Shown: one piece after another, positions 1 to 54,445 of the stretch
Layout of the letters: each line of letters starts with the position of its first letter
Position numbering within the stretch: position 1 is the first letter of the stretch
Origin: Acidobacteria bacterium RIFCSPLOWO2_12_FULL_65_11
Lineage (GTDB): Bacteria > Acidobacteriota > Vicinamibacteria > Vicinamibacterales > CAVVIG01
NCBI GenBank assembly: GCA_001767495.1
Contig: MELA01000107.1
Location: forward strand, 18,971 to 73,415
Reading direction: 5' to 3'
DNA: 54,445 nt
Made by a program: the position numbers and the translations under genes
The notes under the pieces: generated by a model
Databases searched by the model: none
What the model saw: the letters and a program-made list of their open reading frames with translations, nothing else
What the model was told of the DNA's origin: nothing

Positions 1-72
1 GCCTGTTGTGCCGCTTGAGCGCCCGCAGAAACCTGAGCGCGGCCGGCGGAAAACACGGCACCGGTGTCCGCT

Positions 73-618
73 TCACCGCCGCGCCTGCGCCTGGACCTGT
101 GCGATCCGCTCCTGCCTCTCACGCGTCAGGTGCGGTACGAGCCCGATCATCCGCTGCATCAGCATCAGCTGACCTCGATGATGCATCTCATGTTCCTTCG
201 GCGAGAGCAGCATCTCGAACCTGGTCTTGGTCGCAGGTTGCGCACCGGGCATCATCGGCACCGTCTCGGAGAGCAACGCGTCCGACAGGCTTTCGAGATA
301 CGCCGCGAACCTCTCGCCCTCGGCCCTGAGGAACGCGACGATCTCCGCCTTGCTGCGCGGCTTGGCTTCCTCGGCGCTCGTCTTCTGCATGAGCGCCCGG
401 AAGTCGACCTTCGAGAAGTCCGTGATCCGGTTGCTGTGAATGTGATGCGCGAAGCCCGGGCTGAGCGCGATGTGAGCGAGCGTCTGGGCTACCGTGCGCG
501 TGTCGGGCGACGCGCGGAAGTCGTACTTGTCGTCCGGAATCTCTTCGGCGATTTTCACCGTGTTCGCACGGACCGTGCGAAACGCCGCCGCGAGCTCGTT
601 GCCACCGTAGTAGGTCAT
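73..618 (-). CDS. DinB family protein
   Basis: Small (181 aa) predicted four-helix-bundle protein of the DinB/YfiT-like superfamily, whose members are metal-dependent thiol transferases or stress proteins of mostly unknown substrate. It shows the usual pattern: an N-terminal helix with VRANTVKIAEEIPDDKYDFR, a first conserved His in TLAHIAL, and a C-terminal HEMHHRGQLMLMQRMIG motif supplying the other putative metal ligands. An upstream in-frame ATG exists at 639, but GGAGGAGAG lies 4 nt before the ATG at 618, so 618 is chosen. It stands alone, downstream of and co-directional with the aldehyde dehydrogenase. Family assignment is confident; the substrate is unknown. Confidence 0.9.
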   Translation of the reverse strand: MTYYGGNELAAAFRTVRANTVKIAEEIPDDKYDFRASPDTRTVAQTLAHIALSPGFAHHIHSNRITDFSKVDFRALMQKTSAEEAKPRSKAEIVAFLRAEGERFAAYLESLSDALLSETVPMMPGAQPATKTRFEMLLSPKEHEMHHRGQLMLMQRMIGLVPHLTRERQERIAQVQAQARR

Positions 619-649
619 CACTCTCTCCTCCTGGATCAACTTTATCCTA

Positions 650-672
650 TGCTCGCCGGGGCCCCACCCCCA
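650..672. repeat. GGGGCCCC-type intergenic repeat
   Basis: Copy of a short repeat with a GCTCGC(C/G)GGGGCCCCA core, lying between the DinB gene and the aldehyde dehydrogenase. Related copies occur near 14446-14500 and 26533-26577. Confidence 0.55.
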
Positions 673-747
673 GCTCGCTCTCGCTCGCGCCTTCGCGCTC
701 GCTCGGGCCGCAGGCGCTCCTTCGTCTCAAAGAATCCATCATCCGGG

Positions 748-2226
748 TTAGTACCAACCAATGGGTTCTTCGGACAGATTAATGTAGACCTGCTTGACGT
801 TGAGGTATTCCTCGACGCCCCATTTGCCGAGCTCGCGGCCGAAGCCGCTCTGCTTGTAGCCGCCCCACGGCGCCTCGACGTAAGTCGCGTGCATGTGGTT
901 GACCCACACAATGCCTGCGCGCAGGCGCTTGACGACACGCATGGCGCGGAAGATGTCGCGGGTCCACACGGCTGCGGCGAGGCCGTAGTATGTGTCGTTG
1001 GCGATGTCGAGCGCCTCTCGCTCGCTGTCAAACGGGATGACCGAGGCCACCGGACCGAAGATTTCCTCGCGGGCAATGCGCATGGAGTTGCCGACGTCGT
1101 AGAAGATGGTCGGCTCGACGAAGTATCCGCGGCCCAGCCGCGGGCCACTGGCAGGCCCGCCGCCGAGAGCGAGCTTCGCCTCCAGTTTGCCGAGCTCCTG
1201 GTAGCGGCGCACGCGATCGAACTGCTCGCGGCTGACCAGGGGTCCCATCTTCGTCTGGCGATCCGCGCCGGGTCCGAGCGTGATCGTGCGCGCCTTCTCG
1301 ACCATGGCGTCGAGAAACGACTTATAGATCGACCGCTCGACCAGAATCCGGCTGCCCGCCGAGCAGACCTCGCCCTGATTGAAGAACACTCCAAAGAGCG
1401 CGCCTTCGACGGCGGTTGTGAAATCGGCGTCGGCGAAGAAAATGTTCGGCGACTTGCCGCCCAGCTCGAGCGAGATCTTCTTGAGCGTGCCTGCCGCGCC
1501 ACGCATGATCACCTTGCCGACGTCGGCGCTGCCGGTAAACGCGATCTTGTCGACGCCGGAATGCTCGACGATGGCCGCGCCGGCCCCTTCGCCCAAGCCG
1601 GTCACGATGTTGACGACGCCGGGCGGGAGGCCCGCGTCGGCGAAGCTCGAGGCGAGCGCGAGAACGGAGAGCGGCGTCTGTTCTGCCGGCTTGAGCACCA
1701 TCGTGCAGCCGGCGCAGATCGCGGGCGCGAGTTTCCAGGCGGCCATGAGCAGCGGGTAGTTCCACGGCACAATCTGGCCCGCCACGCCGACCGGCTCGCG
1801 CAGCGCCAGGCTCATGGCGTTGTCGGGCACGGGGATGACGTCGCCGTGGATCTTGGTCGCGAGACCGCCGTAGTACTCGAAGCAGGTGGCGACGTCCGCG
1901 ATATCGAACTCCGCTTCGACAATCGGCTTGCCGTTGCTCTGTGTCTCGAGTGCGGCGAGCTCGTCGGCGCGACCGCGGACGATCTCGGCGAGCTTGAAGA
2001 GCACGCGGCCGCGGTCCTGCGCGGTCGCGTCCTTCCACGGCCCTTGGTCGAACGCCGCGCGCGCGGCACCGACGGCCACCTCGACGTCGGCGTCGCTCGC
2101 ATTGGGCACCTGGGCGATGACCTCGGTGGTGGCCGGATCGATGACGTCGAGGGTCGCCGACGTGCGGGCCGGGACGAACTTGCCGTTGATGTAGAGCTGC
2201 TCGGTAGTCACGGGCGCAATCGGCAA
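748..2226 (-). CDS. NAD(P)-dependent aldehyde dehydrogenase, betaine-aldehyde-dehydrogenase-like
   Basis: Full-length (492 aa) aldehyde dehydrogenase that should oxidise an aldehyde to its acid with NAD(P)+ in the cytoplasm. Visible landmarks: the Rossmann/cofactor region GQIVPWNYPLLMAAWKLAPA, catalytic Glu in LELGGKSPNI (about residue 255), catalytic Cys in NQGEVCSAGSR (about 290), and the conserved EEIFGPV and PWGGYKQSGFGRELG segments. The C-terminus and overall pattern resemble Bacillus GbsA-type betaine aldehyde dehydrogenases. No choline oxidase or transporter gene is nearby, so betaine aldehyde is only one possible substrate. Monocistronic in appearance. The family is certain; the substrate is inferred. 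Confidence 0.95.
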   Translation of the reverse strand: MPIAPVTTEQLYINGKFVPARTSATLDVIDPATTEVIAQVPNASDADVEVAVGAARAAFDQGPWKDATAQDRGRVLFKLAEIVRGRADELAALETQSNGKPIVEAEFDIADVATCFEYYGGLATKIHGDVIPVPDNAMSLALREPVGVAGQIVPWNYPLLMAAWKLAPAICAGCTMVLKPAEQTPLSVLALASSFADAGLPPGVVNIVTGLGEGAGAAIVEHSGVDKIAFTGSADVGKVIMRGAAGTLKKISLELGGKSPNIFFADADFTTAVEGALFGVFFNQGEVCSAGSRILVERSIYKSFLDAMVEKARTITLGPGADRQTKMGPLVSREQFDRVRRYQELGKLEAKLALGGGPASGPRLGRGYFVEPTIFYDVGNSMRIAREEIFGPVASVIPFDSEREALDIANDTYYGLAAAVWTRDIFRAMRVVKRLRAGIVWVNHMHATYVEAPWGGYKQSGFGRELGKWGVEEYLNVKQVYINLSEEPIGWY

Positions 2227-2309
2227 CTATAAGCCACAGGGGCTCGGAGGACCCAGAGGGATTTTAACCACAGAGCCACCGAGACACGGAGGCACGGACC
2301 TCCTTGGGA

Positions 2310-2452
2310 GGCGTCGCACGGGGGCCGGCGGAGCCGGCCGCTGCCTGATCAGAAGCACGGATGGAAAACGCAAACTACTTCACGCGCTTGTTGTTTGTGT
2401 TTTCCATCCGTGCTTCTGATCAGAGGCCCGCTTTGCGGGCGCGTGCGACGCC
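2310..2452. repeat. 143-nt nested palindrome (cruciform-type)
   Basis: The outer arms GGCGTCGCACG (2310-2320) and CGTGCGACGCC (2442-2452) pair perfectly. Inside are two small hairpins (GGCCGGC..GCCGGCC near 2322-2338 and GCCCGCTTTGCGGGC at 2426-2440) and a central pair of 31-nt arms (2345-2375 and 2393-2423) with a single mismatch and a 17-nt loop. The structure begins directly after the GxxExxY stop codon. It could end transcription or be the folded end of a mobile unit. Confidence 0.8.
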
Positions 2453-2893
2453 CTACAGGATAAGCCGCTTGATCCCTTCTTTCAGAAGACGTGAGTTGAA
2501 GTTCATGAGCAGACCGACCCGCTTGCCTGTCAGCCGAAGGTACGTCAGCAGTTGGGCTTCGTGAACAGGACTCAAGTGCTCGACGCACTTCACCTCTACC
2601 AGCACGAGATCGCCGACTACGAGGTCGACACGGTACTCGCCGAGCAGTCTGCCCTTGTAGTAGGCAGGAATGCGTGTCTGCCGAACGAACGACATGCCGC
2701 AGTCTTCCAGCTCGATGCACATCGCCGACTCGTAGATCTGCTCGAGCAGGCCCGGACCGAGTGCGCGATGAACGTCGATGGCACATGCGATGACTCGCGA
2801 CGTGAACAGATTGATTTGATCGATTTGTATGTTTCGTGTGTCTTGTGTGCTTTGGGTCTTCTCCGTGTCTTTGTGGCTCTGTGGTTCATTCAT
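2453..2893 (-). CDS. GxxExxY family PDDEXK-like protein
   Basis: A 146-aa protein of the GxxExxY family (PDDEXK_3 clan). The signature GPGLLEQIYE lies near residue 46, and a nuclease-like core YRVDLVVGDLVLVEVKCV supplies the D...ExK residues. The molecular role of the family is not established. The first 20 or so residues (MNEPQSHKDTEKTQS) are encoded by the CACAGAG/CACGGAG repeat that flanks the cassette, so the native domain probably starts near IQIDQINLFTSRVI. Its ATG overlaps the methylase TGA by 4 nt (ATGA). It therefore behaves as the third gene of the helicase-methylase operon, although it may have arrived by insertion. Confidence 0.9.
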   Translation of the reverse strand: MNEPQSHKDTEKTQSTQDTRNIQIDQINLFTSRVIACAIDVHRALGPGLLEQIYESAMCIELEDCGMSFVRQTRIPAYYKGRLLGEYRVDLVVGDLVLVEVKCVEHLSPVHEAQLLTYLRLTGKRVGLLMNFNSRLLKEGIKRLIL

Positions 2894-5800
2894 CTCTGCG
2901 ACCTCCGTGTCCCTGTGGCGAAAAGACGAAAGGCAGCGTCGCGCGCCTCCTGCGGGATCAGCGGGAACGTCGAGAGGACGTGCGCGAACTCGTCGGTCGT
3001 CAACTGATAGAGCTCGGCGACCCGCGCCTGCAGACGCGCGAAGACGAGGGGATCGAGATGACGCCCGCGCCGCGTCAGCAGCCTCGCGAGTGAGGCCACT
3101 TCACGGACGGCTGCGGGCGCGGCGTCGCGCGTCGGGATCGGCAGGTGCTCGACTGTGGCCGTGGTGACGTGCAGCGTCACCTGCAGCCGCACCAGGAAAT
3201 TGACCACGAAGCTGTTGAACAGCCCGCACAGATATTGCTGATCCCGGAGGGCGAGCGGCGAGCGCAGGCAGAACAGCGTGTGGGTGGAGACGCAGCCGGC
3301 CGGCAGGATCGCGGCGATGAGCGTCACGCGGTTCGTGGCGCCCGCAATGTCGCGGTACGCCAGCCGCGGACGTAGGTAGCGGCCATCGGGCAGCAGCCGA
3401 TGCGCCTCGCGAGAGCGGATGGCGTGTCGAGCCGACCCCAGATCCACGTCGAACGGCTGGATCTGTTTCCCCTCGACAATCGGCAGCCCTGCCCCCGGCG
3501 CACAGAAGGATCCGCGATCGTCGGTGGCGTTGAGCTCGCGGCCAAACCGCACCGACCAGCCGGACGGACTGCCGAGCGAGGGGAACAGCGCAGCGGCTCG
3601 TTCTGCGATGGCGAGATCCGTCGGCGTCTGCACCCACGGAATCGTCAGGTCCGGGCCCGACAGCCGATCGAGCACCGCCGGCGTGAGCCGGCTGACGAAC
3701 CACCGGGAGGACGCTGCCGGCTCTTCGCCGATCGATTCGAGCTCGGAGGGGTCGTCGAGGCCGAACCGGCAGGCGATCGAGCTCGTCGGCCGGCCGGTGG
3801 ACGCGGTCAGCAGCAGGAACCGGACCCCGCGGTGAATCGGGAACACACCGCGCCGGTTGTCGAAGCCGACGAGGGTGTCAACGTCCGAGCGGGCGAGGAG
3901 CAGGCGACGCAGCGAGGCGCTGCCGCGATCGGCGGCGAGACCCCATGGCAGCACGAGGCCCAGGCGTCCGCCGGCGCGGGCGAGCGAGCGCGCGCGCTCG
4001 ACAAAGAGCTGGTAGCGATTCGCGTGGCCGTCGGACTGAGCGCGGTAGATGCCGGCGTCGCGCGTGAACCGCATCATCAGGGCAAGGCCTTCTCGCGCGT
4101 GGCTCCTGACGTCTGTCGTTCCCGTGTCGGCGCGAATCATGTCCCACGGCGGGTTGCCAATCACGGCGTCAAAGCCTCCGTTGGCCAGGCGTGCGCCGTC
4201 GGGCGCGAAGAATACTTCGGGAAACTCGAGCTCCCAATGAAAGAACCGTCGCGCCCCGGCAACCTCTTCGCTGGCGCACAGATAGTCGCGTGTGGCTTGC
4301 GGCGGGAGCGAACCGCCGCCGGTCAGGATGGCGTCCGACAATGCACCGAACGCGGCGGGCGGCACCCCACGATCGGCCGACTGGAACCACGAGGCGCACC
4401 AGAGATCTGCGACCCGCTTCCAACGAGTGAGCGCTGAGTCTCGGCTGTTTATCGTGGCAAGCGCCCGCTCCTTGGCGCGCACGCTCTCGATCGTGTCGTT
4501 CGGCATCGACTCGAGCGAGAAGCGCACGGGCACGGCGGCGCCGAGCGCGTCATTGAAGCCAGGGAAGCGCGGCTCGTCAAACAGGGGCAACTCCTCTTCG
4601 ACCGAGGCTCGGCGCCCTCGCGCACGATGCGGCAGGCGACCGAGCGATGCGACCCACGCGCCGAGCAGACTGTCGCCAACGGCCAAGCGATGGTCGAGAA
4701 AACTGAGCGGTCGATCCGCCGCGAGCGTCGTCAGCCACAACGAGAGGCGGGCGAGTTGAACGGCCACTGGATTGAGGTCGACGCCGTACAGGCAGCGCTC
4801 GGCAATCGAACGGCGGACCGCGGCGCGGTCTTGGTCGCCAAGATCGCCCGGCCGACAGCCGCCCGTCTGGATGAGCGCCGCCTCGTACGCCCCGGCAAGA
4901 TAGCGGCACGCGGCGACGAGAAAGGCGCCGCTCCCCATCGAGGGATCGACCACGCGCAGCTGCAGGATGCGATCGGGTGTGGCGTCGCGGACGAGCGGAC
5001 CGAGCGTTCGGCGGACGAGGTACTCGGCGATCGGTTGAGGCGTGTAGAACGTGCCGGTGGCCTTGCGGACCCCGGAGCCTGGGATCAGCGTGACAGACGG
5101 GCGTCGGCCTCGGCCATGGCCCTTTGTAGTGTCCGGCTTCAGCCGGACCGTGGACGTCACGTGCGGTACGTAATCGAGCAGCGTCTCGTACACCGCCCCG
5201 AGCTGCTCGACGCCGAGATCGCGGTACGCAATCGGCTCACGTCCGGCGCGATCGGTCGACGGGCGCGTCGACAGCGCCAGGATCGCCCGCTGCGCCGCGC
5301 CATCGTCGAGATCGCGTCGCTCGGCGAGCGGCGTCCGCGCCGGCGCGAACAGGCGGCCGTTGAACGGCGTGACGCGGAGATCGCCGGCGCGGCATCCAGC
5401 GTGGGCGAGACGCGCCATGGCCCGCAGGGCGTCCCAAAGCCCCGGTGCGCCCTGCGGGTGTTCGGCCGCCTCGCGCAGAGCCTGCACGCTGTAGCTGTCG
5501 CGGTACACGGGGTGCCACAGAGGTACGAGGGCGCGCGCTTCGGCGAAGAGCAGAAAGACGATGCGGTAGACGATGGTGAGCGCCTGATCGAAGGTGTCGT
5601 CGAGCGTGAACGGGTGTCTCGTGGTCTGAGGCCGGACGAGCGCGTTGAGGACGTCGGCTGATGCGGCCAGCACGCCGTCCTTGAGGGACCGGCACACACC
5701 CGACGCGTGACGATCCGAGGCTTCGACCAAAACGTGAAGCGGTGTTCCGGTCCGCCTGAAGGCGGACACTACATCGGATTGCGGAACGGTTGCGGTCCGC

Positions 5801-6381
5801 CTAACCGCGGACACGACATCGGATGGTGGAGCGGGTTCCAGATCGCCGGAGGGCGAGTTGGTGAGTCCGTGCGCGCTGACGACGGCCAGAAAGGCGGCGA
5901 AGGCGCGCGGGTCGTCGAGGGTCAGATCCAGGTCGAACTCGATGTGTCGGCGCGCGAAGAGGCGTGCCGCATCGATGGCTCGGAGATGCGTGCCGTTGAA
6001 CAGAAGGCACCAGGGTGCGGATCGTGCGAGGGCCTCGGTGACGGCCGTGCGCCACAGCGGGTCGAGACGATCGCCCCACGATGCGACGAGCAGCGCCGTG
6101 GGGCGCGGGCCCCCGCGCAGGACGGCGGCGATCGACCGGTCGGCCGGTCTGATGTCCGACGGCGGATCGAATCCGAGCGCCGCGACGAGCGGCGCGGCGC
6201 CGACCTGCAGCATGGCGTGCACACTCGACGCGGGCCCGAGCGCCGCCGACCCTCGCCGCCACGCGACCAGCTCGCGATAGACGCGATCGATGAGCCGGTT
6301 GGTCTCGGCATTCCCGATCGTCGGGAGATAGGCTTCGAGGAACGCTTCCGAGACGAGATGGCCGGAGAGACCGGGGATCAT
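2890..6381 (-). CDS. Eco57I-like N6-adenine DNA methylase / putative restriction-modification protein
   Basis: Large (1163 aa) protein resembling type IIG and BREX/DISARM-type adenine methylases. Residues 1-170 form an N-terminal region that could hold a degenerate nuclease domain (WCLLFNGTHLRAID). The pre-methylase motif GTFYTPQPIAEYLVRR is near 443, the SAM-binding motif I VDPSMGSGAFLVAA near 478, and the catalytic NPPW tetrad near 743. The C-terminal 350 residues resemble target-recognition regions. Three palindromic repeats are translated in frame (about residues 188-212 and 410-420). The last nine residues (ATGTRRSQR) are repeat-encoded, so the native C-terminus may be lost. It starts 25 nt after the helicase stop with TGAGGTTAGG before ATG. 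Function inferred: DNA modification in a defence system. Confidence 0.88.
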   Translation of the reverse strand: MIPGLSGHLVSEAFLEAYLPTIGNAETNRLIDRVYRELVAWRRGSAALGPASSVHAMLQVGAAPLVAALGFDPPSDIRPADRSIAAVLRGGPRPTALLVASWGDRLDPLWRTAVTEALARSAPWCLLFNGTHLRAIDAARLFARRHIEFDLDLTLDDPRAFAAFLAVVSAHGLTNSPSGDLEPAPPSDVVSAVRRTATVPQSDVVSAFRRTGTPLHVLVEASDRHASGVCRSLKDGVLAASADVLNALVRPQTTRHPFTLDDTFDQALTIVYRIVFLLFAEARALVPLWHPVYRDSYSVQALREAAEHPQGAPGLWDALRAMARLAHAGCRAGDLRVTPFNGRLFAPARTPLAERRDLDDGAAQRAILALSTRPSTDRAGREPIAYRDLGVEQLGAVYETLLDYVPHVTSTVRLKPDTTKGHGRGRRPSVTLIPGSGVRKATGTFYTPQPIAEYLVRRTLGPLVRDATPDRILQLRVVDPSMGSGAFLVAACRYLAGAYEAALIQTGGCRPGDLGDQDRAAVRRSIAERCLYGVDLNPVAVQLARLSLWLTTLAADRPLSFLDHRLAVGDSLLGAWVASLGRLPHRARGRRASVEEELPLFDEPRFPGFNDALGAAVPVRFSLESMPNDTIESVRAKERALATINSRDSALTRWKRVADLWCASWFQSADRGVPPAAFGALSDAILTGGGSLPPQATRDYLCASEEVAGARRFFHWELEFPEVFFAPDGARLANGGFDAVIGNPPWDMIRADTGTTDVRSHAREGLALMMRFTRDAGIYRAQSDGHANRYQLFVERARSLARAGGRLGLVLPWGLAADRGSASLRRLLLARSDVDTLVGFDNRRGVFPIHRGVRFLLLTASTGRPTSSIACRFGLDDPSELESIGEEPAASSRWFVSRLTPAVLDRLSGPDLTIPWVQTPTDLAIAERAAALFPSLGSPSGWSVRFGRELNATDDRGSFCAPGAGLPIVEGKQIQPFDVDLGSARHAIRSREAHRLLPDGRYLRPRLAYRDIAGATNRVTLIAAILPAGCVSTHTLFCLRSPLALRDQQYLCGLFNSFVVNFLVRLQVTLHVTTATVEHLPIPTRDAAPAAVREVASLARLLTRRGRHLDPLVFARLQARVAELYQLTTDEFAHVLSTFPLIPQEARDAAFRLFATGTRRSQR
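5125..5149. repeat. GTCCGGCTTCAGCCGGAC palindrome inside the methylase gene
   Basis: Exact copy of the window's main palindrome family (TGTAGT followed by GTCCGGCTTCAGCCGGAC). It lies in frame within the methylase and encodes the peptide VRLKPDTT near residue 412, between the N-terminal and methylase domains. Confidence 0.9.
5749..5823. repeat. Two tandem palindrome copies inside the methylase gene
   Basis: Two related units, GGTCCGCCTGAAGGCGGAC and GGTCCGCCTAACCGCGGAC, each followed by AC(T/G)ACATCGGAT. They are read in frame as SDVVSAFRRTGT and SDVVSAVRRTAT near residues 187-213. The second copy has diverged so that its hairpin is imperfect. Confidence 0.85.
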
Positions 6382-6406
6382 CCTAACCTCAGGGGATGAA
6401 ATCGGT

Positions 6407-9088
6407 TCAGGGCGTCAGCACGAGCAGAAGCACGGCGTCGGTCGGCGACAGCACGGCGGCCTGCTCGAGGACCTCGATCGTTGCGGCCCACTCGAGATCC
6501 CGATCGCCTTGGGCGGCGAGGATGGCCAGCCGCGCGTGTTCGCTGCGGCGGTCGAACAGACCCGGCTGGAAGATCGTGGGTACCGAAGGGTCTGTCGCGC
6601 CGATCGCACGCGCTCGATTCAGCCTGGCGCCTATGAATGCAGAGTGGATCTCAGAGGCTCGTTGCCGCCACGCCGTCGCGGCCAGATCAACGGTTCGCTG
6701 AATGTCTGCATCGAGGCTACACAACAGATCCCATGTAGTGTCCGCCTTTGGGCGGGCCGTGTCGGTCCGGCTGAAGCCGGACACTACAGCCTCGGACACT
6801 ACAGCCTCGGACACCACAGCCTCGGACACTACGGCTCCAGGGCCGGCCAGTTCGATGAGCAGGGGCACGAGAACCGAGCCGGCCGTGCATCGCGCGCCAG
6901 CGGCGCCGGCCTCCATGCCGGCCCGGCACAACAGCAGCAGTCGCCGTCCGAGCGCCGCGCGGGTTTGCGACCGACGCGCCGCCGCCAGACACGGTCCACG
7001 CCCGTCGACTTGGGCCAGCGCATCTTGGTCGCCCGCGTGCAGGAGCGCCCGCGCGCGGACAATCCGCTCGACCTCGGCCCTGGCATCAGCGGCCAGCGCC
7101 GGCGTCACAAGGTTCTCGTCGGCCGCACCTCCATTTGTTGTCGCCTCAGTTGTAGTGTCCGGCTTGAGCCGGACCCCTGTAGTGTCCGGCTTCAGCCGGA
7201 CCTCGACTGGGCCTTCAGCTGTAGTGTCCGGCTTGAGCCGGACCTCGACGGCCGTCTGCTCGATGACGGCTCGCGCCATGGCACCTTCCTCGGTTATCTC
7301 TTCATCCATCCCCAGCGGATCGGGCGCGCCGATGTCGGCCTGCGCTCGAGCCATGCGCTCCTCGAGCCGGGCCAGGATCCGCGGCTCGCTGCTGCCGCGC
7401 GCGATCAAATGAAACGCGTGCACGGTCCGCATCTGGCCGATGCGATCGACGCGCCCAATGCGCTGCTCGAGCCGCATCGGGTTCCACGGCAGCTCCAGAT
7501 TGATGACGGCGCGGCAGGCGTGATGGAGATTGAGCCCCTCGCCGGCCGCGTCGGTGGCCAGCAGGACGGACGACAGGCCCCGCGTGAACTCGCCGATGGC
7601 GGCAAGACGCTCGTCGCGCGTCAGTCCGCCATGGAGCTGTGACACACGACTGTGGAGCGACGCACGCAGGTGAACGAGCGTGTCGCGGTATTCCGTGAAC
7701 ACAATCGCCGGCTCGTCAATTCGGCGAAGCAGGCGACCCAAGGCGCCGATCTTTGTCTCGTCACGGGTCGCCTCAGCCGCGGCGGCTGCGAGCTCGCCAA
7801 GCATCTGCCGCTCGCGCGAAGGATCTCGCAGGCCAAGGGCCGGGGGCCACGCCGGCGGCAGGTCGGCTGTTGTGAGCTCGCCGGTCGTGTCGATGAGGGG
7901 CAGCTGGATCTGGCCCTCTTCATCGGCGCCCCTCGACGCGAGGGCGGCGAGCCGCCGCTCGACCGAACGCTGAAGCGACCGGGCGCTCGACAGCGCGCGC
8001 TTGTGCAGCACGGAAAGGGCCAGCCAGATACCGGAGTTCTCGGGGTTCGCGCGGTTCGCAGGGTTCCCGCGGTGCGCAAGGTTCACCGAGCGTGCCCGGC
8101 CGTGCTCGTGTTGGACGGCTCGCGAGAAGCGCGCGAGCAGCGCATGCATGCGCGCTTCGGCGGCGCTCGGGCGGACGAACAGTCGATGGATCCGGCGGGG
8201 TGTGCCAAATCGGACGTCCGCGCGCGTGCGGCGAAAGAGCAGGAGCCGATCGCCTGGAGCGGTGCCGAGCGCGCCGAGCCGGCACAGAGAAACAAACGCG
8301 CGGCGATCGCCGCTGTGGGGTGTGGCCGTGAGCAGCACGACGAACGGCGCGCGCGAGGTGAGCGCGGCGGCCGCCGCGTGCCGGTCGCTGTTGCCGGCCA
8401 CCCCATGCGCTTCGTCGACGATGACGAGATCCCAGCGGCAGGCGGCGACGCTCGTCAGAATGTCCGCGCGCCTGACGTAATCGATCGACGCGATGGCGAC
8501 GGGCGAGGTTCGCCACGGGTTGACGCCGACCCTCAGCGTGGCCACCGCGCGCCTCACGGCGCGCGCGTCGAGAATCGTCGCGTCGATCTCGAAGCGATCG
8601 GCCAGCTCGCGCGCCCACTGATCGCGAAGGCCTGGCGGCGTGAGAATCAGCACCCGGTCGGCCGCGCCGAGCGCCTGCAGCTCGGACACAATCAACCCGG
8701 CTTGAATTGTCTTGCCCAGCCCGACCGCATCGGCCAGCAGGACACGGGATCCCAGACCGCGGAGAAGCGCCAGCGCCGGCTCGAGCTGATGCGGGAGCAG
8801 ATCGATGCGCGCGCGGCGGGCGCATCGCAACCCGCCGGGCGGCGTCTCTTGGGCGACGAGCGCCCGGCACACGCGCCGCCACAGGCGCATGGAGATGTGC
8901 GTCGGCCGCCTTCGGCGCTCGATGCGCTCGAGGATGTCGAAGGGGGCCAGCATGCGGCGCTCGGCCCGCGCGTTGGCCGGGTCGATGCCGGTGAGGGTGA
9001 AAAGCTGACAGCTCTCGTACAGCCGAATGTCAGCGACCCGCCACCGAGCGTGCCGCGCGCGGACGACATCGGTTCGCAGAATCTGCAT
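6407..9088 (-). CDS. SNF2-like superfamily 2 DEAH helicase/translocase
   Basis: An 893-aa superfamily 2 ATPase of the SNF2/RapA type, expected to translocate on DNA. Landmarks: Walker A region LLADAVGLGKTIQAGLI (residues 117-133), DEAH box LVIVDEAHGV (221-230), motif III VLLTATPHSG (251-260), and helicase C motifs VFTEYRDTL (463), LLATDAAGEGLNLH (509) and motif VI EQRIGRVDRIGQ (541-552). The C-terminal 280 residues are poorly conserved and carry in-frame palindromes (615-645 and 751-785) plus a short Asn-rich tandem at 340-352. It is the first gene of an operon with the methylase, 25 nt downstream. A SNF2 helicase next to an adenine methylase recalls class 1 DISARM (DrmD, DrmMI), but drmA, drmB and drmC are absent. 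Confidence 0.92.
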   Translation of the reverse strand: MQILRTDVVRARHARWRVADIRLYESCQLFTLTGIDPANARAERRMLAPFDILERIERRRRPTHISMRLWRRVCRALVAQETPPGGLRCARRARIDLLPHQLEPALALLRGLGSRVLLADAVGLGKTIQAGLIVSELQALGAADRVLILTPPGLRDQWARELADRFEIDATILDARAVRRAVATLRVGVNPWRTSPVAIASIDYVRRADILTSVAACRWDLVIVDEAHGVAGNSDRHAAAAALTSRAPFVVLLTATPHSGDRRAFVSLCRLGALGTAPGDRLLLFRRTRADVRFGTPRRIHRLFVRPSAAEARMHALLARFSRAVQHEHGRARSVNLAHRGNPANRANPENSGIWLALSVLHKRALSSARSLQRSVERRLAALASRGADEEGQIQLPLIDTTGELTTADLPPAWPPALGLRDPSRERQMLGELAAAAAEATRDETKIGALGRLLRRIDEPAIVFTEYRDTLVHLRASLHSRVSQLHGGLTRDERLAAIGEFTRGLSSVLLATDAAGEGLNLHHACRAVINLELPWNPMRLEQRIGRVDRIGQMRTVHAFHLIARGSSEPRILARLEERMARAQADIGAPDPLGMDEEITEEGAMARAVIEQTAVEVRLKPDTTAEGPVEVRLKPDTTGVRLKPDTTTEATTNGGAADENLVTPALAADARAEVERIVRARALLHAGDQDALAQVDGRGPCLAAARRSQTRAALGRRLLLLCRAGMEAGAAGARCTAGSVLVPLLIELAGPGAVVSEAVVSEAVVSEAVVSGFSRTDTARPKADTTWDLLCSLDADIQRTVDLAATAWRQRASEIHSAFIGARLNRARAIGATDPSVPTIFQPGLFDRRSEHARLAILAAQGDRDLEWAATIEVLEQAAVLSPTDAVLLLVLTP
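6734..6831. repeat. Palindrome cluster plus 15-bp tandem inside the helicase gene
   Basis: One divergent palindrome, one full palindrome (GTCCGGCTGAAGCCGGAC), and then four near-identical units of CTCGGACACTACAGC (one with ACACCACAGC). All are translated in frame on the minus strand as repeated VVSEA followed by VVSGFSRTDT, at residues 751-785 of the helicase. Confidence 0.88.
7151..7243. repeat. Three palindromes in a row inside the helicase gene
   Basis: Three copies of TGTAGT plus GTCCGGCTT(G/C)AGCCGGAC at 7151-7175, 7178-7202 and 7219-7243. Each is translated in frame as VRLKPDTT (helicase residues 615-645). The spacers keep frame, so the ORF stays open through all three. Confidence 0.92.
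8041..8085. repeat. 9-bp GTTCGCNNG tandem inside the helicase gene
   Basis: About five degenerate 9-bp units (GTTCGCGCG, GTTCGCAGG, GTTCCCGCG, GTGCGCAAG, GTTCACC), read on the minus strand as an Asn/Pro-rich linker (GNPANRANPE) between the two helicase lobes. The 9-bp period preserves the frame. Confidence 0.7.
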
Positions 9089-9492
9089 TGCACATCGGCC
9101 GCTCGCGCGCAGATCTTGCCGTGTGCCTACCGCACGGCTCAGAGGAATCAGTCAGTTACGGGAAGCGAGCGGACGCGAGCGAATCTGTTGGCAACGCCGA
9201 TGCCAACGGAGCGCCGATGGCCATGCCGAAGCTGCGGCCATGTGACGCCGCAGCGACCCTTCGACAAGCTCGCGGTCGTCCCCAGCAACGTCGAGAGGCG
9301 ACGCATCGGCCGTCAGTTCACGCGGGGGGTGGCGCCTACGCGCCTTCTGCGCTTCGGCGAGCCAAACGTTCGCGAGTTGGAACCAGATGGCCGGCTGGCT
9401 CCGACAGCTCGATGGCCTCCGAGAGACTGCGTGACTGCGACGTGACGGCGCGACTGAGATCCCTTAAGCTGAATGCCGGAAGGAGATCGTCA
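9089..9492. other. Intergenic region, no gene recognised
   Basis: About 400 nt between the divergent helicase and DUF433 genes. Open frames here are short and GC-driven and match nothing I recognise. It should hold the promoters of both genes. The only clear signal is the Shine-Dalgarno GGAAGGAG at 9478-9485 for the antitoxin gene. Confidence 0.5.
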
Positions 9493-9726
9493 ATGGCCTC
9501 GCTCGATTGGTCCCAGTGCCCGGCCGTGGAGAGCATTCCTGGCAAAGTCAGCGGCGCTTGGGTGTTCAAGGGCACACGCACGCCGGTGGCGATCGTCTTC
9601 GAGAACCTGGAAGATGGCATGACCATTGACGAGGTGATGGAGCAGTTTCCCGTGTCGCGGGGACAGGTCAAGGCCGTGCTCGAGTTCGCCGCCCGAAGTC
9701 TCGACGCGCCTGTGCCCGGGCGCTGA
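9493..9726 (+). CDS. DUF433 family antitoxin
   Basis: A 77-aa protein of the DUF433 family, usually the antitoxin of a pair with a DUF5615 PIN-like toxin. It shows an N-terminal region equivalent to PGKVSGAWVFKGTRTPVAIVFENL and the helix-turn-helix-like VMEQFPVSRGQVKAVLEFA. The ATG at 9493 is preferred over upstream in-frame starts because GGAAGGAG precedes it by 7 nt. Its TGA overlaps the next ATG (TGATG), the coupling expected of a toxin-antitoxin pair. The downstream toxin, however, is truncated and fused to other sequence, so this antitoxin may be orphaned. Confidence 0.88.
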   Translation: MASLDWSQCPAVESIPGKVSGAWVFKGTRTPVAIVFENLEDGMTIDEVMEQFPVSRGQVKAVLEFAARSLDAPVPGR

Positions 9727-11162
9727 TGCGCATCCTCTTCGACAACGGTACGCCGAGAGGCGTCGCGGTAGTCCTCTCCGACCACACTGTGGAGGAGGCC
9801 CGTTCGCGTGGATGGGACACCCTCAGGAACGGCGAGCTCCTCGACGCTGCTGAAGCCGCAGGGTTCGATGTTCTCCTCACCACCGACAGGAACATCCGAT
9901 ATCAGCAGAATCTGACCGGTCGAAAAATCGCGATCGTCGTCCTTGGCAGGGTCGATGGCCGGCTTGTGGCCGTTTCGGACGACGAAGGAAAGTTCCAGAT
10001 CGTCACACCGGCAGGCGCCCGCGTCACCGTCAGAGTGTCGCTGCCGGGCTTTCGCGCGTTCGAGTCGACCACCGACACGCGACCGGGTCCCACGCTTGAC
10101 ATCGTGCTTCAGATTGCCGGGGTTGACGAGCGCGTCGTCGTTACGGCGCCGCCGCCGGAGCAGAACGTCACACGTTGGTTCGAGCTCGAACCGGTGCAGA
10201 TCTATCGCACGGCCGGCGCCCAGGCCGACTTGTTTCGTGCAATCCAGACGCTGCCCGGCGTATCGACTGCCGACGAAGGCGCCGGATTGTTCGTCCGCGG
10301 TGGCGACGTGAGCGAGGTCCTCGTCTCCCTGGATGATGCAGTGATGGCGCATCCGTATCGGCACGAGACGCCGACCGGCGGCTTCCGCGGCGCCGTCGAT
10401 CCGTTTCAACTGGCAGGCCTGGCGTTCAGCACCGGTGGCTTCCCCGCCCGCCACGGCAACGTGCTGAGCGGCATCCTCGATTTGCGCGGACTGGAACGAC
10501 CCCAGATCACCGAAACCACCGCGACGGTGGGCCTGGCGGGCGCCTCCGCCTCGCTTGCGGCTCCGTTCGGTGCACGCGGCGGCATTCGCGGCGCACTGAA
10601 CCGAACGTTCACGTCCGTGTTGTTCGCCGTCAACGGCAGTCCGCGGCGTTTCGATCCGCTGCCTGGCGGCTGGGACGGCTCGGCAGGCATCGCGTGGAAT
10701 CTCGGCCGGGCGGGACGTCTCAAAGCATTTGCGCTCGTACAGCGCGACGAGGTCGGCGTCGAGATCGAGCAGGACGCGTTCGTCGGCCTGCTCGCGTCAT
10801 CGAGCCGGCATCGCTTCGTGAGCGCCCGCTGGGATGGAATGCGGCAACGCTGGACAACCTCGCTCTCCATCGGCGACGACACCTACGAGCGCGGCACGGC
10901 GGCGGGAATCCTCGACCTTAGAACTGACGATCGCGTTCGGTCGTGGCGTGTCGATGCCGCGCGATCGGGCCCTTGGCGGAGCGGATGGCGCGTCGGCGCC
11001 AACGGCAGCACCACCGATACCGTCGTCCGCGGCGTCGCGCCGCTGCGAGGCGGTGACCTCGAGGGCATCTCAGGGCGTGCGCCGTTCGAGGCGCACGTGC
11101 ACGACGGCCCAAACGGCTTCACGGTCACACTCGAGCTACCGGTGGCGCCCGATGTCCGGTGA
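9726..11162 (+). pseudogene. Chimeric ORF: DUF5615 toxin fragment + TonB receptor fragment + histidine-kinase tail
   Basis: A single 478-codon ORF made of three unrelated pieces. Residues 1-74 (from MRILFDNGTP through TTDRNIRYQQNL to IAIVVLG) are the first two-thirds of a DUF5615 PIN-like toxin, which normally runs about 110-125 aa. Residues 75 to about 445 are a TonB-dependent receptor lacking its signal peptide and most of its barrel: a carboxypeptidase-like domain (DDEGKFQIVTPAG), a plug (LFVRGGDVSEVLVSLDD, GGFPARHGNVLSGILDLRG) and early barrel strands. Residues about 450-475 (APFEAHVHDGPNGFTVTLEL) look like the end of a LytS-type kinase ATPase domain and directly precede a LytTR regulator. 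The reading frame is open throughout. It is either a deletion product or an assembly artefact, and is unlikely to work as any of the three proteins. Confidence 0.8.
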
Positions 11163-11904
11163 TCGGCTTCACCTAATCGTTGCCCACGACGAGGCGCTGG
11201 CACGAAAGCTCGTGCGGCAGTATGCCGGAGCGTTCCCGGACATCGAGGTCGTGTGTGAATGCGCGGATACAACGGCCCTGGAAGCCGCACTTGAGCGGGG
11301 ACAGGCGGACGCCGCACTCCTCGATATCCGGATGCCTGGGCGAGACGTGTTCGACGTACTTGCAGACGCCGCGCAGCGAGGGCGAATCCCCGCCCTCATC
11401 TTCGCGACCGCATACGACCGCTATGCGGTGCGGGCGTTCGACATCAACGCAGTCGACTATCTCGTCAAGCCTTTCAGCGAATCACGCTTCGCGGAAGCAC
11501 TGGCGCGCCTGCGCGAGCGGCGGCGGTCTGGCGTTGACGCCGGCAATCTTCCTCGGTTGTTGCGCGATCTCGGCCGGCGGCCCGACCGCCTGCTTGTGCC
11601 AGAAGGCACTCGAATCGTGCCGCTGCTCGTGTCCAGCATCGCCTGGATCAACGCCGAAGGCGACTACGCACGGATTCACTCCGGCGGAAAGAGCTATCTG
11701 GTGTACCGGACGCTCAACGATCTGGAAGAGCGCCTCGATCCGGCGGACTTCCTGCGCGTGCACCGATCCGCCATCATCAGGGTCGATCAGATCGCCGAAG
11801 TCAAGCCCGCGGACAGCGGCAGACACCAGTTGACGCTCCAGGATGGCACGCGGCTCATCGTGAGTCGCGGCCGTGGCGCGGCGCTGAAACGGCTTATTCT
11901 CTGA
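11152..11904 (+). CDS. LytTR-family response regulator
   Basis: A 250-aa two-component regulator. An N-terminal receiver (about 1-115) holds the phospho-acceptor Asp in ALLDIRMPG, the Thr/Ala switch region FATAYDRYAV and the conserved Lys in VDYLVKPF. The C-terminal LytTR DNA-binding domain spans about 140-250 (IAWINAEGDYARIHSG, FLRVHRSAIIRVDQI). The ATG at 11152 overlaps the end of the upstream ORF by 11 nt, the usual arrangement with a LytS-type histidine kinase. Only the last 25 or so residues of such a kinase remain upstream, so the regulator has apparently lost its partner. Target genes are unknown. Confidence 0.93.
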   Translation: MSGDRLHLIVAHDEALARKLVRQYAGAFPDIEVVCECADTTALEAALERGQADAALLDIRMPGRDVFDVLADAAQRGRIPALIFATAYDRYAVRAFDINAVDYLVKPFSESRFAEALARLRERRRSGVDAGNLPRLLRDLGRRPDRLLVPEGTRIVPLLVSSIAWINAEGDYARIHSGGKSYLVYRTLNDLEERLDPADFLRVHRSAIIRVDQIAEVKPADSGRHQLTLQDGTRLIVSRGRGAALKRLIL

Positions 11905-12206
11905 AAGAAACAAACGATTTCTGGTCCGTTTGCGTGCGTCAATCGTGGCGACAGGTGAGGTGGATTCCCCACTCAGTGTCTGACGCTGTACTCACATGGC
12001 ATCGCGCAGGATCCACCGCCCTTCGCCGACCAATCGGAAGTCCTGACGCCGTCAAGCCAGACACGCGCAGAGGCCGTGTCCTTTATGTCAGCTACGAGCC
12101 GCTGTACGGGGCGATCGGGCAGACCGAGAATCGGCAGGTGAGAGTGCTGAGGAAGGGTTGGCGAGCTTGGCCGGGCTCGAAGAGCAGAGGCCGGACCCCG
12201 GCGCCG
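11905..12206. other. Intergenic region, no gene recognised
   Basis: About 300 nt between the convergent LytTR regulator and Smr-domain genes. I see no conserved ORF, RNA or clear terminator hairpin. Confidence 0.4.
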
Positions 12207-12509
12207 TTAAGTAATGTTGGGTCCTTCCGAGAGAATCGCGATAGTCGCGCCCAAGTGCGAGCCGGCGTCGTCCCAGAACTCGACGACCCGCGGATGCCGC
12301 TCGAGCGCGGCCTGGACGCTCGCGCGCTGCACGCCGCGCCCGCGACCGTGGACCAGACGTACTTCGCGCAGGCCGGCGGCAGCCGCGGCGTCGAGGTACT
12401 CGCTGACAACGGAGGGAATGTCGGCGGGCGCGAAGCTGTGGAGGTCGATCTCTTCCTCGATCGGGACCCTGGGGACCCTGGGGACGCTGACCGGCTCCTC
12501 GTCAGGCAC
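12207..12509 (-). CDS. Smr domain protein
   Basis: A 100-aa stand-alone Smr (small MutS-related) domain. Members act as DNA- or RNA-cleaving or nicking modules. The family pattern is present: IDLHSF...[29 protein letters not shown], then H/P-rich [21 protein letters not shown] is usual where this has IDLHS, and [10 protein letters not shown] matches the HGxGxG motif. Its start overlaps the end of queF by 8 nt, so the two are probably co-transcribed. The extreme N-terminus (VPRVPRVP) comes from a short GACCCTGGG tandem. Confidence 0.88.
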
Positions 12510-12846
12510 GATACTCCGCCGTGACGATCGTCTTGAGCCCGCCGCGGACCGAAAAGTCGCCGACGACGGTCATGCGCCGCGGCCGCAGCGCGGCCACCAG
12601 GTCGTCGAGGATCTGGTTGGTCACGTCCTCGTAGAAAATGCCGCGGTGGCGGAACTCGATCATGTAGTACTTGAGCGACTTCAACTCGACACAGCGCGCG
12701 TCGGGCACGTACGTGATGCGGATCTCGCCGAAATCGGGCAGGCCCGTCTTTGGGCACACCGAGGTGAACTCGGGGCAGGTGATGGCGATTTCGTAGTCCC
12801 GCTCCGGCCGCGGGTTGGGAAACGTCTCGAGCGTCGCGCTGGCCAT
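12502..12846 (-). CDS. queF: NADPH-dependent 7-cyano-7-deazaguanine reductase QueF
   Basis: Catalyses reduction of preQ0 nitrile to preQ1 amine with NADPH, a step of queuosine synthesis for tRNA. The catalytic Cys lies in [14 protein letters not shown], the family substrate-binding ELKSLKYY follows, and the catalytic Asp/His and Glu regions are represented by [14 protein letters not shown]. At 114 aa from the ATG at 12846 it is a unimodular enzyme of the short type. An upstream in-frame ATG at 12921 would add 25 non-conserved residues. No other queuosine gene is adjacent. It overlaps the Smr gene at its 3' end. Confidence 0.94.
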
Positions 12847-13035
12847 GCCCAGATTGTAGCCTCCGCCTTTGCGGTTCCAGGGCCGAAAATCGGGGTTTGG
12901 CGGCGCCCGCCTGTTTGACACTGGCGAGAACGGCGAGCTAGGATACGGCGTTTTTCGAAATGTTTACCGCGATCGTCGCTGCGCGCGCGATGGATCCGGT
13001 TGAGATCTCTCGCGCGTTCAAGTCTGGGGGGAGCT

Positions 13036-13338
13036 GTGATATCTGACGCCCGCAGGATGGGCAAGTCCGAACTCTTTTCGCACTTCGCCGAACGCTTCGA
13101 GGTGAAGCGGACGCAGGCTCGGGAATTTTTCGACGAGCTGACGGCGCTGTCCGAAAAGGAGCTGAAGCGCTCCGGCGAGTTCGTGCTGCCCGGCATGGTC
13201 AAGCTGGTCGTTCAAAAGCGCAAGGCGCGCATGGGCCGAAACCCGGCCACAGGTGAAGCGATCAAGATTCCCGCCAAGACCGTCGTGAAGGCACGGATTG
13301 CCAAGCAGCTCAAAGACGCGGTACTGCCCCGGAAGTAG
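13036..13338 (+). CDS. HU/IHF-like DNA-binding protein
   Basis: A histone-like protein of about 100 aa. It has the HU fold pattern: helices MGKSELFSHFAERFEVKRTQAR and FFDELTALSEKELKRSGEF, the beta-arm region VLPGMVKLVVQKRKARMGRNPATGE (RxGRNPxTGE is the HU/IHF signature) and IKIPAKTVVKARIAKQLKDAV. It probably bends DNA in the nucleoid. The start is uncertain: a GTG at 13036 follows GGGGGGAG closely, while an ATG at 13057 gives a compact 93-aa protein beginning MGKSELF. Monocistronic. Confidence 0.92.
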   Translation: MISDARRMGKSELFSHFAERFEVKRTQAREFFDELTALSEKELKRSGEFVLPGMVKLVVQKRKARMGRNPATGEAIKIPAKTVVKARIAKQLKDAVLPRK

Positions 13339-13395
13339 GGCGGCGGGTCTCGGTCGTTCATTGATCGGCATATGGTGCGACAATGGAGCACTCTG

Positions 13396-13623
13396 ATGAC
13401 GCCGCTGACCAGAATCACGCTCGACGCGGAGGTGATGGGCGGCAAGCCCTGTATCCGGGGCATGCGCATCACCGTCGGCACGGTTGTCGGCCTCGTGGCG
13501 AGCGGCCGAACGATTCCTGAAATCCTCGCGGCGTATCCCTACCTGGAAGAGGCAGACATCCGCGAAGCTCTCTCCTACGCCGCCTGGCGCGTTGAAGAGA
13601 CAGAAATCCCGCTCGGTAAGTGA
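13396..13623 (+). CDS. DUF433 family antitoxin
   Basis: A 75-aa DUF433 protein with the full signature: MTPLTRITLDAEVMGGKPCI, then RGMRITVGTVVGLVASG, PEILAAYPYLEEADIREAL and SYAAWRV. The ATG at 13396 follows GGAG by 7 nt; the in-frame ATG at 13372 is less likely. It overlaps the next gene by 4 nt, the standard antitoxin-toxin layout. Expected to neutralise the DUF5615 toxin and probably autoregulate the pair. Confidence 0.93.
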   Translation: MTPLTRITLDAEVMGGKPCIRGMRITVGTVVGLVASGRTIPEILAAYPYLEEADIREALSYAAWRVEETEIPLGK

Positions 13624-14000
13624 TCAGCCTTATCGTCGACATCAGCCTGTCTCCAGCCTGGGTCGACGTTTTGGCGAAACATGGTTGGTCGGCCGTTCAT
13701 TGGTCGACCGTCGGCGACCTTCGCGCGAAGGACCGCACCGTGATGGCGTGGGCGCGTGAGCACCAGCATGTTGTGCTTACGCATGATCTGGACTTTGGAG
13801 CCCTGCTGGCGCTGACGCGCGCCAGTGGGCCGAGTGTCATTCAGATCCGCGCCCACGACGTTCTTCCAGGGCACCTCGAACAAATCGTTGTCACGACAAT
13901 TCAGACGTACGAATCTCAGTTGCTCGAAGGAGCGATTGTCACAGTCGACGAAACACGTGGCAAGGTGCGCATGCTGCCGATCGGTTCTACGAAGGGATGA
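13620..14000 (+). CDS. DUF5615 PIN-like toxin
   Basis: A 126-aa PIN-like protein of the DUF5615 (Mut7-C-like) family, a presumed ribonuclease toxin. Acidic positions are in SLIVDISLSP and VVLTHDLDFGALLA, with the DRTVMAWAREHQHV helix between them. It starts at GTG 13620, which overlaps the antitoxin TGA (GTGA). Full length compared with the truncated relative at 9726. The RNA target is unknown. Confidence 0.9.
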   Translation: MISLIVDISLSPAWVDVLAKHGWSAVHWSTVGDLRAKDRTVMAWAREHQHVVLTHDLDFGALLALTRASGPSVIQIRAHDVLPGHLEQIVVTTIQTYESQLLEGAIVTVDETRGKVRMLPIGSTKG

Positions 14001-14122
14001 ACACAGCGGCGCGTGGAGACAGTCGGCGGTAGACTACACGGTGTCCTGACGGGCGGCGCTGGCCTCACGAAGGACCACGCCTCGCACTCCTTCTAAGATT
14101 AAGTTCTAACTTCTCACTTCTG

Positions 14123-14365
14123 CTAGGCCGCAGTTCTTCTCGCGGCGAGCACCCGGCTGTCGATCGTCGCCGGCACCACGCGCGGCGCCCTCGTTTCCAG
14201 GTTCGACAGCGAGTCATCGTCCAGGATGACGCGGTCTCCCGGCCCGATCAGAATCTCGGCGCTGTAGCGCCGTGCACCCCGCAGCGTGCGGAGCTCGAAG
14301 TAGCGGACCGGAAACGTCCGGTCCCCGATCGCCAGTGCGTCGCTCTTAAGTAAAACCCTGAACAT
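14123..14365 (-). CDS. Small hypothetical protein
   Basis: An 80-aa protein not recognised. It is predicted mostly beta-stranded (MFRVLLKSDALAIGDRTFPV, RYFELRTLRGARRYSAEILI, GPGDRVILDDDSLSNLE). The ATG at 14365 has AGAGGTAAAG just upstream, whereas the longer frame (from 14419) reads through a palindrome and is unlikely to be native. Lone gene. PilZ-like or similar small domains are possible, but no motif supports a call. Confidence 0.6.
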   Translation of the reverse strand: MFRVLLKSDALAIGDRTFPVRYFELRTLRGARRYSAEILIGPGDRVILDDDSLSNLETRAPRVVPATIDSRVLAARRTAA

Positions 14366-14379
14366 CGTCTTTACCTCTT

Positions 14380-14500
14380 GGTCCGCCTGAAGGCGGACAC
14401 TACGGCTGTCAATCAACAATCAACAATCCGCAATCATCAATTCATGCTCGCGGGGCCCCACATTATCCAATGGCGCCGGGGCCCCACCCCCGGCGCGAAC
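14380..14500. repeat. Repeat cluster: palindrome, CAATCAACAATC tract, GGGGCCCC units
   Basis: Three repeat families lie side by side. 14380-14403 is a GTCCGCCTGAAGGCGGAC palindrome. 14408-14443 is the AT-richer tract CAATCAACAATCAACAATCC. 14446-14500 holds two GGGGCCCC units. The cluster sits between the sensor kinase 3' end and the small hypothetical gene. Confidence 0.8.
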
Positions 14501-14562
14501 TGACGATGATGATGCTCGCCGTCGGCTTTGCATGGCCTCCGGCTCGCATGGCCGCAGGCGCT

Positions 14563-22655: not shown

Positions 22656-22816
22656 GGTCCGCCTAAAGGCGGACACTACGTACGCCCTGTAATACGTACG
22701 CCCTGTAATACGTATGCCCTGTAATACGTATGCCCTGTAGTGTCCGGCTTCAGCCGGACCTGTCAGTCCGCCTAAAGGCGGACACTACAGTGGTCTGCCG
22801 GAAGGCGGACACTACA
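22656..22816. repeat. Palindrome cluster with a 16-bp tandem repeat
   Basis: Fills the E2-lipB gap. Palindromes lie at 22656-22680, 22737-22760, 22765-22790 and 22792-22816 in both orientations. Between the first two are four units of ACGTA(C/T)GCCCTGTAAT (22678-22741). The tandem unit resembles palindrome ends, so it probably arose by slippage at the repeat border. Confidence 0.9.
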
Positions 22817-22831
22817 TGCTGATCCCGACAC

Positions 22832-23509
22832 ATGAATCGACCAGTTGAAATCCGAAGGCTCGGGCGCGTGCCGTACGCCGACGCGCTGGCGCTGCAGCAC
22901 ACGCTCGTCGAAGATCGGCGCGCCGGGCGCGTGGACGACGTGCTGTTGTTTGTCGAACATCCGCACGTGTTGACGCTCGGCGTCGGCGGCGACGGCGGCC
23001 GCTCGCACATCCTCGCGCCGGCTGAGGCGCTGGCCGGCCGCGGCGTCGAGGTGCACGAGACCGGCCGTGGCGGCGACATCACCTATCACGGTCCGGGGCA
23101 GATCGTCGGCTACCCGATCGTCGATCTGCGGCCCGATCGCTGCGACGTCCATCGCTACGTGCGGGACTTGGAGGACGTGCTCATCCGAACAGCCGGAGAC
23201 TACGGCGTCTTGGCCCATCGGGTGGACGGCCTGACGGGCGTGTGGGTGGGGGATGAGAAGCTGGCGGCCATCGGTGTCCGCATCGCGCGGTGGGTCACAA
23301 GCCACGGGTTCGCGATGAACGTCACAACAGACCTCGCGTACTTCGATTTGATTGTCCCCTGCGGCATCTCCGGCCGCGGCGTGACGTCGCTCGCGCGGCT
23401 CGTCGGCCGCGCGGTCGATCGAGCCGAGGTCGAAGACCGAATCAGCCGGCACTTCTGCGATGTCTTCGAGAGAGTCCGGCTGAAGCCGGACACCACGTAC
23501 GCCCTGTAG
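22832..23509 (+). CDS. lipB: Octanoyl-[acyl-carrier-protein]:protein N-octanoyltransferase LipB
   Basis: A 225-aa enzyme that transfers octanoate from ACP to lipoyl domains, the first step of lipoate synthesis. Signatures: GRGGDITYHGPGQIVGYPI near residue 74, VWVGDEKLAAIGVRIARWVT with the catalytic Lys, and HGFAMNVTTDLAYFDLIVPCGI with the catalytic Cys. The last 12 residues (RVRLKPDTTYAL) come from a palindrome plus one tandem unit, so the original stop codon has been replaced by repeat sequence. It follows the E2 gene, a direct functional link. lipA is not in the window. Confidence 0.96.
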   Translation: MNRPVEIRRLGRVPYADALALQHTLVEDRRAGRVDDVLLFVEHPHVLTLGVGGDGGRSHILAPAEALAGRGVEVHETGRGGDITYHGPGQIVGYPIVDLRPDRCDVHRYVRDLEDVLIRTAGDYGVLAHRVDGLTGVWVGDEKLAAIGVRIARWVTSHGFAMNVTTDLAYFDLIVPCGISGRGVTSLARLVGRAVDRAEVEDRISRHFCDVFERVRLKPDTTYAL

Positions 23510-23529
23510 TGTCCGCCTTCAGGCGGACC
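23473..23529. repeat. Two palindromes at the lipB 3' end
   Basis: GTCCGGCTGAAGCCGGAC (from 23474) is translated as the lipB C-terminus. After a single tandem unit and the stop codon comes a second palindrome, GTCCGCCTTCAGGCGGAC, ending at 23529. Confidence 0.9.
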
Positions 23530-23627
23530 CGACGCGATCTCCTTGGATAAACGCCAATCAATCAATCGGTTACAGCATCGACTGGGATTCCAGGAATATC
23601 CAAACCCTCCAAGGTGTTCTTCTCCGC

Positions 23628-24251
23628 ATGCGGAATCCCCAGGACGACACCCTTCTCACGCGGCTGCAGGCAGGCGACGAGCGAGCGATCGCAGAGCTGG
23701 TTGACGCATACGGCGCCAAGATTCACCAGCTCGCGTTCCGGTACCTGCGCAACAAGGAAGACGCCGAAGAAGTCGCGCAGGACGTGCTGTACAAGGTGTA
23801 CCGCAACGTGGGCTCGTTCCGCGGCGATGCCGCGCTTTCCTCCTGGATTTACCGGATTACCTTCAACCAGGCGATGTCCCGGCTGCGCACGGTGCGCTAC
23901 CGGCAGGCGAAGACTGACGACCAGCTCCTGCGCGCGGCCGAGGGCGACGAGCCGATCCGGTCGTCTCACCCGGATGTGGCCGACTGGAGCGACATGGCCG
24001 ACGAGCAGATCTTTCGGGCGCAACTGCGCCGGCGCGTGCACCACGCCATCCTGGCGCTGCCGGCGATCTATCGCGCGCCGGTCATGCTGCGCGACATCCA
24101 GGGCATGTCGACCGAGGAAGCAAGCGCCATGTTGCGGGTGAAGGATCAGACCCTCAAATCGCGCCTGCACCGGGACCGGCTGATCCTGCGCAGGCAGCTC
24201 GCCGAGTTTGCCGGCGGCCTGACGCTGCATCGGCCGATCTACGGCACGTAA
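23628..24251 (+). CDS. ECF-type RNA polymerase sigma-70 factor
   Basis: A 207-aa sigma factor. Region 2 (about 20-90) includes LAFRYLRNKEDAEEVAQDVLYKVYRNVG and SWIYRITFNQAMSRLR. Region 4 (about 130-190) includes ALPAIYRAPVMLRDIQGMSTEEASAMLRVKDQTLKSRL... as a helix-turn-helix for the -35 element. No anti-sigma gene lies next to it, since the next genes are remnants on either strand. Its ATG (23628) is the first good start after the repeats. Its regulon cannot be inferred. Confidence 0.93.
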   Translation: MRNPQDDTLLTRLQAGDERAIAELVDAYGAKIHQLAFRYLRNKEDAEEVAQDVLYKVYRNVGSFRGDAALSSWIYRITFNQAMSRLRTVRYRQAKTDDQLLRAAEGDEPIRSSHPDVADWSDMADEQIFRAQLRRRVHHAILALPAIYRAPVMLRDIQGMSTEEASAMLRVKDQTLKSRLHRDRLILRRQLAEFAGGLTLHRPIYGT

Positions 24252-24255
24252 CCGT

Positions 24256-24341
24256 ACGTAACCTAATCGCACGTAACCTAATCGCACGTAACCTAATCGC
24301 ACGTAACCTAATCGTACGTAGTGTCCGGCTTCAGCCGGACC
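24256..24341. repeat. Four 15-bp tandem units followed by a palindrome
   Basis: Four exact or near-exact copies of ACGTAACCTAATCGC (24256-24270, 24271-24285, 24286-24300, 24301-24315, the last ending in T). The palindrome TAGT plus GTCCGGCTTCAGCCGGAC follows at 24318-24341. As at 22678-22741, a short tandem array abuts a palindrome beginning with ACGTA. Confidence 0.92.
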
Positions 24342-24354
24342 GAGTTCGCCCCTG

Positions 24355-24871
24355 TCAACAACCCTTCCAATCCCCGCCATCGAGTGCATTCGGTAGCTGC
24401 TTGATGATGTCGCGCAGAAACCGCGACATCTGAAGGTCGACCCGATACACGTTGGCCTCGACCGCGAGACCCATCCGCATCGCCTCACCCGTTGCGGCGC
24501 TCGTCGCGCGCGAGATGACGAGCGTTTTCTTGGACCTCGTGATTGACACGTAGAAGAGCCGGCGCTGCTCTTCGAGGTAGTCCTCTTCCGTGCCCGGGTA
24601 TTCGTCGCGGCGCCGGCCGGGGATCGCCTCGTCGCAGGTCCCGAGCAGGTAAACATGTTCCGCGGTGACACCCTTCGCGCCCCACATCGTTGCCACTTGG
24701 ACGTTCGGGCGCCGCGAGCCTTTCCTGGTGGAGGATGCGCTCGACGCGCCTGGCCAAGCCAAATGTCTTACCCGTGCCGGGTCCTGCCTCGACGCGGATT
24801 GTCTGCGCTTCCGCGTTGATGAGTGGCAGCACCTGCTCGCCGCGGACGCCGCTGTTCCAGGATTCGGCCAT
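24355..24871 (-). pseudogene. UvrD/PcrA-type helicase remnant
   Basis: Two pieces of one UvrD-like superfamily 1 helicase in different frames. Frame one (from ATG 24871) has the N-terminus with Walker A VEAGPGTGKTFGLARRVERI. Frame two (about 24733 to 24355) has the C-terminal region VATMWGAKGVTAEHVYLLGT, EEDYLEEQRRLFYVSITRSK and KTLVISRA. The central 400 or more residues, including the DExx box, are missing, and the frame shifts at the junction near 24730. It cannot be a working helicase. It overlaps the start of the next remnant on the other strand. Confidence 0.85.
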
Positions 24872-24924
24872 CGAGGCACCTAGCCTCCTTCCCGGTTGCT
24901 CCGTCGCGCACTGGCCTACCTCGC

Positions 24925-25541
24925 GACTACGCTGAGACGCTCAGCGAAATCAAGCAACGCATCCAGCAAGAGCGCCTCCGCGTCGTGCTGGCCGCCAATT
25001 CGGCGATGGTTCTTCTGTACTGGGACGTCGGCAAAATGATCCTGGACCGCCAGGAACACGCCGGCTGGGGGCCAAGGTCATCGATCGCCTCTCCGCAGAC
25101 CTGCGTGAAGCCACCCCCGAGATGCAGGGGCTTTCGCCGCGAAACCTCAAGTACATGCGCGCCTTTGCCGCCGCATGGCCCGACCGCAGGATTGTGCAAC
25201 GGGTCATTGCACAATTGCCCTGGCGCCAAAATATCGCCCTGCTCGAACGCCTCAACGACGAGCAGACGCGACTGTGGTACGCCGAGCAAGGGGTGCGGCA
25301 CGGGTGGTCGCAGCCCATTCTCTGCCTGCAGATCGACAGTCGAGCCCACGAACGCCGCGGCAAGGCCCTCACCAACTTCAAGGCGACCCTACGCGACAAC
25401 GTGCGCGCTCAACTGCGGGTGATCGTGAAGCGCATTCTTCGCAAGTACGGCTACCCGCCAGACAAACAGGAGAAGGCGACACAGACGGTGCTTGAGCAGG
25501 CGGAGGTGCTGTCGGAACTGTGGGCAGCCCAGAGTGAATAG
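24925..25541 (+). pseudogene. DUF1016 (YhcG-like nuclease) remnant fused to an HsdR C-terminal tail
   Basis: The first part matches the DUF1016 N-terminal domain: [20 protein letters not shown] and [19 protein letters not shown] in one frame, then [20 protein letters not shown] and [18 protein letters not shown] in the next. A one-base loss in a G run near 25070 causes the shift. The PDDEXK nuclease half is absent. After KATLRDNV the sequence becomes [20 protein letters not shown] and [15 protein letters not shown], which matches the end of type I restriction subunit HsdR. It is therefore a frameshifted fusion of two defence-gene fragments. Confidence 0.82.
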
Positions 25542-25588
25542 AACGCTTACCAATGCCCCTGGTCCTCGCCCGACTACCGGAGTGCCGA

Positions 25589-25613
25589 GGTCCGCCTGAA
25601 GGCGGACACTACA
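25589..25613. repeat. GTCCGCCTGAAGGCGGAC palindrome
   Basis: A single palindrome copy between the DUF1016/HsdR remnant and the 3' end of the dehydrogenase-like gene. It overlaps the latter's stop codon region by about 5 nt. Confidence 0.9.
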
Positions 25614-26448
25614 ACTGCATGGCGTTATCGAGCGCCACACGCTCGGCGACACCGAGCGGGGGCAGCACCACCTCGAGGCGTGACGGTCCGAGCCTGACGG
25701 GGAGTGCGGCGGTTCGGGTGCGCGCACCGGAGGACTGATCCGGAGCGACAAAACAAATCGTGACGTGCTGAGAGTGTCCGGCCAGCGCGTCGATCACTTT
25801 CGAGGCCGCTGAGGCGAGCGCAAACGGACCAGGCGGCCACAGCGCGCCGATCCGCTGGGCGAGCCGTCGCCGTACGGGCTCGGTGACGAGCCGCGTCATC
25901 GCCCATCCGGCCACGGTCGCATCTTCCCACCCGATGACCATCCGATCCGGCGGCACGCCGATGACCGACAGCGCCACCTCGCGGGGCGACGCGTCGAGCT
26001 CGAGCGCCACGATCGCGCGGGCGGCGGCGGCGAGCGCTTCGGGCGCCGATCCGATGATGCGCGCACGCGGGATGTCGAGCTCGCCGACGCCGCGCTCGAT
26101 GAGCTGGCGCTGCTCGGGGCCGGCGCACACGATGAAGGCATCCGGCGCAGATCGCGCCAGGCGCTTGAGGAGCACCACTCCATCGTCACCTGCCCACTCG
26201 CCAACGCCTCGCCGGTCGGCGACCACCACAACGTCGGCGCCTGCCGCGTCGGCGATCTCGGTCGAGCCGGAGACGATTGTCGCGAAGCCCTCGATGGCCC
26301 CCGCCTGCGTGATATCGAGCGCCTGGCCCTCGGCCGCGCGTCCGGCCTCGTCTATCAGTCGAATCGAGCGCGCGGATGCACGGCGCGCGAGCAGGTGCGC
26401 GAGCATCCCGCCCAGCTCGCCGGCTCCAATGATGGCGACCTCCTGCAT
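25609..26448 (-). CDS. Lactate/malate dehydrogenase-like protein, probably inactive
   Basis: A 279-aa protein with the fold pattern of LDH/MDH enzymes. The Rossmann start VAIIGAGELGGMLAHLLARR is followed by RLIDEAGRAAEGQALDI, the Asp that binds NAD ribose, and ADVVVVADRRG. The catalytic half is not conserved. Where MDH/LDH have G-x-H-G-D the sequence is VIGVPPDRMVIGW, without the proton-relay His, and the partner Asp (L-D-x-x-R) is replaced in LAAAARAIVALEL. It is shorter than the usual 310 aa. It may bind NAD without reducing a keto acid. It is transcribed divergently from the SDR gene. Confidence 0.78.
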   Translation of the reverse strand: MQEVAIIGAGELGGMLAHLLARRASARSIRLIDEAGRAAEGQALDITQAGAIEGFATIVSGSTEIADAAGADVVVVADRRGVGEWAGDDGVVLLKRLARSAPDAFIVCAGPEQRQLIERGVGELDIPRARIIGSAPEALAAAARAIVALELDASPREVALSVIGVPPDRMVIGWEDATVAGWAMTRLVTEPVRRRLAQRIGALWPPGPFALASAASKVIDALAGHSQHVTICFVAPDQSSGARTRTAALPVRLGPSRLEVVLPPLGVAERVALDNAMQL

Positions 26449-26532
26449 GCGTGCGCTATTGTATGCGGGGCGGCTTGGTCGGTGACGCTCTGTTCTAGAT
26501 ACGCCGAGCGCTGCGGCGCGAAGGCGTCATCG

Positions 26533-26577
26533 AGCGGGGGTGGGGCCCCGCGAGCATAAAGTAATGTGGGGCCCCAT
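26533..26577. repeat. GGGGCCCC inverted repeat
   Basis: TGGGGCCCCGCGAGC and the nearby TGGGGCCCCATGCG lie in the dehydrogenase/SDR divergent spacer. Their sequence matches copies near 650-672 and 14446-14500, including the adjoining GCTCGCGGGGCCCCACATTA. Confidence 0.7.
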
Positions 26578-26591
26578 GCGAAATTAATTAA

Positions 26592-27323
26592 ATGCTGACA
26601 ACTCTCCAGGGCAAAGTCGCCCTCGTCACCGGCGGGTCGCGGGGGATTGGCTTCGCCATCGCTCGTGCGCTCGTTGCCGACGACGTGCAGGTGGCGATCG
26701 CAGGTCGCACGAGCTCCGCGCTTTCGGCCGCGCGGCAGAAGCTGGAGCGCGCCGAGCCTGGTGGACGCAGTCGGGTCGAGACGGTGACGGCCGACGTGCG
26801 CCGCTACGCCGAAGCCGAGCGCGCCGTGGCGGCGGCGGTCGCGCGCTTCGGGGGCCTCGATATCCTGATTAACAATGCCGGCGTCGGCGTGTTCGCCGAG
26901 GTGGCCGAGATGACGCCCGAGCAGTGGGCCGAGATCATCGACACCAATCTCACCGGCGTGTACAACACCACTCACGCGGCGATCCCCTATCTTCGTCGCC
27001 GCGGGGGCGGGTTCATCATCAACATCAGCAGCCTGTCGGGCAAGAACCCCTTCGCCGGAGGCGCCGCGTATTGCGCATCGAAGGCCGGGCTCAACGCCTT
27101 CAGCGAGGCGCTGATGCAGGAGCTGCGCTACGACGACATCCGGGTCAGCTACGTCATGCCCGGCTCGGTCGCCACCGAATTTGCGGACGGTGACGCGGCC
27201 AAAGGCGCCGATTGGAAGATCGCGCCGGCCGAGGTTGCCGACGTGGTCCGCAACCTGCTTTGCCACGATCCGCGCAGCCTCCCGAGCCGGGTCGAGCTGC
27301 GGCCGACCAAACCCAAGAAGTAG
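26592..27323 (+). CDS. Short-chain dehydrogenase/reductase (SDR)
   Basis: A 243-aa classical SDR that should oxidise or reduce an alcohol/ketone with NAD(P)(H). The cofactor motif TGGSRGIG is near residue 14, the NNAG motif near 93, catalytic Ser in NISSLSG near 144, and the YCASK catalytic Tyr/Lys near 156. An Arg after the first strand (AGRTSS) favours NADP. The substrate is unknown. The stop codon TAG is the first triplet of a palindrome (TAGTGTCCGG), so the repeat has set the 3' end. Confidence 0.95.
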   Translation: MLTTLQGKVALVTGGSRGIGFAIARALVADDVQVAIAGRTSSALSAARQKLERAEPGGRSRVETVTADVRRYAEAERAVAAAVARFGGLDILINNAGVGVFAEVAEMTPEQWAEIIDTNLTGVYNTTHAAIPYLRRRGGGFIINISSLSGKNPFAGGAAYCASKAGLNAFSEALMQELRYDDIRVSYVMPGSVATEFADGDAAKGADWKIAPAEVADVVRNLLCHDPRSLPSRVELRPTKPKK

Positions 27324-27342
27324 TGTCCGGCTTCAGCCGGAC
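27321..27342. repeat. Palindrome carrying the SDR stop codon
   Basis: TAGT plus GTCCGGCTTCAGCCGGAC. Its first three bases are the SDR stop codon, and its end lies 11 nt before the next start codon. Confidence 0.92.
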
Positions 27343-27352
27343 GGTAAAAATC

Positions 27353-27607
27353 ATGTCTGTCTTCGACAAACACCGCGACACGCTCGAGCAGCACGAGACG
27401 ATGATGGGAAGCTCGCGCGGGCGGCTGGCGGTCGCGCTCGACCTCATCACCGATTCGCTCGCGCTCGTCGGCCAGCACGGGGTGTATTGCCGGAGCGAGC
27501 GATTCGCCGGCAGGCCCCGGATGGATATCGCGCTCATCCTCGAGCGGCTCGATGACGCGAAAGAGCTCGTGCAGAGCGCGATGGAAGAGCTGCGTCCGCG
27601 TACGTAG
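27353..27607 (+). CDS. Hypothetical helical protein
   Basis: An 84-aa protein not recognised. It is predicted to be almost entirely helical (MSVFDKHRDTLEQHETMMGS, LAVALDLITDSLALVGQHGV, MDIALILERLDDAKELVQSA). It sits between two palindromes: one ends 11 nt before its ATG, and the next supplies its TAG stop. It is probably co-directional with SDR and the kinase-like gene. A role cannot be proposed from sequence. Confidence 0.7.
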   Translation: MSVFDKHRDTLEQHETMMGSSRGRLAVALDLITDSLALVGQHGVYCRSERFAGRPRMDIALILERLDDAKELVQSAMEELRPRT

Positions 27608-27627
27608 TGTCCGGCTTCAGCCGGACC
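27604..27627. repeat. Palindrome carrying the stop codon of the small helical gene
   Basis: ACG TAG T plus GTCCGGCTTCAGCCGGAC. The TAG of the repeat is the in-frame stop of the preceding gene, and the kinase-like gene starts 7 nt after the repeat. Confidence 0.92.
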
Positions 27628-27634
27628 GTCGTCC

Positions 27635-28477
27635 ATGCTTGAAACCCTCGGCCAGTACAAGATCCTCGATCGGGTCGGCGCCGGCCGGATGGGCGAGCTC
27701 TATCGCGCCCGCGACACCCGTCTTGGGCGCACGGTCGCGATCAGAGTGCTCGCCGCCGATCTCGTCTCCGATCCGGAGCGGCGCGAACGGATTCTTGGCT
27801 GCGCCCGCGCGGCCGCCGCGCTGTCGCATCCCAACATCGCCGCGCTTTACGAAATCGGCGAAGACGCCGGGCGCCTGTTCCTGGTGCACGAGTTTACTGC
27901 CGGCGAGCCGCTTCGAAGAATCATCGGCGGCCAGCCGCTCAATCCCCGCCGCGCGATCGACCTGGGCTCTCAGATTGCCGACGCGCTCGCCGATGCCCAT
28001 GCCGAGGATCTTGCGTGCGGCGCCCTCACGGCCGGAAACATCGTCGTGACGCCGAAGGGGCACGCGAAGGTCCTCGACTTCGGTCTGGCCGGCGCGACCA
28101 CCGGCGCCTCCGGCGAGCAGGCGGGCGGCGAGCCCGGTGACCATCGCCACGACATCGTCTCGCTTGGCGCTCTCTTGTTCGAGATGCTGACGGGCAAGCC
28201 CTTTTCGGGCACCGCCCACGGAGTGGTGCCCGATGAGCTCGGCCCGATCGTGATGAAGGCACTCGGCATCGGCGGCGACGGCCGCTACGAGTCGGCGGCC
28301 ACGCTTGCCGCCGAACTCCGGGCCGTGGCAGCCGTGCTCGACGTGCGTGCGGCCGCGGCCGCGCCGGCGGCCGTCGCCGCGGTTGTCAGACACGCGCCCG
28401 GGTCGTCGTTTGGATGGATTTGGCTTGCGCTTCTCGCCGGCGCGATCGTCGCCGCGGTGTGGTACTTGCGATCGTAG
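27635..28477 (+). CDS. Serine/threonine protein kinase homologue, predicted pseudokinase, membrane-anchored
   Basis: A 280-aa protein of the bacterial Hanks-kinase family. The glycine loop VGAGRMGELYRARD and the DFG motif (VLDFGLAGA) are kept. The ATP-binding Lys of VAIK is Arg (VAIRVLAADL), the helix-C Glu appears lost (RILGCARAAAALSHPN), and the catalytic HRDLKPxN is DLACGALTAGN. The GTxxYMxPE activation segment is missing, with a shortened loop in its place. The C-terminal membrane segment WIWLALLAGAIVAAVWYL places the domain in the cytoplasm. It is a likely ATP-binding or scaffolding pseudokinase. Its TAG stop abuts another palindrome. Confidence 0.88.
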   Translation: MLETLGQYKILDRVGAGRMGELYRARDTRLGRTVAIRVLAADLVSDPERRERILGCARAAAALSHPNIAALYEIGEDAGRLFLVHEFTAGEPLRRIIGGQPLNPRRAIDLGSQIADALADAHAEDLACGALTAGNIVVTPKGHAKVLDFGLAGATTGASGEQAGGEPGDHRHDIVSLGALLFEMLTGKPFSGTAHGVVPDELGPIVMKALGIGGDGRYESAATLAAELRAVAAVLDVRAAAAAPAAVAAVVRHAPGSSFGWIWLALLAGAIVAAVWYLRS

Positions 28478-28607
28478 GTCCGGCTCAAGCCGGACACTAC
28501 AGCCTGATGTTGTCCGCCTTCAGGCGGACCTTCCGGGTCCGGCTCAAGCCGGACACTACGAGCGTTATGTGTGTCCGCCTGATGTAGTGTCCGCCTTCAG
28601 GCGGACC
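28476..28607. repeat. Cluster of four palindromes
   Basis: Alternating GTCCGGCTCAAGCCGGAC and GTCCGCCTTCAGGCGGAC copies with CACTACAGCCTGATGT and similar spacers, filling the gap between the convergent kinase-like and receiver genes. They could form strong bidirectional terminators. Confidence 0.9.
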
Positions 28608-28617
28608 CGTGAGTGCG

Positions 28618-28971
28618 TTAACGCTGTCGGGAGAGAATTTCTCCGAGCTGCGTGGTAAACGCCGAGCGTGCGAGCACCTCGTCCATCCCCGCCTGCCTGG
28701 CCGCAGCGATGAGATCGGTCTGCACGTGCGAGACGAAGCCGACCGTGGGCATGGAGGCGAGTGCCGCGTCCTGCTTCATCGCCGCCAGCGTTCCCAGCGG
28801 GTCGGTTCGCTGGCAGTTGAGATCGAAGATGACGAGGGTGGGCGGGCGCTCGCGCATCTTCTCGAGCGCGGCCGCAGACGAACGGGCGAACTCCACCGTT
28901 GTCCCGACCGCGGCCGCAGCGGTGCGGATCTTCGAGCTGAACATGAGATCGTCGAGGACGGCGAGAATCAT
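28618..28971 (-). CDS. Degenerate single-domain response regulator receiver
   Basis: A 117-aa stand-alone receiver-like domain. It keeps an acidic pair near the N-terminus (VLDDLMFSSKI) and the putative phospho-acceptor Asp in LVIFDLN. The Thr/Ser switch position is Val-Gly (MPTVGFVSHV), and the conserved Lys appears as Arg in DEVLARSAF. It has no output domain. It may act as a binding module rather than a phosphorelay member. It is divergent from the metallohydrolase gene, with 21 nt between the starts. Confidence 0.82.
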   Translation of the reverse strand: MILAVLDDLMFSSKIRTAAAAVGTTVEFARSSAAALEKMRERPPTLVIFDLNCQRTDPLGTLAAMKQDAALASMPTVGFVSHVQTDLIAAARQAGMDEVLARSAFTTQLGEILSRQR

Positions 28972-28992
28972 GACCAGCTATCATAGGCGGTC

Positions 28993-29640
28993 ATGCTCAT
29001 CGAATCCCAGGCCGTTCCTCCGTTCATGAAAAACGGCTTCATTCTCGCCTGCGAAGAGACGCGCGAAGCCGTGTACATCGATCCTGGAGACGAGGTCCAG
29101 AGCCTGCTGTCGTACGCCGAACGGAACGGGTTGGCCATCCGCCACATCCTGCTGACGCATGCGCACATCGACCATGTCACCGGAGTCGGCGCCGCCAGGC
29201 GCGCTCTTGGCGTCCCGGTCTATCTGCATCGCGACGACCTGTTCATCTACGAACGCGCGCCCGAGACAGGCGCGTTGTTCGGCGTACACGTCGAGCCGCC
29301 GCCGCCCATCGACGTGTACTACACCCCGAGTCAGGTGATTGCGTTCGGCACGTACGAGGTGCGGCCCTACCACACGCCGGGACATTGTCCGGGCGGCGTC
29401 TGCCTCCAGGTCGGGAAGCGCGGCGAGAACGGTCAGGATCTGTTCGTGGGCGACACGCTGTTTGCCGGTTCAATCGGCCGCACGGATCTTCCCGGCGGCG
29501 ATTACGAGACGCTCATGGCTTCCATCCACAACGTCCTGTTTGCGTTTGGTGACGCCGCGGTCGTCCATCCAGGTCATGGGCCCGACACGACCATCGGCCG
29601 CGAGCGCCGCACGAACCCGTTTCTTAGTCCGTTTTCTTAG
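28993..29640 (+). CDS. MBL-fold metallohydrolase, glyoxalase II-like
   Basis: A 215-aa cytoplasmic metallo-beta-lactamase-fold hydrolase. All metal motifs are present: THAHIDH near residue 56, HTPGHCPGG near 130, FVGDTLF near 153 and HPGHGPDTT near 197. Size and motif spacing fit hydroxyacylglutathione hydrolase-like thioesterases and persulfide dioxygenase relatives. The substrate is unproven. No signal peptide. It is followed by a repeat-rich convergent spacer before the FHA gene. Confidence 0.93.
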   Translation: MLIESQAVPPFMKNGFILACEETREAVYIDPGDEVQSLLSYAERNGLAIRHILLTHAHIDHVTGVGAARRALGVPVYLHRDDLFIYERAPETGALFGVHVEPPPPIDVYYTPSQVIAFGTYEVRPYHTPGHCPGGVCLQVGKRGENGQDLFVGDTLFAGSIGRTDLPGGDYETLMASIHNVLFAFGDAAVVHPGHGPDTTIGRERRTNPFLSPFS

Positions 29641-29645
29641 TCCGT

Positions 29646-29745
29646 GAATTGCTGATTGCTAATTGCTGATTGGCGCCACGCTGCAATCCCAATCAGCAAT
29701 CCGCAATTCAATCCTCAATCCTCAATCAACAATCATCAATTCTCG
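29646..29745. repeat. CAATCAGCAATT inverted-repeat tract
   Basis: AATTGCTGATTGCTAATTGC on one side and CAATCAGCAATCCGCAATTC on the other, followed by CAATCCTCAATCAACAATCATC. The tract lies between two convergent genes and overlaps the FHA 3' end by about 10 nt. It can fold on itself and may serve as a bidirectional terminator. Same family as 14408-14443 and the E2 linker. Confidence 0.8.
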
Positions 29746-30050
29746 GATCGTTCGACGGTGAGCTCGACGCGTCCGAGCCGGAGTCGATCGCCGCTCGTCA
29801 GCTCGGCGCGGGTCACGCGCTTGTCGTTGACGAACGTGCCGTTGGTGCTCTTGAGATCTTCCACTTCCAGTTTGTCGTCGCCGGCCGTCAACCGGCAGTG
29901 CAGGCGCGACACGAGCGCCCGATTGACGATGAAATCGGCACGGGGGGCGCGGCCGAGGGTCTTGACGGCGCCGGGCCGCAGGCGGAACGTGAGCGAGCCG
30001 TCATCCGCCTCGATGAGAAGCCACTGGTCGCGTCGCCCCGACGCGTTCAT
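29736..30050 (-). CDS. FHA domain protein
   Basis: A 104-aa forkhead-associated domain, which binds phosphothreonine peptides. Conserved positions: TLGRAPRADFIVN (Gly-Arg), VSRLHCRL (Ser...His), and EDLKSTNGTFVNDKRV (Asn-Gly). Its ATG overlaps the stop of the upstream hydrolase gene by 4 nt (ATGA), so both are translated from one transcript. The only kinase-like gene in the window is predicted inactive, so its phosphorylating partner lies elsewhere. Confidence 0.94.
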   Translation of the reverse strand: MNASGRRDQWLLIEADDGSLTFRLRPGAVKTLGRAPRADFIVNRALVSRLHCRLTAGDDKLEVEDLKSTNGTFVNDKRVTRAELTSGDRLRLGRVELTVERSEN

Positions 30051-31732
30051 TGGATGGCGAGCGTGGTCCGCAGCCAGCTGACGATGGCGCTGACGACGGC
30101 CGGGCTGACGTGCCGGTCCCTCAGCGCGCCGTACTCCTCGATCTCACCGGTCGTCGCCGGTACGAGCAGATGGTTGACGCCGGGCACTCTAATGGCCTGG
30201 ACCGCCGCCTTGTTCTTGCGCGCTCGCGCCAGCGCCTCGAGGCGGTCGGCGTTGGCCGGGGCCACCTGCGTATCGAGCTCGCCCTGCACGATGAGGATCG
30301 GCTGCGGCACCTTCGGCACGACCTTCGCGGGATCGTGCGCGAGGACGCTCTGGAACTCCGGGTCGATCGGGCGCCTCGCCTCGGGTGGAAGCTCGTCCCA
30401 TCCCTTGTCGGTGACGACGGCCTGATTGATTCGCTTCTGCAAGTCGATCTTTGCCTGTCTTTCAGCGTCCGAAAAGCTCGAGCGGCTGAGGAAGTGCTGC
30501 TGCTGCTCGAGAACGAGATCGGCGCCGGTGCCGCCGGCGGTCGCGACCAGTCCGACGGCGGCGATCCGCTTGTCTTTCGCCGCCGCCAGCATCGCGACGG
30601 CGCCGCCCTCGCGGTGCCCGATGACCGAGATGCGTTTCGGGTCGACGTCCTTCCGATCGGCGAGCAGCTTGACGGCCGAGCGCAGGTCGTCGGTCGAGTC
30701 GTCCAGATCCGCAGACTCCAGGCGGCCGCCGCTCTGACCGACGCCCCGCTTGTCGTACCGCAAGGTGATGAAGCCGGCATCGGCCAGCAGGCTGGCGAGC
30801 TCGCCCACGACCGGGATCGGGACGCCGACCACCGCGCCGTCTCGGTCGATGGGCCCGCTCCCGCCCACGAGCACGACGGCCGGCAGCCGCCCGGCCGTCG
30901 GGCCGGCAGGCCTCGACAAGGTGCCCGCGAGCGAGAACCCGAGGCTCGGAATCTTGACCGACTCGTCGTTTGGCCGCCAGACCGTCACCTGCCGCGAGGC
31001 GGCCGACGCGATGTCCTCGCGGACGACGTCGAGCTCCTGGACCGGAATACTGAGTCGCAAGAGGCGCCCGGCCTGGTCGGCCCAGAGGTCGGCCTCGATC
31101 GTCATGCCGCCCTCGGGCGTCAGCTTCAGGTGCGTACGCTTGGTTTCGATGAGCTCGGTCGCCGTCTGAATACGCTCGGTGGTCGAGCTGCCAACCTCGA
31201 TGGCGATGGAGACCTGCAGCCCGGCCGCCCGCATGGTGGTGCCCGCACCGAGGGTCCGCAGCCTGGCGGCCAGGGCTTCATAGGGCGCGAAGAACGGATT
31301 TGGAAGAAAGATCTCCGCGCCGGGGATCGCGATGGTGATGGTCGACTGGCCCTGAATCGTGATGTCGGTCGTGACGGTGCTGCCATTGACGGTCGCGTGC
31401 ACGGTCTGGCCCTCGCCGCGAACCGTCGCGTCGAGCGTCAGCTCGAGGGGCTTCCACTCCCGGTCGTACCGCATCTCAAGACGTCGTGACACGATGTCGA
31501 GCGGCGCGTTGAGGCGGCCCGAGCTCGCGATCGTCCAGCCCTCGGCGGTCCGGGCCACCGCGATCTCTTCGTTGCCGACGGGCGTGGAGCGAACGTAGAT
31601 CGTGAAGCTTGACGGCCCCGACGCGGCGCTCGCGGGTGTTCCGCCCCGGGACTGGGCGGCGGCGGGCAGCGCCAGGGCCGAAACGAGGGCCGCAGCCGCG
31701 GCGTGGGTAGAAATAGAATGATACAAGCGCAT
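30047..31732 (-). CDS. Exported alpha/beta-hydrolase-fold protein with altered nucleophile
   Basis: A 561-aa protein. The signal peptide (MRLYHSISTHAAAAALVSAL, ending AAAQS) is followed by a beta-rich N-terminal region to about residue 270 and a COG1073-type alpha/beta hydrolase domain (LPAVVLVGGSGPIDRDG, GFITLRYDKRGVGQSGG). The nucleophile elbow, usually GHSEGG, reads ISVIGHREGGAVAML, with Arg where Ser is expected. The acid and His regions (ILIVQGELDTQV, VPGVNHLLVP) are intact. It may therefore be inactive or use another residue. It is coupled to the FHA gene downstream. Confidence 0.88.
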   Translation of the reverse strand: MRLYHSISTHAAAAALVSALALPAAAQSRGGTPASAASGPSSFTIYVRSTPVGNEEIAVARTAEGWTIASSGRLNAPLDIVSRRLEMRYDREWKPLELTLDATVRGEGQTVHATVNGSTVTTDITIQGQSTITIAIPGAEIFLPNPFFAPYEALAARLRTLGAGTTMRAAGLQVSIAIEVGSSTTERIQTATELIETKRTHLKLTPEGGMTIEADLWADQAGRLLRLSIPVQELDVVREDIASAASRQVTVWRPNDESVKIPSLGFSLAGTLSRPAGPTAGRLPAVVLVGGSGPIDRDGAVVGVPIPVVGELASLLADAGFITLRYDKRGVGQSGGRLESADLDDSTDDLRSAVKLLADRKDVDPKRISVIGHREGGAVAMLAAAKDKRIAAVGLVATAGGTGADLVLEQQQHFLSRSSFSDAERQAKIDLQKRINQAVVTDKGWDELPPEARRPIDPEFQSVLAHDPAKVVPKVPQPILIVQGELDTQVAPANADRLEALARARKNKAAVQAIRVPGVNHLLVPATTGEIEEYGALRDRHVSPAVVSAIVSWLRTTLAIQ

Positions 31733-31824
31733 AAAGGTAAAACTGAAAACTTAGAACTTAAAAGTAGACCCCCGCCCCTCGCCAGGTCCTTTTGACTTTT
31801 AAGTTTTCACTTTTCACTTCCAAC

Positions 31825-32820
31825 ATGATACCAGCGGTCGTGAGCGACGCCTATGCGGCGGCCCGCCATCGAGCGGCTTTCATCGACCGCTCCGGCCGCG
31901 GCCGCATGGTCGTCTCCGGCAAGGATCGGGCGAGCTACCTGCAGGGACTGCTGACCAACGACATCGCCGCGCTCAAGGCCGGCGAGGGATGCTACGCCGC
32001 GTACCTCACGCCACAAGGACGGATGCTCGCCGACCTTCTGGTGTACGAGCTTGGCGACGTGATCCTGCTGACCCTGAATGGAGACGTCAAGGACACGGTG
32101 CTGGCCAGGCTCGACCAGTTCATCTTTGCCGAGGACGTCCAACTCGGCGACGTGACCGGCTCGTTCGCCCAGGTGGCGGTTGTCGGTCCCCGCTCGGCGG
32201 CAGCTGTAGCGAGCGCGATCGACGGCGTCTCCCCCGACGTCTTGTCCGCGCTCGGCGAGCACGGGAATCTCCGTGCGCTCTTCGGCGGGCAGCCGGCGAT
32301 TGTCGCGCGCGTCACCGACACGGGCGAGCCCGGCTTCGATGTCTTTCTCGATCGATCGCAGGTCGAGGCGTTCACGTCGAGGCTTGGCGGCGCCGGCGTC
32401 GCGGCGCTCGACTTTGTGACGGCGGACGCCATCCGTATCGAAGCGGGCGTCCCCTTGTTTCATCGCGACATGGACGAGGACACGATCCCGCTCGAGGCGG
32501 GGATCGAATCGCGCGCGATCAGCCTGACGAAGGGGTGTTACGTCGGGCAGGAGGTCATTATCCGCGTGCTGCACCGCGGACACGGTCGCGTGGCGCGCAA
32601 GCTTGTGGGTCTGACCCTCGACGGCGATCAGGCACCACCAAGCGGCGCGGTCGTCCGGTCTGGCGACCGGGAGATTGGCCACGTGACGAGCAGCACCCTC
32701 TCGCCAGCGCTCGGCCGGCCCATCGCGCTTGCGTACGTCCATCGGGACTTCGTGGAGCCCGGCACCGCAGTTGTCGTTGATGGCGCGTCGGCTCTGGTGA
32801 CGAAGCTGCCGTTTGTCTAG
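31825..32820 (+). CDS. ygfZ: YgfZ/GcvT-family folate-binding protein
   Basis: A 331-aa tetrahydrofolate-binding protein of the YgfZ family, which helps build or repair Fe-S clusters, as in MiaB-type enzymes. It is related to the glycine-cleavage T protein. The hallmark KGCYVGQEVIIRV is near residue 235, with RMVVSGKDRASYLQGLLTND at the N-terminus and a C-terminal barrel (LVGLTLDGD, IGHVTSSTLSPALG). ATG 31825 (MIPAVVSDAY) is preferred; the extra upstream residues are encoded by an ACTTTTAAG-type repeat. It ends convergently with the MutT gene, and both stops lie in one CTAG. Confidence 0.93.
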   Translation: MIPAVVSDAYAAARHRAAFIDRSGRGRMVVSGKDRASYLQGLLTNDIAALKAGEGCYAAYLTPQGRMLADLLVYELGDVILLTLNGDVKDTVLARLDQFIFAEDVQLGDVTGSFAQVAVVGPRSAAAVASAIDGVSPDVLSALGEHGNLRALFGGQPAIVARVTDTGEPGFDVFLDRSQVEAFTSRLGGAGVAALDFVTADAIRIEAGVPLFHRDMDEDTIPLEAGIESRAISLTKGCYVGQEVIIRVLHRGHGRVARKLVGLTLDGDQAPPSGAVVRSGDREIGHVTSSTLSPALGRPIALAYVHRDFVEPGTAVVVDGASALVTKLPFV

Positions 32821-33218
32821 CTCTCTGCGCGCTCCGTGGTGAGCAGCCGGATCAACTCGGCATCGGCTGGAGGAAAGGGCAGGGCGGCGAGTTCTTCGCG
32901 AGGCACCCAACGCATCTCCTGACCCAGCCGTGAAGTGGGGTTGCCGTCGATTTCGCCGCGGAGAAAGTGCAGCTCGACGCGACACTCCGGGTAGCTGTAG
33001 GTCGTCGCGAACACTTCGTTGGCAACGGCGATCCCGATACCAAGCTCCTCATGGATCTCGCGGACGAGGCAGGCCGCGTGGGTCTCGCCGGCCTCGCACT
33101 TGCCGCCTGGAAACTCCCAGTAGCCTTCGAGGTGGGCGCCCCGCACGCGTCTGGTCACAAGAAAGCGCCCGTTCCGCTCGATGACAGCCGCCGCGACCAC
33201 GATGGTTGGGACGATCAT
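32817..33218 (-). CDS. NUDIX hydrolase, MutT/CTP pyrophosphohydrolase-like
   Basis: A 133-aa MutT-type pyrophosphohydrolase that should hydrolyse oxidised or non-canonical NTPs. The complete Nudix box GGKCEAGETHAACLVREIHE, continuing ELG, gives GX5EX7REUXEEXGU. It begins MIVPTIVVAAAVIERNGRFL. Its ATG overlaps the mutY stop by 4 nt (ATGA), so it is coupled to mutY, and both act against oxidised guanine. The pairing is notable because the adjacent MutY lacks its own Nudix-like C-terminal domain. Confidence 0.93.
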   Translation of the reverse strand: MIVPTIVVAAAVIERNGRFLVTRRVRGAHLEGYWEFPGGKCEAGETHAACLVREIHEELGIGIAVANEVFATTYSYPECRVELHFLRGEIDGNPTSRLGQEMRWVPREELAALPFPPADAELIRLLTTERAES

Positions 33219-33955
33219 TGCATCGATGCGAGATGCCGGCAGCTCTTCGACATCGGGCAGACGGGACATTTCGGGTTGCGCGCGACGCACACCGTGGCGC
33301 CCAAATCCATCAGCGCCTGATTGAAGTCGAACACGTGGCGCGAAGGCAAGAGCGTCTCGGACAGACGCCACAGATGCCGCTTCATGGCGTGACGCGTCGC
33401 GTCGCCCCGACCGATGAAGACGCGGAACAGCACGCGCGCGACGTTGGTGTCGAGGATCGCCGCGCGCTCGCGAAACGCGAAGCTGCGGATGGCGCCGGCC
33501 GTGTACGCGCCGATGCCTTTGAAGGACAGCAGCGTCTCTTGGTCGGACGGCAGCCGGCCGCCGTACCGCGCGACCGCCTCCCGCGCGATCGTCTGGAGGC
33601 GGCGCGGCCGGATGTTGTACCCGAGCGGATACCACGTGTCGGCGACTTCGTGCTCGGGCGCCACGGCCAGCGCCTCGAACGAGGGGTACTTGGCCAGCCA
33701 TTCCCCGTACTTCGGCAGCACCCGGTCGACCTGGGTCTGCTGCAGCATGATCTCGGAGACAAGAATATGGTACGGGTCGTCGGTCCGGCGCCATGGCAGA
33801 TCGCGTCCGTGACGGCCGTACCACGCGAGCAGCCGCGCGCGGAACCGTCGTCTCTCGAGAGGGGCCGGCAAGGCGAGCGCGGGGTCGCGCCGCTTCGTTC
33901 TTGGCGTGCGCACCGGTGGCCCTTTGGGTTTTCTCGGTTTCCGCTTGAGGGTCAT
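33215..33955 (-). CDS. mutY: A/G-specific adenine DNA glycosylase MutY (short form)
   Basis: A base-excision enzyme that removes adenine paired with 8-oxoguanine. It has DLPWRRTDDPYHILVSEIML followed by QQTQV (catalytic Glu), the helix-hairpin-helix LLSFKGIGAYTAGAI, catalytic Asp in AAILDTNVARV, and the 4Fe-4S cluster Cys set CVARNPKCPVCPMSKSC. The protein ends only a few residues after the cluster (246 aa), while usual MutY continues with a Nudix-like 8-oxoG recognition domain to about 350 aa. The start is uncertain between 33955 (MTLKRKPRK) and 33976. It is divergent from pduO, with a gap of about 25 nt. Confidence 0.94.
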   Translation of the reverse strand: MTLKRKPRKPKGPPVRTPRTKRRDPALALPAPLERRRFRARLLAWYGRHGRDLPWRRTDDPYHILVSEIMLQQTQVDRVLPKYGEWLAKYPSFEALAVAPEHEVADTWYPLGYNIRPRRLQTIAREAVARYGGRLPSDQETLLSFKGIGAYTAGAIRSFAFRERAAILDTNVARVLFRVFIGRGDATRHAMKRHLWRLSETLLPSRHVFDFNQALMDLGATVCVARNPKCPVCPMSKSCRHLASMQ

Positions 33956-33980
33956 CTCGTATACTTCAGGCTGCACGAAC

Positions 33981-34535
33981 GTGAAAATCTACACGCGCAC
34001 CGGCGATACCGGCGACACGTCGCTCTTCGATGGCACGCGCGTCAGGAAGGACGACGCGCGGGTCGATGCGTATGGCGAAATCGACGAGCTCAACGCGTGG
34101 GTCGGCTTCGCACGGGCGTTAACGGTCGATGGCGCGTCCACGCCGCTCCCGCGGCTTGACGACGCGCTCGCGCAGATTCAGCGCGATCTGTTCGCGCTCG
34201 GCGCCGATCTCGCCGATCCGGCCGACAAGATCGCGCGCCGCGTCGCCAAGGCGATGCTCGGCGACGCCGACGTCGAGCGGCTCGAGCAGCTCATCGATCG
34301 ACTCGAGACCGATCTGCCGCCCCTCCGCCGGTTCATTCTGGCGGGCGGCACGCCCGCCGGCGCCGCGCTGCACGTGGCGCGGACCGTCTGCCGCAGGGCC
34401 GAGCGACGGATGGTATCACTCGCGCCGCCGGTCGAGGCCGTGCTGCTGCGATACGTCAACCGGCTGTCCGACCTGCTCTTCGTGATGGCGCGCACCGTCA
34501 ACCATCGCGCCGGCGCTCATGAGGCTGAGTGGTAG
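33981..34535 (+). CDS. PduO-type cob(I)alamin adenosyltransferase
   Basis: A 184-aa ATP:corrinoid adenosyltransferase that makes adenosylcobalamin. N-terminal ATP-binding TRTGDTGDTSLFDGTRVRKD and DAYGEIDELNAWVG, and C-terminal FILAGGTPAGAALHVARTVC then RRAER, are family hallmarks. The start is GTG 33981 (VKIYTRTGDTG); earlier in-frame residues are not conserved. No cobalamin riboswitch was seen in the short spacer. It is convergent with the methyltransferase gene. Confidence 0.94.
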   Translation: MKIYTRTGDTGDTSLFDGTRVRKDDARVDAYGEIDELNAWVGFARALTVDGASTPLPRLDDALAQIQRDLFALGADLADPADKIARRVAKAMLGDADVERLEQLIDRLETDLPPLRRFILAGGTPAGAALHVARTVCRRAERRMVSLAPPVEAVLLRYVNRLSDLLFVMARTVNHRAGAHEAEW

Positions 34536-34574
34536 GCTCCGGGCGAGCCTGCGGGTCCAGGGCGATCGCCGACC

Positions 34575-35390
34575 TCACGTCCGGCCGATCAGACCGAGCC
34601 CGCCGAGGCTGCCGCTCTCGAAGAGGTGGGCCACGGTGAAGAAAAACCGCTCGAGCCGGCCGTACGTCGCTTGTCCATGCACACGGACGTGACGGTCGCG
34701 GGCGTCGCGCCAGGCGCGGGCGCGGGCGACCGCAAACGCCTGCCAATCGCTCGTCATGTCGGTCGCGGCGACATCGACGAAGCCGGCATCCCGTAAATCG
34801 CGCACGTACTCGTCGGCGCTCGTCAGGGTCACGCCGAAGATGGTCCGCGTCACGTCCGGCAGGTCGGATGCGGTAAACGGCGCGCGCTCGGACAAGTCCT
34901 CGATGTAAATGCGCCCGCCGGGTCGTAGCGTCCGTGCCAGGCGCGCGAGCACGCGCGGCCGTTCGGGCATGTGGTGAATGGCCAGCCAACTGACGACGGC
35001 ATCGAAGGCCGTCTCGGGGAGCGGATAGGTCAGGGCGTCTCCGCGCAGGTGCGTGACGCGGTCGCCGAGCCCGCAGCGGGCCGTGAGCCGGGCAGAAATC
35101 GCGTGCAGACGGTCTTGCAGCTCGAGCGCTGTCACCCGACACCCCACCGTGTGGGCGAGGTAGCGCGCCGGGCCGCCGACGCCCGAGCCGATCTCGAGCA
35201 CGCGGCTCACCGTGTCGAGCCCCAGCAGCCGGATCGCGCGTTCTACGGCGTCGGTGCCCTGGTAGTGGATCTGGTCGAAGGGAAACAGCTCCGCGGGCTC
35301 GAGCGGGCCGTCCTCGTCGCGACCGAGCTCACGAATCTCGTTGTCGATCCGCTCGATGTCGACATAGAGCGGCATTGCTTCGATGGACAT
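34575..35390 (-). CDS. SAM-dependent methyltransferase (class I)
   Basis: A 271-aa methyltransferase. The SAM motif VLEIGSGVGGPARYLA is near residue 70, the acidic motif II TALELQDRL follows, then the motif IV/post region FDAVVSWLAIHHMPERPRVL and LRPGGRIYIEDL. The size and PLPETAFDAVVSW pattern resemble sarcosine/dimethylglycine- and ubiquinone-type small-molecule methyltransferases. The substrate is unknown. ATG 35390 (MSIEAMPLYVDIERI) is preferred over 35549. A large divergent spacer separates it from the TonB receptor. Confidence 0.88.
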   Translation of the reverse strand: MSIEAMPLYVDIERIDNEIRELGRDEDGPLEPAELFPFDQIHYQGTDAVERAIRLLGLDTVSRVLEIGSGVGGPARYLAHTVGCRVTALELQDRLHAISARLTARCGLGDRVTHLRGDALTYPLPETAFDAVVSWLAIHHMPERPRVLARLARTLRPGGRIYIEDLSERAPFTASDLPDVTRTIFGVTLTSADEYVRDLRDAGFVDVAATDMTSDWQAFAVARARAWRDARDRHVRVHGQATYGRLERFFFTVAHLFESGSLGGLGLIGRT

Positions 35391-35696
35391 ACAGAAATCC
35401 CCCGCTTGCGCGTCAAAATTCCGCCACAAGAGTGTCGTCGCCATCGGGGCTATCGTCAATCCAACGAAATGGTGCTCCCACCAAATACATGGATCAGCTT
35501 GTGCCAGTCGCAGGCAGCAGTCAGCAGTCGGCCGCCGGAATCCCGACACTACAGTCGCAAACAGATGTGAAAAATCGCGCTGGATCGCAGAAAAGCCTGG
35601 ACGCGCGGCGCTCGAACACTATATCTTGTCGCAATCTTGTCGCAACTTGAAACAGCCGGGATAAGTAAGAACCAGCGACCATTCGTGGAGGGTCAG
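35391..35696. other. Divergent intergenic region with repeat relics
   Basis: A 306-nt spacer between the methyltransferase and TonB-receptor genes. It contains CAGTCGCAGGCAGCAGTCAGC (35506-35526) and a degenerate CCCGACACTACAG palindrome end, both members of repeat families seen elsewhere, plus a direct repeat TCTTGTCGCAA (35624-35646). Promoters for both genes must be here, but I cannot place them with confidence. GTGGAGGGTCAG precedes the receptor ATG. Confidence 0.5.
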
Positions 35697-38600
35697 ATGA
35701 ACCGCATCGCCAGGAGTCTCGTGGTTGGCGTCGTCCTGTTACTTGCGTCGAGCGGCCCGCTGTGGGCACAAGCGGGTTCGACCGCCCAAATCAGCGGCAT
35801 CGTCAGGGACTCAAGTGGTGGCGTCCTGCCCGGTGCTGACGTCACTGCCACCCAAACTGCAACGGGCATAGTGCGCAGCGCCGTGACCAATGAGGCCGGC
35901 GTCTACACGCTGCCGAACCTGCCGACCGGTCCGTACCGCCTCGAAGTGTCGCTCTCGGGCTTCCAGGCGTACGCTCGGACGGGTTTAGAGCTGCAGGTCA
36001 ATGACAATCCGGTCATCAACGTGACGCTTCCCTTGGGCGAGATCACCGAGACGATCACCGTCGAGGCGCGCACGCCGATTGTCGAGACCCGCACGCCGGG
36101 CGTCAGCGAGGTGATCGAGAGCCAGCGGATTGTCGATCTGCCGCTCAACGGTCGCAACCCGACCGATCTCATCGCGATCATCCCCACGGCGGTCCAGCAG
36201 GGCTCCTCGTCGAGCCGGAGCTTTCAGGGCACGATGGGCGGCCAAGCTTTCTCGGTGGGCGGCGGGCAGGGCTCCTCGGTGGCCTACGTGCTCGACGGCG
36301 CGATGCACAACAATCCGTACGACAACCTGAACCTGCCGTTCCCGTTCCCCGACGCCCTGCAGGAATTCCGCGCGTCGACGAGCACGCTGACCGCCCAGAA
36401 CGGCATGCACTCGGGAGCCGCGGTGAACGCCAACACGAAGGCGGGCACCAACCGGTGGCACGGGAACCTTTTCGAGTTCTTCCGCAACCACGCCTTCAAC
36501 GCCACCAATCCGTTTGCGGCCAGAAACCCGGACGGCACGCGCAAGGACGATGGCCTGAACCGGAACCAGTACGGCGGCACCTTCGGCGGACCCATCCAGA
36601 CCGACAGGATGTTTTTCTTCGTCGGCTACCAGGGCACCAACACCCGCCAGACCTCGTCCGACAATCTCGCCTTCGTCCCCACGGCGCAAATGCTGGCCGG
36701 CGACTTCACCGCGTTTGCCTCGGCGGCCTGCAACTCCGGCACCGCGATCGCGCTGAGGCCGCCCTTCGTCGGCAACGTGACGAATCCTGCCAATTTCAAC
36801 CCGATCGCGCTTGCGATCGCGAGCCGCCTGCCGACGTCCACCGATCCGTGCGGCGCGATCCGCTACGAACGGCCTGTGAAGCAGGACGAGACGCAGTGGG
36901 TCGGCCGGGTGGATTATCAGTGGAGCGACCGGCAATTGCTCTTCGCCCGCTACATCGCCACCACTCAGAAGGCCGAGCCGCCCTTCACCACGTCGGGCAA
37001 CCTCCTGACGACGACCCAAGGCGGCCGCGACAATCTTGGGCAATCGCTGACCTTCGGCAGCAACTTGATCGTGAGCAGCCAGACGGTCAACTCGTTCCGG
37101 GTTGCGGCCAACCGGACCGCCATCCACCGGACGCATAAAGGATTTTTTTCGGCGCCGAGCCTCGGGGTCAACACCTTCAGCTACCTCCCCGACTACATGC
37201 TGATGAGCGTGCAGGGCGGCTTCAACATCGGCGGCGGAACGGAAAACCAGTCCGTCTTCGACACCAATGCCTTCCAGGTGACCGACGATCTCACGGTCGT
37301 TCGCGGCACGCATGAGATCGCGTTCGGCGGGAGCATCGGGTTCTGGACGTCGTACTCGTCGGCGCACGTGCGCTCGCCGGGCGTCTTCAGCTTCGCCCGC
37401 GCTGCGACCTTGGGCACCAACTCGGGCATGGGGGACTTTCTGACCGGACAGCTGAACAGCTTCACCCAGACGGCGCCGAACTTTTTGGATATGAGCCAGC
37501 GCTACGTCGGGCTCTACGCGCAGGACACGTGGAGAGCGTCGCCCAAGGTCACCCTCACGTACGGCGTGCGGTGGGAACCGTTCCTGCCGCAGACGCTACG
37601 CAACGACGCCATCTACAACTTCGACGTCAACAAATTTCTCACCAACCAAATCAGCACCGTATTCGTGAACGCGCCGGCCGGGTTCACGTATCCGGGCGAC
37701 CCCGGGTTCCAGGGCAAGACGGGCATGAGCCGCAAGTGGACGACCTTCGCGCCGCGCGTCGGCCTCGCCTGGGATCCGAGGGGCGACGGCCGCACCTCGA
37801 TTCGCTCCTCCTACGGGATGGCCTACGACTTTGTGAACGGCCAGTTCCACATCAACACCGCGATCGCGCCGCCGTGGGGCTCGCAGACCGTGATCAATAG
37901 GCCACCCGGCGGGCTCAACGACCCGTACGCCGGCCAGCCGGGGGGGAATCCCTTTCCCAAGACGTTCGATCAGAACGCGCAATTCGTGCGGGCCGGCTCG
38001 TTTCTCGTCATAGACCCGGATCTGACGCCTCCGCGCATGCACTCGTGGAACGTCGTCTTTCAGCAGCAGATCGGCGCGGACTGGGGCGCCTCGGGCACCT
38101 ACCTTGGCAGCTACAGTGAACATCTGTGGAACCCGAACGCGATCAATCCGGCCGTCTTTGGTGGACAGTGCTCGACCAATGGCGCGGCGCCCGTCAACTG
38201 TGAGTCGACCACCGGGAATACGAACAATCGCCGTACGCTTACGGTGCAGAACCCGGCGCAAGGCCAGTTCATCGGCGGCATGGACATATTCACCGACGTC
38301 GCCACGCAGACCTATCACGCGATGGTGTTGTCGCTCCAGCGGCGCGCCGGCCGAGGCATCAGCGCCAGCACCAACTACACGTTGTCGAGTTGCGAGGGGC
38401 TGCCGACCCAGGTGGGCGGCACGCCCAATGTGGCCAGCGGCTACACCAACCCGGCCGATCCGGACCTCGATTACGGCAATTGCAACTCTCTTCGCCGGCA
38501 CAGTTTCAACCTGTCGGCGAGCGCGCAGACGGCACAGTTCTCGAGGCCGGCGCTTCGGATGGCGCTGTCCGACTGGCGCCTGTCGGGCATCCTTCGCTCC

Positions 38601-39011
38601 GCGAGCGGCAGCCGTTTCAGCGTCACCTCGGGCCTCGATCGGGCGTTCAACGGCCAAAACGGCCAGCGGGCCTCCTCGGTCGCCGGACAGGATCCATACG
38701 GGGACCGCTCGTCGACCTCCAATTACCTCAATCCGGCGGCGTTCGCGCAGCCGGCCTCCGGGACGTTCGGCGATACGAAGCGCAACGCCTACGAGGGGCC
38801 CGGCAGGACCACTGTCGACCTGTCGCTCGTCCGGCTCTTCTCGGTTTTCGGCACGCGGCGCATGGAGGTCCGCGCCGAGGCGTTCAACGTGATGAACACG
38901 TTCGTCAGGAATAATCCCGGGAGTAACCTCAACCAAACCGCCACGTTCGGCCGAATCACGGGGGCGGGCGATCCCCGGATCATGCAGTTTGCGGTGAAGT
39001 TCGAATTCTGA
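35697..39011 (+). CDS. TonB-dependent receptor with carboxypeptidase regulatory-like domain
   Basis: An outer-membrane receptor/oar-like protein of 1104 aa. A signal peptide (MNRIARSLVVGVVLLLASSG to WAQA) is followed by a CarboxypepD_reg-like beta-sandwich (AQISGIVRDSSGGVLPGADV to LEVSLSGFQAY, about 25-110), a plug (SEVIESQRIVDLPLNGRNPT, VAYVLDGAMHNNPYDNLNLP) and a large beta barrel ending in aromatic residue F (MQFAVKFEF). NxxFGGPIxxDRxFFFxxYxG is present, as is typical of the acidobacterial family. The ATG at 35697 has GGAGGGTC upstream. It begins the catabolic/periplasmic cluster. The imported or bound substrate is unknown. Confidence 0.95.
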   Translation: MNRIARSLVVGVVLLLASSGPLWAQAGSTAQISGIVRDSSGGVLPGADVTATQTATGIVRSAVTNEAGVYTLPNLPTGPYRLEVSLSGFQAYARTGLELQVNDNPVINVTLPLGEITETITVEARTPIVETRTPGVSEVIESQRIVDLPLNGRNPTDLIAIIPTAVQQGSSSSRSFQGTMGGQAFSVGGGQGSSVAYVLDGAMHNNPYDNLNLPFPFPDALQEFRASTSTLTAQNGMHSGAAVNANTKAGTNRWHGNLFEFFRNHAFNATNPFAARNPDGTRKDDGLNRNQYGGTFGGPIQTDRMFFFVGYQGTNTRQTSSDNLAFVPTAQMLAGDFTAFASAACNSGTAIALRPPFVGNVTNPANFNPIALAIASRLPTSTDPCGAIRYERPVKQDETQWVGRVDYQWSDRQLLFARYIATTQKAEPPFTTSGNLLTTTQGGRDNLGQSLTFGSNLIVSSQTVNSFRVAANRTAIHRTHKGFFSAPSLGVNTFSYLPDYMLMSVQGGFNIGGGTENQSVFDTNAFQVTDDLTVVRGTHEIAFGGSIGFWTSYSSAHVRSPGVFSFARAATLGTNSGMGDFLTGQLNSFTQTAPNFLDMSQRYVGLYAQDTWRASPKVTLTYGVRWEPFLPQTLRNDAIYNFDVNKFLTNQISTVFVNAPAGFTYPGDPGFQGKTGMSRKWTTFAPRVGLAWDPRGDGRTSIRSSYGMAYDFVNGQFHINTAIAPPWGSQTVINRPPGGLNDPYAGQPGGNPFPKTFDQNAQFVRAGSFLVIDPDLTPPRMHSWNVVFQQQIGADWGASGTYLGSYSEHLWNPNAINPAVFGGQCSTNGAAPVNCESTTGNTNNRRTLTVQNPAQGQFIGGMDIFTDVATQTYHAMVLSLQRRAGRGISASTNYTLSSCEGLPTQVGGTPNVASGYTNPADPDLDYGNCNSLRRHSFNLSASAQTAQFSRPALRMALSDWRLSGILRSASGSRFSVTSGLDRAFNGQNGQRASSVAGQDPYGDRSSTSNYLNPAAFAQPASGTFGDTKRNAYEGPGRTTVDLSLVRLFSVFGTRRMEVRAEAFNVMNTFVRNNPGSNLNQTATFGRITGAGDPRIMQFAVKFEF

Positions 39012-39067
39012 GGATCGAACGATTCGTGCGAGCGGTATACTGGGGCGCCACCAAACGGAGAGGTCAC

Positions 39068-39970
39068 ATGCGCAACATCGATCGGCTCGCACGAATCGCC
39101 CTGTTGTCACTGCTGGCAACCGCGCTCGCCAGCACGCCGGCGTTCGCCCAGATCGACTTTTCCGGCGAGTGGGCCCCCCGCTTTCACGAAGATCAACTCG
39201 AACGCGTCCCGGGTCCGGAACTCGGCGACTACCTCGGCATCCCGATCAACGCCGCGACCAGGCTGCGCGCCGACTCGTGGCAGGCTTCGCTGCAGACGCT
39301 CCCCGAGTGGCAGTGCCGCCCGCACCAGGCGGACTACATCTGGCGCGGCCCGTCACAGCTCTCGATTAGGAAAGAAGAGAACCCGCTCACGCGCGAGACG
39401 ACCGCCTTTCACGCCGAGTGGTTGCGCTCGATCGACAACCCCATCTACATGGACGGACGTCCGCACCCCGATCCGGACGCGCTGCACTCGTGGGGCGGCT
39501 TCGCCACCGGCAAGTGGGAAGGCGACATGCTGACGATTACGGTGACGCACCTCAAGGAGGGCTACCTCCGGCGCAACGGCCTGCCGCGCAGCTCGCTCGC
39601 CACCGTCACCGAGCACTGGATTCGCCACGGCGATGTCCTGACGGTCGCCGTCATCATGAACGATCCGGTGTACTTGACCGAGCCGTTCATTCGCACGACC
39701 GACTACGAACTGAACCTGCGCCAGAACGTGCCGCCCTATCCGTGCGAGATGGTGACGGAAGTCGATCGGCCGAGGGGTCTGATTCCACACTACCTGCCCG
39801 GCACCAACGCCGATCTCAAGGAGTTCGCCGACCGTTGGGGCGTTCCGTTCGAGGCCACGCGCGGCGGTGCGGAAACGATGTATCCCGACTATCGGAAGAA
39901 GCTGAAGCAGTTGCTGGGTCCGTTGCCGGCGGCCAAGCCGCCGGCGGCCCAGACCGGAGCCGGCCAATGA
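39068..39970 (+). CDS. Exported protein of unknown function, family A (copy 1)
   Basis: A 300-aa secreted protein. The signal peptide (RIALLSLLATALASTPAFAQ) is followed by DFSGEWAPRF. Blocks shared with the copy at 49118-49975: WQCRPH, HAEWLRS(I/V)DNP.YMDGRP, WGGF, THLKE.Y.RRNG.P, DPVYL.EP.IR, PHYLPG.N and ETMYP/ATMYP. I do not recognise a domain. The ribosome binding site GGAGAGG lies 7 nt before ATG 39068. Its stop overlaps the next gene by 4 nt (ATGA). It is the first gene of an A-B-C module and may be a periplasmic substrate-binding or accessory protein. Confidence 0.9.
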   Translation: MRNIDRLARIALLSLLATALASTPAFAQIDFSGEWAPRFHEDQLERVPGPELGDYLGIPINAATRLRADSWQASLQTLPEWQCRPHQADYIWRGPSQLSIRKEENPLTRETTAFHAEWLRSIDNPIYMDGRPHPDPDALHSWGGFATGKWEGDMLTITVTHLKEGYLRRNGLPRSSLATVTEHWIRHGDVLTVAVIMNDPVYLTEPFIRTTDYELNLRQNVPPYPCEMVTEVDRPRGLIPHYLPGTNADLKEFADRWGVPFEATRGGAETMYPDYRKKLKQLLGPLPAAKPPAAQTGAGQ

Positions 39971-41019
39971 GAGCCATCTGGCCAGTCGCGTTGGGCGCCA
40001 CCGTGCTTGCCGCGGCGTCGTTGCCGCGTGCGGCGCAGGCGCCCGTACAGACGGCGGCTCAGACGCTTCCGTCCGCGCAGGCCCGGATGGTGGGAGCGAT
40101 CAAGATTCTCAACATACGGAACAGTGTGTACCTGCTGCAGGGCGCGGGCGGCAACATCACCGTCCTGGCGTTTCCCGAAGGCGTGACGATCATCGATAGC
40201 GGGGCCTCGGCGATGGCCGACCAGGTGCTCGCCGCGATCAGGACGATTTCGACCCAGCCGATCAGGTACATCATCAACACCAGCGTCGATCCGGATCACG
40301 CCGGCGGCAACGAGAAACTGGCGGGCGTCGGCCGGCAGATTACGGGGGGCAACTTCACCGCGCCCGATCAGGCCGAGGTCATCGCCCACGAGCAGGTGCT
40401 CAACCGGATGCTCGCGCCCTCGGTGCAGCCCCCGACACCGTCGCTCGCCGTGCCGGCGACCACCTACTACACGCCGACGCTGAAGCTGAGCACGCTCTAT
40501 CACGGCGACGCCGTGCAACTGGTTCACGTGCGCGCGGCCCATACCGATGGCGACACGATGGTGTGGCTCCGGCATAACGACATCATCGCGACGGGCGACA
40601 TCTTCCAGACGACGAACTATCCGGTCATCGACCTCGAGCGGGGCGGAGGCATCAACGGCGTCATCGAAGGACTCAATCAGGTGATCGACATCGCGTTTCC
40701 CGAGTTCCGCCTGGAAAACGGCACGCTCATCGTCCCCGGCCACGGGCGGCTGTGCGACATCGCCGACGTGGTCTACTATCGCGACATGGTGACCATCATT
40801 CGCGATCGCGTGGACGACATGGTCAAGAAGGGCGCCTCGCTCGATCAGGTCAAGGCCGCCAAGCTCACGAGGGATTACGATCCGTACTACACGCAGAACG
40901 CCGCGACGTACTCCCCCGAGATGTTCATCGAGTCGGTTTACAAGAGCCTGGCGCCCAAGCCGGCGCCGGCCAGACCGGCCGCACCCGCCCGAGGGGCGGC
41001 GCCGGCACCAAGGCGGTAG
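39967..41019 (+). CDS. Exported MBL-fold protein, family B (copy 1)
   Basis: A 350-aa secreted protein with a metallo-beta-lactamase fold. After the signal peptide comes NSVYLLQGAGGNITVLAFPE then GVTIIDSGAS, then INTSVDPDHAGGNE, where active enzymes have T-H-x-H-x-D-H. The first two His are replaced (Ser, Asp), while Asp-His remain. Later ligands are present: VRAAHTDGDTMV, ATGDIFQT and VPGHGRLCD. It may therefore bind one metal. The Ala/Pro-rich tail is probably unstructured. It overlaps gene A at its start and is 7 nt from gene C. Confidence 0.9.
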   Translation: MRAIWPVALGATVLAAASLPRAAQAPVQTAAQTLPSAQARMVGAIKILNIRNSVYLLQGAGGNITVLAFPEGVTIIDSGASAMADQVLAAIRTISTQPIRYIINTSVDPDHAGGNEKLAGVGRQITGGNFTAPDQAEVIAHEQVLNRMLAPSVQPPTPSLAVPATTYYTPTLKLSTLYHGDAVQLVHVRAAHTDGDTMVWLRHNDIIATGDIFQTTNYPVIDLERGGGINGVIEGLNQVIDIAFPEFRLENGTLIVPGHGRLCDIADVVYYRDMVTIIRDRVDDMVKKGASLDQVKAAKLTRDYDPYYTQNAATYSPEMFIESVYKSLAPKPAPARPAAPARGAAPAPRR

Positions 41020-41026
41020 GGTAGAG

Positions 41027-41890
41027 ATGTCACGTCACATCAATTTACTGGCGCCGGGGCCCCCCAGCTTCCTTCTCTTTGCGGCCGCGGCCATCGTGGC
41101 CGTCAGCATCACGGTGCCGGCCGCCGCGCAGCGCGGCGGCGGCCAGGCTGGCCCGCCTCCCACGGCGCGCGCGGCCGCGCCGGTCGACCTCACCGGCCGG
41201 TGGGTCTCGGTGGTGACGGAAGACTGGCGGTACCGCATGATGACGCCGGCGAGGGGCGATCATCCGGGCATCCCGCTCACCGCCGACGGCAACCGCATCG
41301 CCAACGCCTGGGACCCCGCCAAAGACGAAGCCGCCGGAGAGCAGTGCCGGGCGTACGGCGCGGCCGGTGTCATGCGTGCGCCGGGGCGTCTGCGCATCAC
41401 ATGGGAAAACGACAGCACGCTCAAAGTCGAGACTGAAGCCGGCACCCAGACGCGCCTCTTCCGTTTTGCCAGCCCTGCCGCGCAGATGCTGCTGGCGGGC
41501 GGAGCGGCCGACATCCCCTGCATCCCCGCCGAGGCGATGACGCCGTCGTGGCAGGGCGCGTCGGTTGCGGTTTGGGAGGGCGGGGGCCGCGGCGGGCGCG
41601 GCGCCGCAGGCGCCTCTCCCGCAAACCTCAACGCCGGAAACCTGAAGACGGTCACGACCCGCATGCGTCCCGGCTATCTGCTGAAGAACGGCGTGCCGTA
41701 CAGCGCCAGCGCCGTGCTGACCGAGTACTTCCACCGCACGTTTGAGCCCAATGGCGACTCGTGGCTCATTCACATCGCCGTCGTTGAAGATCCCGTCTAT
41801 CTCGCCGGCCGCTTCTTCAGGAGCACGCACTTCAAGCGATTGCCCGACGCCAACACGGCTTGGGAGCCCGAGCCATGTTCCGCACGGTAG
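41027..41890 (+). CDS. Exported protein of unknown function, family C (copy 1)
   Basis: A 287-aa secreted protein. The signal peptide (LLFAAAAIVAVSITVPAAAQ) and a low-complexity Gly/Pro/Ala stretch are followed by DLTGRWVSVVTEDWRYRM. Blocks shared with 47252-48031: NAWDPAKDEA, CRAYGA.GVMR.PGRL.ITW, TLK.E.EAGTQTR, W.GYA-like WQG, PGYLLKNGVPY, AVLTEYF, and a C-terminal WEPEPCSAR. No known domain is recognised. Third gene of the A-B-C module. Confidence 0.88.
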   Translation: MSRHINLLAPGPPSFLLFAAAAIVAVSITVPAAAQRGGGQAGPPPTARAAAPVDLTGRWVSVVTEDWRYRMMTPARGDHPGIPLTADGNRIANAWDPAKDEAAGEQCRAYGAAGVMRAPGRLRITWENDSTLKVETEAGTQTRLFRFASPAAQMLLAGGAADIPCIPAEAMTPSWQGASVAVWEGGGRGGRGAAGASPANLNAGNLKTVTTRMRPGYLLKNGVPYSASAVLTEYFHRTFEPNGDSWLIHIAVVEDPVYLAGRFFRSTHFKRLPDANTAWEPEPCSAR

Positions 41891-41967
41891 ACGTCGGGCG
41901 GCGATCAGATGGCGGATTGGGTAGAGACGTCCGCTCGCCGGTCGGAAGAACCGGGAAGGAGAAGGGC

Positions 41968-43401
41968 ATGACAACTGCAGATCGCGGGTTCCTCAGAACG
42001 GCCGGTGGGACGATTGTCGTGTTGGCCAGCGTGATGACGCTGGCGGCGCAGGCACCGGTGCCGCTCAGAGGGCAGCGCGGGCAGGAACCCGGGCGAGGGC
42101 AACAAGGCCAGGCCCCGGCGCCGGTGCTCCCTTCCAGTCCCGTGACGGCTCCCGTCGCGACCATCTCGCCGGAAGTCCGCGGCCCGGGTGCGATGTTTCC
42201 GGCCCTGATGTCGCTTCCGGAGAGAGACGACCTCGCCCACTACAAGTACGAGGCCCGTGAGTATTTCGTCAGCGGCACCGCGAACGGACAACCGTACAAG
42301 ACGCGAATCGTCGTGCGTAAACCGTCGAACGCCGGCCGATTCAGCGGCATCGTGCTGGCCGAATCGATGCACCCGAGCGGCAACGCCTGGATGTTTCACT
42401 TCACCCATACCTACACGATGGCCTCCGGTCACATCGGCCTGGAGATCCTCACGAGCACCCCCGCGCAGTTTGTCGAGTTCAACGAAGAACGCTACAAGGA
42501 TCTGAGCACCCAACAGGGACAGGCCGGCGAGATCATCGCGCAGGTCGGCCAGTTGATTCGCTCGAATCAGCCGGGTAATCCGCTCTCGGGTCTCCCGCTC
42601 AGGAAGATGATCCTGGCGGGTACGTCGGCGTCCGCGGCGGTCGTCGTCAACTACCTGCCGGCCCACATGGTGTACCGGCGGCCGGACCTGGGGCCCATCT
42701 ACGACGGCTTCCTCCCCACGAGCAACGGCAACGCGAGCATTCGCCAGGTCGACGTGCCGCTCATTCAGGTGCCGACGACGACCGAGGCGATGCGGGGCAA
42801 CCTGCCGACGCGCCCCGACGGCGATGCTCCGGGCGACCAGTTCCGGGCGTACGAGTTTGCCGGCATGGCGCACCTCGACACGCGCAACGTCGAGGCGTTC
42901 CGGCCCAATCCCTGCAAGAACCCGATCAGCCTCTTCCCGCTCGACGCCTATATGGCCGTTGCGCTCCATCACCTGGTGCAGTGGGTGGACAAAGGCACGG
43001 TGCCGCCGCGAGCCGACCGCATGGTGCTCGATCGCGACACCGCCAACGACGGATCGTTGATTGCCCTCGACGAGTTCGGGAATCCCACGGGCGGGATCCG
43101 CAACCCGTACGTCGACGTTCCCGTGGCGAAGTACGGCGTCCCGAATGAAGGGGCCGTGCCGCCGACGCCCAATACCGTGCCCTGGGTGGCGCTGCGCGGC
43201 GAAGCCGGCATCAATCAACTGTGCGGGCTGACGGGGTATCAGATGAGGTTTGCCGGCGAGCAGTTGAAGAAACTCTACAAGAACAAGAAGGACTACGTGG
43301 CCAAGGTGCGGCAGCGCCTCGACGAGCTGACGCGTCAGGGCTGGTCTTTGCCCGTCTACAAGGATCGGATCCTCGCCGATGCCGCGCAGATCGATTTCTA
43401 A
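41968..43401 (+). CDS. Exported alpha/beta hydrolase domain protein (Abhydrolase_10-like)
   Basis: A 477-aa secreted protein. An N-terminal hydrophobic export segment and Gln/Pro-rich linker precede an Abhydrolase_10-type domain: YEAREYFVSGTANGQPYKTR, IVLAESMHPSGNAWMFHFTH, and the nucleophile region KMILAGTSASAAVVVNYLPA. The acid/His side includes YEFAGMAHLDTRN. The C-terminal block KKDYVAKVRQRLDELTRQGW reappears as a broken fragment at 52091-52200. ATG 41968 has GGGAAGGAGAAGG upstream. It lies 77 nt after module gene C. Substrate unknown; an ester of the compound handled by the cluster is possible. Confidence 0.88.
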   Translation: MTTADRGFLRTAGGTIVVLASVMTLAAQAPVPLRGQRGQEPGRGQQGQAPAPVLPSSPVTAPVATISPEVRGPGAMFPALMSLPERDDLAHYKYEAREYFVSGTANGQPYKTRIVVRKPSNAGRFSGIVLAESMHPSGNAWMFHFTHTYTMASGHIGLEILTSTPAQFVEFNEERYKDLSTQQGQAGEIIAQVGQLIRSNQPGNPLSGLPLRKMILAGTSASAAVVVNYLPAHMVYRRPDLGPIYDGFLPTSNGNASIRQVDVPLIQVPTTTEAMRGNLPTRPDGDAPGDQFRAYEFAGMAHLDTRNVEAFRPNPCKNPISLFPLDAYMAVALHHLVQWVDKGTVPPRADRMVLDRDTANDGSLIALDEFGNPTGGIRNPYVDVPVAKYGVPNEGAVPPTPNTVPWVALRGEAGINQLCGLTGYQMRFAGEQLKKLYKNKKDYVAKVRQRLDELTRQGWSLPVYKDRILADAAQIDF

Positions 43402-43449
43402 GTTCGAAGTTCTCTTGTCTCCTCGCTTTCCTGTCGCAAATCCACGCTC

Positions 43450-44793
43450 GTGAGTTCTTTGCACACCGAGACGGCCGCGCCAGCCCTGACGCCCATCCAA
43501 TGGGTGATCTGCATCATCGCAGCGATTGGCTTCCTGTTCGACTCCTACGAACTGCTGATGCTGCCGCTGCTCGTCCGGCCGGCGCTGGCCGACCTGCTGG
43601 GCGTGGCGCCCAACAGCCTCGAGGTCAACCGATGGGTAGGCTATCTACAGTTCGTCCCTGCGATCCCGGCTGGCATCTTCGGGTTGCTCGGCGGCTATCT
43701 GACGGATCTTCTCGGCCGCCGGCGCGTGTTGGTGTGGAGCATCCTGTTGTACGCCGGTTCAGCGGTGGCGGCGGGCTTCTCGACGTCGGTCGGGTGGCTG
43801 CTCTTCTGGCGGTGCTGCACGTTTGTCGGCATCTGCGTGGAGTTTGTCGCGGCGGTCGCGTGGCTGTCGGAGATCTTCACCCAGCCCAAGCAGCGCGAGC
43901 GCATCCTGGGCTACACGCAGGCGTTCGGCTCGATTGGCGGCATCTCGGCCGCCGCGGGCTATTACCTGGTCGTGACGTATGGCGACGCGCTGCCGGCGAT
44001 TCGAGGCGGGCACGAGGCGTGGCGCTACATGCTGATCTCGGGAGTCATTCCCGCTTTGCCGCTCATCGTCATCCGGCCGTTCCTGCCCGAATCGACGATG
44101 TGGCAGGAGAAGAAGCTGGCCGGCACGCTCAAGCGGCCGAGCTTTGCCGCCCTGTTCGCGCCAGCGTACCGCCGCACCACCCTGGTGACGACGGTGATGA
44201 TGGCGCTTGCCTTCGCGATCGGCTTCGGGACGATTCAGCAGATGCCGCGCATCGTCCCGGGCCTGGCGGAGGTCCAGGTGCTGTCGCGCACCGCGCAAGA
44301 GCAGACGGTGAGCGGTGTGGGGACGTTCCAGGAGCTGGGCGGCCTCACCGGCCGATTGCTGCTCGCCTATCTGGCGGCGATCGTCGTCGGTCGGCGCCAC
44401 CTGCTGTGGCTGTTCCAGATTCCCGGCCTGGTCGTGGTGCCCGTCGTGTTCCTGCTGACGCCGACCTTCGGGCTCGCGATGGCGCAGTGGGGCGTCTTCC
44501 TCGCCGGGCTGACGACGATTGGCCAGTTCAGCTTCTGGGGGAACTACCTGCCGCGGGTCTACCCGACGTACTTGCGCGGCACCGGCGAGAGCTTTGCGAC
44601 CAATGTGGGCGGCCGGATGATCGGCACGACGGCGGCGCTGGTGACGACGTCGCTCGTGGCGTATATGCCGCCGGGCCCGGTCCCGGTGCGGCTTGCCTAC
44701 GCCGCGGCTTTGGTGGGGACCACGGCGTGCGTGCTCGGCTTTCTCGTCAGCTTCTGGCTGCCGGAGCCCAAGCATGCGGAGCTCCCGGATTAG
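43450..44793 (+). CDS. MFS transporter
   Basis: A 447-aa major facilitator with 12 predicted membrane segments. N-terminal GFLFDSYELLMLPLLVRPAL and the loop 2-3 motif GGYLTDLLGRRRVLVWSILL (G-x-x-x-D-x-x-G-R-R) are typical of sugar/aromatic-acid proton symporters. TM5 has LGYTQAFGSIGGISAAAGYY, and the second half has YLPRVYPTYLRGTGESFATN. It starts at GTG 43450. Its place among secreted hydrolases and oxidoreductases suggests uptake of their product. Substrate unknown. Confidence 0.93.
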   Translation: MSSLHTETAAPALTPIQWVICIIAAIGFLFDSYELLMLPLLVRPALADLLGVAPNSLEVNRWVGYLQFVPAIPAGIFGLLGGYLTDLLGRRRVLVWSILLYAGSAVAAGFSTSVGWLLFWRCCTFVGICVEFVAAVAWLSEIFTQPKQRERILGYTQAFGSIGGISAAAGYYLVVTYGDALPAIRGGHEAWRYMLISGVIPALPLIVIRPFLPESTMWQEKKLAGTLKRPSFAALFAPAYRRTTLVTTVMMALAFAIGFGTIQQMPRIVPGLAEVQVLSRTAQEQTVSGVGTFQELGGLTGRLLLAYLAAIVVGRRHLLWLFQIPGLVVVPVVFLLTPTFGLAMAQWGVFLAGLTTIGQFSFWGNYLPRVYPTYLRGTGESFATNVGGRMIGTTAALVTTSLVAYMPPGPVPVRLAYAAALVGTTACVLGFLVSFWLPEPKHAELPD

Positions 44794-44808
44794 GCCCATA
44801 TATCTACG

Positions 44809-44814
44809 TATAAT
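44809..44814 (+). promoter_or_regulatory. Candidate -10 box
   Basis: TATAAT in an AT-rich patch (ATATATCTACGTATAAT) that is unusual for this DNA, 38 nt before the MetE-like start codon. No convincing -35 box is seen 16-18 nt upstream, so this is tentative. Confidence 0.3.
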
Positions 44815-44852
44815 TGGCGCCGCCGTTCGGCATTGAGAGAGCGAAATCTCGA

Positions 44853-46049
44853 ATGAAGCGCAGTACCGACCGCATTCTGACCACCCACACGGGCAGCCTG
44901 ATTCGTCCGCCCCGGCTGCTGGATTTCGCGCGCGCCCGGCAGGCTGGCCAGCCAATCGACCAGGAAGCGTTCGAACGCACGCTCAAGGACGAGGTCGCCG
45001 ACGTCGTCACGCGGCAGGTCCGGGCCGGCATCGACGTCCCCAACGACGGCGAGTTCGGCAAGTCGACGAGCTGGTCGCTCTATGCGCTGAAGCGGCTCAG
45101 CGGCTTCGAGCTGCGCGAGGTCACCGGCGTCAACCCATTCGCGCGCGGCGCGGATCGGGTGCGCTTTCGAGAGTTCTACGACGACCTCGAAGGGCGTGGC
45201 GAGGGCACGGACTGGTCCAACGTCACCACGAAGAATGCCGTCTGCGTGGCGGCGATTCGGTACAACGGTTTGTTCGAGCTCAAGCGCGACATCGACAATC
45301 TCAAGGCGGCCACAACCGCGGCCGGCGTCAACGAGGCGTTCCTCCCCGTCGCTGCCCCGTCGAGCGCGATCCCGGACCGCACGAACGAGTACTACAAGAG
45401 TGACGACGATCTGGTGGTCGCACTCGCCGAGGCGCTGAGGACCGAGTATCGAGCGATCGTCGAGGCGGGATTCCTGCTGCAGGTGGACGATGCCCGTGCC
45501 GCGGTGACGTACGACCGGATGGTGCCGCCGGCGACCTTCGAGGACTACTATCGATGGCTGGCGCGCCACGTCGAGATCCTCAATCATGCGCTCGAAGGCC
45601 TTCCACAGGACCGCATTCGCTACCACGTCTGCTGGGGCAGCTGGCCCGGACCGCACACGACCGACGTGCCGCTCCGAAAGATTGTCGACCTGATCCTGAA
45701 GGTCAACGCCGGCGCGTACCTCATCGAGGCCGCCAATCCCCGGCACGAGCACGAATGGAAGGTGTGGCAGGAGGTCAGGCTGCCGCCGGGCAAGATCCTC
45801 GTGCCCGGGGTCGTGAGCCACGGGACGAACGTCGTCGAGCACCCTGACCTGGTCGCCGAGCGGCTCCTGCGGTTCGCCTCGGCGGTCGGGCGGGAGAATC
45901 TCATTGCCGGCACCGATTGCGGGTTCGCCCAGGAGGAGCTGAATCGGCGGGTCCATCCGTCGGTCATGTGGGCCAAACTGGAGGCGATGGCGGAAGGCGC
46001 GCGGATGGCGAGCCGGCAGCTCTGGGGACGCGCGGCCGCCGCCGTGTAG
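44853..46049 (+). CDS. MetE C-terminal-like zinc methyltransferase/lyase homologue
   Basis: A 398-aa protein matching the C-terminal half of cobalamin-independent methionine synthase, the group that also includes epoxyalkane:CoM transferase. It begins LTTHTGSLIRPPRLLDF, has NDGEFGKSTSW, the zinc-ligand region RIRYHVCWGSWPGPHTTDVP (His, Cys) and the second Cys in LIAGTDCGFAQEE. The N-terminal MetE half is absent, as in the stand-alone group. The ATG at 44853 follows GAGAG. It forms an apparent operon with two cupins. It could alkylate a thiol or act on a catabolic intermediate. Confidence 0.9.
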   Translation: MKRSTDRILTTHTGSLIRPPRLLDFARARQAGQPIDQEAFERTLKDEVADVVTRQVRAGIDVPNDGEFGKSTSWSLYALKRLSGFELREVTGVNPFARGADRVRFREFYDDLEGRGEGTDWSNVTTKNAVCVAAIRYNGLFELKRDIDNLKAATTAAGVNEAFLPVAAPSSAIPDRTNEYYKSDDDLVVALAEALRTEYRAIVEAGFLLQVDDARAAVTYDRMVPPATFEDYYRWLARHVEILNHALEGLPQDRIRYHVCWGSWPGPHTTDVPLRKIVDLILKVNAGAYLIEAANPRHEHEWKVWQEVRLPPGKILVPGVVSHGTNVVEHPDLVAERLLRFASAVGRENLIAGTDCGFAQEELNRRVHPSVMWAKLEAMAEGARMASRQLWGRAAAAV

Positions 46050-46087
46050 GCCGCCTTAGCTGCCCGGCTGCCCAAGGAGAGTCACAG

Positions 46088-46504
46088 GTGGCGTACATCT
46101 TCCACGACGATGAATTGCCGAAACTGGTCTCGGTCGTACCGGGCCGCGAGCGCACCTTCTTCGTCAACAAGGAACTGGCCAACATCGACGACATGTTGGC
46201 CGGCATCATGCGCTACGAGAAGGGAGCGTCCTCGCCGTTCCACCTGCACGAGAACTGCGAGCACTTCTACTTCATCATCGAAGGGCGGGGCACGGTGGAA
46301 ACGCCGGAAGGCGTCCGCGACGTGTACCCGGGCATGATGGTCTTCATCCCGGCCGAAGCGAAGCACCGCCTGCGCGCGACCGAGTCGCCGCTGTTCTACT
46401 TCGAGTTCCAGGCGCCGAACCGCTTCAAGACGACGATCCTTGACGGCACGCCGGACGACCTCAAGTGGAACCGCGTCGACGGCCGCGTATGGATCCAGAC
46501 GTGA
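46088..46504 (+). CDS. Cupin domain protein
   Basis: A 138-aa single cupin. Motif 1 is PFHLHENCEHFYFIIEGRG (His-x-His...Glu...His-type metal ligands) and motif 2 is PGMMVFIPAEAKHRL. The start is GTG 46088 after AAGGAGA. It shares a TGATG with the next cupin. Cytoplasmic; no signal peptide. Dioxygenase, isomerase or sensor roles are all possible. Confidence 0.9.
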   Translation: MAYIFHDDELPKLVSVVPGRERTFFVNKELANIDDMLAGIMRYEKGASSPFHLHENCEHFYFIIEGRGTVETPEGVRDVYPGMMVFIPAEAKHRLRATESPLFYFEFQAPNRFKTTILDGTPDDLKWNRVDGRVWIQT

Positions 46505-46848
46505 TGCCCCAGACGCTCTTCATCGACACGAACACGCTGCCCAGGGAGAAGTCGGCGCAGGGCGAGTTCACCCACGTGCTGAACGAGCAGCTGGCGGGCG
46601 CCAAGAACGTGGTCGGCACGCTTCGCTGGCTGAAGTCTGGTGAGTTGTTCAGAGCGGAGGCCGCCAACAAGCACCAGCTGCTCTACTTGATGGAAGGCAA
46701 GGGCAGCATCGACCTGGAGAACAAGAAGCACGAAGTGGAGAAGGGCATGGGCATCTACCTGGGCCCCTCCGAGAGTGCGCTCGTTCAGGCCGGCCCAGGC
46801 GCGAGCCTGAAGCTGTTCCACCTGGTGGTGCCGCAAGTCCCGAAGTAG
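46504..46848 (+). CDS. Second cupin-like protein
   Basis: A 114-aa cupin-fold protein: LRWLKSGELFRAEAANKHQL, LYLMEGKGSIDLENKKHEVE, KGMGIYLGPSES, KLFHLVVP. Motif 1 lacks the His-x-His pair of its neighbour and keeps only one His (NKHQLLYL), so metal binding may be weaker. The ATG at 46504 overlaps the stop of the first cupin by one base. The two probably act together or as a heteromer. Confidence 0.82.
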   Translation: MPQTLFIDTNTLPREKSAQGEFTHVLNEQLAGAKNVVGTLRWLKSGELFRAEAANKHQLLYLMEGKGSIDLENKKHEVEKGMGIYLGPSESALVQAGPGASLKLFHLVVPQVPK

Positions 46849-47251
46849 CGTGGCTTTCATTGGCACGCAGCGTCCACTCCCCGGGGCAGCAGCCGCTGCC
46901 AGCCGGCACGGCCGCTGCGTGCCCGTGGAAGGGTACGCGCCCCGGGACCATCGAGGGGAATCGCGGCCACGGGCCGTTGGACCTCGCGTGCGCGCGCGTC
47001 AGACGGGAAACGCCGCCGCAGGCCCTCGCTCGCGCGCCGCCGCGGATTCGCCGAAGGCGAGGGACCTGGGCCCGATGCCGAACCGATTGGGGCTGTCGTG
47101 CAGATTACCCCAGGCGGCGTGCGCGTCGTGAGCGCACCGGCCGAAGGCGGCGTTTCCCACGCGAGCCGTCCCCGGCCCGTGGCTGCGATCCCCTCGATGG
47201 CCAGGAGGCCGCAGCCGTCGGCGCGCGTCACTCAAGTGAAAAATGCTGTAG
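46849..47251. other. Intergenic region with long imperfect inverted repeat
   Basis: About 400 nt between convergent genes, with no recognisable ORF. The arms at 46945-46975 and 47174-47202 are inverse copies (one mismatch, two single-base gaps), and an inner pair at 47005-47017 (GGGAAACGCCGCC) and 47146-47158 matches exactly. The pairing suggests either a large terminator-like fold or a degenerate mobile element. It marks the boundary between the forward and inverted module halves. Confidence 0.6.
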
Positions 47252-48031
47252 CTAGCGAGCGTAGCAGGGCGTCGGATCCCAGCCCGAGGCGTCGGTCTGT
47301 TTCTTGAAGGTGTAGGTTCGCACGAACGGCTGCGCGAGGTACTCCGAGTCGTCGACCATGGCCGTCAGCGACAGGTACGGCTCGCCCTCGCCGCCGACGA
47401 GCACGTTGAAGTACTCCGTCAGCACCGCGTTTGCGCCGTAGGGCACGCCGTTCTTCCTGAGGTATCCCGGCAGCATGTTCGTGGTGACGGCGCGCAGCGT
47501 TCCGGCGCCGGCTCGAGCCGGTGCGGGCGCACCGCGGCGGCCTGCGCCGAGCACCTGCCAGTCGGCCGTCGCATAGCCCTGCCATGACGCTTCGCCGCGC
47601 GCGGCGGGCGTTGGCGGCGGGCCAAAGTGCAGCACGCGTGTTTGAGTGCCCGCGTCGGCCTCAATCTTCAGCGTGTTGTCATCCTGCCACGTGACGTGCA
47701 GGCGTCCGGGGCGTTGCATCACGCCGATGGCCCCGTAGGCGCGGCACGCCTGGCCCTGGGCTTCGTCTCGTGCCGGGTCCCACTGGTTGGCGGCGTCGCG
47801 GGCGCGCTGGTTGATCGGCAGATACGCGATATCGCCTCTCTGGGGGCTGACGCGAAAGCGCCACTCGTCGACGATGAGCGAGACCCAGTAGCCGGTCATG
47901 TCGAACGGCGCGCGGGCGCGCGCGGTAGCCGGCGCCTGCGGGGCGCCGCGCTGTCCCTGCTGGGCCGAGGTCGGCGCCAGCAGTGTGACGAGGACGGCCG
48001 CCACGATCGTGAGGAATCGGACCATTCGCAC
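47252..48031 (-). CDS. Exported protein of unknown function, family C (copy 2)
   Basis: A 259-aa secreted protein, paralogous to 41027-41890. The signal peptide (MVRFLTIVAAVLVTLLAPTS) is followed by DMTGYWVSLIVDEWRFRV, NQWDPARDEA, CRAYGAIGVMQRPGRLHVTW, TLKIEADAGTQTR, MLPGYLRKNGVPYGANAVLT and a terminal WDPTPCYAR. GTG 48031 overlaps the upstream B stop by one base; ATG 48025 is the alternative. Unknown function. Last gene of the inverted A-B-C module. Confidence 0.88.
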   Translation of the reverse strand: MRMVRFLTIVAAVLVTLLAPTSAQQGQRGAPQAPATARARAPFDMTGYWVSLIVDEWRFRVSPQRGDIAYLPINQRARDAANQWDPARDEAQGQACRAYGAIGVMQRPGRLHVTWQDDNTLKIEADAGTQTRVLHFGPPPTPAARGEASWQGYATADWQVLGAGRRGAPAPARAGAGTLRAVTTNMLPGYLRKNGVPYGANAVLTEYFNVLVGGEGEPYLSLTAMVDDSEYLAQPFVRTYTFKKQTDASGWDPTPCYAR

Positions 48032-49107
48032 TACTCAACCTTCGAGGAGGCGATCTTCGGGTTCGTGAGGCCCTTGTAGATCGCCTCCACGAACATATCC
48101 GGCGTCCACGACGCGTCGGTGCCGAAGCGCGGATCCCAATCCTCGCTGGGTCTCGACGCCTTGATCTCGCCAATCGTCTTGCCTTTCTTGATCGACGCGT
48201 CGATTCGGTCGCGGACGATCGTCGTCATGTCGCGATAGTAGGTGAGATCGGCGACGTCGGCGAGGCGGCCGTGGCCCGGAATGATGAGGGTGCCGCCTTC
48301 GGAACGAAACTCCGCGACGGCCATGTCGAGCATGCGATTGAGCGCGGCCAGCACGCCGTTGATGCTGCCGCCTCGCGCGAGATCCATCGCCGGATAGCGC
48401 GTCATGTCGAAGATGTCGCCGGTGGCGATGACGTCGGCGCCGCGGAAATGCACCAGACTATCGCCGTCGGTGACCGCCGAGGGCACGTGAATGAGCTCGA
48501 CGCCCTCGCCGTTGAAAAACGCGCTGAGCTTCATGAGCCTGCCGAAGTAGGTGTCGGTCGGGAGCGCCCGGACCGGCGCGCCGGCCCGCCCCATGCGGCT
48601 GAGGACGTTCTCGTGCGCGAGCACGGCGGCACCCTGAGCGACGTCGCCGAGCTGGCCGGTGACGTTGCCACCGGTGAACGTCCGGCCCGCCTCGGCCAGT
48701 CGAACGTTGCCGCCGACGTGATCCGGGAGCGCGCTGGTGTTCGCGATGTAGCGGATCGGCTTGGGAGGCGCGAACCGGTTGTACGGCTCGAGGTTGGTCG
48801 GCAGTCGCGTTTCGGCGCCCGATCGCGGCGGGGAAGGCGAGGCGATCTGCAGTTGTCTCTGCAGTTGCTGGATCGCCGCGACCACGCGATCGGCATGCTC
48901 GGCGAGGCCCGTGTCGACCAGAAACACGCCGTCCGGTCCGGCCGACACGGTGATGTTGCTGCCGGCGCCCGCGACGAGATAAATGTGGCCGCGGACCGGA
49001 ATCACCTCCAGGCTTTCGGCACGATCCTGCTGCGCCACGAGCGTCGCGCGCACCGAGCCGGCCACCACCAGCAGAGCCGCACCAAGCACCAGCGTCCACG
49101 TTCGCAT
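48031..49107 (-). CDS. Exported MBL-fold protein, family B (copy 2)
   Basis: A 358-aa secreted paralogue of 39967-41019. After the signal peptide comes GHIYLVAGAGSNITVSAGPD, then GVFLVDTGLAEH, IRYIANTSALPDHVGGNVRL, PSAVTDGDSLVHF, ATGDIFDMTRYPAMDL and IIPGHGRLADVADL. As in copy 1, T-H-x-H-x-D-H is reduced to x-x-x-P-D-H. Copy 2 also lacks the His of the AHTDGD motif (SAVTDGD), so metal binding is more doubtful. ATG 49107 follows AGGGAGAAC and is 10 nt after gene A. Confidence 0.9.
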   Translation of the reverse strand: MRTWTLVLGAALLVVAGSVRATLVAQQDRAESLEVIPVRGHIYLVAGAGSNITVSAGPDGVFLVDTGLAEHADRVVAAIQQLQRQLQIASPSPPRSGAETRLPTNLEPYNRFAPPKPIRYIANTSALPDHVGGNVRLAEAGRTFTGGNVTGQLGDVAQGAAVLAHENVLSRMGRAGAPVRALPTDTYFGRLMKLSAFFNGEGVELIHVPSAVTDGDSLVHFRGADVIATGDIFDMTRYPAMDLARGGSINGVLAALNRMLDMAVAEFRSEGGTLIIPGHGRLADVADLTYYRDMTTIVRDRIDASIKKGKTIGEIKASRPSEDWDPRFGTDASWTPDMFVEAIYKGLTNPKIASSKVE

Positions 49108-49117
49108 CGCGTTCTCC

Positions 49118-49975
49118 CTATCTTGTCGCGGAGGCATTCTTCTCTCTGATGATCTTTCTCGCCAGCTCCGGATACATCGTCGCCGCGCCGCCCTGGACCG
49201 CCTCCAACGGCAACTCGAAGCGCTTCGCGAAGTCTTCGAGGAACGGGTTCGCTCCGGGCAGATAGTGCGGCACGACACCGGAGGGCCGGTCCACTTCCTC
49301 GACGACGGTGCACGGATAGGCCGGGATCTGTTGATTGAGCGCGAGGCGGTACTCGGAGCTCCGGATCATCGGCTCGCTGAGATACACCGGATCGTAGGCG
49401 ATGGTGACCCAGGTGAGATAGTCGCCGCGCCGGATCCAGTACTGCGTCAGCGTCGCACGGTCGCTCGACGGGACGCCGTTGCGCCGATAGTAGTCCTCTT
49501 TGAGGTGCGTGGTCGTGATCTTCAGGATGTCGCCGATGTACTCGGCGGTCGAAAAGCCGCCCCACGTGCGGGGCGCGAGGGCCGGCGGCCGCGGGCGGCC
49601 GTCCATGTAGTAAGGATTGTCGACGGAGCGCAGCCACTCGGCGTGCCACGCGACGATCTGGCGCGAGCTCGGATCGACCTCCTTCGAGATGCGCACCTGC
49701 GAGGGGCCGCGCGAGATGTACATCGCCCCGTGCGGCCGGCACTGCCACTGCGGCAGCGTGTACAACGAGGCGTTCCAGCTCTGCGCCCGCAGCGCGCCCG
49801 CGCGGCTCACCGGAATGCCGATGAACTCGCCGGTCAGCGGGTTGCCGGTGTTGTCTTCGTCCTGGACGGGCGTCCATTCGCCCGAGAAGTCCATCTGGGC
49901 CAGCGCCGGGGTGGCGGCGAGCACCGCGCCCAGCACCAGCACGGCAACGACACGTGGTCGCTTTGGGACCGACAT
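49118..49975 (-). CDS. Exported protein of unknown function, family A (copy 2)
   Basis: A 285-aa secreted paralogue of 39068-39970. The signal peptide (VVAVLVLGAVLAATPALAQ) is followed by MDFSGEWTPV, QWQCRPHGAMY, HAEWLRSVDNPYYMDGRPRP, TWGGFSTAEYIGD, THLKEDYYRRNGVPSS, YDPVYLSEPMIRSSEY and VVPHYLPGANP. GAGAGGAAAA precedes the ATG by 4 nt. First gene of the inverted module, divergent from the PQQ dehydrogenase, with a spacer of 196 nt. Confidence 0.9.
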   Translation of the reverse strand: MSVPKRPRVVAVLVLGAVLAATPALAQMDFSGEWTPVQDEDNTGNPLTGEFIGIPVSRAGALRAQSWNASLYTLPQWQCRPHGAMYISRGPSQVRISKEVDPSSRQIVAWHAEWLRSVDNPYYMDGRPRPPALAPRTWGGFSTAEYIGDILKITTTHLKEDYYRRNGVPSSDRATLTQYWIRRGDYLTWVTIAYDPVYLSEPMIRSSEYRLALNQQIPAYPCTVVEEVDRPSGVVPHYLPGANPFLEDFAKRFELPLEAVQGGAATMYPELARKIIREKNASATR

Positions 49976-50171
49976 CGCGTTTTCCTCTCTCCCCGGTGAA
50001 ATGGCCGCGAGAACGCCCTACAATAGCGCAAAACTCGGCTCGCGAAAAGGCCTGCGCGGGATTGCCGCGCCGGGTGATTTCAGGGGATTATGATGCGCGA
50101 GGGCGCCCCCTTCTGACCGAGGGGCGTCGCGCGGCTGCACGCCGGCTCGGAACGCTATAGAGGAGAAACCG

Positions 50172-52070
50172 ATGGGTACACGGGCGTTTGTGATCGTGGC
50201 AGCTGCACTGCTGGCGGTGCTACACGCGCAGGTGGGCGGGCCGGCAGGCGATGCCGGCAACTGGCCGACGTACAACAGCGATCTCGCCGGCACACGTTAC
50301 TCCCCTCTGACACAGATCAACACGGGCAACGTCGCAAGGCTGGCGCCCGCCTGGTCCTATCCGCTCGGCCGTACGGCGACGACGCTCAGCCTGACGGGTG
50401 GCTCGGAGTTTACGCCGCTCGTGCTCGACGGCGTCCTCTACCTCACTGCGACCGGCAAGGTCGTCGCGCTTGACGCCGACTCGGGTCGTGAGATGTGGAG
50501 CTATGCGACGGCGGAAGTCACCCCGTCGCGGCGCGGGCTGGCGTACTGGCCCGGCGACGGCGGGCGGCCGCCGCGGATCTTTCTGACTGCCGGCCGAATC
50601 CTGATCGGACTGACGGCTGCGACCGGCGAGCCGGTCGCCGAGTTTGGCGCCGCCGGCCGCATCGACATGTCCGTTCCGTACGAGTCGGCGCCCACCGTCT
50701 ACAACGATCTGCTGATTGTCGGCACCAACGGCGCGCCGGGCGGCATTCGCGCGTTCGATGCGCGCACCGGCGCCCGCGTCTGGCAGTTCCAGTCCGTGCC
50801 CCAGCCCGGCCAGCCGGGCAGCGAGACCTGGGGCGGGGAGAGCTGGAGGAATCGCGGAGGCGTGTACAGTTGGGCGTTCTCGCAGACGATCGATCGCGCG
50901 CGCGGGATCCTCTACGTCGTGTTCGAGGCCCCGGGGCCGAGCGACTACTGGGGCGCCGATCGGCCCGGCGACAATCTGTTTGCCAGCTCGGTCGTGGCGC
51001 TCGACGCCGCCACGGGCACGCGCAAGTGGCACTTTCAGGCCGTGCACCACGACCTGTGGGACTACGATCTGCCCTCGCCGCCGACGCTCGTTGACGTGAC
51101 GATCGACGGGGCCACGGTGCCGATCCTCGCCTTTGCGGCCAAGACCGGCTACATGTACATCCTCAATCGCGTCACCGGAAGACCGGTGTTCGGGATCGAC
51201 GAACGGCCCGTGCCCACAAGCAACGTGCCGGGCGAGCAGAGCGCCCCGACGCAGCCAATCCCGGTGAAGCCGCCGCCGATCGCGCGCGTGTCCTTCAAGC
51301 CCGAAGATATCGTGACGGCCGCCGACACGACCGAAGAGCACGCGAGGTTCTGCCGCGCTCTGTACGACCGGAGCGGAGGCCTCGCCAACGAGGGACCGTT
51401 CACGCCCTATCCGTATCGGGAGGCCAGCGGCCCGCCGCGCTCGATTGTCCTCTTCCCAGGCTCGATCGGCGGCGCCAACTGGGGCGGCGTCGCCGCCGAC
51501 CCGACCCTGGGCTATGTGTTCGTCAACACGAACGACGAGGGCAGCATCGGGTGGGTCGAACGGAGTCCGGAAGGCAGCCGTGTGCCGTACCGGCGCAACA
51601 GTGTTGTCGGCCCGACGTCGCGTTTTCAGTGGGCGGAGGGCGATCTGCGCACGGGCAACATCATGGGAGGCGAGCGCGGCTGGCCGTGCCAGCGACCGCC
51701 GTGGGGCAATCTTGTGGCCGTCGACGCGCGGACCGGTGACGTTGCCTGGAAGGTCCCGCTCGGCGTGACCGACGAGCTCGCGGACGGCAAGAAGAACACC
51801 GGCCGCCTGAACATGGGCGGTCCCATCGTGACGGCTGGGGGACTGGTGTTCATCGGCGCCGCGAACGATCGGCGATTCCGCGCGTTCGATTCGAGGACCG
51901 GCCGGGAGCTGTGGGCGGCGCGGCTGGCGATGAGCGCGCACGCGGTGCCGATTGCGTATCAGGGCAGAAGCGGCCGGCAGTACGTCGCGATTGTCGCCGC
52001 GGGCGCCAGCGCGCTCGACGAGCCGGCACCGCTCGGCGCCGACGCGCTTGTCGTCTTCGCACTGCCCTGA
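50172..52070 (+). CDS. PQQ-dependent dehydrogenase (quinoprotein)
   Basis: A 632-aa periplasmic quinoprotein of the glucose/alcohol dehydrogenase propeller family. A short signal peptide (FVIVAAALLAVLHAQ) is followed by NWPTYNSDLAGTRYSPLTQI, repeated beta-propeller W-motifs (ALDADSGREMWSYATAEV, AFDARTGARVWQFQSV, DARTGDVAWKVPLG), the HHDLWDYDLPSPPTL region characteristic of PQQ enzymes, and GGVAADPTLGYVFVNTND. No cytochrome c domain is present. Ribosome binding site GAGGAGA. It probably oxidises an alcohol or aldehyde entering the periplasm. No PQQ synthesis genes are in the window. Confidence 0.94.
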   Translation: MGTRAFVIVAAALLAVLHAQVGGPAGDAGNWPTYNSDLAGTRYSPLTQINTGNVARLAPAWSYPLGRTATTLSLTGGSEFTPLVLDGVLYLTATGKVVALDADSGREMWSYATAEVTPSRRGLAYWPGDGGRPPRIFLTAGRILIGLTAATGEPVAEFGAAGRIDMSVPYESAPTVYNDLLIVGTNGAPGGIRAFDARTGARVWQFQSVPQPGQPGSETWGGESWRNRGGVYSWAFSQTIDRARGILYVVFEAPGPSDYWGADRPGDNLFASSVVALDAATGTRKWHFQAVHHDLWDYDLPSPPTLVDVTIDGATVPILAFAAKTGYMYILNRVTGRPVFGIDERPVPTSNVPGEQSAPTQPIPVKPPPIARVSFKPEDIVTAADTTEEHARFCRALYDRSGGLANEGPFTPYPYREASGPPRSIVLFPGSIGGANWGGVAADPTLGYVFVNTNDEGSIGWVERSPEGSRVPYRRNSVVGPTSRFQWAEGDLRTGNIMGGERGWPCQRPPWGNLVAVDARTGDVAWKVPLGVTDELADGKKNTGRLNMGGPIVTAGGLVFIGAANDRRFRAFDSRTGRELWAARLAMSAHAVPIAYQGRSGRQYVAIVAAGASALDEPAPLGADALVVFALP

Positions 52071-52090
52071 GCGGGCCCGCGAGCCCGTCA

Positions 52091-52200
52091 GAATATGTGG
52101 CCAAAGTCCAGCGGCGACTCGACGAGTTGACGAGGCAGGGTAGTCGCTACGGGTCTACAATGATCAATCGTCGCCGATGCAGCGAAGGTCAGATTCTGAG
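52091..52200 (+). pseudogene. Fragment of an Abhydrolase_10-type gene (3' end)
   Basis: EYVAKVQRRLDELTRQG is nearly identical to the C-terminal block of the hydrolase at 41968-43401 (DYVAKVRQRLDELTRQG). After a one-base loss the homology continues in the next frame with SLRVYND, matching SLPVYKD. No upstream part of the hydrolase remains; the fragment follows the PQQ dehydrogenase stop by 20 nt. It is the relic of a second hydrolase copy. Confidence 0.85.
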
Positions 52201-52235
52201 CGCTGAGCGCGTCTTCTGAGGACTGGAGGAATCAT

Positions 52236-53636
52236 ATGGTGTCCGACCACTATCCCTACGATTCGGATCACGAACAGGCCGACGCCGGCAACACGTCGTT
52301 TTCGCGCCGCGATCTGCTGAGGCACGGCACCGCGGCCCTCATAGGCGGCGGCGCGGCCGTGCTCGGCGGCGCTCCCGCGTTCGCTCAGGCGGGCGCCCAG
52401 GCCGCCGCCCCGGCGAAGGGCGTCTTCGCCGACTGGCGTCCGGAAACGGCGGGCAGGAAGTTCCGCGCGCTCGTGCGCTATCGCACCAGCCTCGACGTGC
52501 AGACGCTGACGCTCAACGCGATCCACCCGCGACAGGTGGTGACCCGCGTGGAAGCGGCGCAGGCCTGCTACACGATGCTCAACGCCCTCAACCCCTCGAT
52601 ACCCGTGATGAACGCCGCCATCTTCGGGCATGGCGCGATCGGGATCGTCGAAGAGGTGGGCCCGCTCGTGAAGCGCGTCCAGAAGGGCGACCGCGTGCTC
52701 ATCGTCGTCACCGGACAGTGCGGCGAGTGCTTCCAGTGCCTGCGCGGCAAGGCCGCGAACTGCCAGGCGGGCTTCAACCGGCCGGCCCTGCCCGCTGCGA
52801 CGATGGCCGACGGCACGCCCGTGATCGGGAACCTCGGCGGATTCGCAGAACTGATCGTCTCCTGGGAAGAGATGACCATCCCGATCTTCTCGAAGCATCC
52901 GGCCGTGGAGCTGGCGAATCTGAGCTGCGTCTCCATGACCGGCCTCGGGATGACGATGGTGCGCGCGCCTATCGACGCTGGATCGAACGTCGTCATCTTC
53001 GGCGCGGGGCCGATTGGATTGTCTGCCGTTCAGGGTGCGCGCATCCAGGGCGCGTCGCAGATCATCGCGGTCGAGCCGATCAGGTATCGCCGCGATCTGG
53101 CGTTGAAGGTTGGTGCCCACGCCGCGCTGGATCCGAACGCGTTCCCCGACAGCGCGGCGCTCATCACCAGGCTGAGGGAGATGACGGCACCGCAGACCGA
53201 TCGACCGTTTGCCGGCGGCAGGAACCCTGCCGCAGGGGGCCCCGATTTCGTCATCGAGGCGGTCGGAGGCGAGCGTTTTGTGCCGAGAGCCGAGCGCTAC
53301 GCGCGCGAGCCGAACGGCATCGAGGTGCTGCAGTCGGTGTACACCTTGTGTCCGGGTGGCGGAACGATGAGAACGTGCGGCGTGGGGCACCCGATGGGTA
53401 CGACGGTGACCTTCGGAGCGGGCGGCTGGTCCAACAGCAGCAAGAACCACGTGCCGGGGAATCTGGCGGGCGTCCAGATGAAGCGCGACCTCCCGCGGTG
53501 GACCCGCTTCTTCGAGACCGGGCAGTTCGACGGCAAATCGCTCGTCGGCGTGGCCGTGCCGCTCGACCGGTGGCGCGAGGCGCTCGAAGCTTCGGCCTAC
53601 CGCTCGGCAATTACCGGCATCGTCACGTTCTCGTAA
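52236..53636 (+). CDS. Tat-exported zinc-type alcohol dehydrogenase (MDR superfamily)
   Basis: A 466-aa protein. A Tat signal (FSRRDLLRHGTAALIGGGAA) precedes a medium-chain dehydrogenase. Structural zinc Cys are in GQCGECFQCLRGKAANC, and a catalytic-zinc-like Cys is in AQACYTML. The His of GHE is kept but Glu is Gly (GHGAIGIVEEVG). The Rossmann motif is VVIFGAGPIGLSAVQGARIQ. Export by Tat is consistent with folding around NAD(P) in the cytoplasm first, an unusual place for an MDR enzyme. GGAGGAATCAT precedes the ATG. Substrate unknown; context suggests an alcohol processed with the PQQ enzyme. Confidence 0.9.
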   Translation: MVSDHYPYDSDHEQADAGNTSFSRRDLLRHGTAALIGGGAAVLGGAPAFAQAGAQAAAPAKGVFADWRPETAGRKFRALVRYRTSLDVQTLTLNAIHPRQVVTRVEAAQACYTMLNALNPSIPVMNAAIFGHGAIGIVEEVGPLVKRVQKGDRVLIVVTGQCGECFQCLRGKAANCQAGFNRPALPAATMADGTPVIGNLGGFAELIVSWEEMTIPIFSKHPAVELANLSCVSMTGLGMTMVRAPIDAGSNVVIFGAGPIGLSAVQGARIQGASQIIAVEPIRYRRDLALKVGAHAALDPNAFPDSAALITRLREMTAPQTDRPFAGGRNPAAGGPDFVIEAVGGERFVPRAERYAREPNGIEVLQSVYTLCPGGGTMRTCGVGHPMGTTVTFGAGGWSNSSKNHVPGNLAGVQMKRDLPRWTRFFETGQFDGKSLVGVAVPLDRWREALEASAYRSAITGIVTFS

Positions 53637-53977
53637 GGCACCAGACCGGCAGGGGCGACGCGTCGGTCGCCCCTGTTCCAGTCAACCAGCTTCCTCCAGC
53701 AATCAACGCGGAAGATGGCGTCTACAGCGTTTTTCACAACGTCGTAGTACGTAGTGTCCGGCTTTAGCCGGACCGGCGCGCGGTCCGCCTGAAGGTGGAC
53801 ACTACAGCGTTGTGAGAAGCGCATTAGATCCTCTTCCGGAAGTCAGGCGCAAGCATTGAGCTGTTTGCGGCCATCGCCCAGCTCGCGGAGGGAACGCGTC
53901 AGTACAGGCCGCGATAGCTTTTTGGCATGATGCTGCGATGTCACGGCGTATGATGCAGCTTCTAAGGGAGGGTTCGA
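53637..53977. other. Intergenic region with nested palindromes
   Basis: A 340-nt spacer. A pair of oppositely oriented palindromes (GTCCGGCTTTAGCCGGAC and GGTCCGCCTGAAGGTGGAC, 53750-53806) is flanked by outer arms TTTTCACAACGTCGTAGT and ACTACAGCGTTGTGAGAA (about 53731-53818), so the whole can fold as one long hairpin. Likely a terminator for the dehydrogenase. The rest holds no ORF I recognise. Confidence 0.7.
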
Positions 53978-54442
53978 ATGCGCCGATCATTGACGATGAT
54001 TGCTGTGCTGGTACTGTGCGCGCCGGCGATCGTATCGCTCCAGACCCAGCCCCCCGCAACGGGTCGGCCCAACGTCGTGCTGATCATGAGCGACGACATG
54101 GGCTACGGCGACCTGAGCAGCTTCGGGGCCACCGACATCAGGACGCCGAACATCGACAGCATCGGAAGAGACGGCATCAGGCTGACCGACTTTTACGCCA
54201 CCGGCGTGCTGTGCAGCCCGACGCGCGCGGCGCTCATCAGCGGCCGCTACCCGCACCGCTACGCGATCGAGAACGCGCTGGGCGCCGAGGGGACCTTCGG
54301 GCTGAAGGTGACGGGCGCCTCCATGCCGCAGATCCTGAAGAACAACGGCTACGCGACGGCCCTCGTCGGAAAGTGGCACCTGGGCGGAACCGTGAGCGGA
54401 GAGGCGCCGGTGGGCGGCCCGCGGCGGCGCTCTGCTCGATGA
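53978..54442 (+). CDS. Sulfatase (arylsulfatase family), partial
   Basis: N-terminal 154 codons of a secreted sulfatase. The signal peptide (MRRSLTMIAVLVLCAPAIVS) is followed by PNVVLIMSDDMGYGDLSSFG (metal-binding Asp pair) and the formylglycine motif CSPTR in GVLCSPTRAALISGRYPHRY. The block ALVGKWHLG then follows as usual. After that, family members continue into the rest of the catalytic domain, but here the frame reads GTVSGEAPVGGPRRRSAR and stops 3 nt before the sequence end, probably a contig-end frameshift or a genuine truncation. GGGAGGG precedes the ATG. Likely the next member of the exported catabolic cluster. Confidence 0.85.
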   Translation: MRRSLTMIAVLVLCAPAIVSLQTQPPATGRPNVVLIMSDDMGYGDLSSFGATDIRTPNIDSIGRDGIRLTDFYATGVLCSPTRAALISGRYPHRYAIENALGAEGTFGLKVTGASMPQILKNNGYATALVGKWHLGGTVSGEAPVGGPRRRSAR

Positions 54443-54445
54443 ACT

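Follow-up and report, generated by a model that had tools for sequence, protein, structure and literature searches.

Inverted tandem arrays bracket GxxExxY genes and gene-less intergenic elements in bacterial genomes

Introduction

In REPIN/RAYT systems, each genome has one or a few chromosomal genes and many short, gene-less, intergenic inverted-repeat elements whose DNA forms hairpins; the RAYT protein is a HUH Y1 tyrosine transposase, and the REPs are tagged GTAG/CGTC (PMC3116915, PMC8266576). The system described here, centred on GxxExxY genes, likewise has few genes and many dispersed, hairpin-forming, non-coding inverted elements linked to the gene, and GxxExxY too is hardly ever found on phages or plasmids. 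However, its protein is of the PD-(D/E)XK type and not HUH Y1, and its ends are variable tandem arrays in place of GTAG/CGTC-tagged REPs. There is also a resemblance to MITEs and their autonomous parent insertion sequence, in the shared terminal inverted repeats, the gene-less copies and the empty sites; in contrast to these, the GxxExxY element lacks a DDE or serine transposase and its ends vary by element; no target-site duplication was recognised at the sites compared. Free-standing homing endonuclease genes exist as well, some of them with PD-(D/E)XK folds, and the GxxExxY element resembles them in having a small nuclease gene as its sole product and in being scattered through genomes. Unlike them, it is bounded on each side by inverted arrays and accompanied by numerous gene-less copies, and no single conserved target was seen. 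Finally, intervening sequences of 23S rRNA carry S23/TIGR02436 genes (PMC4990558). Here the likeness lies in the small orphan gene and in the fact that TIGR02436 genes are also bracketed by arrays, but the GxxExxY protein is unrelated, the unit types are other ones, and the element studied here is not in rRNA.

GxxExxY is annotated in many environmental genomes and has been mentioned in passing in the literature; a literature search that covered few subscription journals found no earlier description of these repeats or of the element. The ends, miniatures and empty sites reported below give the gene a context and a testable role. Because the inverted-array ends occur together with many gene-less copies in gene-bearing genomes, this seems to be a class of bacterial mobile DNA that has escaped notice. 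It may best be read as a REPIN/RAYT-like pair, in which an autonomous element with a putative nuclease function is accompanied by non-autonomous miniatures.

Results

A GxxExxY gene between inverted arms at the end of a methylase gene

The window, by which we mean the whole stretch of 54,445 nucleotides that was analysed, contains a row of minus-strand genes for a helicase (6407-9088), a methylase, a GxxExxY protein and an aldehyde dehydrogenase (748-2226). The features of this region are as follows.

2233-2291, plus strand: left inverted arm, directly upstream of the aldehyde dehydrogenase gene
2310-2452 (folded as 2308-2452), no strand: three-armed hairpin core, with a stem GGCGTCGCACG/CGTGCGACGCC, a pair of GC-rich triloop hairpins and a single long hairpin
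2345-2423, no strand: the long hairpin within the core, with arms 2345-2378 and 2390-2423 that are 94% complementary
2453-2893, minus strand: GxxExxY gene, predicted PD-(D/E)XK nuclease, with conserved E51, D90, E100-x-K102 and Q114-x3-Y118
2861-2919, minus strand: right inverted arm, coding for the methylase tail TGTRRSQR and the GxxExxY N-terminus NEPQSHKDTEK
2890-2893, minus strand: ATGA overlap of the methylase stop (TGA) and the GxxExxY start (ATG)
2890-6381, minus strand: Eco57I-type adenine DNA methyltransferase, host gene of an old insertion, with its 3' end provided by the element's arm

The two arms, 59 nt each and separated by 569 nt, are 80% complementary, and their core (AACCACAGAGCCACCGAGACACGGAG / AACCACAGAGCCACAAAGACACGGAG) is identical at 24 of 26 positions, as the initial annotation of this locus had correctly reported. 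Their alignment score is 59, whereas 5000 shuffles reached at most 29, and 1250 pairs taken with the same geometry from other parts of the window at most 42. The left arm is composed of an outer array (CACAGGG/CTCGGAG/CCCAGAG), the sequence GGATTTTAA and an inner array, CCACAGAG-CCACCGAG-ACACGGAG. Within the right arm the methylase ORF terminates, as FATGTRRSQR-stop, and the GxxExxY ORF begins, as MNEPQSHKDTEK; the ORFs and arms thus bear out the earlier proposal that one repeat codes for the end of the first protein and the start of the second. The bracketed unit first placed at 2262-2920 is real but somewhat larger, extending over about 2233-2919. It is sited between protein genes and not in 23S rRNA; Rfam gave no match, and no rRNA match was found in the window.

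The core between the left arm and GxxExxY folds into a stem bearing three hairpins, two of them with triloops and one long (z = -14.1). Three gene-less copies in the same genome (L014, L022 and L013; z = -12, -13 and -10, respectively) have this hairpin architecture between their arms with a different sequence, so that the miniatures resemble the window element with its gene removed.

The methylase and the SNF2-type helicase (2890-9088) resemble a DISARM/BREX-like defence pair, yet their scores fall under the curated cut-offs. The window also contains 21 copies, with at most 2 mismatches, of the palindrome GTCCGGCTNNAGCCGGAC (5131-28606 and 53756; 0.05 expected), some of which lie within the helicase and methylase ORFs and are read as VRLKPDTT.

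The GxxExxY protein is a predicted nuclease

The protein matches the TIGR04256 profile at 142.4 bits (cut-off 35) and PF13366 (PDDEXK_3) at 139.6 (cut-off 22). In an alignment of 75 sequences, G48-E51-Y54, D90, E100-x-K102 and Q114-x3-Y118 are conserved, and such an E..D..ExK..QxxxY set is expected for PD-(D/E)XK nucleases of the RecB/Cas4 type. Comparison by sequence with solved structures gave nothing beyond chance matches. In Foldseek a structure model (pLDDT 91) has LHK-Exo (E 9e-4) and lambda exonuclease as its nearest matches; in VIA-align the nearest is the Cas4 protein SSO0001 (Z 10.3 over 98 residues). On this modelling, GxxExxY is a predicted nuclease of the RecB/Cas4/lambda-exonuclease type of PD-(D/E)XK proteins, with its catalytic residues intact. 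It is the sole gene in the element, which encodes no transposase-like domain of the DDE, serine or HUH kind.

Inverted arrays at GxxExxY loci across bacterial phyla

We sampled 80 GxxExxY loci from many phyla together with those of the window's phylum, where 88 of 247 genomes bear the gene, which gave 165 usable loci, and aligned the upstream 250 nt of each to the reverse complement of its downstream 350 nt with a threshold score of at least 30. Arms were present at 132 of the 165 loci (80%); the threshold was reached by 0.12% of shuffles, 2% of control positions in the same loci and 7.2% of mispaired arms from different loci. About 20% of the loci have no clear arms. Absence of the repeats from other GxxExxY loci had been raised at the outset as an objection to a mobile unit; inverted-array ends are instead general at GxxExxY loci, across many bacterial phyla.

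These ends do not consist of one fixed CACAGAG/CACGGAG repeat, as had been supposed from the window. They are short tandem arrays whose units include CACRGAG, CGCNGAG, CACGAAG, CRCNGAT, CACYGAG, CGCRAAG and others, and the two arms of one element agree in unit class and spacing, both of which differ among elements. Even when loci of a single unit class are compared, an element's own arm outscores most mispairs. A complete element is a single GxxExxY gene between inverted arrays of at least three units of 7-10 nt each, with a median span of 494 bp, and the same rare unit classes are found at GxxExxY elements of distant genera. Mapped on the protein tree, unit class changes 24 times, as against a minimum of 38 changes in 200 shuffles, or 36 when shuffling is kept inside host groups; this match could be a product of physical linkage by itself. 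A further shuffle, within host genus, is given no weight, since the named loci have no genus code in it.

In 79 of 134 loci the open frame runs through the left arm, and in 19 of the 134 an ATG gives an array-coded N-terminus. The idea that element ends are translated therefore holds for the methylase tail and GxxExxY start in the window, but N-termini coded by an array are a minority.

Insertion history in the methylase gene

Methylase orthologues are present in 25 of the 27 genomes of the family. Among those read to the end, the methylase is followed by an apparently intact GxxExxY gene in G266, G264, G262, G248 and G252 and by a broken one in G260 and G249. The gene is gone from G258 and G256 (loci L264 and L265), and their methylases keep the array-like tails ATETQRTRG and ATETRRSQR, which are apparent translated scars of a lost element; the methylases of G268 and G253 end without any array. 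Far from being conserved through the repeat, which had been foreseen as a possible argument against an insertion, the methylase C-terminus varies there. Because the orthologues show the element intact, broken or as a translated scar, the insertion in the window is old and inherited, with its end turned into a methylase tail in several lineages. In this manner, element ends become C-terminal tails of host proteins.

Occupied and empty sites

A search for empty sites, as suggested in the initial annotation, found them. One such site, in a Geothrix-type genus, lies between ftsA and ftsZ: G208 and G178 have a GxxExxY element after the ftsA stop, and G240 has the element with its gene internally deleted; these 3 genomes have the element and 14 congeners are without it. 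In G130 the site holds a 263-bp miniature region, and in the other congeners and three other genera just 24-55 nt. At closer range, G026 has a 155-bp array element against 5 nt in G049 (95-97% identical); at the sites compared in these two genomes no target-site duplication or exact insertion point was recognised, and the adjoining sequence differs between the two. Elements thus occupy intergenic sites that are empty in relatives. The initial view of a small mobile unit stands as far as arms and empty sites are concerned, but has to accommodate that most copies of the ends have no gene and that the methylase insertion is old.

Two further sites show a more complex pattern. A site beside prfA (L278-L297) is empty in G104, and the arrays that its congeners have there vary in class. 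At secY-adk in genus g54 (L243-L262), all or nearly all species have an array or what decay has left of one, with a unit class that varies; G192 and G024 have this site empty. Simple transposition does not explain differences in unit class at a single site; repeated use of an intergenic site and replacement of one element by another are guesses at the cause. Another possibility is that the arrays at secY-adk and prfA have stayed the same copies and have changed in situ. Given the empty and class-switched sites, this is unlikely to be the full account, although it may hold at secY-adk.

Gene-less arrays occur in genomes that bear GxxExxY

The host genome of the window element (3.55 Mb) has one GxxExxY gene and 34 array matches. 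The pattern CCACRGAGN{0,8}CACRGAG alone has 22 matches there, as against 0 for the reversed control pattern, and the host matches are mostly inverted pairs around short elements without GxxExxY. Across the genomes, too, most arrays bound gene-less short elements, and there are genomes with 1-2 GxxExxY genes and more than 100 arrays.

At least five matches of CCACNGAGN{1,3}CACNGAG were found in 49 of 88 GxxExxY-bearing genomes versus 2 of 159 others (p = 7e-25), and at least five arrays of either this class or a second one, CACSAAG, in 62 of 88 versus 5 of 159 (p = 4e-31; 247 genomes); the genomes are interrelated, so these p-values overstate independence, and a fairer measure is that among 16 families with both kinds of genome the bearers have more CACNGAG arrays in 13 and fewer in 1. 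For CACSAAG by itself the counts are 32 of 88 bearers and 5 of 159 others. Below the threshold in both scanned classes are 26 GxxExxY-bearing genomes. Conversely, the five array-holding genomes without GxxExxY all belong to genera in which other members have the gene, and recent loss or a missed gene is possible in these. Among genomes with TIGR02436 genes, CACNGAG arrays are present in 31 of 42 with GxxExxY versus 2 of 35 without; since GxxExxY still predicts arrays there, TIGR02436 is not the explanation of the link. GxxExxY was found on no phages, on 8 of 72,556 plasmids and on one viral contig, where it is itself array-flanked.

Explanations for the arrays and their link to GxxExxY

We consider the best explanation to be that the element and the miniatures owe their spread to the nuclease, and regard this as somewhat probable. 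The nuclease would recognise the arrays, or hairpins formed by the arrays, and would help its element to be copied or to move, with the miniatures served in trans, in much the way proposed for RAYT and REPINs; conversion or template switching might, at a guess, keep the two arms alike. A broader proposal, which we put forward tentatively and at odds a little below even, is that this is an undescribed class of mobile DNA in which a stand-alone RecB/Cas4-like nuclease recognises element-specific arrays and spreads itself and its miniatures, while the arrays diversify with the nuclease. Reading these loci as elements explains both why GxxExxY turns up in unrelated places and why one kind of intergenic repeat recurs in the surveyed genomes. 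Should the nuclease indeed move the arrays, mobile elements would here manage without a classical transposase.

An unlikely but serious alternative is that GxxExxY is cargo, perhaps a defence or addiction nuclease, and that another enzyme or host replication and recombination spreads the elements. Other genes do lie between inverted arrays (TIGR02436 genes with other units, and an HNH nuclease ORF; see below), and arrays occur in the five genomes without GxxExxY. However, the gene predicts arrays even among TIGR02436-positive genomes, and the five exceptions fall in genera with GxxExxY members, where it may recently have been lost or been missed. It is improbable, in our judgement, that the arms act in RNA, pairing in the transcript so that the gene is processed out as in 23S rRNA intervening sequences, with no need for movement of DNA. 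Many sites are within operons, TIGR02436 genes have the same inverted-array layout, and in co-directional gene pairs the element is in sense in 58 cases versus 18, a count made approximate by longest-ORF gene calls; this is weak evidence. If transcript pairing were selected, an excess of G-U over A-C among arm mismatches would be expected; across 134 loci there are 154 G-U and 157 A-C, with no asymmetry, although this too is weak evidence. The lack of an Rfam match and the presence or absence of elements at orthologous DNA sites also argue against action in RNA.

Very improbably, these are static intergenic structures, such as hairpin terminators or spacers, that evolve in concert in place and are linked to GxxExxY only indirectly. 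The near-constant occupation of secY-adk by arrays or remnants with differing units would fit such structures, but the empty sites in congeners and sister species, the recurrence of rare unit classes at GxxExxY elements of distant genera and the strong link within families would not. The units are short and purine-rich, which could favour chance or low-complexity similarity, but the reversed-pattern control, the controls of the arm test and the genome-level link refute it, and we give it next to no weight.

Other genes between inverted arrays

TIGR02436 four-helix-bundle genes (L134-L163) have inverted arrays at 27 of 29 loci, with units of about 7 nt that vary by element, for example CAGGAACC, GTGACTAGG and GGCAGTA. 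Because this unrelated family shares it, the inverted-array layout may be a general strategy. At another locus (L354, G026:C1 near 2002199), inverted CACCAAG arrays enclose an ORF with an HNH-type motif, a further cargo for ends of this kind; in the close relative G049 this site is instead taken up by about 133 unrelated nt.

Follow-up and report, generated by a model that had tools for sequence, protein, structure and literature searches.

The window analysed here is a 54,445-nucleotide stretch of DNA within contig 107 of a 3.55-Mb genome that is assembled in 153 contigs and whose relatives, by name, are Acidobacteria and Vicinamibacterales metagenome-assembled genomes and one Luteitalea. Two ORFs on its minus strand are the subject of this report. 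The first (2890–6381; 1,163 aa) encodes an Eco57I-type, DrmMI-like DNA methyltransferase (the methylase), which matches Eco57I in Pfam (6.7e-21) and DrmMI in PADLOC (5.3e-99), and the second (6407–9088; 893 aa) encodes an SNF2/DrmD-like helicase with Helicase_C and SNF2 matches in Pfam. The best matches of the pair in the defence library are DrmMI for the methylase and DrmD for the helicase, the latter scoring 276.6 bits against the curated NCBIfam equivalog model DISARM_DrmD, under its cut-off of 610. Among 60 relative genomes, homologues of the methylase were found in 50 and of the helicase in 59, many as adjacent pairs. Given how widespread the pair is and how far the helicase falls under the DISARM cut-off, the label ‘defence gene’ is only a guess; because most relatives carry the pair, it may be a lineage-wide system rather than an accessory defence island. 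The two genes (2890–9088 in the window) are common to most Vicinamibacterales relatives, in which they often adjoin. A 9/18-nt tandem repeat of the GTTCGCGCG type at 8036–8084, also within the helicase gene, is unrelated to the palindromes described below.

The preliminary description of this locus reported three palindromes in the methylase and about five in the helicase, all in frame and free of stops; this was confirmed, and eight copies, three and five respectively, can now be given coordinates. In the methylase, the copy at 5126–5148 (plus strand; antisense reading VRLKPDTT, aa 412–419) lies in a variable linker before the methylase core, and three homologues (L192, L195 and L197) align without it. 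The copy at 5750–5772 (minus; sense reading VVSAFRRT, aa 204–211) is an insert found only in the window sequence, and it is paired with a degenerate copy with three mismatches at 5795–5817 (minus; sense reading VVSAVRRT, aa 189–196). In the helicase, a copy with two mismatches at 6735–6757 (plus; antisense reading ARPKADTT) forms an inverted pair with the one at 6765–6787 (minus; sense reading VVSGFSRT), which homologues lack. The other three, all on the plus strand with the antisense reading VRLKPDTT, lie at 7152–7174, at 7179–7201, as a direct repeat of the first at a distance of 27 nt (9 codons), and at 7221–7243, 42 nt (14 codons) from the second. The VRLKPDTT and VVSxFxRT peptides previously described were thus found, the former four times and with a diverged variant, ARPKADTT, and the latter as VVSAFRRT and VVSGFSRT, with VVSAVRRT as a variant. 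A 15-nt tandem repeat detected in the helicase by Tandem Repeats Finder (6778–6832; CGGACACTACAGCCT ×3.7), read in frame as (AVVSE)n, has grown out of the head of the adjoining palindrome.

The preliminary description also proposed a comparison with homologues and a mapping of the inserts onto surface loops, and the comparison bore out its view of the palindromes as insertions. The helicases of relatives align across both palindrome regions (approximately aa 612–650 and 752–786) without the inserted segments. Alignments of methylase homologues break at approximately aa 175–213, the site of the palindrome pair, with matches that stop near aa 164–182 and restart at aa 208–219; the alignment shows an insert unique to the window protein at this site and, at aa 412, a linker that is hypervariable. 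Judged from these alignments, the palindromes are in-frame insertions that are missing from homologues of both proteins. In AlphaFold models, the inserts fall in segments with pLDDT below 50, at residues 594–662 and within 682–808 of the helicase and at residues 176–211 and 411–426 of the methylase. Both models are weak overall (mean pLDDT of 63.7 and 55.8), in particular the C-terminal part of the helicase and the methylase as a whole, so the predicted placement of the inserts in low-confidence linkers serves as supporting evidence only.

What had been described simply as a palindrome is a GTAG REP that has its own RAYT. The consensus is GTAGTGTCCG(G/C)CTTNAG(C/G)CGGAC, with a looser form, GTAGTGTCCG(G/C)CTNNAG(C/G)CGGAC, that covers the eight gene copies; 499 exact copies are present in the genome, compared with 0 for a reversed-pattern control. 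In the window, a scan with the consensus that allowed up to three mismatches gave 36 matches, whereas shuffled sequence gave 0.15 on average. The base composition of near-exact copies, position by position, shows the tetranucleotide GTAG at one foot of the palindrome with a conservation of 0.96–1.0. The unit of approximately 23–25 nt folds into a hairpin with a perfect 7- to 8-bp stem (−8 kcal/mol, z ≈ −4.9) that is stable as single-stranded DNA. Copies occur as 148 singles and 110 pairs, and adjacent REP pairs are inverted in 117 of 179 cases, with 6 nt as the commonest spacer. The window also contains dense intergenic REP clusters, including alternating inverted arrays, at 22657–28606 and 53756–53800, and one REP lies near the 3′ end of the ORF at 22868–23506.

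The whole genome contains one Y1_Tnp gene, which scores 90.5 bits against the NCBIfam model REP_Tyr_transpos (NF047646; cut-off 80) and is accordingly a RAYT. It lies at positions 1447–1950 of locus L031 (G000 C123:32838–36095), with two REPs adjoining its 5′ end and inverted REPs adjoining its 3′ end, and this RAYT locus with its flanking REPs is likely to be a REPtron. Four features of a GTAG REP were found: the head, a dispersed high copy number that is mostly extragenic, an arrangement as singles and inverted pairs (BIME/REPIN-like) and a REP-flanked RAYT. The palindromes are a GTAG REP family together with its likely REPtron. A literature search for VRLKPDTT or for the palindrome sequence returned no relevant paper.

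The REP was found in 26 of 120 relative genomes, and its presence is associated with that of the RAYT: it occurs in 8 of the 9 genomes whose RAYT shows 50% identity or more, versus 18 of the 111 others (Fisher p = 1.4e-5). The nearest relative with a RAYT shows 71% identity at that gene. In a genome from another family of the same order (G107), the RAYT (C243:4005–4370) has REPs on either side, at 3977, 4554 and 4629. No RAYT match was found in some REP-bearing relatives (G011, G012 and G022), whose assemblies are fragmented. Among 396 genomes sampled from the phylum Acidobacteriota, the REP is confined to Vicinamibacterales. Mobilization of the REP by the RAYT of the genome would most likely explain its presence.

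Genome-wide frame use was profiled in a sample of 2.21 Mb (141 stretches including the window; 62% of the genome), in which a purpose-written codon-usage caller predicted 1,877 genes covering 85% of the sequence. The sample contains 465 REP copies, 325 of which are intergenic, 51 across gene ends and 89 within genes, a within-gene share of 19.1% as opposed to 83.6% under random placement. Interior copies, defined as those with 30 codons or more between them and either gene end, number 70 and occur in 42 of the 1,877 genes. Their frames read VRLKPDTT (22 copies), VVSGFSRT (18), RSVRLQPD (16) and GPAEAGHY (10), and the two stop frames account for three copies and one, in which the stop has been lost. 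By contrast, the stop codon lies inside a REP at 46 gene ends, at 24 of them as the sense-strand TAG. REP stops are therefore common where little harm results and missing from gene interiors. The pattern is one of mobile REPs inserting and of stops and frameshifts being removed. When coding potential on the two flanks was tested without regard to frame, only ten cases were usable.

These counts bear on the suggestion that the translated copies are themselves selected, as an RPE-like element with one favoured insertion frame and a tolerated or useful peptide, which we consider very improbable. VRLKPDTT and VVSGFSRT are indeed the two commonest peptides, and substitutions in the VVSGFSRT frame lean towards synonymous ones (10 of 21, versus 28% expected; p = 0.049). 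However, use of the four open frames shows no significant difference (chi-square p = 0.24 by copy and 0.28 by insertion cluster), frames are mixed in 10 of the 53 insertion clusters and genes are strongly depleted of copies. Moreover, the synonymous excess was not found in the other frames and was reversed in one; since it reaches p = 0.049 in one frame only, synonymous selection is not claimed. Across the 2.21 Mb, the frame counts do not suggest that any one translated frame is selected. The preliminary description had pointed to such selection and to frames that avoid the TAG of the repeat. Avoidance holds for the eight copies, as it must in any uninterrupted ORF, and elsewhere stop-reading copies occur at gene ends. 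It had also held that random frames together with frequent stops would argue against selection: the open frames are indeed evenly used, whereas stops are absent from gene interiors, as purifying selection and the definition of an ORF would bring about.

Pfam scans of 30 further REP-bearing genes revealed housekeeping functions, and the link to defence genes drawn in the preliminary description was rejected on this basis. Carriers include SMC, PurH, PabB, Lhr, a MiaB/RimO-type radical SAM enzyme, threonine synthase, Lnt, LigD, ThyX, ThiF, ABC and MFS transporters, kinases and penicillin amidases. Most copies lie between Pfam domains, and others lie in domain matches longer than the profile, as in PurH, in which the match spans 341 residues for 311 profile positions. 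An SMC-like gene (L125:13511–17425, minus strand) contains four in-frame REPs, two of which fall within the match to the hinge domain.

REPs might instead serve these genes as RNA or DNA, as mRNA hairpins or as protein-binding or recombination sites, with translation incidental. Elsewhere, REPs act in termination, in mRNA stability and in topology (reviewed in PMC3733652), and most genic copies here keep intact stems. We nevertheless consider such a role very improbable, as homologues without the inserts indicate that the gene family has no need of them, and neither a position rule nor an orientation rule was found among the interior copies (37 sense and 33 antisense). An artefact, whether spurious ORFs or tandem or chimeric repeats from metagenome assembly, is scarcely credible: the genome is fragmented, repeats are hard to assemble, and some short ORFs with a REP near an end may be misannotated, but the genes with inserts are long and conserved and have Pfam matches to either side of them, and the same REP occurs in many independent genomes.

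The account that very probably holds is that RAYT-mobilized GTAG REPs insert throughout the genome and that those surviving in genes are the in-frame, stop-free copies at tolerated sites, with the peptides as by-products. The REP would be a non-autonomous mobile hairpin, mobilized as single-stranded DNA by the RAYT of the genome, and its copies would land everywhere. Those in genes would survive only if the frame is kept, no stop is read and the extra residues are tolerated, as they may be in inter-domain linkers, loops and hypervariable segments. The three sites in the window with more than one copy would have arisen by further insertion or by local duplication, an order of events that we infer. 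The VRLKPDTT, VVSGFSRT, RSVRLQPD and GPAEAGHY peptides would most likely be neutral or mildly costly.

Among the points against this account is an observation that simple neutral insertion does not predict. The A of GTAG is lost in 21 of 73 interior copies (29%) versus 22 of 325 intergenic ones (7%; p = 1e-6), a fourfold higher frequency in genes, whereas changes in the stem or loop (27% genic versus 18% intergenic) do not differ significantly (p = 0.1). Codon amelioration was not supported as the cause: the frames that put the A in the wobble position (12 of 41) and those that put it first in the codon (6 of 28) lose it at similar rates, and codon preference therefore offers no explanation. 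In the Stenotrophomonas maltophilia system, the A of GTAG matters for cleavage (PMC8266576). In a 2013 survey, the GTAG-20 elements of Opitutus terrae, the species richest in intragenic GTAG REPs, are mostly GTGG-headed (PMC3733652). Head loss could possibly reflect selection against active REPs in genes, or the copies in genes might be older or belong to a subfamily headed by GTGG or GTCG. A stronger version, which we regard as doubtful, is that genic REPs have been domesticated: the GTAG head would be specifically eroded and the stem kept, stopping RAYT cleavage in essential genes and fixing the peptide insert. If so, a first step from mobile palindrome to protein sequence would be visible here.

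These results add Acidobacteriota to the bacteria with REP insertions in protein-coding sequence, and do so with a high frequency of such insertions; scaled from the 42 carriers in 62% of the genome, 65–70 genes would contain a REP genome-wide. Such genes provide a natural test set for the tolerance of proteins to random inserts, and a test of the trade-off between RAYT/REP spread and gene damage and of whether genic copies are inactivated. The insertions also account for the odd VRLKPDTT-type peptides in proteins of this lineage, a possible source of error in annotation and structure prediction.

The preliminary description proposed an equivalent of the Rickettsia palindromic elements (RPEs), and in several respects the likeness stands: the palindromes lie in frame in many unrelated protein genes, homologues lack them, and both elements are probably selfish and tolerated. 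The Rickettsia guanylate kinase with an RPE insert is translated and active (PMC2229807). However, RPEs are about 100–150 bp long (PMC2229807, PMC3767692) and the present unit is approximately 23–25 nt; RPEs belong to the Rickettsia and Wolbachia lineages and the present hosts to Vicinamibacterales in Acidobacteriota; and RPEs, which include two CGTC-tagged families in the 2013 classification (PMC3733652), differ from the present element in that it is GTAG-tagged, RAYT-linked and open in four frames.

The closer likeness is to published GTAG REPs, and the phenomenon is not new in kind, because intragenic copies have been reported. Di Nocera et al. 2013 describe GTAG REPs inside ORFs of several species, for example, Opitutus terrae, Thauera and Xanthomonas, note the TAG stops that REPs supply and draw the likeness to RPEs (PMC3733652). 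The present family shares with those elements the GTAG head, the perfect short stem, the occurrence as singles, dimers and groups, the RAYT association, the in-frame copies in conserved genes and the TAG stops from REP ends. It differs in its stem and loop sequence, which the available text of that survey does not name, in its Vicinamibacterales (Acidobacteriota) host and in the frequency of interior copies (42 of 1,877 sampled genes). Like the S. maltophilia group 3 REPtron (TnpAREP-Sm; PMC8266576), it is a short perfect palindrome with a GTAG head that flanks its transposase gene; it differs from that REPtron in its stem and loop, and its cleavage by the present RAYT is putative. The element is therefore a new, heavily intragenic GTAG REP family in Vicinamibacterales, a further instance of a phenomenon that is itself already known.
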